From: Shouchella hunanensis
Lineage (GTDB): Bacteria; Bacillota; Bacilli; Bacillales; Bacillaceae_D
Reading direction: 5' to 3'
Length of the DNA stretch: 64,000 bases
NCBI RefSeq assembly: GCF_028735875.1
Contig: NZ_CP117834.1
Coordinates: 1,972,001 to 2,036,000 of the forward strand
The notes beneath the pieces were generated by a model that was given only the letters and a program-made list of their open reading frames with translations, was not told the origin of the DNA and ran no database searches. This document shows, piece after piece, positions 1 to 64,000 of the stretch; the stretch's first letter is position 1; each line of letters starts with the position of its first letter. A program made the translations under genes and the position numbers.

Positions 1-152
1 CATCCATGCATGAAGTGAGAGAAACATCCTTTGGCGCTCTTTATTTAAGTTTAAAAGGAAATGCAGCTGCCCAAGAGACAGCGCGAAGCTACCTTGAGAA
101 ACATGATGCTCAGGTGAAGGAGGTAACGAAAGATGCTGGATTGGTTGCCTGA
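1..152 (+). CDS. metN: MetN, methionine ABC importer ATPase (C-terminal end only)
   Basis: Only the last ~49 codons are inside the window; codons start at base 3 and the stop is at 150-152. The visible residues (FGALYLSLKGN, then an alternating helix ending VKEV) look like the C-terminal NIL regulatory domain of MetN, which senses methionine and inhibits the importer. The ATPase core, the start and any upstream S-box riboswitch lie outside. The stop overlaps the metI start by 20 bp, so the two are translationally coupled. The assignment rests mainly on the metI and metQ genes that follow. Confidence 0.85.
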   Translation, partial: SMHEVRETSFGALYLSLKGNAAAQETARSYLEKHDAQVKEVTKDAGLVA

Positions 153-813
153 AGCAATACGCCCAGAAATTACAAGTGATATTTTGACACAAGCTCTATT
201 TGAAACGATTTATATGGTGGCTTGGTCTTTACTCTTTTCCGCTTTGCTAGGTGTTGTATTAGGCGTCATTCTTGTTGTAACAAGACCTCGACATATTATG
301 GAAAACCGATTTATTTACAATTTAATTAACCCTGTCATCAATGTTCTACGGTCTATACCGTTTATTATTTTACTTGTTGCCATTATCCCGATTACTCGTT
401 TTTTCGTTGGTACAGCGTATGGAACGACGGCGGCAATTGTTCCGCTTGTCTTTTATGCAGGGCCATACATTGCTCGTTTAATTGAGAACTCTCTATTAGA
501 AATCGAACCGGGCATTATAGAAGCGGCAGACTCCATGGGTGCTTCTAAATGGCAAATCATCTTTAAGTTTCTCGTACCTGAAGCCATGGGTTCACTTATT
601 CTTAGTATGACCACAGCAACAATTGGTCTTCTAGGTGCGACGGCTATGGCAGGAGCAATTGGTGCAGGAGGCATTGGTGAAGTAGCGATTTCTTACGGAT
701 ACAATCGATTTGATGATGGAACGATGTTTATTACGGTGCTTTTATTAATTATTATGGTGCAAGGCTTACAAACAATTGGAAATATCGCTTCAAAGAAAGT
801 TAGACGACGATAG
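133..813 (+). CDS. metI: MetI/MetP, methionine ABC importer permease
   Basis: 226-residue inner-membrane permease with about five membrane segments. It carries the EAA loop that docks on the ATPase (EAADSMGASKWQIIFKF, about residues 130-147) and ends in a basic tail. The length matches MetI/MetP, which carries L- or D-methionine across the membrane with MetN and MetQ. An AAGGAGGTAA ribosome site lies 8 bases before the ATG, inside the end of metN. metQ follows 25 bp later, so this is one operon. Confidence 0.95.
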   Translation: MLDWLPEAIRPEITSDILTQALFETIYMVAWSLLFSALLGVVLGVILVVTRPRHIMENRFIYNLINPVINVLRSIPFIILLVAIIPITRFFVGTAYGTTAAIVPLVFYAGPYIARLIENSLLEIEPGIIEAADSMGASKWQIIFKFLVPEAMGSLILSMTTATIGLLGATAMAGAIGAGGIGEVAISYGYNRFDDGTMFITVLLLIIMVQGLQTIGNIASKKVRRR

Positions 814-838
814 ATAGAAAAAAGGGAGAGAACATACA

Positions 839-1708
839 ATGAAAAAATTTCACCAAGCACTACTATTCGCTGGAGCTGTAACGTTTACGTTAACAGCATG
901 TGGGAACGATACAAATTCTTTAGCTGATGCAGGAGAATCATACAGCCCAGAAAATCCTGTTCATGTCAAAGTGGGCATTACAGGCACTGATTCACCTGAG
1001 TGGGATGAAATTTCTGAAATAGCAGCAGAGGAAGGCATTGAATTAGAAATTGTTCGTTTTAGTGACTATACGCAACCGAACCAAGCATTGGCAGACGGGT
1101 CAATTGATATTAATGCCTTTCAAACCGTTTCATTCTTCGATAATTTCAAAGAAGAACATAACTTAGACCTTACGGCAATTGGATCGACTGTTCTTGCACC
1201 AATGGGATTGTATTCCGATAAATACGAAAGTGTCGAGGATATTCCAGATGGAGCAGATATTACCATTGATAAAGAAGTAACCAATCAAGCGCGTAACTTA
1301 ATGTTGTTAGCAGAGGCGGGTTTGATTGAGCTAGAGGACGATTTTGGTGTGACAAGCGGACTAAACCAAATTAAAGCGAACCCGAAAAACTTAAATTTAA
1401 CGGAAATTGCCCCGGCTACAGCACCTCGTATTATGCAGGATGTGGACGCAGCGGTTATTAACAATGGCTTTGCAGTTGATGCAGGTTTAAGTCCTACCGA
1501 TGATGCTATTTATAGAGAAGATGAAACGGCAACACCGTATATTAATATCATAGCAGCGCAAACCGAAGAGCAAGATAACCCTGTATTATTACGCCTCGTT
1601 GAATTGTATCAATCTGAAGAAATTGAACAGTTGATTATTGAAGAGCATAAAGGAGCACGAATCCCAACGTTTATTTCATTAGAAGAATTGAACAGCTATC
1701 CAAAATAA
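839..1708 (+). CDS. metQ: MetQ, methionine-binding lipoprotein
   Basis: 289 residues. The N-terminal signal ends in the lipobox LTAC with Cys21 as the lipidated residue, so the protein is anchored outside the cell. The body is an NlpA/MetQ-type binding fold: VKVGITGTDSPEW opening strand, then NAFQTVSFF and a hinge near NPKNLNLTEI. It delivers methionine to MetNI. The ribosome site is AAGGGAGAGAA. The M20 hydrolase gene follows 12 bp later, probably in the same transcript. Confidence 0.95.
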   Translation: MKKFHQALLFAGAVTFTLTACGNDTNSLADAGESYSPENPVHVKVGITGTDSPEWDEISEIAAEEGIELEIVRFSDYTQPNQALADGSIDINAFQTVSFFDNFKEEHNLDLTAIGSTVLAPMGLYSDKYESVEDIPDGADITIDKEVTNQARNLMLLAEAGLIELEDDFGVTSGLNQIKANPKNLNLTEIAPATAPRIMQDVDAAVINNGFAVDAGLSPTDDAIYREDETATPYINIIAAQTEEQDNPVLLRLVELYQSEEIEQLIIEEHKGARIPTFISLEELNSYPK

Positions 1709-1720
1709 CACTGAGGAGAG

Positions 1721-2929
1721 ATGATGATGACAACCATTGAATCTGTTCAACAATCCATACAAGAGCATTTTGTAGAGAATCGTTTACGCTATATTAAAAC
1801 GAGCCATGCCATTCATGAAAATCCAGAAATCGGGAATGAAGAAGTATTTGCTTCATTAACATTAACAACGCTATTAAAAGAAGCTGGCTTTACGGTAAAA
1901 GAGGATATTGCTGGCCACCCTACAGGATTCGTAGCAGAAAAGCGAATAGGAGAAGGACCAACCATTGCTTTTCTTGCTGAATACGATGCTCTACCAGGCT
2001 TAGGCCATGCGTGTGGGCACAATATTATCGGTACAACAAGTGTGGCGGCAGGCATTGCACTAGCTGAACAGTTGGATCACATTGGTGGTCGTGTTGTTGT
2101 CCTTGGTACGCCAGCAGAAGAAGGCGGAACGAATGGAAGTGCAAAAGGAAGCTTTGTGCGAGAAGGCTATTTAGAGGGAATTGATGCAGCTTTAATCATT
2201 CATCCCGCCAACGAAACAAGACCTTCAGGCTCCTCACTCGCTGTAGATCCTGTAGATTATGTCTTTCGCGGTGTATCTGCTCATGCCTCTGGGTCTCCAG
2301 AAAAAGGTGTGAATGCGCTAGACGCAGTGATCCAGCTATTTAACGGCATTAATGCACTGCGTCAGCATTTGACAGACGATGTCCGCATTCATGGCATTAT
2401 TCCAGACGGGGGAGACGCACCAAACATTGTTCCTGATTATGCGCGGGCAAGATTTTACATTCGAGCAGATTCAAGACCAAAAGCAAATGATGTACGTGCA
2501 AAAGTAGATGCGATTGCACAAGGAGCGGCGCTTGCAACAGGAGCGAAAGTAGAAATCGTTGAATTTCAAAACAAAGTGGATAACCTTATTCCAAATGATA
2601 CGCTAAACGATGTATTCAACGAAACGTTCGCGACTTTAGGCGAAACGATTATACCAGGGGAAAGAGAAGGGCTTGGCTCAACAGATACAGGCAATATCAG
2701 TCAAGTTGTGCCAACGATTCATCCTTATATAAAGATCGGACCAAGTGAGCTCGTTGCCCATACAGTAACGTTTCGAGAAGCTGCCGCATCGCAAAAAGGA
2801 GACGAGGCTTTGTTAACAGGTGCAAAGGGGCTGGCGCTTATCGGCTATCGTTTACTTAAGGAACCTGCCATTATTGATGAAGCAAAGAAAGAATTAGAAA
2901 GTCGGAAAAGCTTAGCTGAGAAGCGATAA
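1721..2929 (+). CDS. M20 family amidohydrolase linked to the methionine importer
   Basis: Up to 402 residues; three tandem ATGs (1721, 1724, 1727) follow the GAGGAG site at 1713-1718, and 1727 has the best spacing. It shows the metal-binding GHACGHN motif (about residues 95-101), the AEYDALPG strand before it and GTPAEEGG with the catalytic Glu pair: an M20D / PM20D2-AbgB-like peptidase. These enzymes cleave N-acyl amino acids or small amide conjugates in the cytosol. Its place just after metQ suggests it releases methionine or a related sulfur amino acid from an imported conjugate; that substrate is an inference. Confidence 0.85.
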   Translation: MMMTTIESVQQSIQEHFVENRLRYIKTSHAIHENPEIGNEEVFASLTLTTLLKEAGFTVKEDIAGHPTGFVAEKRIGEGPTIAFLAEYDALPGLGHACGHNIIGTTSVAAGIALAEQLDHIGGRVVVLGTPAEEGGTNGSAKGSFVREGYLEGIDAALIIHPANETRPSGSSLAVDPVDYVFRGVSAHASGSPEKGVNALDAVIQLFNGINALRQHLTDDVRIHGIIPDGGDAPNIVPDYARARFYIRADSRPKANDVRAKVDAIAQGAALATGAKVEIVEFQNKVDNLIPNDTLNDVFNETFATLGETIIPGEREGLGSTDTGNISQVVPTIHPYIKIGPSELVAHTVTFREAAASQKGDEALLTGAKGLALIGYRLLKEPAIIDEAKKELESRKSLAEKR

Positions 2930-2940
2930 GCGTTGTACGG

Positions 2941-2980
2941 AGGTGGTCCATTTCCAATAGCGGAAAGGATCATCTTTTTG
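2941..2980 (+). terminator. Terminator of the metNIQ-amidohydrolase operon
   Basis: Imperfect hairpin (2941-2955 with 2962-2975, some G-U pairs and a bulged A, loop AATAGC) followed by TTTTTGCTTTATTTTT. Confidence 0.7.
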
Positions 2981-3163
2981 CTTTATTTTTATACTTGGGA
3001 AAATGGATAGAATAAGAGATTGATCCTGTTAAAAGAATGAGCTACACTTTAAGAATTAAATGAAAAGAAGCAGTTACGAGGCAAATGAAAGAAAGGGGTG
3101 AAGGATGCCAGGTGAATGTAGTAGACTCTCAGATTAAAAAATAAAAAAGGAGCTACTAAAAAA

Positions 3164-3694
3164 ATGAAGACGATTTATTCTGAAAGGCTCTCTTTGCAAG
3201 AAGTCTCGCAAAAAGATGCTGAATCATTGTTTCACATTTGGTCAAACCCGGAAATTACGAAATTCATGAATATTCCCGCCATGACACGTGTAAATCAAGC
3301 AATGGACATGATCCAACTATTTGAATCGCTAAGTCAAGAGAAGAAAGGAAATCGTTTCACCATTTCTTTGACTGAAACGAAAACCGTTATTGGCTCTTGC
3401 GGATTTAACTACCTTGATTATGAAAACGATCGTGGTGAGATAGGATATGAACTTGATAAGGAGTACTGGGGTCAAGGCTATATGACGGAAGCGTTAAAGA
3501 CTCTTATTCATCTCGGCTTTTCTGAATTCGCTTTAAACCGGATTGAAGCAAAAGTGGAGCCGGAAAACGTTGCTTCTCAATACGTGTTAAAGAAAATTGG
3601 GTGCAAAGAGGAAGGACTCCTCCGTCAGTATGAGAAAGCAAAAGGAACATACATCGACCTAATCATGTTTAGTGTCTTAAGAGAGAATCTATAA
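3164..3694 (+). CDS. GNAT family N-acetyltransferase, RimJ/RimL type
   Basis: 176 residues, cytosolic. It has a typical GNAT order: N-terminal SERLSLQEVS strand, GSCGFNYLDY, then the acetyl-CoA loop region GYELDKEYWGQGYMTEAL and the C-terminal VLKKIGCKEEG that is usual in RimJ-like acetyltransferases acting on protein N-termini or small amines. The ribosome site AAAAAGGAGC lies upstream of the ATG. It stands alone, with a strong terminator just after the stop. The substrate cannot be told from sequence. Confidence 0.85.
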   Translation: MKTIYSERLSLQEVSQKDAESLFHIWSNPEITKFMNIPAMTRVNQAMDMIQLFESLSQEKKGNRFTISLTETKTVIGSCGFNYLDYENDRGEIGYELDKEYWGQGYMTEALKTLIHLGFSEFALNRIEAKVEPENVASQYVLKKIGCKEEGLLRQYEKAKGTYIDLIMFSVLRENL

Positions 3695-3730
3695 AAAAGC
3701 GAGTCTACCCCTTGGTAGACTCGCTTTTTT
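3693..3730. terminator. Bidirectional terminator between GNAT and LacI regulator
   Basis: Perfect 11-bp stem GCGAGTCTACC/GGTAGACTCGC (3699-3709 and 3714-3724), loop CCTT, flanked by A6 and T6. It serves both converging genes. Confidence 0.93.
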
Positions 3731-3737
3731 ACTATGT

Positions 3738-4721
3738 TTATGCGGAGCCTTTAATCAGAAGCTTGCTTTCATAGTGCTTCCGTTCAAACGGCTTGCTCTG
3801 ACCAGATAAGCGCAGTTCTAAGGCGTGAACTAAATCTTTTGCCATCTCTTGAACCTGATTCGTCATAGTCGTAATAGCTGGCGATGTGACATCACTAATG
3901 GAATGATTATCAAACCCTATGATGGATAGTTCAGTTGGCACAGAAAGGCCGCATTCATGTGCGGCCTTTAAATAACCAGCTGCCACAAAGTCGCTACCAG
4001 CAAAGATCGCATCAATGTCATTTGTCTGGTGAAGTTTTTTACCTAGCATATAGCCATCATGAATGGATGCGATCTTGTCAAAAATCAAGTGTTCATCCCA
4101 AGTGAGTCTATGTTCTTGATGTGCCAGTTTATATCCTAGAAGTCTCTCCTGTTGGGAAGGGGAAGCGAGATAATCAGAACAGAAAGCAATTTTCCTCCGC
4201 CCTTTTTTAATAAGATAAACTACGCTTTTATAAGCGGCATGTTTTTCATTTAAACAAAAAACATCTACTTTGCTACTTTTATAGGCCTCATTACAAATGA
4301 CGAGTATGCCATTCATACTCATCTCGTCTAATTCTACTTGATTTAAAGAGGAAGACGTTATGATAAGAGCATCTAGTTCTTTTCTTTTCCATTTCTCAAA
4401 CACGTCGATTTCTTGATGTCTATCGCCAAAGGTTTGAAACAATACGGGTTTATAGCCGTAGTTGTGACTTTCTTCTGAGAGGACACCAGCGAGCTCTGCA
4501 AAGTAAGGGTGTGATAAGTAAGGAATGATGATGCCAATTGAACCTGTGCGCTTTAGGCGGAAATGATTTGATATCTGATTTGGCGTAAAGTGAAGCTGTT
4601 TAATCGCTTCTTCCACGCGCTTTCGTTTTTCATCAGACACATAGGGATGGTTGTTTAAAACACGAGATACGGTGCTCCGTGACACACCACTTAATTTTGC
4701 TACATCTCGAATGGTATACAT
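3738..4721 (-). CDS. LacI family transcriptional regulator
   Basis: 327 residues from the ATG at 4721 (start MYTIRDVAKLSG), chosen because GGAGGTCACC lies just upstream; a longer frame extends to 4967 but runs through the divergent promoter. It has the N-terminal LacI helix-turn-helix (VSRSTVSRVLNNHPYVSD, about residues 11-28), a hinge helix, then a periplasmic-binding-protein-like sensor domain (GSIGIIIPYLSHPYF; IIGFDNHSISDVTSP). It probably represses the divergent HAD phosphatase gene, whose promoter holds a GACCGGTC palindrome. The inducer is unknown. Confidence 0.92.
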   Translation of the reverse strand: MYTIRDVAKLSGVSRSTVSRVLNNHPYVSDEKRKRVEEAIKQLHFTPNQISNHFRLKRTGSIGIIIPYLSHPYFAELAGVLSEESHNYGYKPVLFQTFGDRHQEIDVFEKWKRKELDALIITSSSLNQVELDEMSMNGILVICNEAYKSSKVDVFCLNEKHAAYKSVVYLIKKGRRKIAFCSDYLASPSQQERLLGYKLAHQEHRLTWDEHLIFDKIASIHDGYMLGKKLHQTNDIDAIFAGSDFVAAGYLKAAHECGLSVPTELSIIGFDNHSISDVTSPAITTMTNQVQEMAKDLVHALELRLSGQSKPFERKHYESKLLIKGSA

Positions 4722-4753
4722 GGTGACCTCCTGAATAAAAATTAAAATGGATC

Positions 4754-4781
4754 TTGACCTGGGACCGGTCTCATCTATTAT
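4754..4781 (+). promoter_or_regulatory. Promoter of the HAD gene with LacI-type operator in its spacer
   Basis: -35 TTGACC (4754-4759), 16-bp spacer, -10 TATTAT (4776-4781). The spacer contains the palindrome GACCGGTC (4763-4770) with the central CG step typical of LacI-family operators. Binding there would block RNA polymerase directly. Box calls are by eye. Confidence 0.7.
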
Positions 4782-4813
4782 AGTGTCTTTATCATCTTGA
4801 GGAGGAACGTTAC

Positions 4814-5659
4814 ATGCAAACCATTCATTTCCCGCCACCATTCCCATTTCCAAAAAAGACACGTTCACTTGTGTTTTGTGATTTTGATGAAACCTATTTT
4901 GCTCATGAATGTACAGCGAAGCAAAGAAAAGACATACAGCAATTAGAAGACTTCTTGCAGGAGGCATCCCAACAATATGGCTTTCAAATTGGCTGGATTA
5001 CTGGAAGCGATACATGTCATCTACTGTCCAAAGTAAAACAAGCGGGTATGCGTTTTTCTCCTCATTTTATCTGCTCAAATCTAGGAACAGATGTATTCCA
5101 TGTTCTAATAGATGGAAAGATTGAATCGAATAAACTGTGGGAAAAAAGCCTTCCAAACCGTATTGAGTTCCATAGAATGTCTGCTGAAGTCGTGTCTGAA
5201 CTAAAGAACATGTATCAAATTGAATTGGTCTCTCAAAGTCAATATGGACAGTCTGCTTATAAGAAAAACTATTACTATTTTATTCGTTCAAGTTCTTTAA
5301 CAGCTTATCATATGAACGTGATTAAACAAGTTGCCTCTTCATATGGAGTAGGATTGAATATAAATCGGTGCAACCCGAAAGCTGGAGATCCAACATACGC
5401 ATATGACGTTGATTTTGTTCCAAAGGAAGCAAGTGGAAAAGATGCTGTAGCTGCTTTTATGTGTCAATGGTTTAATGTCCATGTTGATGACACACTAGCC
5501 TTCGGTGACAGTGGTAATGACATCAAGTTATTAAAATTTGTGAAGCATGGGTACCTGGTTGGCAATGCAACGAGTGAAGCGCAAAAAAAGCATAATCAAA
5601 TGACGAATGGCTCTTATACTGAAGGGATCTTAGAAATGCTGAAAAAGCATTATACGTAG
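4814..5659 (+). CDS. HAD-IIB hydrolase, sucrose-phosphate-phosphatase-like
   Basis: 281-residue cytosolic phosphatase. Motif I is FCDFDETYF with nucleophile Asp23 and acid Asp25; motif II is WITGSD near residue 57; motif IV is FGDSGND near residue 238, followed by HGYLVGNA. The large cap between motifs II and III places it in the Cof/sucrose-6-phosphate phosphatase branch, which removes phosphate from sugar phosphates. GAGGAGG lies 8 bases before the ATG. The divergent LacI regulator supports a sugar-phosphate role; the exact sugar is not visible. Confidence 0.82.
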   Translation: MQTIHFPPPFPFPKKTRSLVFCDFDETYFAHECTAKQRKDIQQLEDFLQEASQQYGFQIGWITGSDTCHLLSKVKQAGMRFSPHFICSNLGTDVFHVLIDGKIESNKLWEKSLPNRIEFHRMSAEVVSELKNMYQIELVSQSQYGQSAYKKNYYYFIRSSSLTAYHMNVIKQVASSYGVGLNINRCNPKAGDPTYAYDVDFVPKEASGKDAVAAFMCQWFNVHVDDTLAFGDSGNDIKLLKFVKHGYLVGNATSEAQKKHNQMTNGSYTEGILEMLKKHYT

Positions 5660-5715
5660 GTAACGGAAAAGCCAACTTATTTTTGCCTTAAGAAAGTCTG
5701 TTCTTGATTGAATGA

Positions 5716-5919
5716 GCTATAAGACCCATTCATTGGAACTTCAGACAGGATTACGTGGTTCATTGGAGTAGCTATACAGTTAAAGTCTTCAATGAATGCC
5801 TCGCATACGGAAACAAGTGTCGTTACTGTATGGCAAAAGGTGAGCCTACTAAAAATGTTAAAGAAGAAGACATGGAAATAGCTACAGCCTTTGCCGAGTT
5901 ATTCCTTAATGATCGCTGA
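5716..5919 (+). pseudogene. Possible remnant ORF with a CxxC motif
   Basis: Lies in the 333-bp gap between the HAD and J-like genes. A frame open from 5716 to the stop at 5917-5919 encodes a protein-like 67-residue stretch containing NECLAYGNKCRYCMAKGEP and an acidic helical tail. There is no ATG and no convincing ribosome site (a GTG at 5755 is the best candidate), so it looks like the 3' end of a lost gene. I do not recognise the family. The rest of the gap holds only the downstream promoter. Confidence 0.3.
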
Positions 5920-5939
5920 AAGAGTAGCTGAATAAAACC

Positions 5940-5968
5940 TTATCATAGAGAAGAGCATCCTTTATAAT
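5940..5968 (+). promoter_or_regulatory. Putative sigma-A promoter of the J-like gene
   Basis: -10 TATAAT (5963-5968) and a weak -35 TTATCA (5940-5945) 17 bp upstream; the gene starts 25 bp after the -10. Confidence 0.5.
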
Positions 5969-5992
5969 AAAGATAGGATAAAGGGGGTCTCT

Positions 5993-6826
5993 ATGAATTT
6001 ACAAGAAGCGTACCGATGTTTAGACCTTTCTGAGGATGCAACGGATGAAGAAATTGAGAAGCAATACATGCGATGGATCCGCAAACAAAAGGCAGATCCA
6101 TCGATTTCACTGGACGACAAAACGGAAGCGTATACACGAATTCGAAATCATCGCGATTATGGGCCAATTAATGAAAATGATACAATGAAAGACAAAGCAA
6201 GTCACTTTTTCTATTATTATAAAATTCATACAGTCGCTGCTGTTATTTTAGTAGGTGTCCTTATTATGGTTGGATCAACCATTTATTCTAATTATCAAGA
6301 GCGGCAAGAGCTTGCGGCATTACCGGATGCGAATGTAGAGATCATGTTTTACGGTTCATTTCTACATCCGGGATTGGATGAAGAAGCAGAAGAAGTGGTT
6401 GAAGAGACAATTTTAGCGCTGATGCCTGACTGGAGTAGAGTAGATGCGACGTTAACCTATCACTCTACTGATACTGAAAATTTATTGGATGTAGGAGCTC
6501 AGCAGAGAAGTACCGTTCTCTTAGCAACGGAACGACCTGATTTGTACATTTTTGATGAAGCATCCTTTCAAACATTTGTTGGAAGTGGTATGTTTGAACC
6601 GTTAGATGAAATTAATGACCAAGTAAATGAAGAAGTATTCGCTTCGTCCCATGTTTATGGCGTAGAAGAGGGTGAATCTGAAGAACAGTTAGTTGGTTTA
6701 AAACTAGATCACCATTCCTTATTCGATACGATTGATATAAATGACGACGTTACTCAGATTGCTGCTATTAGAAAAGACGCAGTTAATAAAGAGAATGCGC
6801 TTCAATTAATATTAACGTTACAATAA
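5993..6826 (+). CDS. Membrane protein with a J-domain-like N-terminus lacking HPD
   Basis: 277 residues. The first ~57 read like a J-domain helix pattern (LQEAYRCLDLSEDATDEEIEKQ, split here as helix I and II), but the HPD tripeptide that stimulates DnaK is absent; the loop reads KADPS. One membrane helix follows (about 74-96, VAAVILVGVLIMVG), then an acidic ~180-residue extracytoplasmic domain containing LLATERPDLYIFDEA. The ribosome site is AAAGGGGG. It is probably a sporulating-Bacillaceae conserved protein of unknown function. Chaperone recruitment seems unlikely without HPD. Confidence 0.7.
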   Translation: MNLQEAYRCLDLSEDATDEEIEKQYMRWIRKQKADPSISLDDKTEAYTRIRNHRDYGPINENDTMKDKASHFFYYYKIHTVAAVILVGVLIMVGSTIYSNYQERQELAALPDANVEIMFYGSFLHPGLDEEAEEVVEETILALMPDWSRVDATLTYHSTDTENLLDVGAQQRSTVLLATERPDLYIFDEASFQTFVGSGMFEPLDEINDQVNEEVFASSHVYGVEEGESEEQLVGLKLDHHSLFDTIDINDDVTQIAAIRKDAVNKENALQLILTLQ

Positions 6827-6851
6827 TGGTCGATAGCGAGGAGGTTGAAGC

Positions 6852-7238
6852 ATGAATCCAACAGGTATCCACCACATTAGTCTTGTCGTCACAGATATAG
6901 AAAAAGCAAAAGCATTCTATGGTGATGTTCTGAGGCTTCAACAACTAAAACGACCACCATTTACGTTTGTAGGACTCTGGTATGCACTTGGTCAGCAGCA
7001 GCTCCATTTAATTGAAGACGGACAGTTAAAATTGAGGGAAAAAGAAACGTCTATCAACACGAGAGGGAGACACGTAGCCTTTCATGTTTCAGATTTTGAT
7101 GAAACTGTCCGTCACTTACACAATCAAGGTGTTTTGTATATTGAAAAGAGATACAGTACAAGTGGGTTTCATCAAGTATTTATAAATGACCCAGATGGAA
7201 ACACCATTGAATTTATGAGCGAGTTCCAAGCAGAATAA
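6852..7238 (+). CDS. VOC (glyoxalase/dioxygenase superfamily) protein
   Basis: 128 residues with the paired beta-alpha-beta-beta-beta modules of the VOC fold. It opens GIHHISLVVTDIEKAKAFY and ends INDPDGNTIEFM. The likely metal ligands are His in the first strand, His in RHVAFHVSD and the Glu in NTIEF. It could be a lactoylglutathione-lyase-like, fosfomycin-type or dioxygenase enzyme; the sequence does not decide. GAGGAGG lies upstream, 25 bp after the J-like gene, so the two may be co-transcribed. Confidence 0.85.
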   Translation: MNPTGIHHISLVVTDIEKAKAFYGDVLRLQQLKRPPFTFVGLWYALGQQQLHLIEDGQLKLREKETSINTRGRHVAFHVSDFDETVRHLHNQGVLYIEKRYSTSGFHQVFINDPDGNTIEFMSEFQAE

Positions 7239-7277
7239 CAGAGGTGCTGTGATAAGGGATTCTGCTGTAAGAGATTT

Positions 7278-7318
7278 AATAAAGAGAAGTCATATGGAAA
7301 CGTGGCTTCTCTTTATTT
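7278..7318 (+). terminator. Terminator after the VOC gene
   Basis: Long stem: AATAAAGAGAAGTCAT with GTGGCTTCTCTTTATT around a short loop, ending in a T-rich tail. Confidence 0.75.
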
Positions 7319-7347
7319 GTCATGAGGAACAATGAAGGTTTGCGAAG

Positions 7348-8487
7348 CTATTCGTGTATTTCTGATCGATTCCCTCTGGTCCCAAAATCAATGATGGAAA
7401 GATCGACTTCATAATGAATGTCTGCTTGTTCGAATACAGCATCCCAATTGCTCTGCTTTTTTTCCCAGAAGTCATAGTGTTGAATCTTGACGTATTGTTG
7501 TAAGTTCACTGGATCGGTTTTAAATTCATGTTGTAATTCATGGATCATCGTTTCAACGTCAGATGTCAGTTGTGCTTGTAATTCTTTTTCTAGGTTTTTT
7601 AAGTACTGTGCATCATAAGCATCTTCATGTGGATCCCAGTTTTCGGCTAAACGTCCGTCGCTACTCACTTTAATATCAATTCGCAGACGATCATTCGTTA
7701 GCGATGTTTCTATGGAGTCCAAATGTACATCCAATATCTCATAGACAGTTCGATTGCCATTGACCACTTTTGTAAGAACACCACCTTTTATATCTCCAGT
7801 AAGCCAATTCAACAGACTCACTTGATAAGGAGATACATAAGTCCCCATTTCTTCTCCATTCTTTACAATATAGCCACCATCGAATTTTATATTATCGTCT
7901 TTCACACGAACGTTTGGTAATAGGATGGATTGTTGACGACTTGTTGAGTCAGCGAGTAAGCCTAACGTGACAGGCGCTGGAATTTCTGTGGTTCGATCTT
8001 TATTTTTACTTAGATCGACAATCGTTTTTGAAGTAGGAGATGCGTTATTTCCTTTAGGGTAGGAGAAGAGTGTGCTCAAAGATTCATTTGTTAACACCAC
8101 TTTGACACCTCTCTTTGTCCGTTCATCTCTAATTTTTTGATTGATTAACTTCTTCACTCCCCATTTCTGCACTGCATCCGTGTCTAAAACAAGAATCATT
8201 TGATGATCACTCATAATTCCCTGATCAATTAGTTCCAAATGTCGAATCGCATCGAGGACGGATTTTCCTGTTGAATACTTATTGCGATAAGAAATACTAG
8301 AAGAGATGTTTTCATCGCTTAAAGGGAGATACAATTGAGTTAACAAACCAATAGTATCCTCTTGATCTTCCTGTACTTCAATACCTACGCCCATGACAAA
8401 CGACAAGCTTTCAATATTTGAGCTGTCCCAGCATGCAGTTAACTGGAGTAACGATACAATAAAGATGCACTGAAACCACTTCTTCAT
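7348..8487 (-). CDS. GerC-type germinant receptor lipoprotein (Ger operon 1)
   Basis: 379 residues from the ATG at 8487; the start overlaps the gerB stop as ATGA and AGAAGG precedes it. Signal peptide ends with lipobox LTAC, Cys19 lipidated, followed by WDSSNIESL, the hallmark start of Ger(x)C proteins. The rest matches the three-domain GerAC fold, with NGEEMGTYVSPYQ in the middle. The protein is anchored on the outer face of the spore inner membrane and forms the germinant receptor with the A and B subunits upstream. Last gene of the operon. Confidence 0.93.
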   Translation of the reverse strand: MKKWFQCIFIVSLLQLTACWDSSNIESLSFVMGVGIEVQEDQEDTIGLLTQLYLPLSDENISSSISYRNKYSTGKSVLDAIRHLELIDQGIMSDHQMILVLDTDAVQKWGVKKLINQKIRDERTKRGVKVVLTNESLSTLFSYPKGNNASPTSKTIVDLSKNKDRTTEIPAPVTLGLLADSTSRQQSILLPNVRVKDDNIKFDGGYIVKNGEEMGTYVSPYQVSLLNWLTGDIKGGVLTKVVNGNRTVYEILDVHLDSIETSLTNDRLRIDIKVSSDGRLAENWDPHEDAYDAQYLKNLEKELQAQLTSDVETMIHELQHEFKTDPVNLQQYVKIQHYDFWEKKQSNWDAVFEQADIHYEVDLSIIDFGTRGNRSEIHE

Positions 8488-9581
8488 ATACGAGCCTTCT
8501 TTCGTAACGAAACTAGGGCATAACAAGTAACTGGAAGAATAAAAAAGAATGAAACAAACGCAAATTGCTGATACTCGGATACTTTTGTAATGTCATCAAT
8601 TGTTTGTGGCCATAAAGCGAGACCGATCATACTGATAGTTGCTGGTGGAATGAGCCAATTCCTTGAAACCGGGAAGACTTTTTTCAAAAGAAAAACAGCA
8701 CTATAAAGGGTAAATAAACTGGTTAGGAAAAACTGTAGAATCCATGTGGTGATAAGAAAAGAGTCTGCTCTTTCGGTAAACAGTAGGCTGCTTTCTGATG
8801 CATGGGTCAACGTAATGGTTGGCCAAGTCAACATTTGAACTTCTACAGTTCCTACAGTCGCGACAACAATAAGGTAAGTGAATGCATAGAGCAATGTAGC
8901 AAACATTAACGCCCCCAAACCGGCTTTAATAGGACGGACCGTTTTTTGAATGGAAGCCAGTAAGATAAAAATCATTTCGATGCCTTGAAACGATTGAAGT
9001 CCATTTTTGCTATTAAGCAAAATAGGGAGCATCCCTTCTGGTGCGACGGGCCGTATATTTAAAATAGATGCATCTCTAAACCCTATCAATAAAACTAAGA
9101 ATAGAACGACGACGGTCAGTGGTAAAAAGAAACATGCTACTCGCACGATTGTAGGTAAGGAGTAGTACACAGCAAACGCACATAACAATAGAACCGTTAC
9201 GATGGATACGTAATGAGGGGTACTTTCTAAAAGAAAATAGCGAATCATTTCGCTCATCGCAACAGCCTGCCAGCCGCCAAGAAGAAGAAAATAAATTGTT
9301 AGTAGTAGACAGATCGCTTTACTAATGAAAGCACCGAATGCTTTTGTTGTGTACTCATCAATGGAATGCACGTTGTGTCGCTTAAAGGCAAAACAAACAA
9401 AGGCATACTGAAGGGTAATCAAAATCCCTCCAAATAAGATAGAAAGCCAACCGTCTGCAGTTCCAATGTGAACCGTTAATGTACGCGGTAGGTTCATAAC
9501 ACCAACCCCCAAAAGCACACATAATAAGGACACGGTTAATTGATAAGTAGTCAACGTGTGGCTAGTTTGAATTTGACCCAT
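8484..9581 (-). CDS. GerB-type germinant receptor permease subunit (Ger operon 1)
   Basis: 365 residues, about ten membrane helices, of the spore-germination branch of the amino acid permease (APC) superfamily. It begins with the typical GerAB region (LTTYQLTVSLLCVLLGVGVM, then LPRTL). In characterised receptors this subunit binds the germinant. It starts one base after the gerA stop and overlaps gerC by 4 bp. The ligand cannot be predicted here. Confidence 0.93.
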   Translation of the reverse strand: MGQIQTSHTLTTYQLTVSLLCVLLGVGVMNLPRTLTVHIGTADGWLSILFGGILITLQYAFVCFAFKRHNVHSIDEYTTKAFGAFISKAICLLLTIYFLLLGGWQAVAMSEMIRYFLLESTPHYVSIVTVLLLCAFAVYYSLPTIVRVACFFLPLTVVVLFLVLLIGFRDASILNIRPVAPEGMLPILLNSKNGLQSFQGIEMIFILLASIQKTVRPIKAGLGALMFATLLYAFTYLIVVATVGTVEVQMLTWPTITLTHASESSLLFTERADSFLITTWILQFFLTSLFTLYSAVFLLKKVFPVSRNWLIPPATISMIGLALWPQTIDDITKVSEYQQFAFVSFFFILPVTCYALVSLRKKARI

Positions 9582-11003
9582 TTAAACACCTCTTTTATCC
9601 TTCAAGACTGTTGGAAGACGTACGATAAGGTCATATATGCCGTGTCTCTTCAAAGAAAATTTAAAAGAAAAATAGTGAACACCGTAGTTATGTAAGCTAG
9701 AGAGGTGTATCGTTACCGCAATAAAGTAAATCACAACGCCATATAATCCTAATGTAGAAGCAAGCGTGATGGAGCAGACACTTAGAATCCTAAACGACGT
9801 GCTTAAACTGTACAGAGGAACAGCAAAAGATGCGATGGCCGTAATAGCGATCACAATGACCATGATGGAGCTGACCAAGTTCGCTTCAACGACAGCTTGT
9901 CCAATGACGACGCCTCCAACTAATCCAATCGTTTGTCCAAGAGGATTAGGCAATCGTATACTGGCTTCTCGGAGTAGCTCTATAAAGAGTGTCATGAGAA
10001 TCACTTCCCCTACAGCTGGGAAAGGAATATTCATTCGTGAGTTCATAATAGTCATTGACAATTCGTTTGGAATTAAACCTTGATGAAATGAAACAAGGGC
10101 AATGTAAATCGGTGCAACAAACATCGTAATAAAAAGGGCGATATACCGTAATATTCGAATAGCAGAGCTAATCATCCACCGTTCATAATAATCGTCTGGT
10201 GCTTGCATTTGTTGTTCAAACGTTGTAGGCACCATAAAGACAAACGGTGATCCGTTTACAAAAACAGCGACTCTGCCTTCTTCAAAGCCTGCCAAAATCC
10301 GATCAATTCGGTCTGTGCTTTGAATTTGTGGAAAAGGAGAGTAGATGGGGGAGTTGTCTAAAAAACTTTCCATCTTTCCAGAGTCTTCAATATTTGGATG
10401 ATTGATGGACTTCAGTCGATTTTCTACTTCAGTAACCGTTGAAGAAGGTGTGTTCTCTTTGTTGTACATATAATAAACGGTTTTCGTTTTTTTATTATGC
10501 GTAATGCTGTGCTTGGCGGTTAGTAAGTTTTCATCTTCGCCAAACTGTCTGATCAAAGAGATATTGGTAGAAGCATCTTCAAGAAAAGAGGCCCGCGGTC
10601 CTCTAATGACTCTTTCAGTTGCTGATTCTTCCAAGCTTCTTTGTAGGTGCTTATTGATTTGAAGGCTATATGCAAAAGGCACCCCCTCCATAAAAAACAC
10701 ACAGCGACCTTTATATAGAGTGGACACAGCAGCAAGCGAATCTGAAAGCGTGGATTCAGCTAGACATAATATGGGCGTTGTTGCTTCTATCTCCAAATCT
10801 CTTTCGTTTAGGACACGCACGTTTAAACGATTCATGTAATCGAGTGACCGATTAAACTTTTCATCATCAAATTCCCCAAGTAAATAAAAAACCCCAACTC
10901 GTTCTAACCCTGCAAGGTAAACATGCTTTTGGTTAAGGTCAGATTGATCGCCTAATGTTTGAAGAAATAGAGTCGTGTTCTGATCAAAATCTGTTGAAAA
11001 CAT
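9582..11003 (-). CDS. GerA-type germinant receptor subunit (Ger operon 1)
   Basis: 473 residues. A soluble N-terminal half contains the conserved ERVIRGPRASFLEDASTN block (about residues 128-145) and GFEEGRVAVFVNGSPF; the second half is a membrane domain with about five helices including LPNPLGQTIGLVGGVVIG. This fits GerAA/SpoVAF. The A subunits form an oligomeric ion channel in the spore inner membrane. The ribosome site is AAAGGGGGG. A sigma-G promoter lies just upstream, so expression should occur in the forespore. Confidence 0.95.
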   Translation of the reverse strand: MFSTDFDQNTTLFLQTLGDQSDLNQKHVYLAGLERVGVFYLLGEFDDEKFNRSLDYMNRLNVRVLNERDLEIEATTPILCLAESTLSDSLAAVSTLYKGRCVFFMEGVPFAYSLQINKHLQRSLEESATERVIRGPRASFLEDASTNISLIRQFGEDENLLTAKHSITHNKKTKTVYYMYNKENTPSSTVTEVENRLKSINHPNIEDSGKMESFLDNSPIYSPFPQIQSTDRIDRILAGFEEGRVAVFVNGSPFVFMVPTTFEQQMQAPDDYYERWMISSAIRILRYIALFITMFVAPIYIALVSFHQGLIPNELSMTIMNSRMNIPFPAVGEVILMTLFIELLREASIRLPNPLGQTIGLVGGVVIGQAVVEANLVSSIMVIVIAITAIASFAVPLYSLSTSFRILSVCSITLASTLGLYGVVIYFIAVTIHLSSLHNYGVHYFSFKFSLKRHGIYDLIVRLPTVLKDKRGV

Positions 11004-11030
11004 CGTATTCCCCCCTTTGGGAAGTCAGTT

Positions 11031-11060
11031 TAGTATGTTTCCAAGTATTGATCTTATACA
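11031..11060 (-). promoter_or_regulatory. Sigma-G (forespore) promoter of ger operon 1
   Basis: On the minus strand: -35 TGTATA (11060-11055), 17-bp spacer, -10 CATACTA (11037-11031). This matches the B. subtilis sigma-G pattern (GHATR, 17-18 bp, CATxHTA) at every conserved position and lies 28 bp before the gerA start. Confidence 0.85.
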
Positions 11061-11261
11061 AAAGGGATTCTTGGAGTACGTACGGGCTTCTTGAAGCTCA
11101 TTAAAATGAGAACTCTTGATATAAAAATGAATGCTAAATACATCCCCTTTTTCTGTGATGAAAGAGTTAAGAAAAAGATAAGATTTATTTCACAGAATGA
11201 TTAGAAGTTGCGACTACAATGAAAAAATAGAAAAGGGAAGCTAAAGGAGGAAGTGTACAGA

Positions 11262-13544
11262 ATGGAACGTGGTTTAAAGAGAATTGGTAAATGGATGGCC
11301 ACATATAGGTGGGGTGTTGTTGGTGTCTGGATCGTCTTGATTGTATTTGGCGGTTATTACGCTACTCAAGTAGGCGGGTATTTGACTGGAGGGGGCTGGG
11401 GTGTTCCTGGATCGGGGTCAAATCAAGCATACGAACTTGTTTCAGAAGAGTTTGAATCTAGGAATGCCACATCGTTAACGTTCGTAATGAGTCACGATAC
11501 GTATGAAGTTGGTTCTACAGAATTTACAGAAGCATTAGAGCAGGCGTCAGCATCGTTATCAGATGAAGACGAGATAGAAAGTGTTTATACGTGGGTTAAT
11601 GCGGAAGAGCGTATAAAAGATCAATTTGTTTCTGATCAGCGTCATACAAGTATTGGGTTTGTTGAAATGAATGTAGATGAAGGGTTTGCTCAAAAGGTAT
11701 TACCTGACATTCAAGAGCGTCTGACAGAAGCGATAGATCAAGATGGCTTTCAAGCGACGGTTTTAGGAGCTCCCGCTTTTTGGGGTGAAATGAACCAATT
11801 GAGTCAAGAAGGACTTGAGAAAGCACACTTATACGCTTTGCCTATTATTATTATCGTTTTATTATTCGTGTTTCGTTCTGTTGTATCTTCCTTAACACCT
11901 TTGCTTTTATCTGGGTTTTCAATCATCGCTTCATTAGGTGTCCTTTACTTTTTCGCTCAGGGAATTGAATTATCCATTTTTGTGTTAGATGCAGCATTAA
12001 TGTTAGGGATAGGTGTAGGGATTGATTTTGCTCTCATCTTTGTCAAACGTTATCGAGAGCAGTTAGAGAAAACGAGTGGCAACCATCTTGATGCAGTCGC
12101 AGAGACGATGGGTACAGCGGGTCACGCTATTTTATTCTCTGCTTTAACGATTATTGGTTCCATGTCTGCCATCTTATTCGTTGATATAGCTGCTGTCCGT
12201 TCCATCGCTCTAGGTGTCATCGTTGTTGTGTTCTTTTTAATGCTTACTAGTTTATCATTACTGCCTGCATTTTTAGCAATAGTAGGACCAAAGATTAATG
12301 CACTAAGAGTTCCTTTTATGTCGCTCCGTACAGTTCCAAATCAGCAAGGTACATGGTATAAACTTGCTCATAAAGTAATGAAGCGACCAATTCTTTATTT
12401 TGCAGGTTCTGTTTTCTTTCTTCTTTTACTTGCTTGGCCTGCACTTGAACTCGAAGTTTCAACGCCGGATTCACGCATGCTGCCAGAAGATACGCAAGTT
12501 CGTAGTGGTATAAGTGATTTGGAAGATGGATTTGGTGTTGGTTATTCCGCCCCTATTCAAGTCGTTGTATCGACAGAAGAGGGAGAATTAACTGATGAAG
12601 CATCACTTACGAATCTTCAATCATTACAGGAAGAGTTAGAAGGTATAGCGAATGTTGAAGAAGTCAATTCACTCTTCTCATTCTTCCCAGATATGACCAT
12701 GGATTCTATTAGCGACATTCTAACAGATAACCAAGATCTTCTTTCCGCAGGTGAATGGATGATGCTAAATCGAAATCTTGGAGAAGAGAAGAATGTAGTC
12801 ATCTTTGATGTCATCTCAAATGATTACTCTTCTAGTGAAGCGAACCGAGGGATTGTAAAAGAAATTCGTTCGAATCATTCTTCTAAGGACGGATGGACCG
12901 TTCTCGTAGGTGGAGAGACGGCAGAAGGACTGGACACTAGTCAATCGTTAAATGATAGCTTGCTAGGGGTTTTAGCCTTTACTTTAGCGCTTCTATTTAT
13001 TGTACTGGTCATCACGTTTAAAAGCGTACTATTACCGCTTAAAGCGATTATCATGAATATTCTCTCCCTAGGTGCTACGTATGGTGTACTTGTCGCAGTG
13101 TTCCAATGGGGATGGGGATCGGAAATATTCGGTTTCGGTGAGTTTGGTTTTATCCAAAGTTTTATTCCGATTTTGTTACTAGGCCTCTTATTCAGTTTAA
13201 GTACGGATTATGAAGTGTTCTTGTTGAGTCGTGTACAAGAAGAATATATGAAAGGTGTATCGAATGAGGAAAGCGTGGCGCTAGGGTTAGAAAAGACAGC
13301 GCCTATGATATCTGGAGCTGCGTTAATTATGGTAGCTGTTTTTGGATCATTTGCGTTTGCTGGCGTACTCCCTATGCAGCAACTAGGGTTTGGGATGGCT
13401 CTTGCCATTGCCCTTGATGCAACGGTCGTGCGGCTGTTTTTAGTCCCAGCGACAATGAAGCTTTTAGGTGATTGGAACTGGTGGTTGCCGTTTAAGCGCT
13501 CCTCACGGAAAACAAACCTAGAGAAACAACGCTCGATTAGTTAG
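11262..13544 (+). CDS. MMPL/RND family exporter (YdfJ-like)
   Basis: 760 residues from the ATG at 11262, which sits 11 bases after AAAGGAGG; a GTG at 11253 is too close to that site. Two halves each carry one membrane helix, a large outside domain and a block of helices, giving about 12. The MMPL signatures are GIGVGIDFALIFVKRYRE in the first half and LLFSLSTDYEVFLLSR in the second, with the proton-relay Asp pairs. It is a proton-driven exporter of lipids or lipophilic drugs. A sensor kinase and regulator follow and probably control it. Confidence 0.92.
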   Translation: MERGLKRIGKWMATYRWGVVGVWIVLIVFGGYYATQVGGYLTGGGWGVPGSGSNQAYELVSEEFESRNATSLTFVMSHDTYEVGSTEFTEALEQASASLSDEDEIESVYTWVNAEERIKDQFVSDQRHTSIGFVEMNVDEGFAQKVLPDIQERLTEAIDQDGFQATVLGAPAFWGEMNQLSQEGLEKAHLYALPIIIIVLLFVFRSVVSSLTPLLLSGFSIIASLGVLYFFAQGIELSIFVLDAALMLGIGVGIDFALIFVKRYREQLEKTSGNHLDAVAETMGTAGHAILFSALTIIGSMSAILFVDIAAVRSIALGVIVVVFFLMLTSLSLLPAFLAIVGPKINALRVPFMSLRTVPNQQGTWYKLAHKVMKRPILYFAGSVFFLLLLAWPALELEVSTPDSRMLPEDTQVRSGISDLEDGFGVGYSAPIQVVVSTEEGELTDEASLTNLQSLQEELEGIANVEEVNSLFSFFPDMTMDSISDILTDNQDLLSAGEWMMLNRNLGEEKNVVIFDVISNDYSSSEANRGIVKEIRSNHSSKDGWTVLVGGETAEGLDTSQSLNDSLLGVLAFTLALLFIVLVITFKSVLLPLKAIIMNILSLGATYGVLVAVFQWGWGSEIFGFGEFGFIQSFIPILLLGLLFSLSTDYEVFLLSRVQEEYMKGVSNEESVALGLEKTAPMISGAALIMVAVFGSFAFAGVLPMQQLGFGMALAIALDATVVRLFLVPATMKLLGDWNWWLPFKRSSRKTNLEKQRSIS

Positions 13545-13607
13545 CATTTCGTTTTTTTAGAGAAAGAGATCGATTATAATGAAAAAGCAGACAGAGGAAG
13601 GAGAGAA

Positions 13608-15116
13608 ATGATGTCAATACGAGTAAAGTTGATTCTTTCATATGTATTAATGACCATTATTCCCATTGGCCTTTTCATTCTCTTTCTTCATCTTCTTTTT
13701 CATCTATTTTTAAATAATATAGAAGAAATGAAAGAATTTTATCAGGTAGATGACCGGGCGGTTGAAGCATTTTTTTATGAAGAATTAGCCGCCATTACGG
13801 AGTTGAAACAAGTCGCTCTTTCGAGCCCAGATGAGCTATTAGATGAGTCGATCGTTTCACGATATGAGAATCTGTTAGGACATCGGCAAATCGCTATTTT
13901 CGTTCGAAAAGGGGATACGCTCACAAATGGACAGCAAACAGATACATCTACTTTTTACTCTTATTTACCGGCGCACCAGTTAAGCGAGTCTGATCCATAT
14001 GTGAATCATCAAGGTCAAATAGGTGAAGACGGTCAGTATTGGCTCTATACAGGAACCGATTTTCGTTTCACTGATGGCGACGATGGATCACTCTTCTTTA
14101 CATTGGATGTTGAACCTGTAAGTGACTTTCTAACCAACATCATTCCGCTCGTTATTACTGGATTTATTGTTGCCTTTATTTTGACAAATGGTGTGATTAC
14201 GTATGTCATATCAAAGCATCTTATACAGCCATTAAAAAAGTTGCACCGTGTTGCAGGAGAGATTGCTAGTGGGAATTTAAATGAACAAACTGGTATTGTG
14301 CGAAATGATGAAATTGGCGATTTGGCTGGTGCTTTTGAGGAAATGAGACTTCAATTAAAGCAATCAATGGCGCTTCAAGAAAAATATGACGAAAACCGCA
14401 AAGAATTAATTAATAATATCTCGCATGATTTGAAGACACCGATTACCTCAATTAAGGGGCATATTCAGGGAATCATTGATGGTGTTGCAAGGGATCAGAA
14501 TAAATTGGATAAATATATTCAAATTATCCACACAAAAGCCTCAGAAATGGATCAATTAATTGATGAACTTTTGCTCTTTTCAAAACTGGATTTAAATAGT
14601 ATTCCATTTCATTTTGAGTGTGTAAACCTTCGCCCTTATCTAAGAGATATTATCGAAGCATTTCAATTGGAATACGATGAGGTTGAAATTGAATCAAATG
14701 TAAGTATTCATCCAGACACCCTTGTTTTAGCTGACCGAGCTCAACTTTATAAAGTGTTTGCTAATCTTTTAGCTAATAGCGTTAAATTTATGAATCAAGA
14801 TGAAAAAAGAATACACGTACATGCAAGTGAAAGAGGGCAAGTTGTATGTATCTCTATTACAGATAATGGTCAAGGCATTGAAGAAAAGGCTTTACCTTAC
14901 GTGTTTGATCGATTTTTTAGGGCCGAGGCTTCTCGAGGAACAAATCAAGGAGGAAGTGGCATTGGGTTAGCCATTGTCAAGCAAATCGTTGAAGCTCATG
15001 AAGGAATGGTGGATATTACAAGTAAGGTTAACGAAGGTACTACCATTCAGTTCACTTTGCCAATAGTCGATGAAAACAAGAGAGGTGAAAAAGATGAAAA
15101 GGATTTTAATTGTTGA
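13608..15116 (+). CDS. Sensor histidine kinase, HAMP type
   Basis: 502 residues (a second ATG at 13611 is equally possible). Membrane helices at about 8-34 and 174-203 flank an acidic extracytoplasmic sensor. A HAMP domain follows (about 204-250), then HisKA with His273 in NISHDLKTPITS, and an ATPase domain with N-box NLLANSVKF, G1 DNGQGIEE and G2 GGSGIGLAIV. It senses an outside signal and phosphorylates the regulator whose start it overlaps by 23 bp. A TATAAT at 13575-13580 may be its own -10. Confidence 0.94.
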   Translation: MMSIRVKLILSYVLMTIIPIGLFILFLHLLFHLFLNNIEEMKEFYQVDDRAVEAFFYEELAAITELKQVALSSPDELLDESIVSRYENLLGHRQIAIFVRKGDTLTNGQQTDTSTFYSYLPAHQLSESDPYVNHQGQIGEDGQYWLYTGTDFRFTDGDDGSLFFTLDVEPVSDFLTNIIPLVITGFIVAFILTNGVITYVISKHLIQPLKKLHRVAGEIASGNLNEQTGIVRNDEIGDLAGAFEEMRLQLKQSMALQEKYDENRKELINNISHDLKTPITSIKGHIQGIIDGVARDQNKLDKYIQIIHTKASEMDQLIDELLLFSKLDLNSIPFHFECVNLRPYLRDIIEAFQLEYDEVEIESNVSIHPDTLVLADRAQLYKVFANLLANSVKFMNQDEKRIHVHASERGQVVCISITDNGQGIEEKALPYVFDRFFRAEASRGTNQGGSGIGLAIVKQIVEAHEGMVDITSKVNEGTTIQFTLPIVDENKRGEKDEKDFNC

Positions 15117-15783
15117 AGACGAGAAAACGATATCAGAGTTGCAGAAAGACTATCTCGAAATTAATGGTTTTGAAGCAGAAATTAAGCATAATGGTCATGA
15201 AGGTCTTGAACGAGCACTTACAAGTGACTTTGATTTAATAGTACTAGATGTCATGCTCCCGGGTTTAGATGGGTTTGCTGTCTGTAAAAAAATTCGAGAA
15301 GTAAAAGAAGTGCCTATTCTGATGGTAACGGCTCGCGTCGAAGAGATCGATTTAATCCGAGGATTGGGCTTGGGTGCTGATGATTACATTTTTAAACCTT
15401 TTAATCCAAATCAACTAGTGGCAAGAGTAAAAGCCCATCTAGCACGCTATGAGCGTCTTGTGTCTTTACATGAACAACCAACAGAATTGACAACGATTGG
15501 GCGTTTATGTGTTGATCACACGGCTAGGAGCATTCAAGTAGATGGAGTAGAGATTCAACTCAGAGCAAGGGAATTTGAGTTGCTCGCGTTCCTTGCTCTT
15601 CATCCAGGACAGGTCTTTACGAAAGAACATTTATACGAACGAATTTGGGGGATGGATCCTGCTAGTGATCATACAACAGTAACCGTACATATTAAAAAAA
15701 TTCGTGACAAATTGTCAGTAAACGGAATCGAATTTGATAGCATCGAAACGGTATGGGGTGTGGGTTATCGCTATAAGAAGTGA
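15094..15783 (+). CDS. OmpR-family response regulator
   Basis: 229 residues from the ATG at 15094, preceded by AGAGGTG; the frame is open further upstream, inside the kinase gene. Receiver domain with acidic pocket VEDE, phosphorylation site Asp52 (LIVLDVMLPG) and Lys101 in FKPF. The C-terminal winged helix runs from about 130 (LRAREFELLAFLALHPGQ; HIKKIRDKL). It probably activates the MMPL exporter upstream. A terminator follows. Confidence 0.95.
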   Translation: MKRILIVEDEKTISELQKDYLEINGFEAEIKHNGHEGLERALTSDFDLIVLDVMLPGLDGFAVCKKIREVKEVPILMVTARVEEIDLIRGLGLGADDYIFKPFNPNQLVARVKAHLARYERLVSLHEQPTELTTIGRLCVDHTARSIQVDGVEIQLRAREFELLAFLALHPGQVFTKEHLYERIWGMDPASDHTTVTVHIKKIRDKLSVNGIEFDSIETVWGVGYRYKK

Positions 15784-15813
15784 TGATGTCAATAAGTGTG
15801 TAGGGTTCATTGG

Positions 15814-15841
15814 AGACTGAATAGATATCAGTCTTTTTTTA
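15814..15841 (+). terminator. Terminator of the exporter/two-component block
   Basis: Stem AGACTGA/TCAGTCT (15814-15820 and 15828-15834), 7-nt loop, then T-run. Confidence 0.8.
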
Positions 15842-15942
15842 TCTTTAAATCACGTTTTACATAAATGAGCAGGTTAGCATCAATTCAATGAAGGGATGTA
15901 AGTGCTCTCTGTTCTGAATACACCCCTCCTATTATGTTAATT

Positions 15943-16341
15943 TCACTCAAATGCCGCATGCCAATGGTGAGGTTGAAGTTCTTTCAATGTTTTAAAAATC
16001 AAGGCTTGTTCTTGATTGGATACGGCGGCTTTTACCCCATATCCCCAATAAAATAGTCGTTCTTGACATACTCCACAAGGAGATAAAATTGTAAGGGGAG
16101 AGTGCTCATCTTCTCGCATAAGACAAAGAGAATGGGTCACAGGACGGTTTAATTTATGAGCTTCTAATATAGCGCCAGTTTCCATACATAGTTCTGTTGA
16201 AGCAACGACTACTTCTGGTGCGATGCTTGTTAAAATCCTTCCATTATCTAATGCAAGAGCGGCGGCTCCTCCCCAGCCAGTAGGATAACGGTCATAAATA
16301 AGGGTTGCTGCTGCATCAAAAAGTTGTTTTTCAAGTGTCAT
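15943..16341 (-). CDS. Cytidine-deaminase-like hydrolase, blasticidin-S-deaminase type
   Basis: 132 residues, the usual size for free-nucleoside deaminases. Zinc ligands are Cys52 (in ELCMETGAILEA), Cys89 and Cys92 (SPCGVCQE); Glu54 is the proton-shuttling residue. The first ligand is Cys in a CxE motif, as in cytidine deaminase and blasticidin S deaminase, not the His of deoxycytidylate deaminase. It deaminates a cytosine-type ring in the cytosol; the substrate is uncertain. An AAGGAAGCAGG site precedes the ATG. Confidence 0.82.
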   Translation of the reverse strand: MTLEKQLFDAAATLIYDRYPTGWGGAAALALDNGRILTSIAPEVVVASTELCMETGAILEAHKLNRPVTHSLCLMREDEHSPLTILSPCGVCQERLFYWGYGVKAAVSNQEQALIFKTLKELQPHHWHAAFE

Positions 16342-16474
16342 GTTTGCCTGCTTCCTTAACCCTTTTAAATAAGGTTAAATGTCATTTTCTCAATCATACC
16401 ATTTTTTGATCAATTGCCTGAAAGGTTGAAAGGTGTAGATTACCGATAAGAAAAAGGGAATAGTCTACTCTCTC

Positions 16475-16503
16475 TTGTATACCGTAGGGGGGTATGTTAT
16501 GAT
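16475..16503 (+). promoter_or_regulatory. cop promoter overlapped by a CsoR-type operator
   Basis: -35 TTGTAT (16475-16480), 17-bp spacer, -10 TATGAT (16498-16503). Within it, TATACC-GTAG-GGGGGTAT (16478-16495) matches the TACCC/GGGGTA dyad bound by copper-sensing CsoR repressors. Copper(I) should release CsoR and switch the operon on. No csoR gene is in this window. Confidence 0.75.
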
Positions 16504-16599
16504 TGGTGTGTGAAGAAACATGACTATTTTACGGATAAGCTGTTTAACATGATCAGAACGGATCATTGACATTCTAGTGAAGAAGGAGGCGGAACGATT

Positions 16600-19032
16600 G
16601 TGGAAAAAGAAGTCTATATACCAATAGAGGGTATGACGTGTGCGGCGTGTGCTAACCGGATTGAAAAAGGATTAACCCGACTGGATGGCGTTGATAAGGC
16701 AAATGTTAACTTTGCGACAGAAAAAGCAAAGATACGCTACCACTCAGAGAAAATAACCCCAAAGGCATTTGAAGAAAAAATTCAACACCTAGGGTACAAC
16801 GTTAATAAGGAAAAAGTTGTTTTTGCTATTACTGGTATGACGTGTGCAGCGTGTGCAAACCGAATTGAAAAAAAGCTAACACGAATAGACGGTGTTTCAA
16901 GTGCGAGCGTTAATTTTGCCGTTGAGAACGTCACTGTTGAATACAATTCAAGTGAAGTGACTCCAGTTGATTTAAAAGAAGCAGTAAAAAAGATTGGCTA
17001 TACGTTAAACGAACAAGACTCAAATGAAGAAACAGCTGACTATCGGGATAAAGAAATTCGAAATCAAACAGGGAAATTTATCTTTGCGGCGATTTTATCG
17101 TTGCCACTGTTATGGACAATGGTGACGCATTTTGAATTTACATCCTTTCTCTATATGCCTGACATGTTTATGAATCCATGGGTGCAGCTTGCTCTTGCTA
17201 CGCCTGTCCAATTTATTGCTGGAGCGCAATTTTATAAAGGAGCCTATAAAGCGCTCAGAAGTAAGAGCGCCAATATGGATGTCTTAATTGCGCTTGGAAC
17301 GACCGTCGCTTTCTTCTATAGTCTTTTCTTAGGCTATGAATGGCATATTAATGGGCAAGTAGGGATGCCTGAACTTTACTTTGAAGCAGCCGCAGTCATC
17401 ATTACGCTTGTTATTTTAGGGAAGCTGTTTGAAGTGCGTGCAAAAGGTCGAACAGGGAAAGCAATTGAAAAGTTACTCGATATGCAAGCGAAAACCGCAC
17501 GTATAGTGCGAGATGGTTTAGAAGTGGAAGTCCCTGTAGAAGCGGTTGTTGTTGGTGACACGTTTATTGTTCGTCCCGGCGAAAAAATACCAGTAGATGG
17601 AGAAATTGTAAAAGGAAGTTCTGCCCTTGATGAATCGATGATTACTGGAGAAAGTATTCCTGTTGATAAAAAGCCAAAGGATGTTGTTATCGGCGGAACA
17701 ATCAATAAAAATGGAACGCTAACGGTGAACGCAACCAAAGTGGGAAAAGATACAGCTCTCGCGCAAATTGTAAAAGTGGTTGAGGAGGCGCAAGGTAGTA
17801 AAGCTGATATTCAGCGCGTTGCCGACCGAGTGTCAGGCGTATTTGTGCCGATTGTCGTGCTTATTGCAGTAGGTTCTTTTCTTGCATGGTATTTCCTAAT
17901 TGAGCCGGGAGATGTCCGTTCTGCTCTCGTGCCACTCATTACGGTACTTGTAATCGCTTGTCCGTGTGCCCTCGGACTGGCAACTCCAACGTCTATTATG
18001 GCGGGATCAGGAAGAGCTGCGGAAATGGGTGTTCTTTTTAAAGGTGGCGAGCATTTAGAGCATACGCGGAATATCCAGACGGTCGTGCTTGATAAAACAG
18101 GAACAGTAACAAAAGGTGAGCCAGAGTTAACGAATGTAGACATTGTAAATGGAACGGAACAGGATGTATTAGCACTTGTAGGTGCTGCTGAGAAACATTC
18201 TGAGCATCCACTTGCTAAAGCGATTGTTGACGGCATAAAGAAGCGAGGCATCTCTATTCCAGAGCCGGAACAGTTTACGGCGTTGCCTGGATTTGGGGTA
18301 GAGGCCCAAGTGGATGGTAAGACCCTTTATATTGGAACAAGAAAGTTAATGAAGCAGCATCAACTTGATAGTCAATTGATTGAAGAAAAGATGGCAACTC
18401 TTGAAACAGCAGGGAAAACAGCGATGGTAATCGCGATTGACAACGAGATAGCAGGCCTTATCGCTGTCTCAGATACGGTTAAAGACACGTCAAAAGCAGC
18501 GGTAGCACGGATGAAGTCCCTTGGGCTAGAGGTTATCATGCTAACAGGCGATAACGAAAAAACAGCGACGGCCATTGGTAATCAAGTAGGTATTGACCGC
18601 GTCATCGCTGAAGTCGTTCCAGAGCAAAAAGCGGATGAAATAAAAAAGCTTCAGCTAGAAGGTAAGAAAGTGGCTATGGTTGGAGATGGAATGAATGATG
18701 CACCTGCATTGGCTGTAGCGGATGTTGGAATGGCGATTGGTACAGGAACTGATGTAGCAATCGAAGCGGCAGATGTGACGTTAATGCGAGGCGATTTGCA
18801 AAGCGTGGCTGACAGCATTCAACTTAGTGAAAAAACGATGCGAAATATTAAACAAAACTTATTCTTCGCATTTGTTTACAATTCAGCAGGTATTCCAATT
18901 GCTGCCGCGGGGTTATTAGCACCTTGGGTAGCTGGGGCAGCGATGGCATTTAGCTCGGTTTCAGTCGTCTTAAATGCGCTACGTTTACAACGAATGCGCT
19001 TTAAGAAAGAAGGTGATTCTCGTGAACAGTAA
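16600..19032 (+). CDS. copA: CopA, copper-exporting P1B-type ATPase
   Basis: 810 residues from a GTG start with AAGGAGG 10 bases upstream. Two N-terminal heavy-metal domains carry GMTCAAC (Cys14/Cys17 and Cys82/Cys85). The transmembrane metal site is CPC (454-456). The catalytic Asp498 lies in DKTGT, followed by SEHPLA and GDGMNDAPAL. It uses ATP to pump Cu(I) out of the cytosol, taking copper from CopZ. It overlaps the next gene by 11 bp and shares the CsoR-type promoter. Confidence 0.97.
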   Translation: MEKEVYIPIEGMTCAACANRIEKGLTRLDGVDKANVNFATEKAKIRYHSEKITPKAFEEKIQHLGYNVNKEKVVFAITGMTCAACANRIEKKLTRIDGVSSASVNFAVENVTVEYNSSEVTPVDLKEAVKKIGYTLNEQDSNEETADYRDKEIRNQTGKFIFAAILSLPLLWTMVTHFEFTSFLYMPDMFMNPWVQLALATPVQFIAGAQFYKGAYKALRSKSANMDVLIALGTTVAFFYSLFLGYEWHINGQVGMPELYFEAAAVIITLVILGKLFEVRAKGRTGKAIEKLLDMQAKTARIVRDGLEVEVPVEAVVVGDTFIVRPGEKIPVDGEIVKGSSALDESMITGESIPVDKKPKDVVIGGTINKNGTLTVNATKVGKDTALAQIVKVVEEAQGSKADIQRVADRVSGVFVPIVVLIAVGSFLAWYFLIEPGDVRSALVPLITVLVIACPCALGLATPTSIMAGSGRAAEMGVLFKGGEHLEHTRNIQTVVLDKTGTVTKGEPELTNVDIVNGTEQDVLALVGAAEKHSEHPLAKAIVDGIKKRGISIPEPEQFTALPGFGVEAQVDGKTLYIGTRKLMKQHQLDSQLIEEKMATLETAGKTAMVIAIDNEIAGLIAVSDTVKDTSKAAVARMKSLGLEVIMLTGDNEKTATAIGNQVGIDRVIAEVVPEQKADEIKKLQLEGKKVAMVGDGMNDAPALAVADVGMAIGTGTDVAIEAADVTLMRGDLQSVADSIQLSEKTMRNIKQNLFFAFVYNSAGIPIAAAGLLAPWVAGAAMAFSSVSVVLNALRLQRMRFKKEGDSREQ

Positions 19033-19834
19033 GGCATGGGTGCTAATTGGAATTGCTTATCTTATTTTGGTTGTGACAGCATACGGTTTAATTACGGGTG
19101 AGAATATTTTTCAAAGTGGCACGATGCACGAGGCACACAGTGAAGAGCTTGGGCAGGAGCCTGATGTGAATCACAATGAACATGAAGGTCAGGGAACGGA
19201 TGAATCACAAGTCCTAACACATGTAAGGTACCAAGATGACCAATTAATGATCCACCTTGAAGATGAGGAAGGGAACCCACCTGAGTTAGAAGTCTCTCAT
19301 GAACAAGAAATGCATGTGATTGTGGTGTCCAATGACTTGGAGAAGTATTTGCACCTTCATCCTGAAAAGCAAGGTGAAGGGGTGTTTGTTATCAACCAAT
19401 CTCTTGCTGACGGAGAGTATCAGATTTTTGTTGATGTATCACCGAAAGGAAAAATGTATACTCCTTCTGCAAATGCTATGCAAGTAGGCGAAGCACCAAC
19501 GGCGAAAACTCAGTTGGAAAAAGATGTGGTTTGGACAAAAGAAGTCGAAGGCAAAACGGTCACGCTGGAAGCGGTTGAAGCCAAAGTTGATGAACCCGTC
19601 CAACTTGTGTTTGACTTACACGGTGAAACGCCTGAGCCGTATTTAGGTGCACTTGGTCATGTCGTCATTTTAGATGAAGCAGTAGAAGCGTTTATTCACG
19701 TTCATCCAGTTAGTCATGACGATACACGCTTCGATGCTCATTTTACTCAGTCGGGCACTTATAAGCTATGGGCAGAGTTTCAGTATCGCGATGAAGGAGT
19801 TATCGCTTTTCCTTTTGTGATTGAAGTCAACTAA
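19022..19834 (+). CDS. Membrane-anchored His-rich protein of the copper operon
   Basis: 270 residues from the GTG at 19022, preceded by GAAGGTGATT; the start overlaps the copA end. One N-terminal helix (about 5-26) is followed by a His/Glu-rich linker (MHEAHSEELGQ, NHNEHEG), then two beta-rich modules containing LHLHPEKQGEG and FIHVHPVSHDD. Imidazole pairs such as HLHP and HVHP and the operon position suggest a copper-binding or copper-handling protein on the outer face. I do not recognise a named family, and the function is inferred. Confidence 0.72.
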   Translation: MNSKAWVLIGIAYLILVVTAYGLITGENIFQSGTMHEAHSEELGQEPDVNHNEHEGQGTDESQVLTHVRYQDDQLMIHLEDEEGNPPELEVSHEQEMHVIVVSNDLEKYLHLHPEKQGEGVFVINQSLADGEYQIFVDVSPKGKMYTPSANAMQVGEAPTAKTQLEKDVVWTKEVEGKTVTLEAVEAKVDEPVQLVFDLHGETPEPYLGALGHVVILDEAVEAFIHVHPVSHDDTRFDAHFTQSGTYKLWAEFQYRDEGVIAFPFVIEVN

Positions 19835-19870
19835 GGAATAGACCAAAGAAATAGAATGGAGGAACAATAA

Positions 19871-20077
19871 ATGAAAACAATTGAATTAAAGGTAAGTGGC
19901 ATGTCTTGTGGACATTGCGTCTCAAGCATAGAAACTGGCGTTGGAAACATGAATGGTGTTGACAACGTGACTGTTAAGCTAGATGAAGGGCTTGTTACGA
20001 TCACGTTTGATAGCGATCAAGTCAACAAGGGGATGCTCAAACTAAAGATAGAAGACCTTGGTTACGACATTCAGTAA
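19871..20077 (+). CDS. copZ: CopZ, copper chaperone
   Basis: 68-residue ferredoxin-like heavy-metal domain with GMSCGHCVSSIE, Cys13 and Cys16 binding Cu(I). It passes copper to CopA. The ribosome site is TGGAGG, and it lies 36 bp after the His-rich gene in the same operon. In B. subtilis copZ precedes copA; here it comes last. Confidence 0.96.
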   Translation: MKTIELKVSGMSCGHCVSSIETGVGNMNGVDNVTVKLDEGLVTITFDSDQVNKGMLKLKIEDLGYDIQ

Positions 20078-20100
20078 ACGATGGTGAAAAGAAGCGAAAG

Positions 20101-20131
20101 ATCCGAATCACCTTTTGGTTCGGATTTTTTT
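20101..20131 (+). terminator. Terminator of the cop operon
   Basis: Stem ATCCGAA/TTCGGAT (20101-20107 and 20119-20125), then TTTTTTT. Confidence 0.85.
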
Positions 20132-20284
20132 GCTATTTGCATAGACATCATATAGGAATACATTGCTAGGCTAGTCAAACGGATTTGTCCATTGTTTAAT
20201 AGGAATAGACCTCTAGTTTTGTAACTGGTAAAATGGTACTCGCTACACTTAATAAAAAAATTGATATAAATGAAGAATGTCTAG

Positions 20285-20313
20285 TTGACTAATCGGATTT
20301 AAAGGAATAAAGT
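20285..20313 (+). promoter_or_regulatory. Putative promoter of tcyP
   Basis: -35 TTGACT (20285-20290), 17-bp spacer, -10-like TAAAGT (20308-20313), about 50 bp before the start codon. B. subtilis tcyP is under CymR; I could not define a clear CymR box here. Confidence 0.45.
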
Positions 20314-20362
20314 AAGTGGTAGAAAAAAAGAAACGTTTTTAATAGTATAGGGAGGGTTATGG

Positions 20363-21760
20363 ATGGATGTTGGTTTAACGATTGCGGTTGTAGCATCAGT
20401 TGTAATCGTCGCTGCAATCCTTTTTTGGATGCAACGAAAGCATTTATCGTTTTCAGTACGCGTATTAACCGCTTTAGGAGCAGGGATCGCGCTTGGCTTT
20501 ATTTTTCAATTTTTCTTTGATCCAGAATCAAACGTTATCGTAAATGCGATGGATTGGATAGGCATTGTTGGAACAGGTTATGTTCGCTTTTTACAAATGA
20601 TTATGATGCCGCTTATTTTTGTGGCGATTTTATCTGCCTTTACACGGATAAAAGCTGCAAAAGAGGTAGGCAAGATTAGCGGACTTGTGATAGGGATGCT
20701 CGTTGTCACAACGATCATCGCAGGTGCGATTGGATTTACGTCTGCTTCCGTGTTTAATCTAAGTGCAGACGATATTCAGGTGGGTTCCGCTGAACAAGAG
20801 CGGGGTCTGTCAATGGAAGAGCGTTATGACACGATGGAAAGCACAACCATTCCTCAGCAAATTGTTCAGCTTATCCCGACAAACCCATTCGCTGATTTAA
20901 CAGGAGCGCGACCAACGTCAACATTAGGTGTGGTAATCTTTGCAGCATTTTTAGGAGTTGCTTACTTAGGTGTTCGTCGTAAAGAACCGCAAGCTGCTGA
21001 GATGTTTGAAAAAATTATTGGTGCAATATTCTCCGTTGTGATGCGTGTTGTGACACTTATTTTACGCTTAACACCATATGGGGTACTCGCCATTATGACC
21101 TCTACTGTAGCGCAAAGTGATTTAGGTGCTGTTATGACATTAGGAACGTTTGTTATTGCTTCCTATGTGGCATTAGCCGCTGTTTTCCTTGTGCATTTAC
21201 TCATTTTATTATTTATGGGATTAAGCCCGGTGCAGTATTTGAAGAAGGCATTTCCAGTGTTGGCGTTTGCGTTTACGTCACGAACAAGCGCAGCTGCTTT
21301 ACCGATGAATATTCAAACACAAAAGAAATTAGGCGTACCAGAAGGAACGGCGAATTTTGCGGGATCATTCGGTTTATCAATTGGTCAAAATGGTTGTGCG
21401 GGTGTTTATCCAGCTATGCTTGCGTTTATGATTGCACCGACAGTAGGACAAAACCCGTTTGAACCTGGTTTTATAGCGATGCTACTTGTTGTGATTGCCA
21501 TTAGTTCATTTGGCGTTGCTGGTGTAGGTGGCGGAGCGACGTTTGCCGCAATTCTTGTACTTGCCGCGATGGATTTACCGATTGCGTTAGCTGGGTTGTT
21601 AATTTCAATTGAACCGCTAATTGATATGGGACGTACAGCTGTAAACGTGTCTGGAAGTATGATATCCGGTATTTTCACATCAAAAGTGAAAAAAGATTTG
21701 AATGTGGATGATTATAAAGATGATTCTCTTCGCATTGATGTATCTGAAGAAGCAAGTTAA
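20363..21760 (+). CDS. tcyP: TcyP, L-cystine symporter
   Basis: 465 residues, nearly the length of B. subtilis TcyP, of the dicarboxylate/amino acid:cation symporter fold. Diagnostic stretches are the YMQRKH-like WMQRKHLSFSVRVLTALG start, GYVRFLQMIMMPLIFVAI, the hairpin serines FTSRTSAAALPMN and the tip NGCAGVYPAMLAF. It takes up cystine as a sulfur source. GGGAGGG precedes the ATG at 20363. It is a single gene with its own terminator. Confidence 0.93.
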   Translation: MDVGLTIAVVASVVIVAAILFWMQRKHLSFSVRVLTALGAGIALGFIFQFFFDPESNVIVNAMDWIGIVGTGYVRFLQMIMMPLIFVAILSAFTRIKAAKEVGKISGLVIGMLVVTTIIAGAIGFTSASVFNLSADDIQVGSAEQERGLSMEERYDTMESTTIPQQIVQLIPTNPFADLTGARPTSTLGVVIFAAFLGVAYLGVRRKEPQAAEMFEKIIGAIFSVVMRVVTLILRLTPYGVLAIMTSTVAQSDLGAVMTLGTFVIASYVALAAVFLVHLLILLFMGLSPVQYLKKAFPVLAFAFTSRTSAAALPMNIQTQKKLGVPEGTANFAGSFGLSIGQNGCAGVYPAMLAFMIAPTVGQNPFEPGFIAMLLVVIAISSFGVAGVGGGATFAAILVLAAMDLPIALAGLLISIEPLIDMGRTAVNVSGSMISGIFTSKVKKDLNVDDYKDDSLRIDVSEEAS

Positions 21761-21765
21761 TGACG

Positions 21766-21798
21766 AAGACCGCAACCCTTAAGGATTGCGGTCTTTTT
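21766..21798. terminator. Bidirectional terminator between tcyP and the YibE/F pair
   Basis: Stem AAGACCGCAA/TTGCGGTCTT (21766-21775 and 21786-21795), followed by T-run; it overlaps the end of the minus-strand gene. Confidence 0.88.
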
Positions 21799-22555
21799 TT
21801 CGACTTTCATGAACGAGGTGCAGGGCGCTCAGGATTGCTGTAATTGGAATAATGAGTGCAACCCCAATTCCGGCACAGAAGATCGTGATCAGTTCGTTTG
21901 CAAACACTTTTGCGTTTACCATTTCGCCTAGTGTATAGGATAAGTCTTTAAACCAAATTAAGAGTGCGAGCTGTCCGCCAAAAAACGCAAAGAATAAGGT
22001 GTTGGCATTCGTTCCTAGAATATCCCGTCCAATTTTCATTCCGAAGAGAAATAGACGTTTTACATTCGCATCTCGATGCTGCTTGTATAATTCTTGCATT
22101 GGAGACGTAATGGAGATTGCCGTATCAGCAATAGCGCCAATTGTACTCATCACAATGACGGAAGCGGCAATTTGTGTGAAGTCGAGTCCGATTAAAATGG
22201 AAAAGGACCCAAGCTCTTCAATTTCTTCCTCACCAAACCCTTGAATCATTGTATGGTTCGTTACAAAAGAGATAAAGACTAACAGAACCCCAATTGTCAG
22301 CATTGTTGAGACAAAGGCTGTAATGGACTTACTGCTCCATTCATTAATAATAAATAGGGTTGCAGCGGCAATTAAGGTACAAGCAATAAACGTTATCACC
22401 AACGGATGCGCCTCGGGGTTTGTCATAAAGACAATTCCACCGAAGAGAATGATAAAATTTAAGAACAAGACGGCAAAAGATCGCGCCCCTTTTTTACCAC
22501 CAACGGCAATCATGAGGATGAATAGAAGTACTGTTAAAACGGTAAGAACATTCAA
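21779..22555 (-). CDS. YibE/F-like membrane protein, second of a pair
   Basis: 258 residues, about seven helices. It starts with TTG at 22555, supported by a strong AAAGGAGGG site; the TTGA overlaps the stop of the partner. It shares with its partner the motif pattern of YibE/F proteins (IGAIADTAISITSPMQELY; GMKIGRDILGTNANTLFFAFFG). YibE/F proteins are conserved bacterial membrane proteins of unknown transport role. The pairing of two halves suggests a heterodimer. Confidence 0.8.
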   Translation of the reverse strand: MNVLTVLTVLLFILMIAVGGKKGARSFAVLFLNFIILFGGIVFMTNPEAHPLVITFIACTLIAAATLFIINEWSSKSITAFVSTMLTIGVLLVFISFVTNHTMIQGFGEEEIEELGSFSILIGLDFTQIAASVIVMSTIGAIADTAISITSPMQELYKQHRDANVKRLFLFGMKIGRDILGTNANTLFFAFFGGQLALLIWFKDLSYTLGEMVNAKVFANELITIFCAGIGVALIIPITAILSALHLVHESRKKDRNP

Positions 22556-23670
22556 TGTTTAGCCCTCCTTTTACGGACGAAATAGAGGGACAAATAGAGG
22601 CCAACAGGAATGGCTAGAACAATGCCAATCCCCGCCACTAATGCGCGTGCCAATTCTAACGATAAATTAATCGATACGATAAATTCTAGCGGTGAATGGT
22701 TTTTAAAATAGAGAAGGATACTTGGAATCGATCCACTTATGTAAGCAAAGAACATAATGTTGATCATTGCTCCCATTACATCTCGTCCCACTTCCAATCC
22801 TGAAGCTTTCAATGTGGCTTCATCAATGGCTTCGTTTTCCTCGTACATGCCAAAAATAGAGGCGGACATCGTAATGGATACATCCATCACTGCCCCTAAT
22901 ATACCGATTAACACCCCAGCCATAAAAACAGTGTGATAGGGTCGGGTTAAAAACTGCATCTCTTCAAATCGTAGACCATTGTTATTCAATAGAGTTAGGA
23001 CAACGTAAGCGAACGTCATTGTAATCGTAGTGACGATGAGCGTTGAAAGAATTGCTGTATACGTTTTTTCATTTGCTCCATTTACAAGTAGTAAGGTTAT
23101 CACTGTGAAAAGGATAGAGCTGACCGCGCAAATGACCAGCAACCAATCGTTAGATGCTTGTAAATAAACGTCTAGGGCGATTGATAAGATGAGGCCATTC
23201 ACACCTAATGATAGAGCAGAATAGAGTCCTTGTCGTTTTCCAACTGCCATGAGCACGAATAAAAACAGCCATGCAACAATAACGAGGTAATGGTCGCGCT
23301 TCACGTCGGTAATGGAACCCGACAGCTCTTCTTCTTCAAACGAATCAATCCAAATAAAGACATCATCCCCAGGCGCAAATGCTTGGTCATATGCTCCGGA
23401 ATCAGAATAGTGATTTGCTAGTGTAATAGCTTGACCTTGATGCTCTCCATTTTGAATTTTTGCGGTAATGGCCTGCGAATAAAGCGTATCTTCATTGCCG
23501 AATTGATCGATGACATGCTCTTCTTCATAGCTGGTCACATCGGTTATCGTCGCAATAGGTCTTTCATAAAAAGAATAATTATTCAATACAAACAGAATAG
23601 AGGAGACTGCTAGAAGAACAAGCACTATCATCCATATAAGTGATTGTTTCTTGACATTTTTTCGGTTCAT
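22552..23670 (-). CDS. YibE/F family membrane protein, first of a pair
   Basis: 372 residues from the ATG at 23670 (MNRKNVKKQSL); an upstream in-frame TTG at 23733 has no better ribosome site, so the start is not certain. One N-terminal helix, an extracytoplasmic beta domain of ~130 residues, then about seven helices with GVLIGILGAVMDVSITMS and GLEVGRDVMGAMIN. These match the YibE/F signature. The substrate and role are unknown. Transcribed with the shorter homologue downstream. Confidence 0.78.
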   Translation of the reverse strand: MNRKNVKKQSLIWMIVLVLLAVSSILFVLNNYSFYERPIATITDVTSYEEEHVIDQFGNEDTLYSQAITAKIQNGEHQGQAITLANHYSDSGAYDQAFAPGDDVFIWIDSFEEEELSGSITDVKRDHYLVIVAWLFLFVLMAVGKRQGLYSALSLGVNGLILSIALDVYLQASNDWLLVICAVSSILFTVITLLLVNGANEKTYTAILSTLIVTTITMTFAYVVLTLLNNNGLRFEEMQFLTRPYHTVFMAGVLIGILGAVMDVSITMSASIFGMYEENEAIDEATLKASGLEVGRDVMGAMINIMFFAYISGSIPSILLYFKNHSPLEFIVSINLSLELARALVAGIGIVLAIPVGLYLSLYFVRKRRAKH

Positions 23671-23743
23671 GTTAAAGCCCGGCTTTCTTTTTTCAATTCT
23701 GTTTACTTTATCAAGTGTACTAGAAAAGGTCAATTTTAAAAAA

Positions 23744-24018
23744 GAGGCTGGGACATAACTGAAAGTAGTATTTGAAAAGACGAATAGTCTAAAATATGCT
23801 GAGTAGCACCGCTACAGGAGAATCCTTCGCTTTCCGGGGACACGGCCTCAGCCTCCTCCGTGGCAAACCACCACTCCAGAGTCTTCAGACACGTGCTGAT
23901 CCCCCAGGAGTCTTCGGATTCTCCTTCCGCTAATTTTCATATAAAACAAACGACGAACGTTCCTATATTCAGGAATGTTCGTCATTTTGGTCTGTCTATC
24001 TACTTTTGTCCCAGCCTC
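23744..24018. repeat. MITE-like repeat element with GAGGCTGGGACA terminal inverted repeats
   Basis: The ends are near-perfect inverted repeats: GAGGCTGGGACATAA (23744-23758) and TTTTGTCCCAGCCTC (24004-24018). Inside is an inverted repeat GACGAACGTTCCT/AGGAATGTTCGTC (23952-23964 and 23971-23983), and a GC-rich part with ACGGCCTCAGCCTCC and CAGGAGTC. Similar non-coding repeats are, from memory, scattered through Bacillaceae genomes. It has no credible ORF and fills the 353-bp gap between the YibE/F pair and the GNAT gene. It could be a non-autonomous mobile element or fold as RNA. Confidence 0.75.
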
Positions 24019-24023
24019 GTGCT

Positions 24024-24557
24024 CTAATTGTTGTTCCATTCTTCTCTTAAGATGCCCATGCGAATGGAATCATAGTAGTGGCCATTGAAGTAACGGACGT
24101 TACGAATTCGACCTTCCATTTGCATGCCGAGTTTTTCTGCTACACGAATCATCCGTTTATTTCCAGACCAAGTTGTTAAGCCCAGTCGAACATGATCCGT
24201 TGTTCGAAAGAGGTGGTTCATCCACAGCTTTAAAGCACGGGTACCTAAACCATGACCCCAATGCGCCCCCTGGTAAAAAATGATTCCCATTTCAAGCCAA
24301 ATCTTTTGTGCATCTTCATAGTAAAAGCTGACTGTTCCGCAGATCATGTTATTCACTGTGACCACCCAACAATCATCCTGGTTTACCCAGTTTTCACTTT
24401 TGTGCATAAAAGCTTCATAAGCAATCGGGCTATGAGGAAAGTATGGAGCATCCCATTGTTTCCATTCTGGATTTGCCTCTTTATAAATAAGTTCCCACAG
24501 TGTCGTTAAATCATTTTGCTGAATTGGACGTATGGTTAGCTCTTCATCTGTATACAT
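24024..24557 (-). CDS. GNAT family N-acetyltransferase
   Basis: 177 residues from the ATG at 24557, which follows AGAGGAAACGA; an upstream TTG has no support. RimJ-like layout: LTIRPIQQNDL first strand, then GIIFYQGAHWGHGLGTRALKLW as the acetyl-CoA region and RVAEKLGMQMEGRIRNVRYF. It acetylates an amine in the cytosol, substrate unknown. It ends immediately next to the MITE-like repeat. Confidence 0.85.
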   Translation of the reverse strand: MYTDEELTIRPIQQNDLTTLWELIYKEANPEWKQWDAPYFPHSPIAYEAFMHKSENWVNQDDCWVVTVNNMICGTVSFYYEDAQKIWLEMGIIFYQGAHWGHGLGTRALKLWMNHLFRTTDHVRLGLTTWSGNKRMIRVAEKLGMQMEGRIRNVRYFNGHYYDSIRMGILREEWNNN

Positions 24558-24823
24558 TCGTTTCCTCTTTTCTTGAGTCAAGTGAAGATAATTGAAAAGA
24601 AGGTGCTCTCTTGCTTTTCATTCCCCTTTGTATATGTAGGCTGTTTCATCATACTCATCCCTAACTTCGTAAATCTTGTCATGTCAATGGATGAAAGAAA
24701 CAACAAAAGAGGGGAGAAGAGAGCTGTCAAGTTTGGAGAGCGGCACGCGTTAAGTGCGATCTGCGATCAATAAGTAAGTAGGATATAAGCTGTCATGCAG
24801 CTCTCAAAAAGTGACATAGTACA

Positions 24824-25084
24824 TTATGATATTTTTAATGATTTTGCTAATCGACGGACAGCTTGTAGTTCTTTGTAAGATATTAATACAGAGCGAAAAA
24901 CACGATTCCGTATTGAAATACTTTGATGGAGTGGCTTTTCTAATTCAGGATAAGACGATGTCACATAATAAATTAAATCGGCGTAAGATAAATCCAGTTC
25001 TTTGCATGTTTCGTGTTTTTTTAGCAAATGGTTTTGAATTTTGTTAATCAACATAAACGCAGTTTGATTTTGTCTATGGTTCAT
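24824..25084 (-). CDS. Small conserved-looking hypothetical protein
   Basis: 86 residues from the ATG at 25084, with AAAGGGGGAT upstream. Mostly helical and basic, with LDLSYADLIYYVTSSYPELEKPLHQSI and a C-terminal LQAVRRLAKSLKIS. No membrane segment. I do not recognise a family; the good ribosome site and regular helix pattern make it a likely gene. No operon partner. Confidence 0.5.
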   Translation of the reverse strand: MNHRQNQTAFMLINKIQNHLLKKHETCKELDLSYADLIYYVTSSYPELEKPLHQSISIRNRVFRSVLISYKELQAVRRLAKSLKIS

Positions 25085-25370
25085 CAATAATCCCCCTTTA
25101 GTTAAAAAGCATAACAAAAAACAATGACTTCAATCAATACCCGGTCTGGTTACTAGATAAACTGCTTTTTAAAAAAGTACATGTGTAGAAGCATTCAGAC
25201 GTTGGATCTGACGATTGGTGAGGTGGATACCTAAGCCATTCAGAGCTACTTATATGAAAATGTGTGAATCGAGTTAAGGCAGCCTTCTGCTGTTTCAATT
25301 TAAATGGTTCTATGAGATACTTAGTACGTTGACTTAAAAGTGGGCTAATTTTGAGAGGTGTGATCCCTTA

Positions 25371-25544
25371 ATGTACAAAGTAGAACGTACTGTCAATGGG
25401 GTAACGGTGACCTTCAAGGACTCAAACAGCCATTTGGATAAAACCTTTAATGATCCTGTTGCCGCGAAATTGTTGGCAAAGAAATTGAACTTAGACTTAA
25501 TTATCGCAGATAACGACGAATGGCGAGTTGTAAATTATTTATAA
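25371..25544 (+). CDS. Small hypothetical protein (57 aa)
   Basis: Starts MYKVERTVNGVTVTFKDSN and ends DEWRVVNYL. GAGAGGTG lies 10 bases upstream and a terminator follows. The pattern suggests a small beta-beta-alpha-beta fold. No family recognised. The 286 bp upstream hold nothing else that I can identify. Confidence 0.55.
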   Translation: MYKVERTVNGVTVTFKDSNSHLDKTFNDPVAAKLLAKKLNLDLIIADNDEWRVVNYL

Positions 25545-25569
25545 ATAGATACAGGTGGCTGGCTGTATG

Positions 25570-25605
25570 AACCTTCAAGTGATTTCACTTGGAGGTTTTA
25601 TTTTT
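25570..25605 (+). terminator. Terminator after the 57-aa gene
   Basis: Hairpin AACCTTCAAGTG/CACTTGGAGGTT with a short loop, then TTATTTTT. Confidence 0.75.
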
Positions 25606-25646
25606 GTGGTAAGGGCTATAGGTGGTTAGGGTTGGAGGTGTTTGCG

Positions 25647-25835
25647 GTGTCTGGACATTGGGTAAACTATTTTATTTTGCTTTTACCGTATTTGTTGATA
25701 GGTGTACTGATCGGTTATTTTGTAGAAGAACCAACCGTTATTTTACTAATCGTTATGGCTCTGTTTTGGCTCATGCTGTTGGGTTGGATTTGTATTGAAA
25801 AGCACAAATCGACTCGGACAAATCAAACAAAATAA
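25647..25835 (+). CDS. Small two-helix membrane protein (62 aa)
   Basis: Start GTG at 25647, six bases after GGAGGTG; an in-frame TTG at 25632 lacks a site. Two hydrophobic helices (about 6-24 and 30-50: YFILLLPYLLIGVLIGYF and VILLIVMALFWLMLL) with a polar basic tail. No family recognised. Confidence 0.55.
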   Translation: MSGHWVNYFILLLPYLLIGVLIGYFVEEPTVILLIVMALFWLMLLGWICIEKHKSTRTNQTK

Positions 25836-25865
25836 AAAAGGATGCAACACGGTTTGTTTGCATCC
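25836..25865 (-). terminator. Terminator of the nitroreductase gene
   Basis: On the minus strand GGATGCAA...TTGCATCC followed by TTTTTT. It lies between two converging genes and could also act weakly on the plus strand. Confidence 0.8.
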
Positions 25866-25890
25866 AATCACTTTGTCACTCATGAAGTGC

Positions 25891-26487
25891 CTATTTCACT
25901 ACTTTTACCCTTGCATCGATTGAACCAAAGTCTTTTTCACCTGGTGTATGTGCAGGTTTTCCGAATGGCATCTGTGCGCGTAATTTCCATTCTTTTGGAA
26001 TAGACCATGTCGAAGCAACCATTTCATCAACGAGTGGATTGTAGTGCTGTAAAGACGCACCTAGTCCTTCGATTTCAAGTCCAGTCCAAATCGCATATTG
26101 CAACATACCTGAAGACTGTTCTGACCAAACTGGGAAATTGTCTGCATAGAGTGCAAATGACTCTTGTAGCTGTTCAACGACACTCTGATCTTCAAAGAAC
26201 AATATTGTTCCATAACCGCCTTTGAACCCATCCATTCTTGCTTGAGTGGATGAGAAGTCCCCATCACCAACAACTTCTTTAAGAATTTCTGTCGTCTTCT
26301 CCCAAAAAGCATCATGCTCTTTATCAAAAAGGACAAGTACACGCGCGGATTGGGAATTAAAAGCAGAAGGAACGTATTTTACTGCATGTTTAACGATGTC
26401 CTCCACACGTTCTTTTGAAACGATTTCTTCTTTGCCAACGATATGGTACGAGCGGCGATTTTCAAGTGCCTTATAAAAATCCGTCAT
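25891..26487 (-). CDS. Nitroreductase family protein, Frm2/HypR-like
   Basis: 198 residues from the ATG at 26487, preceded by AAAGGAGAG. FMN-binding nitroreductase fold: ALENRRSYH at the start (RRS contacts FMN), VPSAFNSQSARVLVL, then WTGLEIEGLGASLQHYNP and KLRAQMPFGKP. The NSQSARV and GLGASLQHYNP pattern fits the short Frm2-type clade, which reduces nitro compounds or responds to oxidative or lipid stress with NAD(P)H. The physiological substrate is unknown. Single gene. Confidence 0.87.
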   Translation of the reverse strand: MTDFYKALENRRSYHIVGKEEIVSKERVEDIVKHAVKYVPSAFNSQSARVLVLFDKEHDAFWEKTTEILKEVVGDGDFSSTQARMDGFKGGYGTILFFEDQSVVEQLQESFALYADNFPVWSEQSSGMLQYAIWTGLEIEGLGASLQHYNPLVDEMVASTWSIPKEWKLRAQMPFGKPAHTPGEKDFGSIDARVKVVK

Positions 26488-26649
26488 AATCAATCTCTCC
26501 TTTACTCTTTCCATTTAAGGTTAAGCGATTTTGCTGTTTTCTATTCACTACTCTTGTTAGTATATAAAGAAGACCAGAAGGATGTAAGTACGCACATTTT
26601 TGTAAGAAAGTATCCAATATGAAACCATGCAAAGAAAGAGGGGCTAGTC

Positions 26650-27084
26650 ATGGAGTTTTTGTCGTTAAAGGGTATACCAAGTAAGCGAATCGTAAAGGAT
26701 ATCTGTGATTTACATCGAGAAGTGTTCAATGAGGATCGTCAGTTGAATGAGCGTATGGCGCATAAGCCAAATTTAGATGTGCAACTCGCTTATGAGGATG
26801 AAACGTTAATCGGCTACAAATTGGGTTATGAGCAAAATGCCACCACATTTTACAGCTGGTTAGGTGGCGTAAGGTCAACCTCTCAAGGAAAAGGAGTAGC
26901 GCTACAATTAATGAAAAATCAACATACGAAAGCAAAGGAAGCAGGTTACGAAAAGGTCGAAACAAAATCGATGAACCGTTGGCGAAAAATGTTGCTACTT
27001 AATATTCGCTTTGGGTTTGATGTGACGGCAGTAGAAGAAAACGAAACAGGTGATTCTAAGATTATCTTGCAGAAAGTTTTATGA
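26650..27084 (+). CDS. GNAT family N-acetyltransferase
   Basis: 144 residues. The acetyl-CoA motif is GVRSTSQGKGVALQLMKNQH, with a C-terminal MLLLNIRFGFDV strand-helix typical of GNATs. AAAGAGGGG precedes the ATG. Single gene between the nitroreductase and the dehydrogenase. The substrate is unknown. Confidence 0.85.
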   Translation: MEFLSLKGIPSKRIVKDICDLHREVFNEDRQLNERMAHKPNLDVQLAYEDETLIGYKLGYEQNATTFYSWLGGVRSTSQGKGVALQLMKNQHTKAKEAGYEKVETKSMNRWRKMLLLNIRFGFDVTAVEENETGDSKIILQKVL

Positions 27085-27186
27085 GCATTCGTTAATGACA
27101 TTTTACACAGGAGGCGGCATTCGTTTCGTAACAAAAGGGATAAATTCGTGTAGAAGTAGAGACTAGACAATGTGGGAGGAAACGTG

Positions 27187-28254
27187 ATGAAACAGTTTGA
27201 TATTGCAAGTATTCCTGGAGATGGTATTGGGATAGAGGTTGTTCCGCAAGCTGAACGTGTTTTGAGAGCGGTTGCTGATGTGCATGGGGGATTAGCATTC
27301 CAATTTCAATCGTTTCCGTGGAGCTGTCAGTATTACATAGAACACGGTGTAATGATGCCAGATAATGGATTGGAGCAATTGAAACCATTTGATGCCATTT
27401 TTTTAGGAGCGGTTGGTGATCCAAACCTTGTCCCCGATCACATTTCACTATGGGGCCTTCTTATTCAAATTCGCCGTGAATTTGAACAAGTGATTAATAT
27501 GAGGCCAGCAAAACGACTTGATGGTATTCAATCGCCATTACAGAACCCTAAAGACTTTGATCTTGTTGTTATTCGTGAAAACAGTGAAGGTGAATATAGC
27601 ACGGTTGGCGGTCGTATTCATAGCAAAGAAGATGAAGTAGCCATTCAAAATGCTGTATTTACACGAAAAGGCACGGAACGAGTGATGCGTTATGCGTTTG
27701 AGGTTGCAGCAAAACGAAAACGATTTGTGACGAGTGCAACAAAATCAAATGGGATTGTTCACTCTATGCCTTTTTGGGACCAAGTATTTAAAGAAGTAAG
27801 TGCAGACTACCCTGCTATAAGAACCGAATCTCAGCATATTGACGCATTAGCTGCGTTCTTCGTTACAAGACCGGCTGACTTTGATGTCATTGTGGCTTCT
27901 AATCTTTTCGGAGACATTCTAACAGATATCGGTGCTGCCATTATGGGGAGCATTGGTATTGCACCAGCTGCAAATATCAATGTGAATGGAAACTATCCAT
28001 CAATGTTTGAACCGGTTCATGGTTCCGCCCCAGATATAGTTGGGAAAGGATTGGCTAATCCAATCGGCCAAATTTGGACAGCGAAAATGATGCTGGACCA
28101 TTTTGGAGAAGAGGAACTTGGAACGTTTTTATTAGATGCGATTGAACGCGTCACAAGGAAAGGCACCATCACCAAGGATCTTGGCGGTATCCATTCAACA
28201 GAAGAGGTAACAGATGCAATCATAAGTGAATTGCATACCGCTCGTTCTGTATAG
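27187..28254 (+). CDS. D-malate/tartrate dehydrogenase (YcsA/TtuC type)
   Basis: 355 residues from the ATG at 27187, with GGGAGGAAAC before it. Beta-decarboxylating dehydrogenase family (relatives: LeuB, isocitrate dehydrogenase). Visible are the GDGIGIEVVPQ start, IRRE with substrate-binding arginines, VIRENSEGEYS, the Lys in TSATKSNG, metal-binding Asp in SNLFGDILTDIGAA, and EPVHGSAPDIVGKG with the NAD site. ENSEGEYS points to the tartrate/D-malate dehydrogenase clade, not LeuB. It oxidises and decarboxylates D-malate-like acids with NAD+. Not in an operon. Confidence 0.88.
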   Translation: MKQFDIASIPGDGIGIEVVPQAERVLRAVADVHGGLAFQFQSFPWSCQYYIEHGVMMPDNGLEQLKPFDAIFLGAVGDPNLVPDHISLWGLLIQIRREFEQVINMRPAKRLDGIQSPLQNPKDFDLVVIRENSEGEYSTVGGRIHSKEDEVAIQNAVFTRKGTERVMRYAFEVAAKRKRFVTSATKSNGIVHSMPFWDQVFKEVSADYPAIRTESQHIDALAAFFVTRPADFDVIVASNLFGDILTDIGAAIMGSIGIAPAANINVNGNYPSMFEPVHGSAPDIVGKGLANPIGQIWTAKMMLDHFGEEELGTFLLDAIERVTRKGTITKDLGGIHSTEEVTDAIISELHTARSV

Positions 28255-28356
28255 AGAGGTGTAGGTACTAGCTTTATTTTAAGGGGAAATGGGTATACCT
28301 TCTTTAGAATTTCTGTTAAAAGGGGAAAGACGAATAGCTGAGTAAACAGGACAAGC

Positions 28357-28398
28357 GGCCCTGAAAAAAAGGTTGGTTTTTTACAGGGCAGTTTTTTC
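28357..28398 (+). terminator. Terminator after the dehydrogenase gene
   Basis: Stem GCCCTG AAAAAA / TTTTTT ACAGGGC closing a short loop, followed by GTTTTTTCTG. Confidence 0.8.
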
Positions 28399-28456
28399 TG
28401 TTGAAATCAAGTACAATGGTGAAAATAGTACGTGTCAAAAAAGGAGAGAGTTTTTG

Positions 28457-29044
28457 TTGACCTATGAAGAAAAACAACTCCAATGGGCAATTTGGCAAGG
28501 ATTTTTTTTGTTAATTCTAATTGGACTTGGTTTCGTTCTTGTTTTTCGTTTTGGAGAGATGATACCTTTTCTCCAGTCTCTTTTTATTAGTGAAAAGTAT
28601 TCTCTAGCACTTCAATTACCCGCTGGTGTAGCCATTGGTCTTTTAGTTGGGTTTGTAACCCTTTCTCTATTAAAATGGACGAACACAACATTGCCAGAAA
28701 ATGAGTTAGCAGATTTATTGCGCACAATCCTTTCAAAGCCAGTCGGGTTTGTACCGGTTGTAATCGGCGCGCCTCTTGTGGAAGAATTTTTGTTTCGTGG
28801 TGTATTTATTGGGCTCTTTCTGGACGTAGTTCCGACGTGGATTCTGTTACTTGTTAATGCTCTTTTATTCATGCTCGTACATGTCCCTCAATACAAAGGC
28901 ATGCCAATTCTTCATGGCATCATTTTCTTCGTCGGCTTGTTACTTGCGTATTTGTTTATCGTAACGGGGGCGCTCATCGTCTCCATTCTCGTACACGCTG
29001 TTTACAATCTAGTTGTTGGAATGGCTATGAGAAGAATGGCATAA
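28457..29044 (+). CDS. CPBP family intramembrane protease
   Basis: 195 residues from a TTG at 28457 (an adjacent TTG at 28454 is equally in frame), 8 bases after AAGGAGAG. About six membrane helices. The CPBP/Abi motifs are present: EEFLFRG (motif 1, glutamate pair), FMLVHVP and VSILVHAVYN with the catalytic histidines. Such proteins cleave membrane substrates or protect against bacteriocins; B. subtilis has several. Target unknown. Confidence 0.85.
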   Translation: MTYEEKQLQWAIWQGFFLLILIGLGFVLVFRFGEMIPFLQSLFISEKYSLALQLPAGVAIGLLVGFVTLSLLKWTNTTLPENELADLLRTILSKPVGFVPVVIGAPLVEEFLFRGVFIGLFLDVVPTWILLLVNALLFMLVHVPQYKGMPILHGIIFFVGLLLAYLFIVTGALIVSILVHAVYNLVVGMAMRRMA

Positions 29045-29289
29045 CGTTCAGAGGGGAGTGTTTCTTATCTAGCCCTCTTTGATTCCTGTTAAACTGAAAT
29101 GATAAAGGACTCAATCCATAAGCTCCTCTCTCAGTGGCTTCCTTAAAGAGCCAATAACCCAATTCGTGTTCTTACTTCAGTCTTCTTTTAATCCACCCAA
29201 TACAGAATAAGATAGGTAAGGGGATCAATTAAAATAGAGGATTGAGTGTAAGGAAACATGGGTAGCAAAAAAGGGAGAGGGTGTTCAAA

Positions 29290-29595
29290 ATGGATGTGTT
29301 TATGAATGTTGGTATGCTGCTTCCGTTTGGAATAGCTATTCTAGGTTGGATTTTAGTCGTGCTTTTTCGACGTCAACCAACGAAAATCGTTTGGATTGGC
29401 ATAAGTAAGCTTGTTGTTGCTTTTCTACTATTTGTGTTGTTTATTCTAGGTGAAGAATCACAAACAACTGAAACGGGACTTGGTATGACCGGCGCTCGTT
29501 TTTTAATCGTTCTTTTACCGAGTGCAATTATGACACTTGTGTTTGCTTTTACTCAGCAATATAAAGTCAAGCGATCAGAGGATAATGGAAGGTAA
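29290..29595 (+). CDS. Small three-helix membrane protein
   Basis: 101 residues from the ATG at 29290, 9 bases after GGGAGAGG; a GTG at 29281 abuts that site. Three hydrophobic segments (about 7-26, 36-55, 70-90) with a basic C-terminus. No family recognised. The 52-aa gene follows 36 bp later, then the nucleotidyltransferase, so these may form a small operon. Confidence 0.6.
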   Translation: MDVFMNVGMLLPFGIAILGWILVVLFRRQPTKIVWIGISKLVVAFLLFVLFILGEESQTTETGLGMTGARFLIVLLPSAIMTLVFAFTQQYKVKRSEDNGR

Positions 29596-29631
29596 TTTAA
29601 CGGAAATAAGTAAGGGAGAGGAGTAAGGAGA

Positions 29632-29790
29632 ATGTTGGATGAAGATGAGATAGAAATTGTTGAACGAGAATTGGCTTTTCTTGAACGTCTGAAAAAAGAA
29701 AGATGCCAACCTTCTTGTATGTTCATTCCTACAATTAATGAAGAGATAAAGGAAGTAAGGCGTGCAGTGATTTCGTCGAAAAGGAGGTAA
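29632..29790 (+). CDS. Small acidic/basic helical protein (52 aa)
   Basis: Starts MLDEDEIEIVERELAFLERL and ends AVISSKRR, with a CQPSC pair in the middle. GTAAGGAG precedes the ATG and its stop codon overlaps the AAGGAGG site of the next gene, a close coupling that supports it as real. Likely a short coiled-coil protein. Function unknown. Confidence 0.6.
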   Translation: MLDEDEIEIVERELAFLERLKKERCQPSCMFIPTINEEIKEVRRAVISSKRR

Positions 29791-29798
29791 TATACTAG

Positions 29799-30341
29799 AT
29801 GAATCAGCATCAAAGAGACGTGCTTGTCAAACTAGTGAACGCATTCCATTCAAAAGGCGTCTCATTTGGAATTGGTGGCTCTACACTTCTATTTCATCAC
29901 TCTATCGTTAAAGAAACAAATGATATTGATCTTTTTATTGATTTGGCAGATGAAAAAAGCGTTCAAGAGGTGATAACTCAATTAGGTGATGAAAAAAAAG
30001 CCAGTTATAAAAAACCATTCCAAACGGAAGTCTTCAAACGCTTCACAATAGCAGGTGTTTCAATTGATATCATGGGTGGTTTTGCAATTGAACATGAACA
30101 AGGAGTGTATCGTTTCTCGTTTGACTCGTCGGCAGTCACATTAGAAAAAGGACATACTCCTTATATGCAGCTTGAAGACTGGTACGTTTTTTATTTGTTG
30201 ATGCCAAATCGTGAACAGAAGGTGTTGATGGTAGAAGCTCATTTTCGCACTGAAGGAGTGGAGAAAGTGGACAGGCTTCAACGTGCCCTGATGCAGCCGC
30301 TTCCAATTGAAGTGAAGCAAAGGATAATGGAGTGGCTATGA
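29799..30341 (+). CDS. Nucleotidyltransferase-fold protein
   Basis: 180 residues. The Pol-beta-type nucleotidyltransferase signature is present: GIGGSTLLF (about 27-35) then NDIDLFIDL with the metal-binding Asp pair, and a third Asp in SIDIMGGF. This is the minimal fold found in stand-alone transferases and AbiEii-like toxins. No antitoxin partner is obvious; the 52-aa gene directly upstream could be tested as one. AAGGAGG lies 9 bases before the ATG. Confidence 0.75.
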   Translation: MNQHQRDVLVKLVNAFHSKGVSFGIGGSTLLFHHSIVKETNDIDLFIDLADEKSVQEVITQLGDEKKASYKKPFQTEVFKRFTIAGVSIDIMGGFAIEHEQGVYRFSFDSSAVTLEKGHTPYMQLEDWYVFYLLMPNREQKVLMVEAHFRTEGVEKVDRLQRALMQPLPIEVKQRIMEWL

Positions 30342-30344
30342 ATA

Positions 30345-30382
30345 GCGGCGTTTTTCTTCGAGAAAGAAGAGAACGCTTTTTT
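30345..30382 (+). terminator. Terminator before the rbs operon
   Basis: Hairpin GCGTTTTTCTTC/GAAGAGAACGC followed by TTTTTTT. Confidence 0.7.
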
Positions 30383-30419
30383 TAGTGAAAAATCACATAA
30401 CCATTACATAATTTAGAAA

Positions 30420-30449
30420 TTGACAAATCATTTAGTCTAGGAATATACT
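30420..30449 (+). promoter_or_regulatory. rbs operon promoter
   Basis: -35 TTGACA (30420-30425), 18-bp spacer, -10 TATACT (30444-30449). The rbsR start codon is 33 bp downstream. Confidence 0.85.
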
Positions 30450-30452
30450 ATC

Positions 30453-30466
30453 TGTAACCGGTTACA
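30453..30466 (+). promoter_or_regulatory. Perfect 14-bp RbsR/CcpA operator
   Basis: TGTAACCGGTTACA is a complete palindrome sitting at the expected start of transcription. It fits the cre consensus (TGWAANCGNTNWCA) at every position and has the central CG of LacI-family sites. Both the pathway repressor RbsR and the global regulator CcpA could bind it. Confidence 0.85.
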
Positions 30467-30482
30467 CATTAAGGGGTAAAAC

Positions 30483-31454
30483 ATGACAACGATTAAAGAT
30501 GTAGCAAAATATGCGAACGTTTCTGTAGCTACAGTATCGCGTGTATTAAACAATAAAGGTTATGTGAGTAAGGAAGCTGAAACAGCAGTACAGAAGGCGA
30601 TAACAGATCTTAATTATCGGCCAAGTGCAGTTGCTCGCTCTCTTTACGATAAGAAATCAAGAATGATTGGTTTATTGATTCCTGATATCGCCAATCCATT
30701 CTTTCCTGAGATCGCCCGTGGAATTGAAGATGTTGCATTAAAGGCTGGTTACACTGTCGTACTATGCAATACAGATAATCAAGTAAAAAAAGAAGCACAT
30801 TACTTAAATACATTAGAACAGAAGTATGTAGATGGTATCATCGTTGCAACGGGTGTTGGGGGCTACGAGCACTACAAAGCATTAAATGTACCCATCGTTG
30901 CGTTAGACCGTTTCATTAGTGAACATGTACCAACTGTAACCGTGGAAAACAAACAAGGTGCAAAGCTTGCAACAGAATATTTAATTCAAAAAGGTTGTAT
31001 GCATATTGCGCATCTTCGGGGCCAGACTGGTTTAGTGACTGCTGATGAACGATACCAAGGGTTTAAAGAGACGGTTGAGCAGTTTGGAAAGCGACATACC
31101 GTTCTTGAAACAGGCTTTAATAGTTATAGAGCAGAAGAGATGGTTCGAGTATTACTAGAGCAGCATCCAGAGGTTGATGGAATTTTTGCAGCGAGTGATG
31201 TGGCTGCTGCAGGGGCGATGAAGGCGGCTCATACAATGAAGCGAATGGTGCCAGATGACTTGCAAATCATTGGGTTCGATGGCATCTCCTTTGGTGAAAT
31301 GTTGAGCCCGTCGTTAACTACAGTAAAACAGCCAATTTATCAAATAGGTGAAAAGGCCATCTCGTTATTAATCGATCAAATTGAAAACAGGCCAATAAAA
31401 ACATTTCAGTATGTGTTTCCGCCAATTATGCACATACGTGGAACAACAAAGTGA
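30483..31454 (+). CDS. rbsR: RbsR, LacI-family repressor of the ribose operon
   Basis: 323 residues: helix-turn-helix TIKDVAKYANVSVATVSRVL (residues 3-22), hinge AVARSL, then a ribose-binding-protein-like sensor (IGLLIPDIANPFFPEIA; IIGFDGISFGEMLSP). Located first in rbsRKDACB, as in B. subtilis. In the absence of ribose it should hold the operator at 30453-30466, and it controls its own operon. AAGGGG precedes the ATG. Confidence 0.95.
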   Translation: MTTIKDVAKYANVSVATVSRVLNNKGYVSKEAETAVQKAITDLNYRPSAVARSLYDKKSRMIGLLIPDIANPFFPEIARGIEDVALKAGYTVVLCNTDNQVKKEAHYLNTLEQKYVDGIIVATGVGGYEHYKALNVPIVALDRFISEHVPTVTVENKQGAKLATEYLIQKGCMHIAHLRGQTGLVTADERYQGFKETVEQFGKRHTVLETGFNSYRAEEMVRVLLEQHPEVDGIFAASDVAAAGAMKAAHTMKRMVPDDLQIIGFDGISFGEMLSPSLTTVKQPIYQIGEKAISLLIDQIENRPIKTFQYVFPPIMHIRGTTK

Positions 31455-31464
31455 GGAATTCAAT

Positions 31465-32352
31465 ATGCGTAAGCCAAAGGTAACCGTCATTGGAAGTATC
31501 AATATGGATATGGTCACGACTACTTCTAAAGTGCCAAACCAAGGAGAAACCATCTTAGGAGATGCATTTCAAACAGCATTTGGTGGGAAAGGAGCCAATC
31601 AAGCCGTTGCAGCGGCACGTTTAGGTGCAGATGTAGCGATGATCGGTCGAGTAGGTGACGATCCCTTTGGTCAGCTTCTGTTAAATGGTCTTGAACAAGA
31701 AGGAATCTGTATAGACAGTGTGGAACCGGTTACAGGTGAAAGCTCCGGTGTAGCGACCATCTTACTTTCTGAAGGTGACAATCGAATTATTGTCACACCC
31801 GGAGCCAATCGGTGCGTTGATTCCGCTTATATTGAATCATTTCGGGAACTCATTGTACAAAGTGATGTGGTAGTCATTCAGCTAGAAATTCCACTTCAAG
31901 CTGTCGACTATGCCGTGACAATCTGTAGTGAGGAAGGGGTGCCAGTTATTCTTAATCCAGCACCTGCTCAAACACTCTCAGTAGAAACATATAGGCGAGC
32001 GACTTATCTAACACCAAATGAGAGTGAATACAATGAACTTTTCACTACTTTTTATGAGGAGTTGGAAGAAAAACTTATAGTCACACAAGGCGCAAATGGT
32101 GTGCAATGGTCTGAGGATGGTGAACGAAAGCGAATAGCAGGTCACACAGCATCTGTAGTGGATACGACAGGTGCTGGAGATACATTTAACGGGGCATTGG
32201 CCGTTGCCCTTGCTCGTAAGGAATCTCTAGAAGAGGCGATCACGTTTGCGAATGCTGCGGCTGCCTTGTCAGTTCAAGCTTTTGGTGCCCAAACAGGCAT
32301 GCCAAAAGAAGAACAAGTAAAGGCATTCTTAAACAACACTGGAGGGATTTAG
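31465..32352 (+). CDS. rbsK: RbsK, ribokinase
   Basis: 295 residues from the ATG at 31465; the open frame extends upstream into rbsR but GTGAGG supports this start. PfkB family: GGKGANQAVAAARLG (substrate-binding) and DTTGAGDTFNGA (catalytic Asp, anion hole) plus LNPAPAQ. It phosphorylates ribose to ribose-5-phosphate with ATP in the cytosol. Confidence 0.97.
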   Translation: MRKPKVTVIGSINMDMVTTTSKVPNQGETILGDAFQTAFGGKGANQAVAAARLGADVAMIGRVGDDPFGQLLLNGLEQEGICIDSVEPVTGESSGVATILLSEGDNRIIVTPGANRCVDSAYIESFRELIVQSDVVVIQLEIPLQAVDYAVTICSEEGVPVILNPAPAQTLSVETYRRATYLTPNESEYNELFTTFYEELEEKLIVTQGANGVQWSEDGERKRIAGHTASVVDTTGAGDTFNGALAVALARKESLEEAITFANAAAALSVQAFGAQTGMPKEEQVKAFLNNTGGI

Positions 32353-32353
32353 A

Positions 32354-32740
32354 ATGAAAAAGACAGGTATTTTAAACCGAGATATAGCGCGTATTCTTGC
32401 GACCCTCGGTCACACCGATCACATTGTTATTGCTGATTGTGGGTTGCCAATTCCTTCTGGAGTAGAGTGCATTGATTTATCGTTACGAAAAGGATTTCCT
32501 TCTTTTACTGACGTGTTAGAGGAAGTACTTGAAGATATGGAAGTAGAGGCTATGATAGCAGCTGAGGAAGTGAAAGATCAAAATCATATCTATACAGCCA
32601 TTGAAAGCAAGGGTATTCCTACTTATTACTTACCCCATCAAGACTTAAAAATTGAAACAGCAAAAGCGAAAGCTGTCATTCGAACGGGTGAAGTAACGCC
32701 TTTTGCTAACGTTATCTTGCGCGCGGGCGTCTTATTCTAA
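32354..32740 (+). CDS. rbsD: RbsD, D-ribose pyranase
   Basis: 128 residues, the family length. [20 protein letters not shown] start and [16 protein letters not shown] carry the catalytic His and Asp pattern. It converts beta-pyranose ribose to the furanose form that RbsK uses. It begins one base after the rbsK stop. Confidence 0.96.
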
Positions 32741-32753
32741 GGGGGACAAGCCT

Positions 32754-34253
32754 TTGATTGTTGAAATGAACAGGATCAGCAAAGCATTTAGTGGAAATCA
32801 AGTGTTAAACGATGTTTCTTTCACGCTCGAAAAAGGTGAGATTCATGCACTAATGGGTGAAAACGGTGCTGGGAAATCTACGTTGATGAAAATTTTAACG
32901 GGCATTTACCCAAGGGACAGCGGGGACATCACGGTAAAAGGAAAAGACGTTTTCTATACTCATCCTAAGGACGCTGAAGATGATGGCATTACAGTTATTC
33001 ACCAAGAATTAAATATTTTGCCTGAATTAACGGTGGCGGAAAATTTATTTTTAGGTAATGAACAAACGGTCTGGAAAACAGGCTGGCTAAAAACGAAAGA
33101 GATGAATCGTCTAGCGGAGCAACAATTGGCTGATTTAGGGTTACATGTAAAGGCGACGGAGCGTGCAGGCAATCTGTCAGTCGGCAAGCAACAAATTATC
33201 GAGATTGCAAAAGCGCTCATGACGGAAGCAGATGTCATTATTATGGATGAACCAACAGCAGCGTTAACAGATCGAGAAATTGATACGTTGTTTGAGGTCG
33301 TTCGAGGCTTACAGAAAAAAGGTGTAACGTTTGTTTATATTTCGCACCGAATGGAAGAAATCTTTTCCCTCTGTCAGCGTATTACGGTTTTAAGAGATGG
33401 AAACTATGTTGCAACAAAAGTGATCAAAGAAACCGATTTTGATGAGATTGTTCGTTTAATGGTGGGACGAGAGCTCGGTGGACGTTTTCCTGACTATGAT
33501 TTACAGCCTGGAGAAGTGAAGCTAGCAGTAAAGGAGATCTCTCGTGAAGGCGAATTTGAGAACATTACATTTGAAGTGCGAGCTGGAGAAATTTTTGGCA
33601 TAGCAGGTTTAATGGGTGCTGGTCGTTCAGAGGTTGTTGAGAGTCTTTTTGGCTATCGAGGGATAGACAGCGGATCAATGGAATTAGATGGTAGCCCCGT
33701 TTCATTTAGAAAGCCTATTGATGCGATTGAGAAAGGAATTGGTTTCGTGTCTGAAGACCGCAAATCAAAAGGGCTAATCGTTGATTTTTCTATACGTGAT
33801 AACATTAGTTTGACAAATTTGAATGCGGTTTCAACGTCGGGTATTATGCAACGAACGAAGGAACAACAACTTTACGAGTCATTGGTTACGAAGCTTGGTG
33901 TACGTACATCAGGACCTCATCAGCAGGCGAAATCACTAAGCGGAGGCAATCAGCAGAAAGTGGTAATCGCTAAGTGGCTAGGGATTAAACCGAAAGTGCT
34001 TATTTTAGACGAACCAACTCGAGGTGTTGATGTTGGGGCAAAAAAAGAAATTTACACCATTATGAATGAGTTAGCAAAACAAGGTGTCGCAATCATTATG
34101 GTGTCTTCTGAATTGCCAGAAGTGATTGGCTTAAGTAGTCGTGTTGGCGTGATGTTTGAAGGAAAGATGCTAACCATTTTAAACCGAGACCAATTATCAG
34201 AAGAAGCCATTATGCATGAAGCCACTGGAGGAGAGAAACATGTTCGACAATAA
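32754..34253 (+). CDS. rbsA: RbsA, ribose ABC importer ATPase (double domain)
   Basis: 499 residues from a TTG at 32754, 6-7 bases after GGGGGAC; an ATG at 32766 is an alternative. Two ABC domains in tandem: first Walker [10 protein letters not shown], signature LSVGKQQ, Walker [12 protein letters not shown]; second has the degenerate Walker [10 protein letters not shown] with LSGGNQQKV and [11 protein letters not shown], as usual for sugar importers of this class. It powers RbsC. It overlaps rbsC by 14 bp. Confidence 0.96.
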
Positions 34254-35184
34254 AAAAGCAAAAGCCCTCGCGGCAACATTAGGACCGTTTATTGGTTTGT
34301 TTTTAATCATTCTCGTTATTAGTATTTTGAATCCGAGTTTTCTATCTACAGCGAATCTCTTAAACGTTTTACGCCAAGTTTCCATAAATGCTTTGATTGC
34401 GTTTGGTATGACTTTTGTTATTTTAACAGGTGGAATTGATTTATCTGTAGGTGCAATTCTTGCTTTTTCAGGAGCGGTAACGGCAACTATGCTCGCTTCA
34501 GGTGTCGACCCGGTTCTAGCCATTCTGGTAGGGTTACTAGTAGGTGCAGTTCTTGGTGCCATTAACGGGATTATTATTGCTAAGGGAAAAGTGGCTCCTT
34601 TTATTGCGACACTTGCCACAATGACCATTTATCGTGGCGCTACACTCATGTTTACAGATGGACGTCCCGTGTCTGGTCTTGGAGATTCAACTCTGTTTCA
34701 AATGATCGGTGGTGGCTACTTTTTTGGCATTCCGATGCCTGCCATTACCATGCTCATTAGTTTCGTTATCCTGTATCTTATTCTTAAGAAAACAACGTTC
34801 GGTCGCAGAGTCTATGCGGTAGGTGGAAATGAAGAGGCTTCCATTTTATCAGGAATAAAAGTTGATCGAATAAAAATATATGTGTACTCGTTAACCGGTT
34901 TTTTGGCAGCGGTTGCAGGGGTGATACTAACATCCCGGTTAAATTCTGCACAGCCTACAGCAGGTACGATGTATGAACTTGATGCTATTGCCGCTGTTGT
35001 CTTAGGTGGTACGAGCTTGACCGGAGGAAGAGGTTGGATTGTTGGTACACTGATTGGTGCGCTCATTATTGGCGTATTAAATAATGGGCTGAATTTACTT
35101 GGTGTCAGTTCGTTTTTCCAGCAAGTTGTAAAAGGAAGTGTCATTTTACTTGCAGTCTTACTAGACCGCAGAAAAACAGCTTAA
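34240..35184 (+). CDS. rbsC: RbsC, ribose ABC importer permease
   Basis: 314 residues from the ATG at 34240, with GGAGGAGAG before it. About 8-10 membrane helices. Contains [19 protein letters not shown] and [16 protein letters not shown], the conserved motifs of the RbsC/branched permease family. Forms the membrane channel with RbsA. Confidence 0.96.
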
Positions 35185-35206
35185 TTAAACTAAGGGAGAG
35201 ATTGGG

Positions 35207-36145
35207 ATGAGAAAAATAAGTCTAACAGTGGCAACAATGGGTTTAGCAGCATTTCTTGGAGCATGTTCAATGGATTCACCGGGGTCAGATGATGCAAATA
35301 ACAGCAATGGTTCTGGAAACGGAGAAGAGAGTGGCGAATTCACTGTCGGCCTATCTATTTCAACTTTAAACAATCCGTTCTTTGTTACACTAGAGGACGG
35401 AGCAATTGAGAAAGCAGATGAATTAGGAATTCAAATTGAAACAGTTGATGCACAAGACGATAGTTCAAAACAAGTGAATGATGTAGAAGATCTCATTCAG
35501 CGTGGTGTCGATTTAATTCTCATTAACCCAACTGATTCCTCCGCAGTAGCAGCGGCTATTCAATCAGCAAATAATGCTGGGATTCCAGTGATCACCGTTG
35601 ACCGAGCTGCTGAAGGTGGAGAAGTTGTGACCCACATTGCTTCTGATAACATAGCTGGTGGGGAAATGGCTGGTGACTATTTACTCGAGCTTGTAGGAGA
35701 AGGAGCACAAGTTGCTGAATTAGAAGGAATTCCAGGTGCCTCTGCTGCTCGAGAACGAGGAGAAGGTTTCCATAACATTGCAGAAGAATCACTTGATGTC
35801 GTAACAAGCCAACCAGCCAACTTTGATCGGGCAGAGGGGTTGACGGTAATGGAAAATATTCTTCAAAGCAACCCGGATATTGTCGGTGTATTTGCTCATA
35901 ATGATGAAATGGCTTTAGGCGCATTAGAAGCGATTTCAGCAGCTGGTCGAGATGATATTGTTGTTGTTGGATTTGATGCAACAGATGATGCAGTTGCCTC
36001 TGTTGAAACCGGTGGACTTGCAGGTACTATTGCTCAGCAACCTATTCTAATTGGTGAAGAAGCTGTACAAGCGGCGTACTCTGTATTAAATGAGGAAGAG
36101 ATTGACGATTTTATTCCCGTAGAGCTTGAGTTAATACGTCAATAA
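35207..36145 (+). CDS. rbsB: RbsB, ribose-binding lipoprotein
   Basis: 312 residues. Signal peptide with lipobox LGAC, Cys20 lipidated, then an acidic Ser/Gly/Asn linker. The body is a periplasmic-binding fold with STLNNPFFVTLEDGA, ITVDRAAEGGEVVTHIASDN and VGVFAHNDEMALGA, which contact ribose in E. coli RbsB. It passes ribose to RbsAC. Last gene of the operon. Confidence 0.96.
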   Translation: MRKISLTVATMGLAAFLGACSMDSPGSDDANNSNGSGNGEESGEFTVGLSISTLNNPFFVTLEDGAIEKADELGIQIETVDAQDDSSKQVNDVEDLIQRGVDLILINPTDSSAVAAAIQSANNAGIPVITVDRAAEGGEVVTHIASDNIAGGEMAGDYLLELVGEGAQVAELEGIPGASAARERGEGFHNIAEESLDVVTSQPANFDRAEGLTVMENILQSNPDIVGVFAHNDEMALGALEAISAAGRDDIVVVGFDATDDAVASVETGGLAGTIAQQPILIGEEAVQAAYSVLNEEEIDDFIPVELELIRQ

Positions 36146-36154
36146 AAAGGATGT

Positions 36155-36187
36155 ACACCCCCTCTTAACGAAGGGGTGTTTTTTTAT
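36155..36187 (+). terminator. Terminator of the rbs operon
   Basis: Stem ACACCCC/GGGGTGT (36155-36161 and 36173-36179), then T-run. Confidence 0.88.
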
Positions 36188-36202
36188 GAAAGTAGAGCAT
36201 AG

Positions 36203-36248
36203 AAAAACGCTACAATCAGTAGCCTAGCATGAGGCAACTGACGTAGCG
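36203..36248 (-). terminator. Terminator of gldA
   Basis: On the minus strand: CGCTACGTCAGT pairs with ACTGATTGTAGCG around a 16-nt loop, then TTTTT. Confidence 0.75.
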
Positions 36249-36255
36249 CGTTGAG

Positions 36256-37368
36256 TTATTTATGGCTTTCACGATATGCAATGGAATACTGATCGGCAGC
36301 GATCATGGCATCAACAACATCATCCACGCTAGGAACACTTGGCATGTTGTGGCTGCTTTCCCCTTCTTGAAGAGCGGTTTCAGCAACTTTCTTTAAATCC
36401 TCGCGATCAATGTCTTCAATGTGAAGGTCTTTAAATGTCGTAGGCAATTCTAGTTGTTGAAGAAGGGAGATATAACGATTCACTTCTTCTTTGTCACGTG
36501 CTTCATAAGCGAGCTGGGTTAAAATACCAAAAGCAACCTTTTCCCCATGGCTCTTTTTATGAATGTCCCCATCTAAGACAGTAAAGCCATTGTGAACGGC
36601 GTGGGCAAGGGCTAGGCCGGCACTTTCAAAGCCAAGTCCACTTAGCAACGTATTAGCTTCCACAATTTGCTCAAGGGCATACGAAACAACTTGACGTTTA
36701 TTTGATTCATAAGCGAGTAAACCATATTCAAATAAGGTTTGCTCGCACTTTTCAGCAATCGCTTTACCAGCAATCGTTGCTTGTCCGCCTGCCATCGTTG
36801 TACCTCGTGCTTCTAAGCTAGCTCGTGCTTCTACCCAAGTAGCTAGGGCATCTGCAATACCTGCAGCAAGAAAATGGGGTGGTGCAGCTGCAATGATCGC
36901 CGTGTCGAGCAATACAAGATCTGGATTTTTGTTATAGAAACGATAACGCTCGAAAACACCTTCATCTGAATAAATAACAGATAAAGCACTTGTTGGCGCG
37001 TCAGTAGAAGCCGTTGTTGGAATCACTGCACAGGCAGCGCCTTCTAACGAATCTCGAACACCTTTTGCTGTATCAAGGGTTTTTCCACCACCGACTCCAA
37101 CAATAATATCAATGTTATTGCTACTTGCTTCTTTGCTAATTCGTTCAATTTCTTTGGCAGAGGCTTCACCCTCGAACGTAATTTCCATTACGTCTAGATC
37201 ATGCTCTTTGAGGCTTCCTGCAACTCGATTCCCTGCAATGTCCCATACGTTTTTATCAGCAATGACCATTGCTTTTTTTCCAAGTTGAGAAATATATTCT
37301 CCTGCTTTATCTAATGTATGACGACCTTGAACATACTTACTAGGACTGATAAATATTTTTTCACTCAT
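36256..37368 (-). CDS. gldA: GldA, glycerol dehydrogenase
   Basis: 370 residues, an iron-containing-alcohol-dehydrogenase fold that uses zinc. The zinc ligands Asp173 (GIADALATW), His256 (ALAHAVHN) and His274 (KKSHGEKV) fall at the same numbers as in the Geobacillus enzyme. NAD site [25 protein letters not shown] follows. It oxidises glycerol to dihydroxyacetone with NAD+. AGAGGAGTG lies before the ATG. Single gene. Confidence 0.96.
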
Positions 37369-37637
37369 TGTTCTCTCACTCCTCTAATACAACCTTTAAT
37401 GCTAAGATTCCCCGACAATCAGAGAAGTAAACAAGGAAAATAGTCAGGTACTTAGATGTTTAATTCGATAAAGAACGGATATGGTGACTATTTGAGTCAA
37501 CTAGTGTTGCGCAGTTGGTTATGAAGTAGGTAAAAAAACGCATGTGGTGCCGAGACCATTTTAATCGGAGGAAATGGAAGAAAGATACAAGTTAGGTTGA
37601 AGCAAAAAATAAGCTTCTTCTCAAAAAAACTGTTTAG

Positions 37638-38279
37638 TTAGATCGTCGAAAATAAATCGGTCTCGTTGCTGTTATGATGATTGATTTTCTGTAAAATGAA
37701 TGAGTTTTTCTCTATTGGTTTTAGGAGGCTCATTAGCTGTTGCTGGTTGGTAATGCTAGAATCAAGCCATGCTTGTCGGTTCCCTTCTGTTAATAATACT
37801 GGCGCGCGATTGAGTGTCAAACCACTTGTACTTGAAGTAATAATGGTGCAAGAGTAAATTGTTTGATTGGTTTCTAGGTTTTTCCACGTATCCCATAGTC
37901 CAGCAAAAGCCATGATTTCTTGATGAAGAAGTTCAATCTTGTAAGGGTGCTTTGTACCATTCTTGGTTTGTCGCCATTTATAAAAGCAACTAGCGGGAAT
38001 AATGCAACGATTTTTTTGGAGTAGAAATTTAAAACTCCTTTTTGTTTCAATGGTTTCAGCCCGTGCATAAGCCATCTTGTTGCCCACACCTTCGTGTCTT
38101 GCCCAATAGGGGATAAGGCCCCAACCCATAAGGGATGCCTTGAGTTCTTTATTGTCCGAAATGGTCAAGACCGTTTGGGAAGGGGAATAAATTGAGTGTT
38201 TGCTAATGGAAGGAAAGGATACTTCAAATTCGGTTTCTAACTCCTTAATGGAATGAAAAAGAGCAAAATGGTTATACAT
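37638..38279 (-). CDS. SRAP (HMCES/YedK) homologue lacking all catalytic residues
   Basis: 213 residues from the ATG at 38279, with AGAGGTG upstream; the frame extends further but this start aligns with the family. The SRAP fold is clear: MGWGLIPYWARHEGVGNKM, ARAETIETKRSFK, CIIPASCFYKW, FAGLWDTW, CTIITSS. SRAP proteins normally start MCGRF and use Cys2 to crosslink abasic sites in single-stranded DNA. Here the start is MYNHFALF, so Cys2 is Tyr; the conserved Asn before AR is Tyr71; the Glu of FYEW is Lys101; the His of HNRMPV is missing (LNRAPV). It is probably a non-catalytic DNA-binding relic or a repurposed protein. Confidence 0.82.
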   Translation of the reverse strand: MYNHFALFHSIKELETEFEVSFPSISKHSIYSPSQTVLTISDNKELKASLMGWGLIPYWARHEGVGNKMAYARAETIETKRSFKFLLQKNRCIIPASCFYKWRQTKNGTKHPYKIELLHQEIMAFAGLWDTWKNLETNQTIYSCTIITSSTSGLTLNRAPVLLTEGNRQAWLDSSITNQQQLMSLLKPIEKNSFILQKINHHNSNETDLFSTI

Positions 38280-38334
38280 GAATTCACCTCTACAACATAG
38301 TGCTCTTAGTTTTTCCACGTAAGCTTCTTTTAAA

Positions 38335-38368
38335 CAAAAAAACGCGTAGGAATAGGTATTCCTACGCG
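38335..38368 (-). terminator. Terminator of the subtilisin gene
   Basis: Perfect 12-bp palindromic stem CGCGTAGGAATA/TATTCCTACGCG (38343-38368), followed on the minus strand by TTTTTTTG. Confidence 0.9.
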
Positions 38369-38379
38369 CATACAAGCTT

Positions 38380-39507
38380 CTATTGAACGGCATTTTCGGC
38401 ATTCAATAAGCCACTACCGAAGCGGAACGAATCGCCAAGATCATTGGCTGTATCGTTTAAATGGCTTCGTATTTGTTCGTTTGTCCAGCCTGGATTTTTT
38501 TGTTTAACGAGTGCTGCTGCACCTGCAACATGTGGAGCAGCCATAGATGTGCCGCTTAAGCTGTCATAACCTCCACCTGGGTACGTGCTTTCTACACCAA
38601 CACCAGGAGCGACTAAGTCAAGACCCTCGCCATACTGTGAGAAGCTAGCCAGGCTATCGGATTGGTCGGTAGCGCCAACAGCCATTGCATTATCATAACG
38701 AGCTGGATAACCTAATGAGCTTGTTCCAGAATTGCCTGCTGCTGCTACTACAAGCACACCACTATCTGTGGCGTCATTAACCGCTTGTTCTAGCGTCTGA
38801 CTAGGAGAGGGACTGCCTAAACTTAAATTAGCCACATCAATGTTGTTTTCAGCTGTCCACTCTAAACCTTGCGCAATCGAACTAATTGATCCTGATCCAG
38901 ATGCACTTAAAACTTTTACTGCAAAGAGATCAACCTCTGGAGCAACGCCTAAAACGCCTTCATCATTATCTAACGCTGCAATCGTTCCTGCTACATGAGT
39001 ACCGTGTCCATTTCCATCATCTGCTCCACTTTCGCCTGGTACAAAACTAACCCCCCCTTGTACATTTAAGTCAGAATGTGGATCAATCCCTGTATCAAGG
39101 ACCGCGACACTTACACCGCTACCTGTAAATCCTGATGCGTGTGCTGCTGGCGTGCCAATTCTTTCAATTCCCCATGGAATGCTTTGCGCCATCGTTGTCA
39201 CTTCTTGATCTTCTTCAATATAGGAAATACTCTCTTCATTTTTGAGTTCAGTCATTTCTTCTTCCGTCATATCTACGGCAAGAACAGGAATATCTTTAAA
39301 CTCGTACGTTACATCAATAGCATCATCTGCTTGTGTACGAATCTCTTCTTCCAAATTTGTTGTAAATTGCTCAACTTCTTGAGGTTCATCAAAGCCAATT
39401 AAATAAGATTTTTTTTCCTCTGCAGCTTCTGAAATGGATGGTGTTCCTATTAAAGCAATGGTTGCGATCGCTGTTCCTGCGATTAAAACGTTTGATCTTT
39501 TCTTCAT
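38380..39507 (-). CDS. Secreted subtilisin-family serine protease (S8), acidic form
   Basis: 375 residues from the ATG at 39507 behind CAGGAGGCG. Signal peptide (to about residue 29, SISEAA), inhibitor propeptide (about 30-106), and a 269-residue mature enzyme starting AQSIPWGIERI at 107, the exact length of the high-alkaline subtilisins. Mature catalytic triad Asp32 (AVLDTG), His62 (GHGTH), Ser215 (GTSMAAP); Asn153 forms the oxyanion hole. By my count the mature part has 30 Asp/Glu and only 7 Lys/Arg, the reverse of the basic alkaline subtilisins. It digests protein outside the cell and could feed amino acid importers. Confidence 0.96.
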   Translation of the reverse strand: MKKRSNVLIAGTAIATIALIGTPSISEAAEEKKSYLIGFDEPQEVEQFTTNLEEEIRTQADDAIDVTYEFKDIPVLAVDMTEEEMTELKNEESISYIEEDQEVTTMAQSIPWGIERIGTPAAHASGFTGSGVSVAVLDTGIDPHSDLNVQGGVSFVPGESGADDGNGHGTHVAGTIAALDNDEGVLGVAPEVDLFAVKVLSASGSGSISSIAQGLEWTAENNIDVANLSLGSPSPSQTLEQAVNDATDSGVLVVAAAGNSGTSSLGYPARYDNAMAVGATDQSDSLASFSQYGEGLDLVAPGVGVESTYPGGGYDSLSGTSMAAPHVAGAAALVKQKNPGWTNEQIRSHLNDTANDLGDSFRFGSGLLNAENAVQ

Positions 39508-39942
39508 TCGGTAACGCCTCCTGTTCAAAATGGGTTGTCCATTACGATAGCATGCAATTGAACTCCTTTTTATTGGGAAACATGAATAAAAAATAAGTTG
39601 TATATTGAATAAAATGAGGTGATAATTAAGAAGAATGAACTAAAAAAGCTGTCATATAAGCCTTTTTATATTGGGAAAATGAAAAGAAAATCTTCTCATA
39701 ATGAGTAAAGATAGGAAGATAAACATACCTCCTTCTTAATCTTTTTAATAACTTTTCTAAATGATGTAATTTATGGAAATGATGTGAGTGAATATCACCA
39801 TATTTGTTACAAAGATGAAAGGTTTTTTGGCGTACATACGAAATTTTTGTCATCATTGTCATCGTTGTTTAACGGTTGATACACCATTGTCATCTCTGTT
39901 GTTGTGATAAAATGACATTTAGTTAGTTGAAGGAGGATCATA
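39508..39942. other. Intergenic region, 435 bp, between subtilisin and csaA
   Basis: AT-rich, with divergent starts at each end. It must hold the promoters of both genes, but I see no clear -35/-10 pair for either. A minus-strand frame at 39626-39862 lacks a ribosome site and is not called. Confidence 0.5.
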
Positions 39943-40272
39943 ATGGCGACAATTGATACATTTAAAGAGCTAGATATTCGTGTGGGTACCATTGTTCAAG
40001 CTGAGTTTTTTGCAGAAGCAAGAAAGCCCGCTATTAAATTGAAAGTAGACTTAGGGGATTTAGGAATAAAAGCATCCTCTGCACAACTAACGAAGCGATA
40101 CAAGGCAGCGGATCTAATTGGGAAGCAAGTATTAGCAGTCGTTAATTTTCCAGCAATGAACATTGCAGGTTTTACATCAGAAATCCTTGTTCTAGGAGCG
40201 GTTCCGAATGATGAGGATGTGATCCTCGTTCAACCTGAAGTCACTGTTGCGAACGGAACAAGAGTAGGATAG
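39943..40272 (+). CDS. csaA: CsaA, tRNA-binding-domain secretion chaperone
   Basis: 109 residues, the CsaA length. An OB-fold tRNA-binding domain: FKELDIRVGTIVQAEFF, KPAIKLKVDLGDLG, SSAQLTKRY, and VNFPAMNIAGFTSEILVLGA. CsaA dimers bind unfolded export substrates and SecA in B. subtilis. AAGGAGG lies 9 bases before the ATG. Followed by the DnaA-box cluster, not by another gene. Confidence 0.95.
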   Translation: MATIDTFKELDIRVGTIVQAEFFAEARKPAIKLKVDLGDLGIKASSAQLTKRYKAADLIGKQVLAVVNFPAMNIAGFTSEILVLGAVPNDEDVILVQPEVTVANGTRVG

Positions 40273-40312
40273 TGGTTTGTAAATGAAAACTACACACATT
40301 CACTTAGGGTTT

Positions 40313-40403
40313 TGTGGATAACATTGTCCACAAAAAATAATCCTATCCACATTTAACCGCATACATCCACATTTTTATGTGGAAAACCTCAATTTTATCC
40401 ACA
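40313..40403. promoter_or_regulatory. DnaA-box cluster
   Basis: Six 9-mers like the DnaA box TTATCCACA in 91 bp. Two are perfect: 40313-40321 (reverse, TGTGGATAA) and 40395-40403. Three have one mismatch: TTGTCCACA (40324-40332), CTATCCACA (40343-40351) and reverse TGTGGAAAA (40378-40386). One has two: ACATCCACA (40363-40371). B. subtilis has several such clusters away from oriC that titrate DnaA. No dnaA, dnaN or other origin gene is near, so a titration or regulatory cluster fits better than an origin. Confidence 0.8.
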
Positions 40404-40677
40404 AAATAGAGACTGTTGGTGTGAATAATAATTTAAGTGATATTAAGTGTTTTTTTATTTTGCTTAAATATCATTACAAAAGATGCTTAATCACTTATAA
40501 TAGAAGAAGAGGGACGCTGTTCCTTTGTCTCAAGCCTGAGAAGAGTGGCTTTCATCAGCACTCTTCGGGTGATTGGGCGTGGTTAATTTGCGACAGTCTG
40601 CTTTTTTTAATACTATAAGAGAGAATCGTTCGCTCACGCGTGCGAAATACTTGTGTTGGTCGAGGTACATGGAAATC
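40404..40677. other. AT-rich intergenic region with two inverted repeats
   Basis: Right of the DnaA boxes. An imperfect inverted repeat pairs TGATATTAAG (40438-40447) with CTTAAATATCA (40463-40473) around a T-rich loop. A second, GAAGAGTG/CACTCTTC (40540-40547 and 40559-40566), has an 11-nt loop and no T-run, so it is not a normal terminator. Both could be RNA structures or protein sites. Confidence 0.45.
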
Positions 40678-41187
40678 ATGTTAAGATTACTTGAAAATGA
40701 GCAATTTGATGAACTGTATCAGCTGTTTCTAGAAAGCTTCCCTGTGGATGAGTTTAGACCGTATGAAGCTCAGCTAGCGCTATTAAATCAGGAAAACTAT
40801 CGCGTATATATCTTTGAGCAGAAGCAAACCATTGCTGCTTTTTTTGCGATTTGGGAAACAGACGAATTTGTTTTTTTGGAGCATTTTGCAGTGAGAGAGA
40901 GTTATCGGAATGGTGGCTTAGGCGGAACGTTGCTACAGGAATTGCTTGGAATGGTTCAGAAGCGAGTCTTCATTGAAGTAGAGCCCCCAGACGATGAATT
41001 GAAGCAGAGGCGGGTGGCTTTTTATGAGCGGAATGGGTTTCACTTCAGTTCCTATGGATACATTCAACCAGCTTTAGCGGAGGGACGTCAGCCAATACCG
41101 TTAAATGTTATGACTTATCCAGGGAAGATGGGTGAGGATCAATTTTATTTATTTAAAAATTGGATTTTTACAGAGGTATACGAATAG
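40678..41187 (+). CDS. GNAT family N-acetyltransferase
   Basis: 169 residues from the ATG at 40678 (MLRLLENEQF), 11 bases after GAGGT; an ATG at 40669 is too close to that site. GNAT order: FFAIWETDEFVFLEHFAVRE, acetyl-CoA loop RNGGLGGTLLQEL, then FIEVEPPDDE and RRVAFYERNGFHFS. The substrate is unknown. Confidence 0.83.
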   Translation: MLRLLENEQFDELYQLFLESFPVDEFRPYEAQLALLNQENYRVYIFEQKQTIAAFFAIWETDEFVFLEHFAVRESYRNGGLGGTLLQELLGMVQKRVFIEVEPPDDELKQRRVAFYERNGFHFSSYGYIQPALAEGRQPIPLNVMTYPGKMGEDQFYLFKNWIFTEVYE

Positions 41188-41211
41188 CAAATAGAAGGTG
41201 CTTGAAACGAT

Positions 41212-41248
41212 GACCACGATTCTTCTAGAGATGAGTGGTTTTTTTTTA
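41212..41248 (+). terminator. Weak terminator after the GNAT gene
   Basis: ACCAC/GTGGT with an inner TCT/AGA pairing, followed by nine Ts. Confidence 0.5.
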
Positions 41249-41256
41249 TGTATATA

Positions 41257-41430
41257 TTAGTGTGATCCACTTATACGCAACGTCTTGTCATCGCAAGAAA
41301 TCACTCGCTTTGTCTCTATTAGTTTTGACTGGATGTACAGCTGTTGTTTCGATAATGTTCGTATATCTTTACGTTTTGAATCGACTTCGTATTTTGATAT
41401 CTCAGTAAAGTGAATGTTCTTTTTATCCAT
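41257..41430 (-). CDS. Small hypothetical protein (57 aa)
   Basis: From the ATG at 41430 behind AAAGGAGAG: starts MDKKNIHFTEISKYEVDSKR, ends TLRISGSH. Basic and polar, no membrane segment. I do not recognise it. It lies divergent to the SOS-box gene at 41671, with 240 bp between them. Confidence 0.5.
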   Translation of the reverse strand: MDKKNIHFTEISKYEVDSKRKDIRTLSKQQLYIQSKLIETKRVISCDDKTLRISGSH

Positions 41431-41627
41431 AAGAATCTCTCCTTTAACTATAGATAGGGTTGTCATACTTCTGTCTAATCTTCTTATAAAGTGCTGTCAT
41501 TGTATCAATCTTATAGGTAATATACAAGAATCCTTCTGACTTTACATGATTTCCAATAAAGATCCGTTGTTTATGCAACGTTCTTTCACCACTCTACGAA
41601 AATGGAAACATTATCCTCTAGTATGTA

Positions 41628-41639
41628 GAATATACGTTC
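41628..41639. promoter_or_regulatory. LexA-like (SOS) box 1
   Basis: GAATATACGTTC, flanked by A and G, 31 bp before the ATG at 41671. It fits the B. subtilis LexA pattern GAAC-N4-GTTC with the T variant also seen in the recA box. TATACT (41643-41648) just after it could be the -10. Confidence 0.65.
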
Positions 41640-41670
41640 GTATATACTACAAGCAAATGGAGGAATCGTT

Positions 41671-42099
41671 ATGAAAAAACAATCATGTGAAAAAGACCTA
41701 TTCGATCTAGAGATTGCCAAGGAAACAGAAGATCCAATTGTGCTCACTGTAAGAACTCTTTTATTCACAAAAATGGTGAAAAAAATCCTTCATAAAGAAT
41801 TATGCCGTCTAGAAGAAAATGAGAACCTCTTTCAACGATCTCCATACTACAGTTGGCTACGACGCATAATGAACCTAATAAGTAAAGATTTGTATGCAAT
41901 AAAGCGGTATTTAAAAAAAGAAGGCGTTCAAGTCAGTGAGCGACCTGTTGAGGTGACAAGAAGCTACATTAATTGGCTCTTTTGGTATAAAGGAAGAATG
42001 TCCTATACTGGTGGAACACCATCTCGATTAAAACAGCGTTTAGAGGAACGTATTTTTCACTATATTCAGCTAGAAAGAGAGAGCAGTAAAGGTGAATAA
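41671..42099 (+). CDS. Small helical protein under a LexA-like box (YhjD-like?)
   Basis: 142 residues, all-helical and rich in Lys, Arg and Tyr (SPYYSWLRRIMNLISKDLYA, GRMSYTGGTPSRLK). TGGAGG lies 8 bases before the ATG. Its layout reminds me of the small SOS-linked B. subtilis protein YhjD, but I cannot confirm that without an alignment. The LexA-like box upstream suggests DNA-damage induction. It overlaps the 46-aa gene that follows. Confidence 0.6.
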   Translation: MKKQSCEKDLFDLEIAKETEDPIVLTVRTLLFTKMVKKILHKELCRLEENENLFQRSPYYSWLRRIMNLISKDLYAIKRYLKKEGVQVSERPVEVTRSYINWLFWYKGRMSYTGGTPSRLKQRLEERIFHYIQLERESSKGE

Positions 42100-42232
42100 G
42101 GAGTCACGCTGTCCTTTTGATGAAGCTTTAAGTATCCCACTTGAAGCCCTTGATGAAGACCAACTATGGCAAGAGATTTTAATCGTTCAGCGAAAAAAAG
42201 ACGAACAACCGATTAACAAAAAAAGACAATAG
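42092..42232 (+). CDS. Small protein overlapping the SOS-box gene (46 aa)
   Basis: GTG at 42092 overlaps the stop of the 142-aa gene. The product starts MNKESRCPFDEALSIPLEAL and ends in a basic KKDEQPINKKRQ tail. The overlap suggests translational coupling. No strong ribosome site of its own. Function unknown. Confidence 0.45.
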   Translation: MNKESRCPFDEALSIPLEALDEDQLWQEILIVQRKKDEQPINKKRQ

Positions 42233-42305
42233 CTTTACACTTGTGTCCATGCTATAATGACAAACATCCTTTGTATAAATACAGAATGATTGAGGGAGAG
42301 AGAGA

Positions 42306-43466
42306 ATGAAGTTAATTTTACGTTTGTTAATGGGGATTGCTGGAGGAATTATCATTGGACTTGTTGCAAATGAACGGGTTGCTCGATTCATGGTGACGAT
42401 CAGTGATATTATTGGCAGCTTTATTTTCTTTATGGTCCCGCTTATTATTATCTTTTTTATTGCTGCTGGAATTGCGAATCTTGGAAAAGGAGGAGGAAAG
42501 TTACTTGGTTCAACAATTGGCATTGCCTATTTGTCAACCATTTTAGCTGGAGCCTTTGCTGTATCTGTAGCTATGTATGTATTTCCGCTCATTGGGCTTT
42601 CAGGGTCAGAAGCGGCAGCACCGGAAGGATTGCGTGGGTTTATTGAATTTGAAATTGAGCCGATAGCTGGAGTGTTAACGGCTTTAGTTCTTGCATTTGT
42701 TTTAGGCGTTGGTATCGCAGCTACTGAAGCTACTTCGTTTAAACGCGTCATTGATGAAGGTCAAAGCATGATTGAAATGATTATTCGAAAAGCCATTATT
42801 CCGTTACTTCCATTTTATATTGCGGGTGTTTTAGCCGAGATGGCTTACGAAGGAGCAGTATTTGAAACGCTTGGAGTATTTGGAGTAGTGCTCGCTCTTG
42901 CTGTGAGTATGCATCTGATTTGGCTGGTTATTCAATACACAGTTGCTGGAATTGTGAATAAAGAAAATCCATTTCGATTAATGAAAAACATGGTTCCTGC
43001 TTATGTGACAGCGCTTGGAACAATGAGTAGTGCAGCGACCATTCCTGTGACCGTTAACGCAGTGAAGAAAAATCGAATCAAAGACTCAATTGCTGACTTT
43101 GTAGTGCCGTTATGCGCCAATATTCATCTGTCAGGAAGTACAATCACCATTCTTACAGCTGCCACAGCTGTGATGTATATGATGCCAGGTCTTGAGTTTC
43201 CTGGATTTGTTGGAATGATTCCGGTTATTCTGATGCTAGGTATTATTATGATTGCCGCCCCAGGTGTACCAGGTGGAGCGGTAATGGCAGCCGTTGGTAT
43301 CCTTTCTTCAATGTTAGGGTTTAACGAAGCAGCTATTGCCTTAATGATTGCGCTGTATCTTGCGCAGGATAGTTTTGGTACAGCAACAAATGTGACAGGT
43401 GACGGAGCCATTGCGCTCATTATGAACGGAAAAGACCAGAACGATTCTGATAGGGATGTAGCATAG
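42306..43466 (+). CDS. Dicarboxylate/amino acid:cation symporter (DAACS)
   Basis: 386 residues of the glutamate-transporter fold: FMVPLIIIFFIAAGIA, hairpin 1 serines TMSSAATIPVTVNA, then NIHLSGSTITILTAATAV and the cation/substrate site DSFGTATNVTGDGAIAL. It takes up an acidic or neutral amino acid or dicarboxylate with Na+ or H+. Upstream TATAAT (42253-42258) is a likely -10. GAGGGAGAG precedes the ATG. A terminator follows. Confidence 0.88.
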   Translation: MKLILRLLMGIAGGIIIGLVANERVARFMVTISDIIGSFIFFMVPLIIIFFIAAGIANLGKGGGKLLGSTIGIAYLSTILAGAFAVSVAMYVFPLIGLSGSEAAAPEGLRGFIEFEIEPIAGVLTALVLAFVLGVGIAATEATSFKRVIDEGQSMIEMIIRKAIIPLLPFYIAGVLAEMAYEGAVFETLGVFGVVLALAVSMHLIWLVIQYTVAGIVNKENPFRLMKNMVPAYVTALGTMSSAATIPVTVNAVKKNRIKDSIADFVVPLCANIHLSGSTITILTAATAVMYMMPGLEFPGFVGMIPVILMLGIIMIAAPGVPGGAVMAAVGILSSMLGFNEAAIALMIALYLAQDSFGTATNVTGDGAIALIMNGKDQNDSDRDVA

Positions 43467-43490
43467 GATTTTGATTTATTCTTTTATTAG

Positions 43491-43523
43491 ACCAAGATGG
43501 GAAAAATCCCACTTGGTTTTTTC
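43491..43523 (+). terminator. Terminator after the symporter gene
   Basis: Stem ACCAAGATGGGA/TCCCACTTGGT around AAAA, then TTTTTTC. Confidence 0.88.
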
Positions 43524-43532
43524 ATCTATACA

Positions 43533-43544
43533 GAATGTATGTTC
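43533..43544. promoter_or_regulatory. LexA-like box 2
   Basis: GAATGTATGTTC within CAGAATGTATGTTCTG, whose outer five bases on each side form an exact palindrome. An extended -10 (TGTGATAAT, ending 43553) follows directly. Start codon 37 bp downstream. Confidence 0.5.
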
Positions 43545-43580
43545 TGTGATAATGTTTAAGTAAAAAAGGATGATCATGAC

Positions 43581-43967
43581 ATGCATTATGAGCAAGCATT
43601 AGAACGTTACATAGAGGCAACAAACACACATCGTTTTAGTGAGGTAGAGAAAGTGTTACATTCAGAAGCTGTTTTTTGGTTTACGAATCAAAATTGTGTC
43701 ACTCGAAAAGACATCAAAACCTTCTTTGAAACAGCTTGGACACATATTAAAGAAGAAGTGTATGAGGCAACAGAGGTGAAGTGGATGATCACAACAGAAC
43801 AAGCTGCGATGTGCACATATACGTACACTTATAAAGGGTATCAAGACGGAGTATTTGTATCAGGAAAAGGACGAGCAACAAATGCATTTGTTTTGGAAAA
43901 TGGGGAGTGGAAGCTGATCCATGAGCACTTGAGTGCAATGCCGCAAATAGAAGGGAGTAAACAGTGA
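43581..43967 (+). CDS. NTF2-like / SnoaL-type protein
   Basis: 128 residues with the cone-shaped NTF2 fold of ketosteroid-isomerase-like proteins: ALERYIEATNTHRFSEVEKVLH helices, RKDIKTFFETAW, then strands GKGRATNAFVLENGEWKLIHEHLS. Many such proteins are small hydrolase-like or binding proteins; no catalytic Asp/Tyr pair is certain. It shares GTGA with the next gene and sits under LexA-like box 2. Confidence 0.75.
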   Translation: MHYEQALERYIEATNTHRFSEVEKVLHSEAVFWFTNQNCVTRKDIKTFFETAWTHIKEEVYEATEVKWMITTEQAAMCTYTYTYKGYQDGVFVSGKGRATNAFVLENGEWKLIHEHLSAMPQIEGSKQ

Positions 43968-44368
43968 AGACAGGGTTACTCCATCACGTAGAATTATATG
44001 TTACAGATTTGCCTAAAAGTTTGGCTTTTTGGGGCTGGTTTTTAGAAGAATTAGGGTATGAAGCTTTTCAAGAGTGGGAACAAGGAAAGAGCTGGAAGCT
44101 AGAAGAAACATACATCGTTTTTGTTCAGGTTGAAGAGAAGTACCGTAATAAGCCTTATCATCGAAAACAGGTGGGGTTAAATCATCTTGCATTTCATGCA
44201 GCATCAAAAGCGCATGTCGATGAGATGACCAACCGTTTAAGAGCCATGCAAGTGCCTATACTCTATGAAAACAGCTACCCATTTTCAGGGGGGCGTGACC
44301 ATTATGCTGTGTACTTTGAAGATCCAGATCGGATAAAAGTAGAACTAGTGGCACCGAAAACAGTGTAA
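43964..44368 (+). CDS. VOC (glyoxalase superfamily) protein
   Basis: 134 residues from a GTG at 43964 overlapping the stop of the NTF2-like gene. VOC modules: LLHHVELYVTDLPKSLAFW, then LNHLAFHAASKAHVDEM, and YAVYFEDPDRIKVELVAP. Likely metal ligands are His8, His in NHLAF and the final Glu. The enzyme activity is unknown. Confidence 0.82.
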   Translation: MKTGLLHHVELYVTDLPKSLAFWGWFLEELGYEAFQEWEQGKSWKLEETYIVFVQVEEKYRNKPYHRKQVGLNHLAFHAASKAHVDEMTNRLRAMQVPILYENSYPFSGGRDHYAVYFEDPDRIKVELVAPKTV

Positions 44369-44385
44369 TCCCTTATATGAAAAAA

Positions 44386-44416
44386 GGAGCTTTCTCTGTT
44401 AAGAAAGCTTCTTCTT
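44386..44416. terminator. Bidirectional terminator between VOC and glycosyltransferase genes
   Basis: Stem AGCTTTCT/AGAAAGCT (44388-44395 and 44402-44409) with T-rich tail on the plus strand and TTTTTT on the minus strand. Confidence 0.8.
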
Positions 44417-44417
44417 T

Positions 44418-45959
44418 TTACGCTTTTTTTATTTTAAGGCTCAGGTTTCCGTTGATCGTTGTGTAGAAATGAGCATTTTTACTGCTATCTATCGGAAGCC
44501 TTGTTTTTACTTCTAGTTTAGTTGGTACCATTGCGCTTTCGTAATCCGAATGAGCTAGTTTAAAAATGTACCCATCCACAGGCATACTCGCTAGCTCTGA
44601 AGCATTCAAACGTATATCCAGTTTACCACTCTCTTGCTGCTCAAGAATAGGGTGGATGGTTTTTGCATTTAAAACACTGGAACGACCAATAATTCGAATG
44701 CCCTCAATAGTTGGGATGTCATTGCCTGTTAGTTGGAATGTTAGTAAGACATCATCGTTTTCTTTGTCGATAGCAATTAATTCAGATCGTAAGGCTATAG
44801 GAATTTGTAGTTGTTGACCGTTTTTAAGGTGAAGCACTTTAAATGGTTTACCGTTTATTAACTCAATAGCACCGTTATCTTCTTTTTTTGACCAATGTGC
44901 TAACTGCTCTAATGAATCATATTCCTTTGTAAGAGCTAACTGAAAGTAGAGTCGATTAATTGGTTTAATTAACGTGTCTTCTAATGAATAGCTCCGTTTT
45001 GCCTTCGTAAAAAGCTGAATAACTTCATGAAACTTTTTATAGTAAGATTGTTTATCTTTAGACTTTAAGAAATGGTTTCGATCAAACATTCTAGTAATAG
45101 AATCAAACTCAACTAAACGATTGATAATTGGTTTTTCTTGCTCTGATGGAAGATTTTTTTCAAGAACATGTTTAATGACTTGGATATTAGAATTCATTTT
45201 CTCCATAAAATTAGTTTGTTTCGTCAGTGATTCGTTATTGTCAATTCGGTTTAGATAGTAAATAGGCTTTGTCGTTGTCGTAACGGTTCCAGCTGCCAAA
45301 ATAACATCTATAAAAAACTGCTTATCTTCAGCAAACTTCATTTCCGGGTATCGAATATCATTATCAATAATAAGGTTAGATCGCATCATTCTCGCTCGAG
45401 GTCCAAGATGATAAAAGAAATGTTTAATATCAAATGGAGAAACTTCTCGTCTTTCTTTACTTGACTCATAACGACCAATAACTGTTTCACCTTTTGCGTC
45501 GACTTGGATGGTTTTGCCAACAGCGTACGTGCCACCTGTTTCTTCCAAGAGGTAATAAAGTGTTTGCAATCCCTCTCGATGCAACCAATCGTCAGCATCT
45601 AAATAGAAAAGATAGGTTGAATTCGACAGATGTGCACCTAAATTTCTTGGGAAGGCAGGTGTACCAGTGTTTTCATGCAAAAGGACACTAACGATATTTT
45701 TGTACAGACGGGAATAGTTTTCTATTAATTGTCGGCTTCCATCAGAAGATTGATCATCAACGAGAATTAAAGTGATGTTGTGGAAACCAATGCTTTGTGT
45801 AATAACCGAATCAACGGTTTTCTCTAAAAAATCTATGGCGTTATAAACAGGGACAATAACAGTCACATCTGTTTTTGTGGACAAAGATTTTTCGTTTAAT
45901 ACAGTATAATCAACTTTATTGTAGTATTTTTTGTTTTTGAATTTCGTTAAAAACCCCAT
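44418..45959 (-). CDS. Family 2 glycosyltransferase, TarS-like
   Basis: 513 residues from the ATG at 45959, eight bases after GGTGGAG. GT-A fold: VTVIVPVYNAIDFLEKTVDS, VDDQSSDGS, the metal-binding DADD (LFYLDADDWLH), and KFAEDKQFFIDVIL. A helical stretch and C-terminal beta domains follow, the same layout as S. aureus TarS, which decorates wall teichoic acid with GlcNAc. It probably acts on a cell-wall polymer at the inner membrane face. A 19-bp palindrome lies 31 bp upstream. Confidence 0.8.
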   Translation of the reverse strand: MGFLTKFKNKKYYNKVDYTVLNEKSLSTKTDVTVIVPVYNAIDFLEKTVDSVITQSIGFHNITLILVDDQSSDGSRQLIENYSRLYKNIVSVLLHENTGTPAFPRNLGAHLSNSTYLFYLDADDWLHREGLQTLYYLLEETGGTYAVGKTIQVDAKGETVIGRYESSKERREVSPFDIKHFFYHLGPRARMMRSNLIIDNDIRYPEMKFAEDKQFFIDVILAAGTVTTTTKPIYYLNRIDNNESLTKQTNFMEKMNSNIQVIKHVLEKNLPSEQEKPIINRLVEFDSITRMFDRNHFLKSKDKQSYYKKFHEVIQLFTKAKRSYSLEDTLIKPINRLYFQLALTKEYDSLEQLAHWSKKEDNGAIELINGKPFKVLHLKNGQQLQIPIALRSELIAIDKENDDVLLTFQLTGNDIPTIEGIRIIGRSSVLNAKTIHPILEQQESGKLDIRLNASELASMPVDGYIFKLAHSDYESAMVPTKLEVKTRLPIDSSKNAHFYTTINGNLSLKIKKA

Positions 45960-45990
45960 AGTAATGTCTCCACCATCTCTTTTATAAAGT

Positions 45991-46009
45991 AATGTGTACT
46001 GTACACATT
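45991..46009. promoter_or_regulatory. 19-bp perfect palindrome upstream of the glycosyltransferase
   Basis: AATGTGTAC-T-GTACACATT: 9-bp arms around one base, ending 31 bp before the start codon. Its size suits a dimeric repressor or activator. The binding protein is unknown. Confidence 0.55.
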
Positions 46010-46209
46010 TTCTTTCTATTATTAAAAAACACGAATTCTGGCTACGCTTGTTAGAAATGACAATATACGTCAAATGATGATAAACAGATATTCCACCATT
46101 ATAGCTGTTTAATGAATTGAAAGGCAATTCATTTCCATGAGTTTACATGACTTATCAAAAAACAGCCGATGAATCGACAATTTTACATAGAAATTTTAGA
46201 GTGATTTTA

Positions 46210-46250
46210 TAAATTAAAATAGCTGAGCATACGGAATCGTTGCCCAGCTT
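46210..46250 (-). terminator. Terminator after the kinase-like gene
   Basis: On the minus strand AGCTGGGCA pairs with TGCTCAGCT around an 11-nt loop, then ATTTTAATTT. Confidence 0.65.
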
Positions 46251-46255
46251 TATCT

Positions 46256-46870
46256 TTACTGCACCCTTCGATAAATAGATGCTACTAGATTCATCATCCA
46301 TGTAGGCACTTTACTGGGAAAGTACGCCTTATGATAGTGTTTGTAATAGCCTGCCTTTAAATCATTCCACTGGTAACAAGTTTTTGTTTGGGAGAAGCGA
46401 GCAATATCAATAATATGAACACGGTCGTCTTTTGTCACAAGTAAATTGTGGAGATGGATATCAGACGGGTTTAGCCCTTTCTTTTTAGCATAGGAAAGAG
46501 CGTGGTCGACTTGTTGGACATAATCAGGCAGAATGGGAATGCCTTCTTCTAGACATTGAAAAAAAGTGTGTCCATCAATATGATCGATGACAAGATAATT
46601 TGAACCGCTCTCATAGAGCGTTGGATAATAAGAGCTATCTTTTACCTTCCTATAATTATGTTGTTCTTGTTCTGCAATGTTTTCATATGGCGGGTAAAAT
46701 ACTTTTAGTACAAGAGGTTCTCCTTTTAGTTTGAATGCTGTAGCGCTTCTTCCTACGCCGCAAATCGTTAAATCTGGATGATGAGCCTTTACATGATAGG
46801 TCGACTTATCTTCTTGGAAGACAACCGTTTTGGCATACGAATGGTATAAGGTAATGGGATTCGGCATCAT
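46256..46870 (-). CDS. Small protein-kinase-like protein (YrzF-like)
   Basis: 204 residues (first of two tandem ATGs at 46870/46867). A reduced protein-kinase fold: glycine loop CGVGRSATAFKL, Lys in LVLKVFYPP, hinge YLVIDHIDG, catalytic loop SDIHLHNLL (replacing HRDLKxxN) and metal-binding Asp in IIDIARF. It resembles the small B. subtilis kinase YrzF and RIO/Bud32 proteins. Two bases separate it from the stop of the 39-aa gene (TAAGGATG), so it is translated from the same riboswitch-controlled mRNA. Confidence 0.8.
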   Translation of the reverse strand: MMPNPITLYHSYAKTVVFQEDKSTYHVKAHHPDLTICGVGRSATAFKLKGEPLVLKVFYPPYENIAEQEQHNYRKVKDSSYYPTLYESGSNYLVIDHIDGHTFFQCLEEGIPILPDYVQQVDHALSYAKKKGLNPSDIHLHNLLVTKDDRVHIIDIARFSQTKTCYQWNDLKAGYYKHYHKAYFPSKVPTWMMNLVASIYRRVQ

Positions 46871-46872
46871 CC

Positions 46873-46992
46873 TTACTTTAATCCTTTTCTTTTTTTGATT
46901 TCTTTTTTTACAAGTGGAACAATGTGCTTTTGCGCTTGTTTTATCCCTTGACGTACCGCTTGTGATTTTAGAAGCTTCATCAGTTTCCCCAT
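46873..46992 (-). CDS. Basic 39-residue peptide behind a Mn riboswitch
   Basis: Starts MGKLMKLLKSQAVRQGIKQ and ends KKEIKKRKGLK. AAAGGAG lies 9 bases before the ATG. It contains about 13 Lys/Arg and only one acidic residue (Glu), so it is strongly cationic and could form one amphipathic helix. It is the first gene after the yybP-ykoY riboswitch and is tightly linked to the kinase gene. I do not recognise a family. A small regulator of metal homeostasis, a nucleic-acid or membrane binder, are all possible. Confidence 0.65.
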   Translation of the reverse strand: MGKLMKLLKSQAVRQGIKQAQKHIVPLVKKEIKKRKGLK

Positions 46993-47029
46993 ATGATCTT
47001 CTCCTTTAATGGTGGCGGCAAAGGGTAAC

Positions 47030-47066
47030 AAAAAAGACCTTTGCCCACCAGAATGGACAAAGGTCT
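47030..47066 (-). terminator. Riboswitch-controlled terminator
   Basis: On the minus strand GACCTTTGTCC pairs with GGGCAAAGGTC, then TTTTTTG. Its 5' arm shares CCTTTG (47058-47063) with helix P1 of the aptamer, so the two folds exclude each other. Confidence 0.9.
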
Positions 47067-47150
47067 CGCAAGCAACCTTAACGTTGCCAGTAGTGCCGAG
47101 GATTTCTCCTGTAATGACGACAGCTACTATTATGCTACTCCCCTTTGGGA
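47055..47150 (-). ncRNA. yybP-ykoY (manganese) riboswitch aptamer
   Basis: Minus-strand RNA contains the conserved family segments in order: CAAAGGGGAGTAGC, GTCATTACAGGAGAAATCC, TCGGCACTACTGGCAACG, and GCGAGACCTTTG. P1 forms between CAAAGG (47147-47142) and CCTTTG (47063-47058). The P1 3' strand is also the terminator 5' strand, so Mn2+ binding should stabilise P1 and prevent termination: an ON switch. Known members control Mn exporters (mntP, P-type ATPases, TerC-like). Confidence 0.88.
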
Positions 47151-47173
47151 TTTCGTTTTCGATGTTTTCATCA

Positions 47174-47202
47174 AGTATAGCTCTCTAGTCTAAGGTTTTC
47201 AA
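47174..47202 (-). promoter_or_regulatory. Promoter of the riboswitch operon
   Basis: Minus strand -35 TTGAAA (47202-47197), 17-bp spacer, -10 TATACT (47179-47174). Transcription would start about 15-20 bases before the aptamer. Confidence 0.82.
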
Positions 47203-47383
47203 TGATATCCACAACTTCTCATTATTTCGCGTCAGTAAATAGGAACATAGCCGTAATCACCCATAGATTCTTTAAGAAATATTTACATAACAGGCTTTGA
47301 CTGCTACTAGCGAAGCATTAGCTGTATAGATATAAAGCCTTTCTCGAGTCACTCAGTAAAAGGCGCAGACACATGTTAGACTC

Positions 47384-48268
47384 TTATCCGTTTCGCCCAT
47401 GGTACTCAAGCATAAATTGTTTGAACGCTAGCGCTGCTTTCGATAAATAGCCCTGTTTTTTATGAATTAAATAAATGGGACGTTCAATGGTAAGACCGTC
47501 AACGTCTACTTTTTCAATACCGTTAATGGAAGACACAACGGAATCTGCAATGAATGCAACCCCCTCGTTTTCTTTTACAAGACCAACAATACTATTGATT
47601 TCCAAGCCTTCGTAAACGGTATGAAGCGTTCGATTTTGTGAAGAAAAAGTAGAATCAAGTAATTTTTTTAGTTCAGTTCCAGGAGTGTAGGAAATGAATG
47701 GTTCGGCTTCCAGCTCATCAATGGAAATGGGCTGTCGCTTAACGAAGGGATGATCTGCAGCAGCAATAAGCACGATGCGATCTGTAAACAAAGTAGTGTA
47801 TTCAAGCTCTGGAAATGTCTTATATTGTGTTCCGAAACCAAAATCAACTGTATTGGTTAAGAGATCTTTAATGATGGTGGATGCTTTTCCCTCTTGTAGT
47901 GAGAGGGAATAACTAGGGCTAATCTGTTTAAAGATTTTAACCATAGCAGGTATATAAGAGAGACCGAGACTATGGACGTAAGCGATGGAAATACTACCCA
48001 TTGTCGGATCAATGAGCTCTTTTAACTGTAACTTAGAATGATCCCAATGTTGAACCATTTGCTTGGCGTTTAAAAGAAACGCTCGACCATAGCGATTTAA
48101 GATGATTTTACGGTTTTTTCGGTCAAACAATGGCACCCCTAATTCTTTTTCGAGGTTGTGGATGGAGCGGCTTAAAGCCGATTGAGATAGTAGTAATAAA
48201 TCGGCTGCCTTCGTGATGTTCTCCTCTTCGGCAACGACAATGAAATTTTGTAATTGCGACATTTCCAT
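47384..48268 (-). CDS. LysR-type transcriptional regulator
   Basis: 294 residues. Winged helix-turn-helix: LQNFIVVAEEENITKAADLL, LLSQSALSRSIHNLEKELGVPLF, then DRKNRKIILNRYG. A two-lobe effector domain follows (ISIAYVHSLGLSYIPAMV; GVAFIADSVV). The ATG at 48268 has GGAG 10 bases upstream; an ATG six bases later is possible. Divergent from the EamA transporter, which it probably controls in response to an unknown small effector. Confidence 0.9.
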   Translation of the reverse strand: MEMSQLQNFIVVAEEENITKAADLLLLSQSALSRSIHNLEKELGVPLFDRKNRKIILNRYGRAFLLNAKQMVQHWDHSKLQLKELIDPTMGSISIAYVHSLGLSYIPAMVKIFKQISPSYSLSLQEGKASTIIKDLLTNTVDFGFGTQYKTFPELEYTTLFTDRIVLIAAADHPFVKRQPISIDELEAEPFISYTPGTELKKLLDSTFSSQNRTLHTVYEGLEINSIVGLVKENEGVAFIADSVVSSINGIEKVDVDGLTIERPIYLIHKKQGYLSKAALAFKQFMLEYHGRNG

Positions 48269-48522
48269 TTATTTCAGTCTCCTATCTACTGGTGTTTCTC
48301 ATTCACTAATTAGGTTCAGGGAATGACAGAAGCGTTAACCTCAATCGCTTTCATTTTATCACTGATTCTAATAAGAATATACGTTATCAACAGTTGAAAA
48401 GGTATGAGACACCTATCCGAACGTAAAGAAAGGAAGCCGCTTTAAAATGGTATCTTGAAAAAAGCAACGGGCTTTACGAGGCGTGCTAGAATAAACCTAT
48501 ATAGGAAGAGAGGAGAAGTTGA

Positions 48523-49422
48523 ATGAGTTCACGTTACATATATGGTGCAACAATCATAGGTGCTGCGTGTTGGGGCTTGATCGGTCTTTTCATTGCGCCT
48601 TTATACGAAGTGGGATTTACACCTTGGGATGTTGTAACAATACGAGTTGTGTGTACATTTGTTCTTTTAATCGGAATCATGTTTGTCTTCTACCGAGAGC
48701 AGCTTAAGGCACAGTGGAAAGATCACTTTTTCTTTGCATCTGCAGGTATCATTAGTATTGTGTTTTTTAATTATTTCTATTTTGAAGTGTTTTCTGAATC
48801 GAGTTTATCGGTTGCCGTTACGTTGCTTTACACAGGGCCGGTATTTGTTACGCTTCTATCGCGTCTCTTTTTTAAAGAACGATTGACGTTTCGCAAAATA
48901 ATGGCTCTTGGGATGGCTGTACTAGGTTGTGCATTTGTTGTTGGCTTTTTTCCAGTTGGTCAACAAGAGGTATCCCTATATATAGTGGGATTTGGCTTAT
49001 TATCCGGCTTTTTTTATGCATTGTATAGTATACTCACAAAGCCTGTTACAAAAAAATATTCAGTGATGACGATCACGACATACGTGTTTTTTTACGCAAG
49101 CGTATTTATGGTGTTGAGTAGCAACACGACTCAAAAATGGCATTTGTTTTTAAGCGCTGAAGTGCTCATTAGTGCCTTTCTACTTGCCTCGATTTCAACA
49201 GTAGCAGGTTATATTTTCTATACCATCGGCTTAAAGCATTTAGAAGCAAGTAGAGCATCCATTCTAGCTACGGTAGAACCTCTTGTAGCCGTGGTGACAG
49301 GCATGATCCTTCTAGGAGAAGTGTTAACGCTTTGGCAAATTGTCGGCATACTCTTTGTGCTATATGCGGCCGTTTTAGTCGTAGAACGAAAGAGTAAGAC
49401 CGTATATGTGAACAATGAATAG
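48523..49422 (+). CDS. EamA/DMT-superfamily transporter
   Basis: 299 residues, ten membrane helices in two EamA repeats (ACWGLIGLFIAPLYEVG in the first; LEASRASILATVEPLVAVV in the second). Such proteins export amino acids or related metabolites. AAGAGAGGAG precedes the ATG. Divergent from the LysR gene with 254 bp between; I could not pin down a clean promoter in that gap. Confidence 0.88.
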   Translation: MSSRYIYGATIIGAACWGLIGLFIAPLYEVGFTPWDVVTIRVVCTFVLLIGIMFVFYREQLKAQWKDHFFFASAGIISIVFFNYFYFEVFSESSLSVAVTLLYTGPVFVTLLSRLFFKERLTFRKIMALGMAVLGCAFVVGFFPVGQQEVSLYIVGFGLLSGFFYALYSILTKPVTKKYSVMTITTYVFFYASVFMVLSSNTTQKWHLFLSAEVLISAFLLASISTVAGYIFYTIGLKHLEASRASILATVEPLVAVVTGMILLGEVLTLWQIVGILFVLYAAVLVVERKSKTVYVNNE

Positions 49423-49490
49423 GAAAAGTAGCCTAATGGGTGTGCGTGATACGAAGACAAAATAAATTTAATAAAAGAACGAAACAGGTT

Positions 49491-49520
49491 CACATTACCA
49501 TGAGGTAATGTGTTTTTTTA
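49491..49520 (+). terminator. Terminator after the EamA gene
   Basis: Perfect 9-bp stem CACATTACC/GGTAATGTG, loop ATGA, then TTTTTTT. Confidence 0.92.
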
Positions 49521-49552
49521 TAGGATCGTTCAAAAAAAGCGTCTTCTGTATA

Positions 49553-49585
49553 AGTACAGTCTTTTTTGTAGAAATTAACTGTACT
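49553..49585 (+). repeat. Inverted repeat upstream of ger operon 2
   Basis: AGTACAGT (49553-49560) and ACTGTACT (49578-49585), 17 bases apart, just before the gerA start. A weak sigma-G-like pair (TGTATA at 49547-49552, GAAATTA at 49571-49577) overlaps it. It could be an operator or an RNA hairpin. Confidence 0.4.
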
Positions 49586-49602
49586 AAGGAAAGGAACTGT
49601 TT

Positions 49603-51033
49603 ATGAAAACGTTAACTGAAATAGAATCTTTTTTTCGGCAACAGCTTCATCATTCAAGCGATGTCGTCCTGCGACCATTGACGATACAAGGCCAGCAAGC
49701 TTTCCTTGTATATTTAGATACACTAGTAGATGAAATGTGGCTAGAGCAGGCGTTATATCAGTCATTTTTTCGGAAAGAAGAGTCTTCTCTTCCGACTGTA
49801 GAAAGTCAAGCAATCGTATCAACAGAAAGGCTGCATTCAGCTGAAGAGTGCTTGCCTCTTTGCTGGACTGGTCATGCCATTCTTGTGTTCGGCTCTTCAT
49901 CCATACAATACCTTGCACTAAAGACACCGAGCACACAAAACAGGTCCATTGAAGAGCCAATTAATGACCGAGCTTTACGAGGAGCCCATGATGGATTTAT
50001 TGAAGACTTAACGACCAATTTAAGTTTAATTCGTAAGACTGCTCGAATTGAAAATTTGGTGATTCAAACGCAAGTGGTTGGTCAATCGTTAAAAAAAGAA
50101 GTCGCAATGGTTTACATCGAAGGGAGAGCGGATTCGACTATTGTAAAAGACATTAAGAAGAAGCTAAGAGATATAAAACAAGATATTATTAGCTCACCTG
50201 GAACGCTGAATGAACTCTTACAAGGATCAAAGAAAACGTTTTTCCCGCAGATACTTTATACGGAGCGTCCAGATTCAACGGTTGGAAATTTAGCAGAGGG
50301 AAGAATCGCCTTATTAATAGAAGGAAACCCAACAGCATTAATTTTGCCAGTATCATTTTTTAGCTTTATGCAATCTGTTGATGATTACAATGTTCATTTC
50401 GTGCTGGGTAGTTTCTTTAGACTAATACGAACTATTGCGTTGCTTATCTCTATTCTATTGCCATCTCTTTATATTTCGCTTGTGGCGTTTCATTTTGAGA
50501 TCATCCCACAGCCGTTAATCATATCGGTGAAAAGTTCTTTACAGAACATTCCTTATCCTCCTCTCGTTGAAGCGTTAATTATGGAATTTACAATTGAATT
50601 AATTCGTGAAGCAGGGCTAAGGCTTCCTGCACCAATTGGTCAGACAATTGGGATTGTCGGAGGATTAGTCATTGGCGAAGCCGTCGTAAATGCAGGATTA
50701 GTATCCAATATTATGATTATCGTTGTAGCCGTTACGGCAATCTCTTCCTTTGTTATTCCTAGTCCTGAAATGGGTTCAGTCGTGAGATTATCTCGCTTTC
50801 CGCTCATGCTTTCGGCAGCGACATTTGGATTAATTGGTGTTGTCTTAACGTTTTTTGTTATTTTGATGCACTTAATTAAACTTGATTCTTTTGGCATTCC
50901 CTATCTAACGCCGATTGCGCCATTTAATCGCAAAGGGCTTAAGGATGCAATGGTGCGCTTTCCGACCTGGCTTATCCAACGTCACACGGAAATGTCTTCA
51001 AGTCATCCATTAAAAGGGAATCAAAAAAAATAA
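49603..51033 (+). CDS. GerA-type germinant receptor subunit (Ger operon 2)
   Basis: 476 residues with a soluble N-terminal half (RALRGAHDGFIEDLTTNLSL, the conserved A-subunit block) and a membrane half with LPAPIGQTIGIVGGLVIGEAVV. The domain order is that of the A subunit of operon 1, but the first ~120 residues look different. Forms the channel of a second receptor. GGAAAGGAA is the ribosome site. Three ger genes in order A-B-C follow on the plus strand. Confidence 0.95.
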   Translation: MKTLTEIESFFRQQLHHSSDVVLRPLTIQGQQAFLVYLDTLVDEMWLEQALYQSFFRKEESSLPTVESQAIVSTERLHSAEECLPLCWTGHAILVFGSSSIQYLALKTPSTQNRSIEEPINDRALRGAHDGFIEDLTTNLSLIRKTARIENLVIQTQVVGQSLKKEVAMVYIEGRADSTIVKDIKKKLRDIKQDIISSPGTLNELLQGSKKTFFPQILYTERPDSTVGNLAEGRIALLIEGNPTALILPVSFFSFMQSVDDYNVHFVLGSFFRLIRTIALLISILLPSLYISLVAFHFEIIPQPLIISVKSSLQNIPYPPLVEALIMEFTIELIREAGLRLPAPIGQTIGIVGGLVIGEAVVNAGLVSNIMIIVVAVTAISSFVIPSPEMGSVVRLSRFPLMLSAATFGLIGVVLTFFVILMHLIKLDSFGIPYLTPIAPFNRKGLKDAMVRFPTWLIQRHTEMSSSHPLKGNQKK

Positions 51034-51048
51034 GAAAGGATTCTCATT

Positions 51049-52134
51049 ATGGAGCAATCCCCGACACTAGGAAAGACACAACTCTATTGGTTTTTTGTTC
51101 ACGCTCAAATCGGTGTTGGTCTTTTTTCATTACCAAATCATATCTATCAATTTGCAAAAACGGACGGGTGGATCTCGTTACTACTTGCAAGCATCGTTGT
51201 TCAAGTGGTCCTCTATTGTTTGTATTTGCTACACAAACGTTATCCTCATGACTCGATATTCAAAATCTGTGAAAGGGTTTGTGGAAAATGGATAGGGAAA
51301 TTTTTTATTCTTTTATTAATGATCTATTTTACCTTATTAGCGGGGCTTGTCTTAAAAGGGTTTACGCAGCTTATTGCCATATGGATTTTAAGTAAAACAC
51401 CAGAGCCAATTTTTATGATTTTGTTTTTGTCAGCATGTGTACCTATGTTATTTTCTCCGCTTAAAGCAATTGGTCGTATGCTAGTGGTGACGGCTCCTAT
51501 TGTCTTAACGATTCCTATTATTGTAGGGTATGCCTTTATTTATGGAGATTATTTAAATCTATTGCCACTTGGAGTAGCTGATTTCTCAGCTATTACAAAA
51601 GGGATATTTGCATCCATGTTTTCCATAAACGGCTTTATTGTGGTGGCGGTTGTCTTACCCCATGTGGAAGGAACACCAAAGCAAAAATTTAAAGTATTGT
51701 CCGCTGCGCATTGGACTGTAGCACTTATTTACACGATTGTGTTACTGACCTCTTTTCTCACTTTTAGTCATGGAGAAATGAAGCTTCTTCCTGAGCCTTA
51801 TTTATATATGATTAAATCCTTCTCGTTAACGATTATAGAAAGACTTGATTTAATTTTTCTATCCTTTTGGTCCATTAGCATTATTACAACGTATGTCATC
51901 TTTATCTACTGTGGTGCTATAGGGACGATGAAGCTTTTACAAACAACTCGATATCGTCTTATCGTCATTATTCTTCTGTTAGTGACTTTTTCCATTGAGT
52001 TTTTGCCTACTTCTATTAACGAATTTAGCCAAATGGTCACGTATATTAATAAGCCAAGTGCGTACTTAACGTTCTTACTTCCTGTCTTATTGGTTCTTTT
52101 ATCAAGTGTTAAGAAAAAGGAGACGCGATTATGA
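51049..52134 (+). CDS. GerB-type germinant receptor permease subunit (Ger operon 2)
   Basis: 361 residues, about ten helices, spore-germination branch of the APC superfamily. Starts QLYWFFVHAQIGVGLFSLPN; the middle has FASMFSINGFIVVAVVLPHV. It should recognise the germinant. Its ATG lies 15 bp after gerA, behind AAGAAAGGA, and it overlaps gerC by 4 bp. Confidence 0.93.
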   Translation: MEQSPTLGKTQLYWFFVHAQIGVGLFSLPNHIYQFAKTDGWISLLLASIVVQVVLYCLYLLHKRYPHDSIFKICERVCGKWIGKFFILLLMIYFTLLAGLVLKGFTQLIAIWILSKTPEPIFMILFLSACVPMLFSPLKAIGRMLVVTAPIVLTIPIIVGYAFIYGDYLNLLPLGVADFSAITKGIFASMFSINGFIVVAVVLPHVEGTPKQKFKVLSAAHWTVALIYTIVLLTSFLTFSHGEMKLLPEPYLYMIKSFSLTIIERLDLIFLSFWSISIITTYVIFIYCGAIGTMKLLQTTRYRLIVIILLLVTFSIEFLPTSINEFSQMVTYINKPSAYLTFLLPVLLVLLSSVKKKETRL

Positions 52135-53249
52135 AGAAAATAATACTAATGATCATACCGTTGCTTCTAATGACAGGCTGTTGGGATGAGCGACTTGTGA
52201 AAGATATTAACCTCATTTATTCGCAGGCACTTGATAAGACGGATGAAGGTTTAATTGAAACGACCATTGTGACGATTGGTGGAGCGCCCAATGAAAGTGG
52301 AGCGCAAGTGAGTACGCAAAAACCAGCGATAATCTCTGCAATGGGTAACACGCCTCGTGATAGCCGGATGAATCTGGATCGGAAGGTATCTGGTGAATTA
52401 TATGCTTCAAAAAACCGTGTAACGCTCTTAAGCCAACAACTTGCAGAAGAAAACATTTATTCTATGCTGGATGTCCATTTTCGGTCGCCACTTTCCACAA
52501 CCAATGCTCGTTTGGCGGTTGTTAAAGGTGATGCGAAAAAAGCGTTGCACGTTAAAGTAGCCGAGACCCCACTCATTAGTAATTATCTAGGAGATTTGCT
52601 TTTAGGGCTAGAGGAAGTAGAATCAATCCCAAAAGCGTCGATGGAGGATGTATTAAGCGCCTTGTTTGACAATGGTACTGATTTTGTATTGCCGCTATTA
52701 CATGTGATTGATCATGAGAATGTTGTGGTGGATGGAGTAGCGTTATTCGCTAAGGATCACATGAGCGGGGAAATAAACGCCGATCAAACGTTGCGATTAT
52801 TGCTAATGGATGTGGACAGGAGAAAACCGAGTCGCTTTAATTTACGGGTAACCGAAAACGAAGAAGATCGTGTAAATAATTATGTTACCGTTGATGTTGA
52901 AGAAAAAAATAGAACGTTAAAAATAAAAAAAATGGCTCCTAAACAATTTTCCGCTCACATTGATCTTGATTTAATCTTAAATGTGGTGGAGTACCCAAAA
53001 GACACACTATATATTGAGGAGAACGTCATAAAATTAAACGAAGAAATAAAAAAACAGTTGCAATTCGAATGTGAAGAAGTGCTGCGAATCATTCAAGAAG
53101 CAAACTGTGATTATTATGGGCTTGGCAAGCATATTCGTGCTTATCATTATAAGGATTGGGAAGCGATAAATTGGGAGGAAGACTATGCCAACACTCCATT
53201 TACCGTTTCTGTTCAGACAAAGGTTGTTTATCACGGTATTATTAATTAA
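52131..53249 (+). CDS. GerC-type germinant receptor lipoprotein (Ger operon 2)
   Basis: 372 residues; ATGA overlap with gerB. Signal peptide, lipobox MTGC with Cys17 lipidated, then WDERLVKDINL, the Ger(x)C start. The middle and C-terminal domains fit GerAC proteins. Completes the second receptor at the spore inner membrane. Confidence 0.94.
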   Translation: MKKIILMIIPLLLMTGCWDERLVKDINLIYSQALDKTDEGLIETTIVTIGGAPNESGAQVSTQKPAIISAMGNTPRDSRMNLDRKVSGELYASKNRVTLLSQQLAEENIYSMLDVHFRSPLSTTNARLAVVKGDAKKALHVKVAETPLISNYLGDLLLGLEEVESIPKASMEDVLSALFDNGTDFVLPLLHVIDHENVVVDGVALFAKDHMSGEINADQTLRLLLMDVDRRKPSRFNLRVTENEEDRVNNYVTVDVEEKNRTLKIKKMAPKQFSAHIDLDLILNVVEYPKDTLYIEENVIKLNEEIKKQLQFECEEVLRIIQEANCDYYGLGKHIRAYHYKDWEAINWEEDYANTPFTVSVQTKVVYHGIIN

Positions 53250-53250
53250 G

Positions 53251-53808
53251 TCAGGGTTTACTCGCGTCGATTAGTAAAGAAGCAAATTGGAGCGTACCAT
53301 TTTGATTTCGATGGTCAAATCGTTTTGAGCGATAAATCATACCATCTTCTTTGTTCCAGTCATTCTGATGAAACCGACCATTCTCATCATGGTATTCTAA
53401 CAGTGAAATGCGAAAGCCGGCAGTCTCAAAAAGCGAGCAAAGTGTACGATAGGTATGAACGACTTTATGGCTACTAGCAGGATGATCTGAGGGGCCTGGT
53501 CCACCAATTTGTACAGCAGTCTGGTACGCCTCGTTAGGGAAATAGCGATCAGGTACGGCACAACGAACATACCCTCCTGGTTTTAAAAACTCATAACAAA
53601 GAGCGGCAGCTTGAGTCCCTTCTTCAATCGTAAGGTGTTCCCAAACATGTTCTGCTAAAATAACAGAAAGGCTTGATGGCTCAAAGTACGTCAGCCAATC
53701 TTCTCGCTTTATAAGATTTAGCTCATCTTCTTGTAGATGAAGCCATCCAGGGTTATTATGATACTCACCAGCACCAACAACAATCTTTGTTTTTTGGTTT
53801 CTTGTCAT
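53251..53808 (-). CDS. SAM-dependent methyltransferase-like protein
   Basis: 185 residues. A Rossmann methyltransferase core is visible: TKIVVGAGEYHN strand, SVILAEHVWEHLT, then YEFLKPGGYVRCAVPDRYFP and the variable C-terminus. The glycine-rich SAM loop (VGAGEY) is shorter than usual, as in the predicted methyltransferases that look like LPS-modifying or DNA-linked family members. AAGAGAT precedes the ATG at 53808. Substrate unknown. Confidence 0.75.
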   Translation of the reverse strand: MTRNQKTKIVVGAGEYHNNPGWLHLQEDELNLIKREDWLTYFEPSSLSVILAEHVWEHLTIEEGTQAAALCYEFLKPGGYVRCAVPDRYFPNEAYQTAVQIGGPGPSDHPASSHKVVHTYRTLCSLFETAGFRISLLEYHDENGRFHQNDWNKEDGMIYRSKRFDHRNQNGTLQFASLLIDASKP

Positions 53809-53954
53809 ATATGATCTCTTCCTTCCAACGTGTTTGTCCTGTTTCTTCTATTAAAGGATGAATGAATCCTGCTTAAATCGTGACAAGAATGTTTTGATAC
53901 TCTCCGGAACGGTTATGGGAATAGTATAGACGAGAAAAGGGAGATGATGAAAAC

Positions 53955-54230
53955 ATGTCAACAGTACTTGCAGGTATTCAGCTTCTGCCGAACCTTAAAG
54001 AAGACCATACAGGAGGAATGATTGATCATTCTCTACAGTTGGTTGAAAAATCTGGTCTTAGATATGAGGTAGGACCACTGGAAACGGTTGTTGAAGGCGA
54101 TTTAGAATCGGTTATGGGTCTTATTAAAACAATCCAAGAGGACGCTATTCAATCAGGGGCCGATGAACTACTGTCTCACGTAAAGATCCATTACCGTAAA
54201 CACGGCGTTTCGTTTGAAGATAAAAAATAA
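53955..54230 (+). CDS. yqgV: MTH1187/YqgV family thiamine-binding protein
   Basis: 91 residues. The family's ferredoxin-like fold: VLAGIQLLPN, then DHSLQLVEKSGLRYEVGPLETVVEGD and HVKIHYRKHG. These small proteins bind thiamine-like molecules. GGGAGATGA precedes the ATG. Equivalent to YqgV of B. subtilis by size and motif. Followed by a strong terminator. Confidence 0.85.
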   Translation: MSTVLAGIQLLPNLKEDHTGGMIDHSLQLVEKSGLRYEVGPLETVVEGDLESVMGLIKTIQEDAIQSGADELLSHVKIHYRKHGVSFEDKK

Positions 54231-54238
54231 AAGGTCAG

Positions 54239-54277
54239 TTATGCGCGCATGCCAATAGGGATGCGCGCATTTTTTAA
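54239..54277 (+). terminator. Terminator after yqgV
   Basis: ATGCGCGCAT repeated (54241-54250 and 54261-54270) pairs around GCCAATAGGG, then TTTTTT. Confidence 0.85.
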
Positions 54278-54293
54278 AAGGAAGTGTGTAGAG

Positions 54294-54851
54294 TTGGATA
54301 AGCATACGGTTTTGTTAATTGTAGATTTAATTAATCCATTTGATTTTAAAGACGCTGAGAAGCTCTATGATGCGTCTTATACATGTGCACAACAAATTGC
54401 CAAATTAAAAGATACCATGCAAGAAAAGGGTTATCCAGTTATCTATGTAAACGACAATTATGGTCACTGGAAATCTGAATTTACCCAGCTGTATCATTAC
54501 ATTGTCGAAAATGAACTTCCTGGCTCGCCGATTGCAACATTATTAAAGCCAAGTGAGCATGAATATTCTGTTCTGAAGCCTCAATTTTCCGGTTTCTTTG
54601 CTACACCTTTAGATATGCTTTTAAAAAGAATGGAAGCAAAAACGCTTATTATAACAGGTGTTGTCGGAAACATGTGTATTGAATTTACTGCGAATGATGC
54701 GTACATGCTCGGTTATCATTTAATTATTCCTAGGGACGGTTTTGCGTCTTTTACAGAACAGGAATATCAACAATCGTTAACTCATTTTGAGGAGATTCTT
54801 AAAGCAGATACACGATCTATTGAGGAACTAATACAAAAAAGGGATCGCTAA
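54294..54851 (+). CDS. Isochorismatase-family cysteine hydrolase
   Basis: 185 residues from a TTG at 54294, with GGAAG 9 bases upstream; the open frame starts earlier inside the terminator. The triad of this family is visible: Asp in LLIVDLINPF, Lys in LKPQFSGFF, Cys in GNMCIEFTANDAY. Hydrolyses an amide, such as nicotinamide or a related compound, or isochorismate; the exact substrate is unclear. Confidence 0.85.
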   Translation: MDKHTVLLIVDLINPFDFKDAEKLYDASYTCAQQIAKLKDTMQEKGYPVIYVNDNYGHWKSEFTQLYHYIVENELPGSPIATLLKPSEHEYSVLKPQFSGFFATPLDMLLKRMEAKTLIITGVVGNMCIEFTANDAYMLGYHLIIPRDGFASFTEQEYQQSLTHFEEILKADTRSIEELIQKRDR

Positions 54852-54870
54852 GGGCGATTCCTTTTTTCGT
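54838..54870. terminator. Bidirectional terminator between the two hydrolase genes
   Basis: Stem GGGATCGC/GCGATTCC with A and T runs on both sides, overlapping both gene ends. Confidence 0.85.
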
Positions 54871-55591
54871 TTGTCTGCTCTGTTATCCAAGAAATAACGA
54901 TCTCGATGATCGCTTCTTGCTGCTCGGCTACAGAAAGATGTGCATCCCCATCGCCAGTTTGTTCACCGTATAGACCAAAATATGCATGGTTGCCGCCTTC
55001 AATTTCAATAAAGTCGGTCGTATCTGGAAGGTTTTTGCTATTATCTTCAATTTTCTCTGGTGTGCTTAAGCCGTCTTCGGATGCACTAAGAGAAAGGACT
55101 GGGAGAGAAGAGGAGTGTAAAGATTCATTGCTCGCTGCATACGAACCGAATAAAAGTAAGCCCTCAATCGTCTCCAAGTGGTTATCTGCATACATCGCTG
55201 CAGCTGCACCACCCATAGAATGCCCACCTATATACCAATGAAGATCAGGCTCCCTTTGGATTAACTCTTCTGCTTTAGCACTATCAAAAATTGAGAGGTT
55301 TAACGTAACAGACGGAATAGCTACCGTTATACCTTGCTGAGACAATTCTTGCGCGAGGTAAGCATACGCTTCTGGTTCTACTTTCGCCCCAGGATACAAA
55401 ACGAACCCGGTGTCCGCATTAGAAGCAGAATAAATAATCCAATCATCGTTTATAGGAAGAGGTTCATTTAATTCAACACCTTCAGCATTGATCAGCTCAT
55501 AGGTGAACTGAGTCCAGACGAAGAAACCTGCCCCTAGAAGAAGGATAATTCCTATAAAACCAAGAAATATCCATTTTAGTCCTTTTTTCAT
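54848..55591 (-). CDS. Membrane-anchored alpha/beta hydrolase
   Basis: 247 residues from the ATG at 55591 behind GAAAGGAAA. One N-terminal helix (about 4-26) anchors it outside the membrane. The alpha/beta-hydrolase nucleophile is Ser in IGGHSMGG; the acid is probably Asp in SASEDGL and the His lies in GGNHAYFG. Predicted esterase or lipase of unknown substrate. A weak link to the isochorismatase gene is only by the shared terminator. Confidence 0.82.
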   Translation of the reverse strand: MKKGLKWIFLGFIGIILLLGAGFFVWTQFTYELINAEGVELNEPLPINDDWIIYSASNADTGFVLYPGAKVEPEAYAYLAQELSQQGITVAIPSVTLNLSIFDSAKAEELIQREPDLHWYIGGHSMGGAAAAMYADNHLETIEGLLLFGSYAASNESLHSSSLPVLSLSASEDGLSTPEKIEDNSKNLPDTTDFIEIEGGNHAYFGLYGEQTGDGDAHLSVAEQQEAIIEIVISWITEQTNEKRNRP

Positions 55592-55699
55592 GTAATGGTT
55601 TCCTTTCAGTAAGTCATCTTTCCTATTATGATCATAGAGGATGTTTTCATGCAATTCAACGCAGGAAGTCAGTAAAGCTTAGTTAAAAAGAGGTGGATT

Positions 55700-56065
55700 A
55701 TGATTGTATCGATTACAAGACTACATTTGAGAGGGATTCGGACACTGCCAACGTTTGCTTGGATGACTGTTCGCTCACATTTTCAAATACGTAAAACAAA
55801 GGGGCTCGAACACGTTTCGTACCGAAAAGAAGGCATGTTAACGTATTGGACTATGTCGATTTGGCATTCCCCTGAAGACATGAAGGCCTTTAGAAATCAT
55901 GGAGCACACCTAAGAGCAATGAAACATTCTAGGCAGCTGGCAGATGAGTTACAATACATTCAATTTTCGACAACGTCAAAAACATTGAGCTGGGATGAGT
56001 GCAAAGAAAAGCTTCATCAAAAGTATCGAGCTAATGAGTTAGTAACAGAAAAGAACGGCTTATGA
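55700..56065 (+). CDS. Dimeric alpha/beta-barrel protein (DUF3291/ABM-like)
   Basis: 121 residues with the pattern of a DUF3291 or antibiotic-biosynthesis-monooxygenase-like single domain: ITRLHLRGI, then WMTVRSHFQIRKTKGLEHVS, TYWTMSIWHSPEDMKAFRNHGAHLRAM. These proteins often bind haem or polyketides, but the function here is unknown. AAAGAGGTG is the ribosome site. Single gene. Confidence 0.65.
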   Translation: MIVSITRLHLRGIRTLPTFAWMTVRSHFQIRKTKGLEHVSYRKEGMLTYWTMSIWHSPEDMKAFRNHGAHLRAMKHSRQLADELQYIQFSTTSKTLSWDECKEKLHQKYRANELVTEKNGL

Positions 56066-56148
56066 GGCGTTTCATTTATTATTCAAATGACATCTAAAAA
56101 CAAACAAATGTAAAACCCGGAGGAGCGCTCTATTCCTCCAGGTTTATT

Positions 56149-56565
56149 TTATTTAGTGATCACTCTTTTTCTTACCTCAATATTTCCTTGGACAGCACGA
56201 GAATAAGGGCATACTTGGTGTGCCTTTTCAACAAGTTCTTCTGCTTCTTGCTGAGACACACCATTCATTTCGACAATTAATTGTGCACTTAACCCGAATC
56301 CCTCCGGTTGTTTATCAATACTAATTTCTGCTGTAACTTCAGAAGTGATTCTTTTCTTTTTTTGCCCTGCGACCAAGTGCAATGCGCTATCAAAGCAAGC
56401 GGCATAGCCAGCAGAAAAGAGTTGTTCAGGGTTCGTGGTGCCTGCTTTTTCATTTCCGCCTAATCCTTTAGGTAATGAAAGCGATAAGTTTAACGTACCG
56501 TCCGATGATTCTACCTTTCCCTGACGTCCGCCTGAAGCTTTAGAAGATGCAGTATATAAAGCCAT
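56149..56565 (-). CDS. ohr: Ohr, organic hydroperoxide reductase
   Basis: 138 residues from the ATG at 56565 (MALYTASSKASGGRQG), which follows AAGGAGTG; an in-frame GTG at 56574 overlaps that site. OsmC/Ohr fold with the redox pair in AACFDSAL (near 53) and VCPYS (near 114), and NPEQLFSAGYAA. It reduces organic hydroperoxides with lipoyl or bacillithiol-type electron donors. Divergent from ohrR, and two OhrR boxes lie between them. Confidence 0.95.
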   Translation of the reverse strand: MALYTASSKASGGRQGKVESSDGTLNLSLSLPKGLGGNEKAGTTNPEQLFSAGYAACFDSALHLVAGQKKKRITSEVTAEISIDKQPEGFGLSAQLIVEMNGVSQQEAEELVEKAHQVCPYSRAVQGNIEVRKRVITK

Positions 56566-56588
56566 CGTACCCACTCCTTTTAATTTTG

Positions 56589-56618
56589 TGCAATTTAATT
56601 GTACACAACTTAATTGTG
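56589..56618. promoter_or_regulatory. Two tandem OhrR operators
   Basis: TGCAATTTAATTGTA (56589-56603) and CACAACTTAATTGTG (56604-56618), both close to the OhrR consensus TACAATT-AATTGTA and directly adjacent. They sit in the ohr promoter region between the divergent genes. Confidence 0.85.
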
Positions 56619-56632
56619 TTGTGTCAATTTGT

Positions 56633-56660
56633 TTGATGACAGTTCAGAAATTGCTATAAT
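56633..56660 (+). promoter_or_regulatory. ohrR promoter
   Basis: -35 TTGATG (56633-56638), 16-bp spacer, -10 TATAAT (56655-56660), 20 bp before the ohrR ATG. Confidence 0.8.
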
Positions 56661-56680
56661 ATCCTTAGGAGTGAGCCACT

Positions 56681-57109
56681 ATGATAAATGAGATATTGAG
56701 ATTAGATAACCAAATTTGTTTTCCATTGTATGCTGTAAACAAGGAGATGACTAAACGGTACCGACCATTGCTGGAAGAACTTAATGTCACCTATCCGCAG
56801 TACTTGGTCTTGCTAGTGTTATGGGAAAGTGGTGAAATGTCCGTTAAAGAACTAGGTGAACGTCTCTTTTTGGATTCAGGAACCTTGACCCCGATGTTGA
56901 AAAGAATGGAAGAGAATGAATTCATCGCTCGCAACCGTTCAAAAGGTGACGAGCGTGTTGTAAATGTCACTTTGACTGAACAAGGTGAGCAGGCTAGAGA
57001 GAAAGCAACTAAGATTCCGTTAAGATTTCTAGAGCAAACGAATTTAAATGAAGAAGAACTGATGCAGCTAAAACGAATTTTGGCTAAAATGCTTAAAAAT
57101 AGTGAATAA
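56681..57109 (+). CDS. ohrR: OhrR, MarR-family peroxide sensor
   Basis: 142 residues. The sensing cysteine is Cys13 in LDNQICFPLYA (Cys15 in B. subtilis). Winged helix: MSVKELGERLFLDSGTLTPM then LKRMEENEFIARNRSKGDERVV. Organic peroxides oxidise the Cys and release the operator, derepressing ohr. TTAGGAGTG is the ribosome site. Divergent to ohr, as in B. subtilis. Confidence 0.95.
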   Translation: MINEILRLDNQICFPLYAVNKEMTKRYRPLLEELNVTYPQYLVLLVLWESGEMSVKELGERLFLDSGTLTPMLKRMEENEFIARNRSKGDERVVNVTLTEQGEQAREKATKIPLRFLEQTNLNEEELMQLKRILAKMLKNSE

Positions 57110-57190
57110 GCATCTGCGCTTTAATGCAATAACCGTGCTTCAGAGTAGGCTTAAAGTAAAAAAGTAAATGTGAAAATAATGAGGGTTTGT

Positions 57191-57817
57191 ATGAATCTAT
57201 TCATTTTAGGAGCAACAGGGCGAGTAGGAAGGTTTATTCTACTAAACGCGCTTAAGGATAAAAACAACGTTACAGCTCTTGTGCGAGACCCTGAAAAACT
57301 AGATAGCTTTCTTAATGATGCACATTTGACTATAGTTCGTGGAAACGTATTAAACCGAGAAGATATACGTGGCGCCATAAAAAATGCTGATGTCGTCATA
57401 AGCGCTCTCAATACCGATGGAACTACTACGTTATCCGAAAGCATGCCTCAAATAATTGAAGAAATGCAACGAGAAGGAATCAAAAGGATTATAACAATCG
57501 GTACTGCAGGTATATTAAACAGCAGAGAATATGTTGATCTATTAAGATACGCTTCCCCAGAATCAAGGAGGAGGTCAACTCGCGCCGCTAAAGAACATCA
57601 TAAAGTGTATGATTTACTGAAACAGACCAATTTAAACTGGACCATTGTCTGTCCTACTGCCCTTTCAGAAGCAGAAGCAGAAGGGGAATACCGTACAACA
57701 GTTGATTTCCTACCTGAAAATGGGAGAAAAATATCCATTAAAGACACTGCGGATTTTGCGTATATGCAGATTTTAAATCATACCCACATAAAGGCTCGTG
57801 TCGGAATTGCTTATTAA
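57191..57817 (+). CDS. NAD(P)-binding NmrA/SDR-type protein
   Basis: 208 residues from the ATG at 57191 with GAGGG just before it; earlier GTG/ATG codons in frame lack a site. Rossmann fold: NLFILGATGRVGRFIL, ALVRDPEKL, ADVVISAL, and IKRIITIGTAGIL. Atypical short-chain dehydrogenase family, similar to YwnB-type NAD(P)H-binding proteins of unknown substrate. It lies 81 bp after ohrR. Confidence 0.82.
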   Translation: MNLFILGATGRVGRFILLNALKDKNNVTALVRDPEKLDSFLNDAHLTIVRGNVLNREDIRGAIKNADVVISALNTDGTTTLSESMPQIIEEMQREGIKRIITIGTAGILNSREYVDLLRYASPESRRRSTRAAKEHHKVYDLLKQTNLNWTIVCPTALSEAEAEGEYRTTVDFLPENGRKISIKDTADFAYMQILNHTHIKARVGIAY

Positions 57818-57885
57818 AAAGAAAAGAGAACGACTTTCTTGAACAACCGAACATCATACAAATAAATCCCTATAAATTTCCAGTG

Positions 57886-57912
57886 ATACGCGAGCGTATT
57901 TTCTGTTTTTTC
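57886..57912 (+). terminator. Weak terminator-like hairpin
   Basis: ATACGC/GCGTAT (57886-57891 and 57894-57899) followed by TTTTCTGTTTTTT; the two-base loop is short, so only weakly supported. Confidence 0.4.
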
Positions 57913-57914
57913 TC

Positions 57915-57943
57915 TTGAATAAGAATGTACGTTCGTATATAAT
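57915..57943 (+). promoter_or_regulatory. Promoter of the WYL gene
   Basis: -35 TTGAAT (57915-57920), 17-bp spacer, -10 TATAAT (57938-57943). LexA-like box 3 lies inside the spacer. Confidence 0.82.
57923..57934. promoter_or_regulatory. LexA-like (SOS) box 3
   Basis: GAATGTACGTTC, followed by G. With box 1 it shares AGAAT[A/G]TACGTTCGTATATA in the same position relative to the -10. Placed between -35 and -10, so a repressor here would block transcription. Confidence 0.7.
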
Positions 57944-57968
57944 GAGTGAAAATAAGGGAGGGCTTGCT

Positions 57969-58184
57969 ATGACCAAAGGGGTTTTAAATCGGGCGTTAGA
58001 ACGTAAAGAATGTGTCACGTTAATTTATTTGAATAAAGAGGGAGTCATTTCCCAAAGAGTGATTACGGTGCTTCAGTTGAAAGAGCGCTGGTTTGTCGCC
58101 TATTGTCACAGCAAGCGCCAACGAAGAGTGTTTAAGTATGAGAATGTCCTCTCGTTGAATCAAATTAAAAGAACGGTTTCATAG
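57969..58184 (+). CDS. Stand-alone WYL-domain protein
   Basis: 71 residues from the ATG at 57969 behind AAGGGAGGG. The sequence ECVTLIYLNKEGVISQRVIT, then WFVAYCHSKRQRRVFKYENV, fits the WYL ligand-binding core (beta-strands ending in an RxF tract). WYL domains bind single-stranded DNA or nucleotides and regulate the SOS response or phage defence when fused to a DNA-binding domain. Here it has none. The overlapping LexA-like box suggests induction by DNA damage. Confidence 0.72.
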   Translation: MTKGVLNRALERKECVTLIYLNKEGVISQRVITVLQLKERWFVAYCHSKRQRRVFKYENVLSLNQIKRTVS

Positions 58185-58209
58185 TAGTGGATAATTCTTA
58201 TAACAACAG

Positions 58210-58491
58210 TTACTCATTGTATCTCTTTCTAAACTGTACCCACGAATTTTTGATACCGGAATAAGCACCAACTGCGGCATTTCCATAAAATAATCCCATG
58301 AAGATTCCAGTCAATAAGTTGTGTGGATGACTAATAAAGATGGAAATACATAATCCAAGCAATGTTGCAACAGTTGGTACAAAAGCAGACTTTATCGGAA
58401 ACATCATTTTTATAGCTTGTGTCAGTAGAAGCACGCTGGGAACGGCAATAACACCATCCCATATGTTTGTGTGAATGGTTGGATAGTCCAT
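58210..58491 (-). CDS. Phage-holin-like membrane protein (orphan)
   Basis: 93 residues from the ATG at 58491 (SD AAGG; ATG at 58500 is an alternative). Three helices: IAVPSVLLLTQAIKM; FVPTVATLLGLCISIFI; LLTGIFMGLFYGNAAVGAYSGIKN. The VGAYSGIKN end resembles the LLH/phage holin pattern G-L-x-S-x-G-V-K-N. No lysin or prophage gene is adjacent. It may be a cell-wall or autolysis-related protein of the YtkC sort, or a relic. Confidence 0.6.
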   Translation of the reverse strand: MDYPTIHTNIWDGVIAVPSVLLLTQAIKMMFPIKSAFVPTVATLLGLCISIFISHPHNLLTGIFMGLFYGNAAVGAYSGIKNSWVQFRKRYNE

Positions 58492-58744
58492 GTTATCCAT
58501 CCTTATTAATTTTTTACTAGCTTGTGCAGTAAATGGAGAATTATTCAAGAGAGTTCACAGTTGTTTTGTGAAACAGTAGAGAGCTAATTAAACGTTTGAT
58601 TAATAAAGTTGTGTTCGCTTAAAAGCATACTTCCTATGAACTGGCCTTCGTCTATTGTTTGCTCTCGCTGGAGGGGCTGTTTTCGTCTAAACTGACAACA
58701 ATGAGAATGAAGTTTTTTTATTCTAACGACAAGGGAGAGCGCAT

Positions 58745-59143
58745 ATGAACGATAACGTGATGATAAATCTTTCCATTGAAGATAAAGAAGTACCCCTATT
58801 AAGAGAAAGCGTAGGCTGGGCAAGAAGAGATCAAGATTACCCGCTTCTTTTTGAGCGCTGTACCTTTTGGGCAGGGATGAGAGGAAAGCACGGAGAACTC
58901 ATTGCATTTGGTTATCTATGTGGAATGGGTTTAGAGCATGGATACATAGAAGACGTGATCGTCCACCCAGCGTATCAAGGTCTTGGTATCGGTGCTAAAT
59001 TGGTGAAACGTCTGCTAGTCGAAGCAGAGACAGTTGGTATAGAAGTTGTCACTGTGACGTTTGATACAAAACATGCATCTTTTTATCAACGATGTGGGTT
59101 TACGTGTGGAGGGGGAGGGGTTTGGCGAAAAAGAAATAGGTAA
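58745..59143 (+). CDS. GNAT family N-acetyltransferase
   Basis: 132 residues. Acetyl-CoA motif IEDVIVHPAYQGLGIGAKLVK, then KHASFYQRCGF near the end; typical compact GNAT. AAGGGAGAG precedes the ATG. The 68-aa membrane protein follows 16 bp later, probably as a pair. Substrate unknown. Confidence 0.85.
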   Translation: MNDNVMINLSIEDKEVPLLRESVGWARRDQDYPLLFERCTFWAGMRGKHGELIAFGYLCGMGLEHGYIEDVIVHPAYQGLGIGAKLVKRLLVEAETVGIEVVTVTFDTKHASFYQRCGFTCGGGGVWRKRNR

Positions 59144-59159
59144 AGCAAGGAGGAACGAT

Positions 59160-59366
59160 ATGAATAAAAAAAGACTCATTTTCGTTCTATGGCTCGTTTT
59201 GTTTCCACTGGTCACAACGGTATGCTTGACGCTGTATCGTTTCTTTAGAGGCTTTGAAATAGGGATAGAGCAAATGATCCCTCATTTTCTGGCGTTTGTG
59301 GTGACCGGAGCAGTGGCTCGTTTCATATGGTATCAAAGTGAGACCATACATCAAAAAGGAAAATAA
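59160..59366 (+). CDS. Small two-helix membrane protein (68 aa)
   Basis: From the ATG at 59160 behind AAGGAGG; the open frame extends into the upstream gene. Hydrophobic segments about 6-25 and 40-58. Co-transcribed with the GNAT gene. No family recognised. Confidence 0.7.
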   Translation: MNKKRLIFVLWLVLFPLVTTVCLTLYRFFRGFEIGIEQMIPHFLAFVVTGAVARFIWYQSETIHQKGK

Positions 59367-59381
59367 AACTGTTTACGTATG

Positions 59382-59408
59382 GAGGCTGAGTCGATGCCTC
59401 TTTTTTTA
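59382..59408 (+). terminator. Terminator after the 68-aa gene
   Basis: GAGGC/GCCTC (59383-59387 and 59397-59401), then TTTTTTT. Confidence 0.75.
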
Positions 59409-59533
59409 GGTTGCTGTGATCGTTCCTTAACAAACTTTTATAGAGACGCTCAATGTCAGCAACTCTCTTTTTTCTAGAATAGTAAGCAAGTTAGAAGTAG
59501 GTAATTAAATTTGATATTTCATATAATTCATAC

Positions 59534-59562
59534 TTGACAAATAAGATTAATCAGATTAGAGT
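59534..59562 (+). promoter_or_regulatory. Putative promoter of the sulfur cluster
   Basis: -35 TTGACA (59534-59539), 17-bp spacer, -10-like TAGAGT (59557-59562). Upstream of yezD. Sulfur genes in this group are often under CymR; I could not confirm a box. Confidence 0.5.
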
Positions 59563-59613
59563 CTATGTAACGACGAACACATTCATTTTAAGAGAGGGTG
59601 ACCGGCGATTAAA

Positions 59614-59748
59614 GTGGAGCAACAAGTAGTAGATGAGATTGTGACACAGTTAGAAAAGCTTGAATATGGTTCATTACTCATTACAGTACATAATGGCAAA
59701 GTCACACAAGTAGATTGTACAGAGAAACGTAGATTGAATAAAAATTAG
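59614..59748 (+). CDS. yezD: YezD family protein (DUF2292)
   Basis: 44 residues from a GTG at 59614; an upstream ATT at 59608 lies nearer to GAGAGGG and could be a rare start. The family core is clear: EQQVVDEIVTQLEKLEYGSL then LITVHNGKVTQVDCTEK, the YezD pattern (xGSVxIxVHxxxVxxIxxTEK). Small YezD-like proteins usually sit at the head of sulfur-assimilation operons, and the next genes fit that. Confidence 0.75.
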   Translation: MEQQVVDEIVTQLEKLEYGSLLITVHNGKVTQVDCTEKRRLNKN

Positions 59749-59767
59749 GCTGATCGGTCAACCGAAA

Positions 59768-59800
59768 GCTCACCAGAATGATGTGGTGGGCTTATTTTAT
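59768..59800 (+). terminator. Hairpin after yezD
   Basis: Stem GCTCACCA/TGGTGGGC (59768-59775 and 59784-59791), then TTATTTTATTT. May terminate or attenuate transcription into the reductase. Confidence 0.7.
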
Positions 59801-59821
59801 TTCAAAAGGAGTGATGATAGG

Positions 59822-60329
59822 ATGCATGTTCTTTTTTTATCAGGAAGTCCTAACCGATTATCAAAAACGAATGCTGTACTTAAAACGGTAACAATCGTTT
59901 GAAGTACCTTATAGTACGTCTACAATTGACATACTTGACGTACCTGCCGATGATTTAATGCAGGCAAGGTTTCAGTCTCCAGCAATTGAGAAAGTGAAAG
60001 AAGAGATAGAGAACGCAGACATTGTTGTAATTGGCAGCCCCGTTTATAAAGCGTCAGTTCCTGGCGTGCTAAAAGCATTGCTCGATCTTTTGCCTGAAGG
60101 AGCCTTAATAGGGAAGGTTGTATTACCCGTAGCAACTGGCGGAAGTATCGCTCACTATTTGTCTTTACAATATTCATTGCTTCCAGTTCTTCATATACTT
60201 GGAGCTACCTCTATTATCAAACCGATTTTCGTCTTAAGTGAGCATGTTCAGCTAGAAAATGGGGTTGCGCGCATTCAAGATACACAGTCATTAAAAAGGA
60301 TAGATGAGGCTATTTCCAAGGTGAAATAA
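59822..60329 (+). pseudogene. NADPH-dependent FMN reductase (SsuE-like), frameshifted
   Basis: The first frame, ATG at 59822 behind AAAGGAG, starts MHVLFLSGSPNRLSKTNAVL, the FMN-binding loop, but stops at 59900-59902 after 26 codons. The rest continues in a different frame: QSFEVPYSTSTIDILDVPA, then VIGSPVYKASVPGVLKALLD and VLPVATGGS. Removing one base in GTAACAATC (59888-59895) restores one ~169-residue flavodoxin-like reductase. SsuE-type enzymes supply FMNH2 to sulfonate monooxygenases. Either a true pseudogene or a sequencing error. Confidence 0.85.
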
Positions 60330-60376
60330 TCCCTTAAACAAGCATCCTATACAAACGTATAAACAGAGTCGACCAG

Positions 60377-60420
60377 AACACTGGAGATGTGCTTAAAGCA
60401 GGTTTCATAGTGTTTTTTTT
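60377..60420 (+). terminator. Terminator/attenuator before the monooxygenase
   Basis: AACACT/AGTGTT (60377-60382 and 60409-60414) closes a long loop, then TTTTTTTT. Confidence 0.55.
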
Positions 60421-60446
60421 AATTTAAATGAAGGAGTGGGTACGTA

Positions 60447-61790
60447 ATGGCAAATCGACATATGCATTTAGGGGCTTTTCTTATGACACCTGGTCACCAT
60501 GTTGCAGCATGGAGGCACGAGGATAGTGCAAACGATGCAAAGGAGTGGCTCTCAGCAGACTATTATGTCCGTTTAGCTCAACTAGCAGAAAAAGGACTAT
60601 TTGATATGGTGTTCTTTGCGGATCATTATGCGGACCGGACGAAACGAGAAGAAGATGTCTCACATAGTGTGACGGCCCGATTAGATCCTATTCTTCTCTT
60701 ATCTGCAATGACCCATGGAACGTCGCGTATTGGATTGTGCGCTACTGCATCGACGAGTTTCTATGAGCCTTATTATCTAGCTCGTGCATTTGGAACCATT
60801 GATCATTTAAGTCATGGTCGAGCGGCCTGGAATGTGGTAACGAGCGGTAATGCTTACGAAGCGCTAAATTTTAGTCGCGACGCTCATTATGACCATGCAC
60901 TTCGATACGAACGTGCAACGGAAAGCTTGAAGGTGGCGAAAAAGCTTTGGGCAAGTTGGGAGGAAGACGCCATTGTTTTAGATAAGAAAGCAGGACGTTT
61001 TACAGATTCGTCAAAAGTGCGAACGATCGATCATGAAGGTCATTTCTTCTCCGTTCCTGGTCCATTGAATATACCCCGTCCCGTTCAAGGTCACCCAGTT
61101 ATTGTGCAAGCTGGATCGTCTGAACCTGGGAAAGAATTAGCCGCTTCATCGGCTGAAGTTATTTTCACCGCTTGGAAAACAAGAAAAGATGCAGAAGTAT
61201 TTTATCGTGATGTGAAGCAACGATTGGTCAAGTACGGCCGGGATGCGAATGACTTAAAAGTAATGCCGGGTGTAATGCCGATCATTGGAAAGACAGAGGA
61301 GGAAGCGAAAGAGAAAGCGGCACATTTCCGCTCATTAATACCAGAAGAAGCGGGGCTTCGCTTATTATCAGGGTTGTTAAACTTTGATTTAACAGGCTAT
61401 CCACTTGATGGACCACTCCCCGATCTTCCTCCGGTTGAAACGAATAATGGGGCGAAAACACGATTCGAACTTGTGACGAAACTGGCCAAAGTAGAGAATT
61501 TGACCATTCGTCAACTGTATCAACATATTGCAGGTGCAAGAGGCCATCGTGAAATCTATGGCACGCCTGAGCAAATTGCAGATCAGCTGCAGGATTGGTT
61601 TGAAAATGGTGCTGCAGATGGCTTTAATATCATGGCACCACTATTACCAGATGGACTAGAAGAATTTATTACGGAAGTCATCCCCATTTTGCAAGAAAGA
61701 GGCTTGTTCCGTACGAACTATGAAGGAAGAACGTTGCGTGATCATTTGGGATTAAAAAAACCTAATGCTGCAGAGGTGTTACAGCGTTAA
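60447..61790 (+). CDS. NtaA/SnaA-type flavin-dependent monooxygenase
   Basis: 447 residues, LLM-class, FMNH2-dependent family of nitrilotriacetate and sulfur-compound monooxygenases. Signatures: HLGAFLMTPGHHVAAWRHED start, FFADHYA, LCATASTSFYEPYYLAR, and SHGRAAWNVVTSGN. This family oxidises C-S or C-N compounds, and its sulfur members release sulfite or cysteine-type sulfur from organosulfur compounds. AAGGAG precedes the ATG. An ABC importer follows directly, which is the arrangement of organosulfur-use operons. Confidence 0.9.
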   Translation: MANRHMHLGAFLMTPGHHVAAWRHEDSANDAKEWLSADYYVRLAQLAEKGLFDMVFFADHYADRTKREEDVSHSVTARLDPILLLSAMTHGTSRIGLCATASTSFYEPYYLARAFGTIDHLSHGRAAWNVVTSGNAYEALNFSRDAHYDHALRYERATESLKVAKKLWASWEEDAIVLDKKAGRFTDSSKVRTIDHEGHFFSVPGPLNIPRPVQGHPVIVQAGSSEPGKELAASSAEVIFTAWKTRKDAEVFYRDVKQRLVKYGRDANDLKVMPGVMPIIGKTEEEAKEKAAHFRSLIPEEAGLRLLSGLLNFDLTGYPLDGPLPDLPPVETNNGAKTRFELVTKLAKVENLTIRQLYQHIAGARGHREIYGTPEQIADQLQDWFENGAADGFNIMAPLLPDGLEEFITEVIPILQERGLFRTNYEGRTLRDHLGLKKPNAAEVLQR

Positions 61791-61804
61791 GGGGGTTGGT
61801 TAAG

Positions 61805-62821
61805 TTGAATTGGAAACAATCGATGATGATGTTGGGGGCCTGCGTCTTAGCTTCTTGTTCAAACCATACGAGTGCCCAAGTGGAAGAAGGAATTCCTGTT
61901 CTTCGTTACCAAGGAACAGCAAATACTGTCATGCCGTGGGAACTCGCTGATGACCTAGGTTATATGAATGGAATCAAGTTGGAATGGATTGGTGATGGAA
62001 CGAGTGGACCGGAGAGTATTCAAGCAACGATGACAGGGGATGTAGAGTTTGGTGGAGCGTTTAACGGTGCCATCCTTCAGCTACAATATGCAGGGGCTGG
62101 TGTGACATCGGTCATTCATTATTACGGGTCCGATGAAGAAACGTATGCAGGATACTATGTCTTGGAAGATAGCCCGATTAAAGAAGCGGACGATTTAATC
62201 GGTGGAAATGTTGGTGTTAATACGTTAGGTGCCCATCATGAATTTTCAACAGTAGAGTATGCGCGACAGAATGGATTAACGAAAAGTCAGGTCGATGACA
62301 TCGGTCGAATCATTATCCCTCCTGCGTCAGGTGAACAGGCGCTGCGTTCTGGGCAGTTGGAAGTAACGACGTTGAGCGGTATTATTCGAGATAAAGCATT
62401 GGAAACAGGAGGTTTGCGCCCGCTCTTCAAAGATATCGATTTATTTGGTCCATTTAATGCTGGGAGTATCGTCTTTAGAGATGATTACATAGAAGAACAG
62501 CCCGAGGCGGTCGAGGTATTTGTCAGTGGAATGGCAAGAGCCATTGAATGGATGAAAGAGAATGAAGCAGAAGTTGTGCGGGAACGAATGCGAACTATCG
62601 TTGAAACAAGAGGTCGAAATGAACAAACGGATTTAATTGACTACTGGAAAAGCAGTGGAATCGAATCTCCTGGAGGTGCGATTCGTCAGATTGATTTTGA
62701 GCGATGGGAAGATTGGTTAGTCGAAGAGGGGCGAATGTCAAAAGGTGAAACACAAATGGATGAGGTGTATACCAATCGGTTTAATCCATACCTGAACGAA
62801 TTAGAGGAAGGAAGTGAATGA
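61805..62821 (+). CDS. ABC substrate-binding lipoprotein, SsuA/TauA type
   Basis: 338 residues from a TTG at 61805, 9 bases after AAGGGGG; a TTG at 61796 abuts that site. Signal peptide with lipobox LASC, Cys18. The fold is NMT1/SsuA-like: LRYQGTANTVMPWELADDLGYM, then AFNGAILQLQYAGAGVTSV, and NVGVNTLGAHHEFSTVEYAR. Binds an organosulfur or related anion outside the cell and passes it to the importer encoded next. Confidence 0.88.
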   Translation: MNWKQSMMMLGACVLASCSNHTSAQVEEGIPVLRYQGTANTVMPWELADDLGYMNGIKLEWIGDGTSGPESIQATMTGDVEFGGAFNGAILQLQYAGAGVTSVIHYYGSDEETYAGYYVLEDSPIKEADDLIGGNVGVNTLGAHHEFSTVEYARQNGLTKSQVDDIGRIIIPPASGEQALRSGQLEVTTLSGIIRDKALETGGLRPLFKDIDLFGPFNAGSIVFRDDYIEEQPEAVEVFVSGMARAIEWMKENEAEVVRERMRTIVETRGRNEQTDLIDYWKSSGIESPGGAIRQIDFERWEDWLVEEGRMSKGETQMDEVYTNRFNPYLNELEEGSE

Positions 62822-63614
62822 GGTGGGACACATCGCAATTAAAGTAGATAACTTGACTCATCAATTTAAAGGAAACCGAAACGAGACCGTGACCGCCATT
62901 TCAAACTTAAGCCTGTCTGTTGAGAAAGGAGAATTCTTTGTTATAGTCGGCCCGAGCGGGTGTGGCAAATCGACCTTGCTTGATTTGCTTGCTGGGTTAC
63001 AGCTACCTACTCAAGGGCGCATCGTTGTAAATGGAAAGCAGGTGTCTAAACCGAGTTTAACTCGGGGGTTTGTGTTTCAACAATATGCCCTATTGCCATG
63101 GAGAACAACAATTGAAAATGTAGCCATTGGCTTAGAAGAATTAGGGTTAAAGCGAAAAGAACGTCTTGCCAAGGCGGCTTCGTATATTGAACTTGTCGGG
63201 TTAAAAGGGTTTGAAGAGACGTATCCCCATCAGTTATCGGGAGGAATGAAGCAACGGGTTGCCATTGCACGAAGCTTAGCCTATGACCCCGAGGTTCTTC
63301 TCATGGATGAACCATTTGGAGCACTTGATGCCCAAACACGAGAAAGTCTCCAATTAGAGTTACTGGAGATTTGGAGGAAAACGAATAAAACGATTGTATT
63401 TATTACACACAGCATTGACGAAGCAATTGTCCTCGGTCAACGTGTCGCGGTAATGAGTCAAAGACCTGGAAGAATCTCACATATTGTGGATACACCATTA
63501 TTTGAAACGAAAAAAAAGGAAGACCCCCGTTCATTACCAGCATTTGCTATGCATAGACAAAACGTATGGAACTTGCTACATGGAGAGGAGGAGGTGTATG
63601 CATGGAACGAATAA
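62814..63614 (+). CDS. ABC importer ATPase, SsuB/TauB type
   Basis: 266 residues from a GTG at 62814 (a GTG at 62823 is also possible), overlapping the binding-protein end by 8 bp. Walker A GPSGCGKST, Q-loop FVFQQYALLPWRTT, signature LSGGMKQRVA, Walker B EVLLMDEPFGALD, switch His in ITHSID. The NMT1/SsuB family drives sulfonate and taurine uptake. Overlaps the permease gene by 13 bp. Confidence 0.93.
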   Translation: MNEVGHIAIKVDNLTHQFKGNRNETVTAISNLSLSVEKGEFFVIVGPSGCGKSTLLDLLAGLQLPTQGRIVVNGKQVSKPSLTRGFVFQQYALLPWRTTIENVAIGLEELGLKRKERLAKAASYIELVGLKGFEETYPHQLSGGMKQRVAIARSLAYDPEVLLMDEPFGALDAQTRESLQLELLEIWRKTNKTIVFITHSIDEAIVLGQRVAVMSQRPGRISHIVDTPLFETKKKEDPRSLPAFAMHRQNVWNLLHGEEEVYAWNE

Positions 63615-64000
63615 CCCATGTGCCTGAAGCAAATCGGCAGTGGTCAGCGCGGTTTAACCGTTATGCTTTCCAGAGTCTATCATTTCTTAAGTCCATAACA
63701 GCCATTGCACTTTTCTTTTTGTTATGGGAAATCGCCCCTCGAATGGGTATGGTTGATGCTGTTTTTATGCCACCTTTCTCTACTGTTCTGGCAAGTGGCT
63801 TCGAGTTAGCTTTAAATGGGCAGTTGTTTTCACACATTAGTGCTAGCTTTACGCGGTCGATCATTGGATTTTTAGTAGGAATGATCATTGCGATTCCTCT
63901 TGGACTAGTAATTGGGTGGTTTACGACGTTTAGTAAATGGTTAACGCCCCTTTTAGAATTGTTTCGTAATACAGCAGCGCTAGCGGTGTTACCTGTTTTC
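63602..64000 (+). CDS. ABC importer permease, SsuC type (start only)
   Basis: The first 133 codons; the gene runs past the window end. ATG at 63602 behind GGAGGAGGTG. One early helix (about 35-51), then PPFSTVLASGFELALNG and SASFTRSIIGFLVGMIIAI, typical of SsuC/TauC permeases before their EAA loop. It completes the importer with the two genes upstream. Confidence 0.9.
   Translation, partial: MERITHVPEANRQWSARFNRYAFQSLSFLKSITAIALFFLLWEIAPRMGMVDAVFMPPFSTVLASGFELALNGQLFSHISASFTRSIIGFLVGMIIAIPLGLVIGWFTTFSKWLTPLLELFRNTAALAVLPVF

Follow-up and report, generated by a model that had tools for sequence, protein, structure and literature searches.

Riboswitches of the manganese class normally control Mn exporters, TerC-like proteins or P-type ATPases, and a leader of this kind in the genome of Shouchella hunanensis (4,064,600 bases, one contig) stands before genes for a 39-residue basic peptide and a small kinase, which raises the question of what such a switch controls at this locus. 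The literature surveyed, which was available in excerpts and with the founding papers outside the survey, ties the yybP-ykoY class to membrane transporters, to TerC/YkoY proteins or to a Ca/Mn ATPase, and within those excerpts neither a kinase operon nor such a peptide was found as a target. We analysed the locus within a stretch of 64,000 nucleotides (hereafter the window) and examined by computation how the aptamer is built, whether its metal-site nucleotides are conserved, how it overlaps with the terminator and how often riboswitch and kinase occur together in different genera, as well as whether the peptide gene is coding and which catalytic residues and which predicted fold the kinase has.

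Organisation of the locus

On the minus strand the window carries, in this order, a promoter-like pair, an aptamer, a terminator, the 39-residue gene and the 204-residue gene (Table 1). This arrangement had been reported in a preliminary description, with the peptide at 46992-46873 and the kinase starting at 46870, two bases past the peptide stop; its coordinates proved correct and its observation was confirmed and enlarged overall. For the promoter that it proposed there is a match, TTGAAA and TATACT at a spacing of 17 nt, and a similar pair ahead of the aptamer is also visible by eye in relatives, but the match alone stands at chance level, with 7 promoter-like sites in the region against 5.1 expected.

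Upstream of the operon and adjoining it on the same strand lies a LysR-type regulator gene (window 47384-48268, minus strand), from which a nearby EamA-type transporter gene (48523-49422, plus strand) diverges, and downstream of the kinase there is a reading frame matching glycosyltransferase family 2. By eye, the genes flanking the operon vary between genera. Of the 80 named loci described below, the one in Shouchella miscanthi is nearest, with no difference from the window kinase across residues 1-203.

Table 1. Features of the riboswitch-kinase operon, in window coordinates
Feature	Position	Strand	Description and basis
Promoter	47174..47202	-	TTGAAA, 17 nt, TATACT; 10/12 consensus matches; similar arrangement in relatives by eye
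P2-less yybP-ykoY (Mn2+) aptamer	47055..47150	-	P1, P1.1, P3, P4; sub-cut-off RF00080 match, covariation, R1
Aptamer loops	within 47055..47150	-	L1 = GGGGAGUAGC; L3 = UCGUCAUUAC
Switch strand	47058..47063	-	CCUUUG; P1 3' strand and part of terminator 5' arm
Intrinsic terminator	47030..47067	-	stem 47067-47034; 15 pairs and T run; 5' arm covers the P1 3' strand in 58/66 riboswitch loci
Possible ON-state lock helix	47011..47049	-	terminator 3' arm (GGUGGGCAAAGG) with downstream CCUUUGCCGCCACC; forms if P1 is forced
Shine-Dalgarno of peptide gene	47001..47007	-	AAAGGAG; sequence
Cationic peptide gene	46873..46992	-	39 residues; pI 11.4; charge about +11.6
Atypical kinase gene	46256..46870	-	204 residues; starts 2 bases after peptide stop

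A yybP-ykoY aptamer without P2

The assignment of the leader to the yybP-ykoY class, made from its sequence in the preliminary description, is borne out by its structure, its invariant L1 and L3 loops and covariation, although the Rfam cut-off is not reached. A default Rfam scan at the gathering score reported nothing in the window. At a relaxed threshold the leader matched RF00080 from end to end with 23.8 bits, for which E was 1.2e-4 when 501 bases were searched with 4227 families and 2.4e-4 over the whole genome; this is below the gathering score of 45 bits in Rfam 15. None of 16 relatives passed this cut-off, and at E 0.01 two of eight relatives were matched, one of them the copy at L085 (25.3 bits), and six were without a match. 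The L085 copy is likewise P2-less and stands before a YkoY/TerC gene (TIGR03716, 299 bits). The absence of P2 is the departure from the standard form of the class, and because all 16 tested relatives fall below the cut-off, including the copy before YkoY/TerC, we read the failure to reach it as a limit of the Rfam model for P2-less forms. Annotation that relies on the current cut-off may then overlook Mn riboswitches of the P2-less kind, which seem to score under it. On R1, most of whose sequences came from kinase loci and which has the window itself as one of its rows, the window aptamer scores 105.1 bits. None of 200 shuffles of the leader folded as well as the leader itself (z -3.85), and a large part of this difference comes from the terminator.

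Covariation was assessed over 19 related aptamers, where 95.9% of cells were paired and 13 of 26 pairs changed on both sides. For four of five covariation measures no shuffle out of 500 was as high among these related sequences; for the fifth, which considers further pair types, 141 of the 500 shuffles did as well. Changes on both sides occur in four of the five helices, with one such pair in P1 and none in the invariant P1.1, and the helices P1, P3 and P4 are backed by covariation. In the alignment, loop L1 with its G run and, in L3, the stretch UCGUCA..AC, including the putative Mn-binding adenosine, are invariant in all 19 aptamers.

In the Lactococcus lactis riboswitch (PMC9190785), the Mn site is formed by G9/G10, U39, C40, A41, U44 and C45, its adenosine binds Mn2+ through N7, and the switch helix pairs A3-G7 with C96-U100. 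When these positions are mapped by eye onto the present aptamers, the Mn site falls on UCA and C in L3 with an equivalent of A41 present, the position of U44 is occupied by A, and the switch helix corresponds to AAAGG/CCUUU. Matches of the aptamer as a PyrR site (21.2 bits) or as ZEB2_AS1_2 were rejected, both being far under their own cut-offs. The sub-threshold PyrR-site match overlies leader and terminator (window 47028-47199, minus strand); a PyrR site is described beside the yybP-ykoY leader of Bacillus methanolicus ykoY (PMC4342826), perhaps an overlap like that of the match with the window leader.

Terminator overlap and a possible third helix

P1 pairs CAAAGG (47147-47142) with CCUUUG (47063-47058). 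This second strand coincides exactly with the arm, 47058-47063, through which P1 and the terminator had been proposed to exclude each other. The same overlap recurs in relatives (Table 1). There are two terminator-like sites in the region against 1.1 expected, the one in the leader being long. When the leader is folded to the end of the terminator 5' arm, the aptamer fold appears unforced at -29.3 kcal/mol, and the whole leader favours the terminator (-57.4 versus -48.7 with P1 forced). An ON switch, in which the switch helix excludes the terminator, is supported.

Forcing P1 also leaves the freed terminator 3' arm to pair with a stretch downstream (Table 1). In shuffle tests of this duplex, 0 of 100 shuffles were as good for the S. 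miscanthi leader (L059) and 3 of 100 for leader L060; over all riboswitch loci, many of which are close relatives, at most 5 of 100 shuffles matched the pairing in 45 of 66 (mean z -2.4). It was not significant in 21 of the 66, among them L118 and L133, for which the terminator arm was wrongly picked. By eye, the downstream stretch is the 5' arm of a second terminator in several genera, and in the window it stands just upstream of the Shine-Dalgarno sequence. This third helix is possibly a lock of the ON state; if it were absent, the Shine-Dalgarno AAAGGAG could pair with the upstream CCUUU.

The window leader shares with RF00080, as represented by L. lactis yoaB and B. subtilis ykoY (PMC9190785, PMC11087558), the L1/L3 loops, the Mn-site adenosine and a switch helix common to the terminator. 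It differs in being without P2 and below the Rfam cut-off, in having a kinase operon downstream and in the possible third helix that takes up the terminator 3' arm.

The riboswitch often accompanies the kinase across genera

A scan of GTDB genomes returned 513 relatives of the kinase, and the best 80 of these form the 80-locus set (set A). In 66 of them the kinase is preceded by a riboswitch on its own strand; in 14 none was found. As these relatives had been chosen by similarity, an order-wide sample of 150 genomes was drawn, 90 with a kinase match at E <=1e-15; the order-wide set (set B) comprises 85 kinase matches (E <=1.1e-40) from 84 genomes with up to 3 kb upstream. A same-strand riboswitch was found upstream in 27 of these 85 loci, against a chance expectation of about 0.07 by our own estimate from 93 riboswitches in 41 genomes. 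At one further locus (L217), left out of the 27, the riboswitch lies on the opposite strand, and 57 loci have none, three of their stretches (L200, L240, L242) ending early at contig ends. The counts for the two sets are not fully independent, since some species occur in both sets and R1 draws mainly on kinase loci.

With 14 of 80 and 57 of 85 stretches without a riboswitch, the kinase is not always under riboswitch control. Eight loci of the B. pumilus group (L097, L101, L111, L113, L115, L119, L123, L129) keep the kinase, and a riboswitch was not found upstream of it. One locus counted among the 27 (L237; G109:C1:2106309-2110979) holds a second, broken kinase copy with three stops, and the Mn riboswitch still stands upstream of it.

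Closer to the window the association tightens. Across the 41 genomes of the family, all 18 kinases closest to that of the window (E <=1.1e-54) and 6 of the next 11 (E <=2.8e-26) have a same-strand riboswitch upstream, kinase matches weaker than E 1e-25 being excluded from these counts. Within the genus, 12 of the 13 genomes searched have the kinase, and in all 12 both riboswitch and peptide stand ahead of it.

Genes between riboswitch and kinase

What stands between riboswitch and kinase varies. Among the 66 riboswitch loci of set A, 23 have the peptide, 10 an FbpB-family protein and 33 neither that could be found. The peptide is followed directly by the kinase in 19 loci (in five of which its stop-to-stop frame begins early, so that the program lists the peptide before the riboswitch) and by DUF6376 and then the kinase in four; one locus has DUF6376 and the kinase, eight have FbpB, Spo0M and the kinase, two have FbpB with TerC, and TerC alone and Spo0M alone occur once each. 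In the remaining 30 none of the searched genes precedes the kinase, 15 of these having a DUF6376 gene behind it. The constant gene behind the riboswitch is the kinase, not the peptide.

The identity of these neighbours was checked on examples. Two FbpB-like proteins matched PF13040 at 57.2 and 38.0 bits (cut-off 25), one reaching 22.6 against the cut-off of 60 of the NCBIfam FbpB equivalog, and Spo0M (PF07070, 86.7 bits) and the lipoprotein (PF19903, DUF6376, 146.7 bits) were matched likewise. Besides, TerC lies between riboswitch and kinase in 3 of the 66 loci, and by eye in L021-L024, which ties the kinase to Mn genes. TerC of B. subtilis supplies exported enzymes with Mn as their metal and also shows Mn efflux activity (PMC10550928), and the link to TerC would place the kinase in Mn homeostasis.

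In the 85-locus set the peptide was present at 10 loci, FbpB at 4, DUF6376 at 9 and Spo0M at 3 on the kinase strand, Spo0M being reversed relative to the kinase at L217. None of the four was found at the 57 loci without a riboswitch, with search profiles for peptide and FbpB that were made from riboswitch-kinase loci. Peptide and FbpB were not found together at any of the 165 loci. The FbpB-family loci behind an Mn2+ riboswitch are L078, L086, L088, L090, L094, L105, L108, L110, L114 and L138, and in nine of these ten Spo0M comes next after FbpB, a family named for Fur control. In set A, L081 carries FbpB and Spo0M without a riboswitch, on a contig that begins about 980 bases before the kinase.

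A predicted atypical minimal kinase

The 204-residue protein scored 18.2 bits on the Pfam Pkinase family (PF00069), under the gathering score of 31.7, and had profile matches to solved kinases from 6e-8. Residues K56, E69, D137, N142 and D155 are invariant in all 51 kinase rows, and we take them to be the catalytic Lys, Glu, Asp, Asn and Asp of the kinase motifs. HRD is replaced by LNPSD, which has no His, and DFG by DIA or DVA without the F-G, and for these reasons the protein is an atypical member. Its AlphaFold model (pLDDT 93.2, pTM 0.87) found kinases as best matches in Foldseek with probability 1.00; the 50 matches listed, LanKC kinase domains among them, are all kinases, with a TM to the query of 0.44-0.59, that of RIO2 being highest. 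The protein thus models as a minimal kinase with the fold of the kinase superfamily. RIO kinases, Hanks-type PknB and LanKC domains share this predicted fold and the catalytic K, E, D, N and D, whereas the window kinase is distinguished by its 204 residues, the missing HRD His, DIA/DVA in place of DFG and the TM range given above for the matches listed.

A conserved basic peptide

The preliminary description took the 39-residue frame for a genuine cationic peptide, and purifying selection and homologues in relatives agree. Codon differences amount to 1264 at the third position versus 586 and 317 at the other two, and dN/dS is 0.02-0.16 in the six of seven pairs that gave a usable value, some dS values being saturated. 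G16, P26, E31, K34 and R35 are invariant in 20 peptide rows, and the AlphaFold model (pLDDT 83, pTM 0.39) predicts helices at 2-8 and 11-36. All clear matches in the family search (17 genomes, E <=8.7e-11) lie within such an operon, weaker matches (E above 0.03) being counted as chance. The peptide stop and the kinase start, two bases apart in the window, overlap as TAATG in Oceanobacillus. On the kinase tree of 79 of the 80 rows, from which L063 was dropped on account of a frame that closes too early, at the start of the match, the presence of the peptide needs three changes, at least two of them required by well-supported branches.

Some candidate identities of the peptide were rejected. It has no Pfam match, PF13040 included, and an hhalign probability of 0.2% as a relative of FbpB, and as an amphipathic antimicrobial its hydrophobic moment is not significant, with 6.7% of shuffles as high. 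A 247-residue frame in Oceanobacillus jeddahense (L066:3866-4606) that would fuse peptide and kinase arises from one extra base in an A run relative to its relatives, and since a sequencing error is possible there, this fusion was not used as evidence.

Among known small proteins, FbpA-C of B. subtilis are likewise small and basic, and an FbpB-family protein holds the place of the peptide in 10 of the 66 loci. They are unrelated to it in sequence and belong to Fur and iron, whereas the peptide stands behind a riboswitch. We know of no sRNA partner for the window peptide, unlike FbpA-C. The parallel drawn earlier to MntS of Escherichia coli (42 residues), also a small protein in an Mn regulon, is weak, because MntS is induced at low and not at high Mn (PMC4361602), whereas an ON riboswitch would act at high Mn.

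Proposed role in the response to manganese

We consider it likely that Mn2+ switches on an operon for an atypical kinase, to which the peptide belongs as an accessory particular to its clade and coupled in translation. We infer that Mn2+ is bound by the leader and induces the operon: with little Mn2+, P1 would give up its 3' strand to the terminator and transcription would stop, and at high Mn2+ the docked aptamer would hold P1 and block the terminator, so that the kinase operon would be made. In the Shouchella clade the first gene would provide a helical, strongly basic protein of 39-41 residues, and as its translation is presumably coupled to that of the kinase, both would be made together. 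The peptide would most likely act either as a partner of the kinase or, in the manner of FbpB, as a small basic protein that binds RNA, and the FbpB relative found in its place makes an RNA-chaperone-like role possible. The predicted minimal kinase, presumably active on a substrate of its own, may take part in the answer to Mn2+ excess. The preliminary interpretation holds as to riboswitch class, ON switch and a peptide-kinase unit, which is kept behind the riboswitch in relatives; it does not hold in placing the peptide at the centre of that unit, 33 of the 66 riboswitch loci being without peptide or FbpB.

Other roles of the peptide have to be weighed against this model. It is possible, though we rather doubt it, that the peptide binds RNA as a small basic protein and acts apart from the kinase, as is proposed for FbpA-C with FsrA, the Mn2+ signal being all that the two have in common. 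An FbpB-family protein takes the first place of the peptide in 10 of the 66 loci and the two were not found together in the 165, FbpABC are proposed RNA chaperones of the iron response (PMC12871923), and the peptide is predicted to be helical, but peptide and FbpB have no sequence relation, the FbpB-like protein itself falls short of the NCBIfam cut-off, and the close or overlapping stop and start in Shouchella and Oceanobacillus, with both genes kept in all 16 tree rows of that clade, point the peptide to the kinase. The same TAATG overlap or 2-base gap would equally suit a leader or coupling frame that sets the translation of the kinase and has no protein function of its own, and the absence of the peptide from 43 of the 66 riboswitch loci would fit as well; we hold this unlikely, as the amino acids are under purifying selection (dN/dS 0.02-0.07 in five of six usable pairs) and the peptide is also kept ahead of a lipoprotein gene (DUF6376), at a distance from where the kinase begins (4/80 and 6/85 loci).

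It is very improbable that the peptide is secreted or membrane-active, with the kinase serving to process it or to give immunity, after the pattern of class III lanthipeptide systems. The cationic, predicted helical peptide and the LanKC domains among the Foldseek matches would agree with this, whereas the hydrophobic moment is not significant, no signal peptide is seen by eye, the residues of the window peptide include a single Ser and no Thr, and inspection of 19 neighbourhoods by eye showed no cyclase or transporter gene common to them. As for the ligand, the missing P2, the score under the Rfam cut-off and the A at the U44 position (by eye) could indicate a different ion as the ligand of the aptamer, or a degenerate relative that binds no ligand; this too is improbable, given that the other metal-site nucleotides are invariant, that the helices covary and that the P2-less form also stands before the YkoY/TerC gene in L085. 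An operon for an atypical kinase switched on by Mn2+ remains the reading that we prefer.

If it is true, Mn2+ excess would be answered by protein modification or RNA-level control also, beyond metal pumps, and the pairing of riboswitch and kinase in many Bacillus relatives suggests that the excess is perhaps met by a kinase there too. The kinase, the peptide, DUF6376, Spo0M and the FbpB homologue are genes named by the analysis in which this can be tested. More tentatively, a phosphorylation response to Mn2+ excess may extend throughout the Bacillaceae, with an RNA sensor driving the atypical kinase and with metal riboswitch, kinase and small basic proteins forming one Mn regulon, in which unrelated small basic proteins, such as this peptide or FbpB, would take the place of the partner in different clades. 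P1, terminator and lock would then form a three-helix 'domino' platform, the freed terminator arm opening the next terminator or ribosome-binding site.

Two further riboswitches were observed beside these operons. The genome of S. hunanensis carries a second copy (C1:741090-741263; L001:1501-1674) with a P2-like insert, which at 47.7 bits is its one RF00080 match over the cut-off and, by eye, stands directly before a TerC-like gene. At a Sutcliffiella locus (L082:5730-5831), a second riboswitch found with R1 lies, by eye, ahead of a putative CNNM/HlyC-CorC metal transporter gene.
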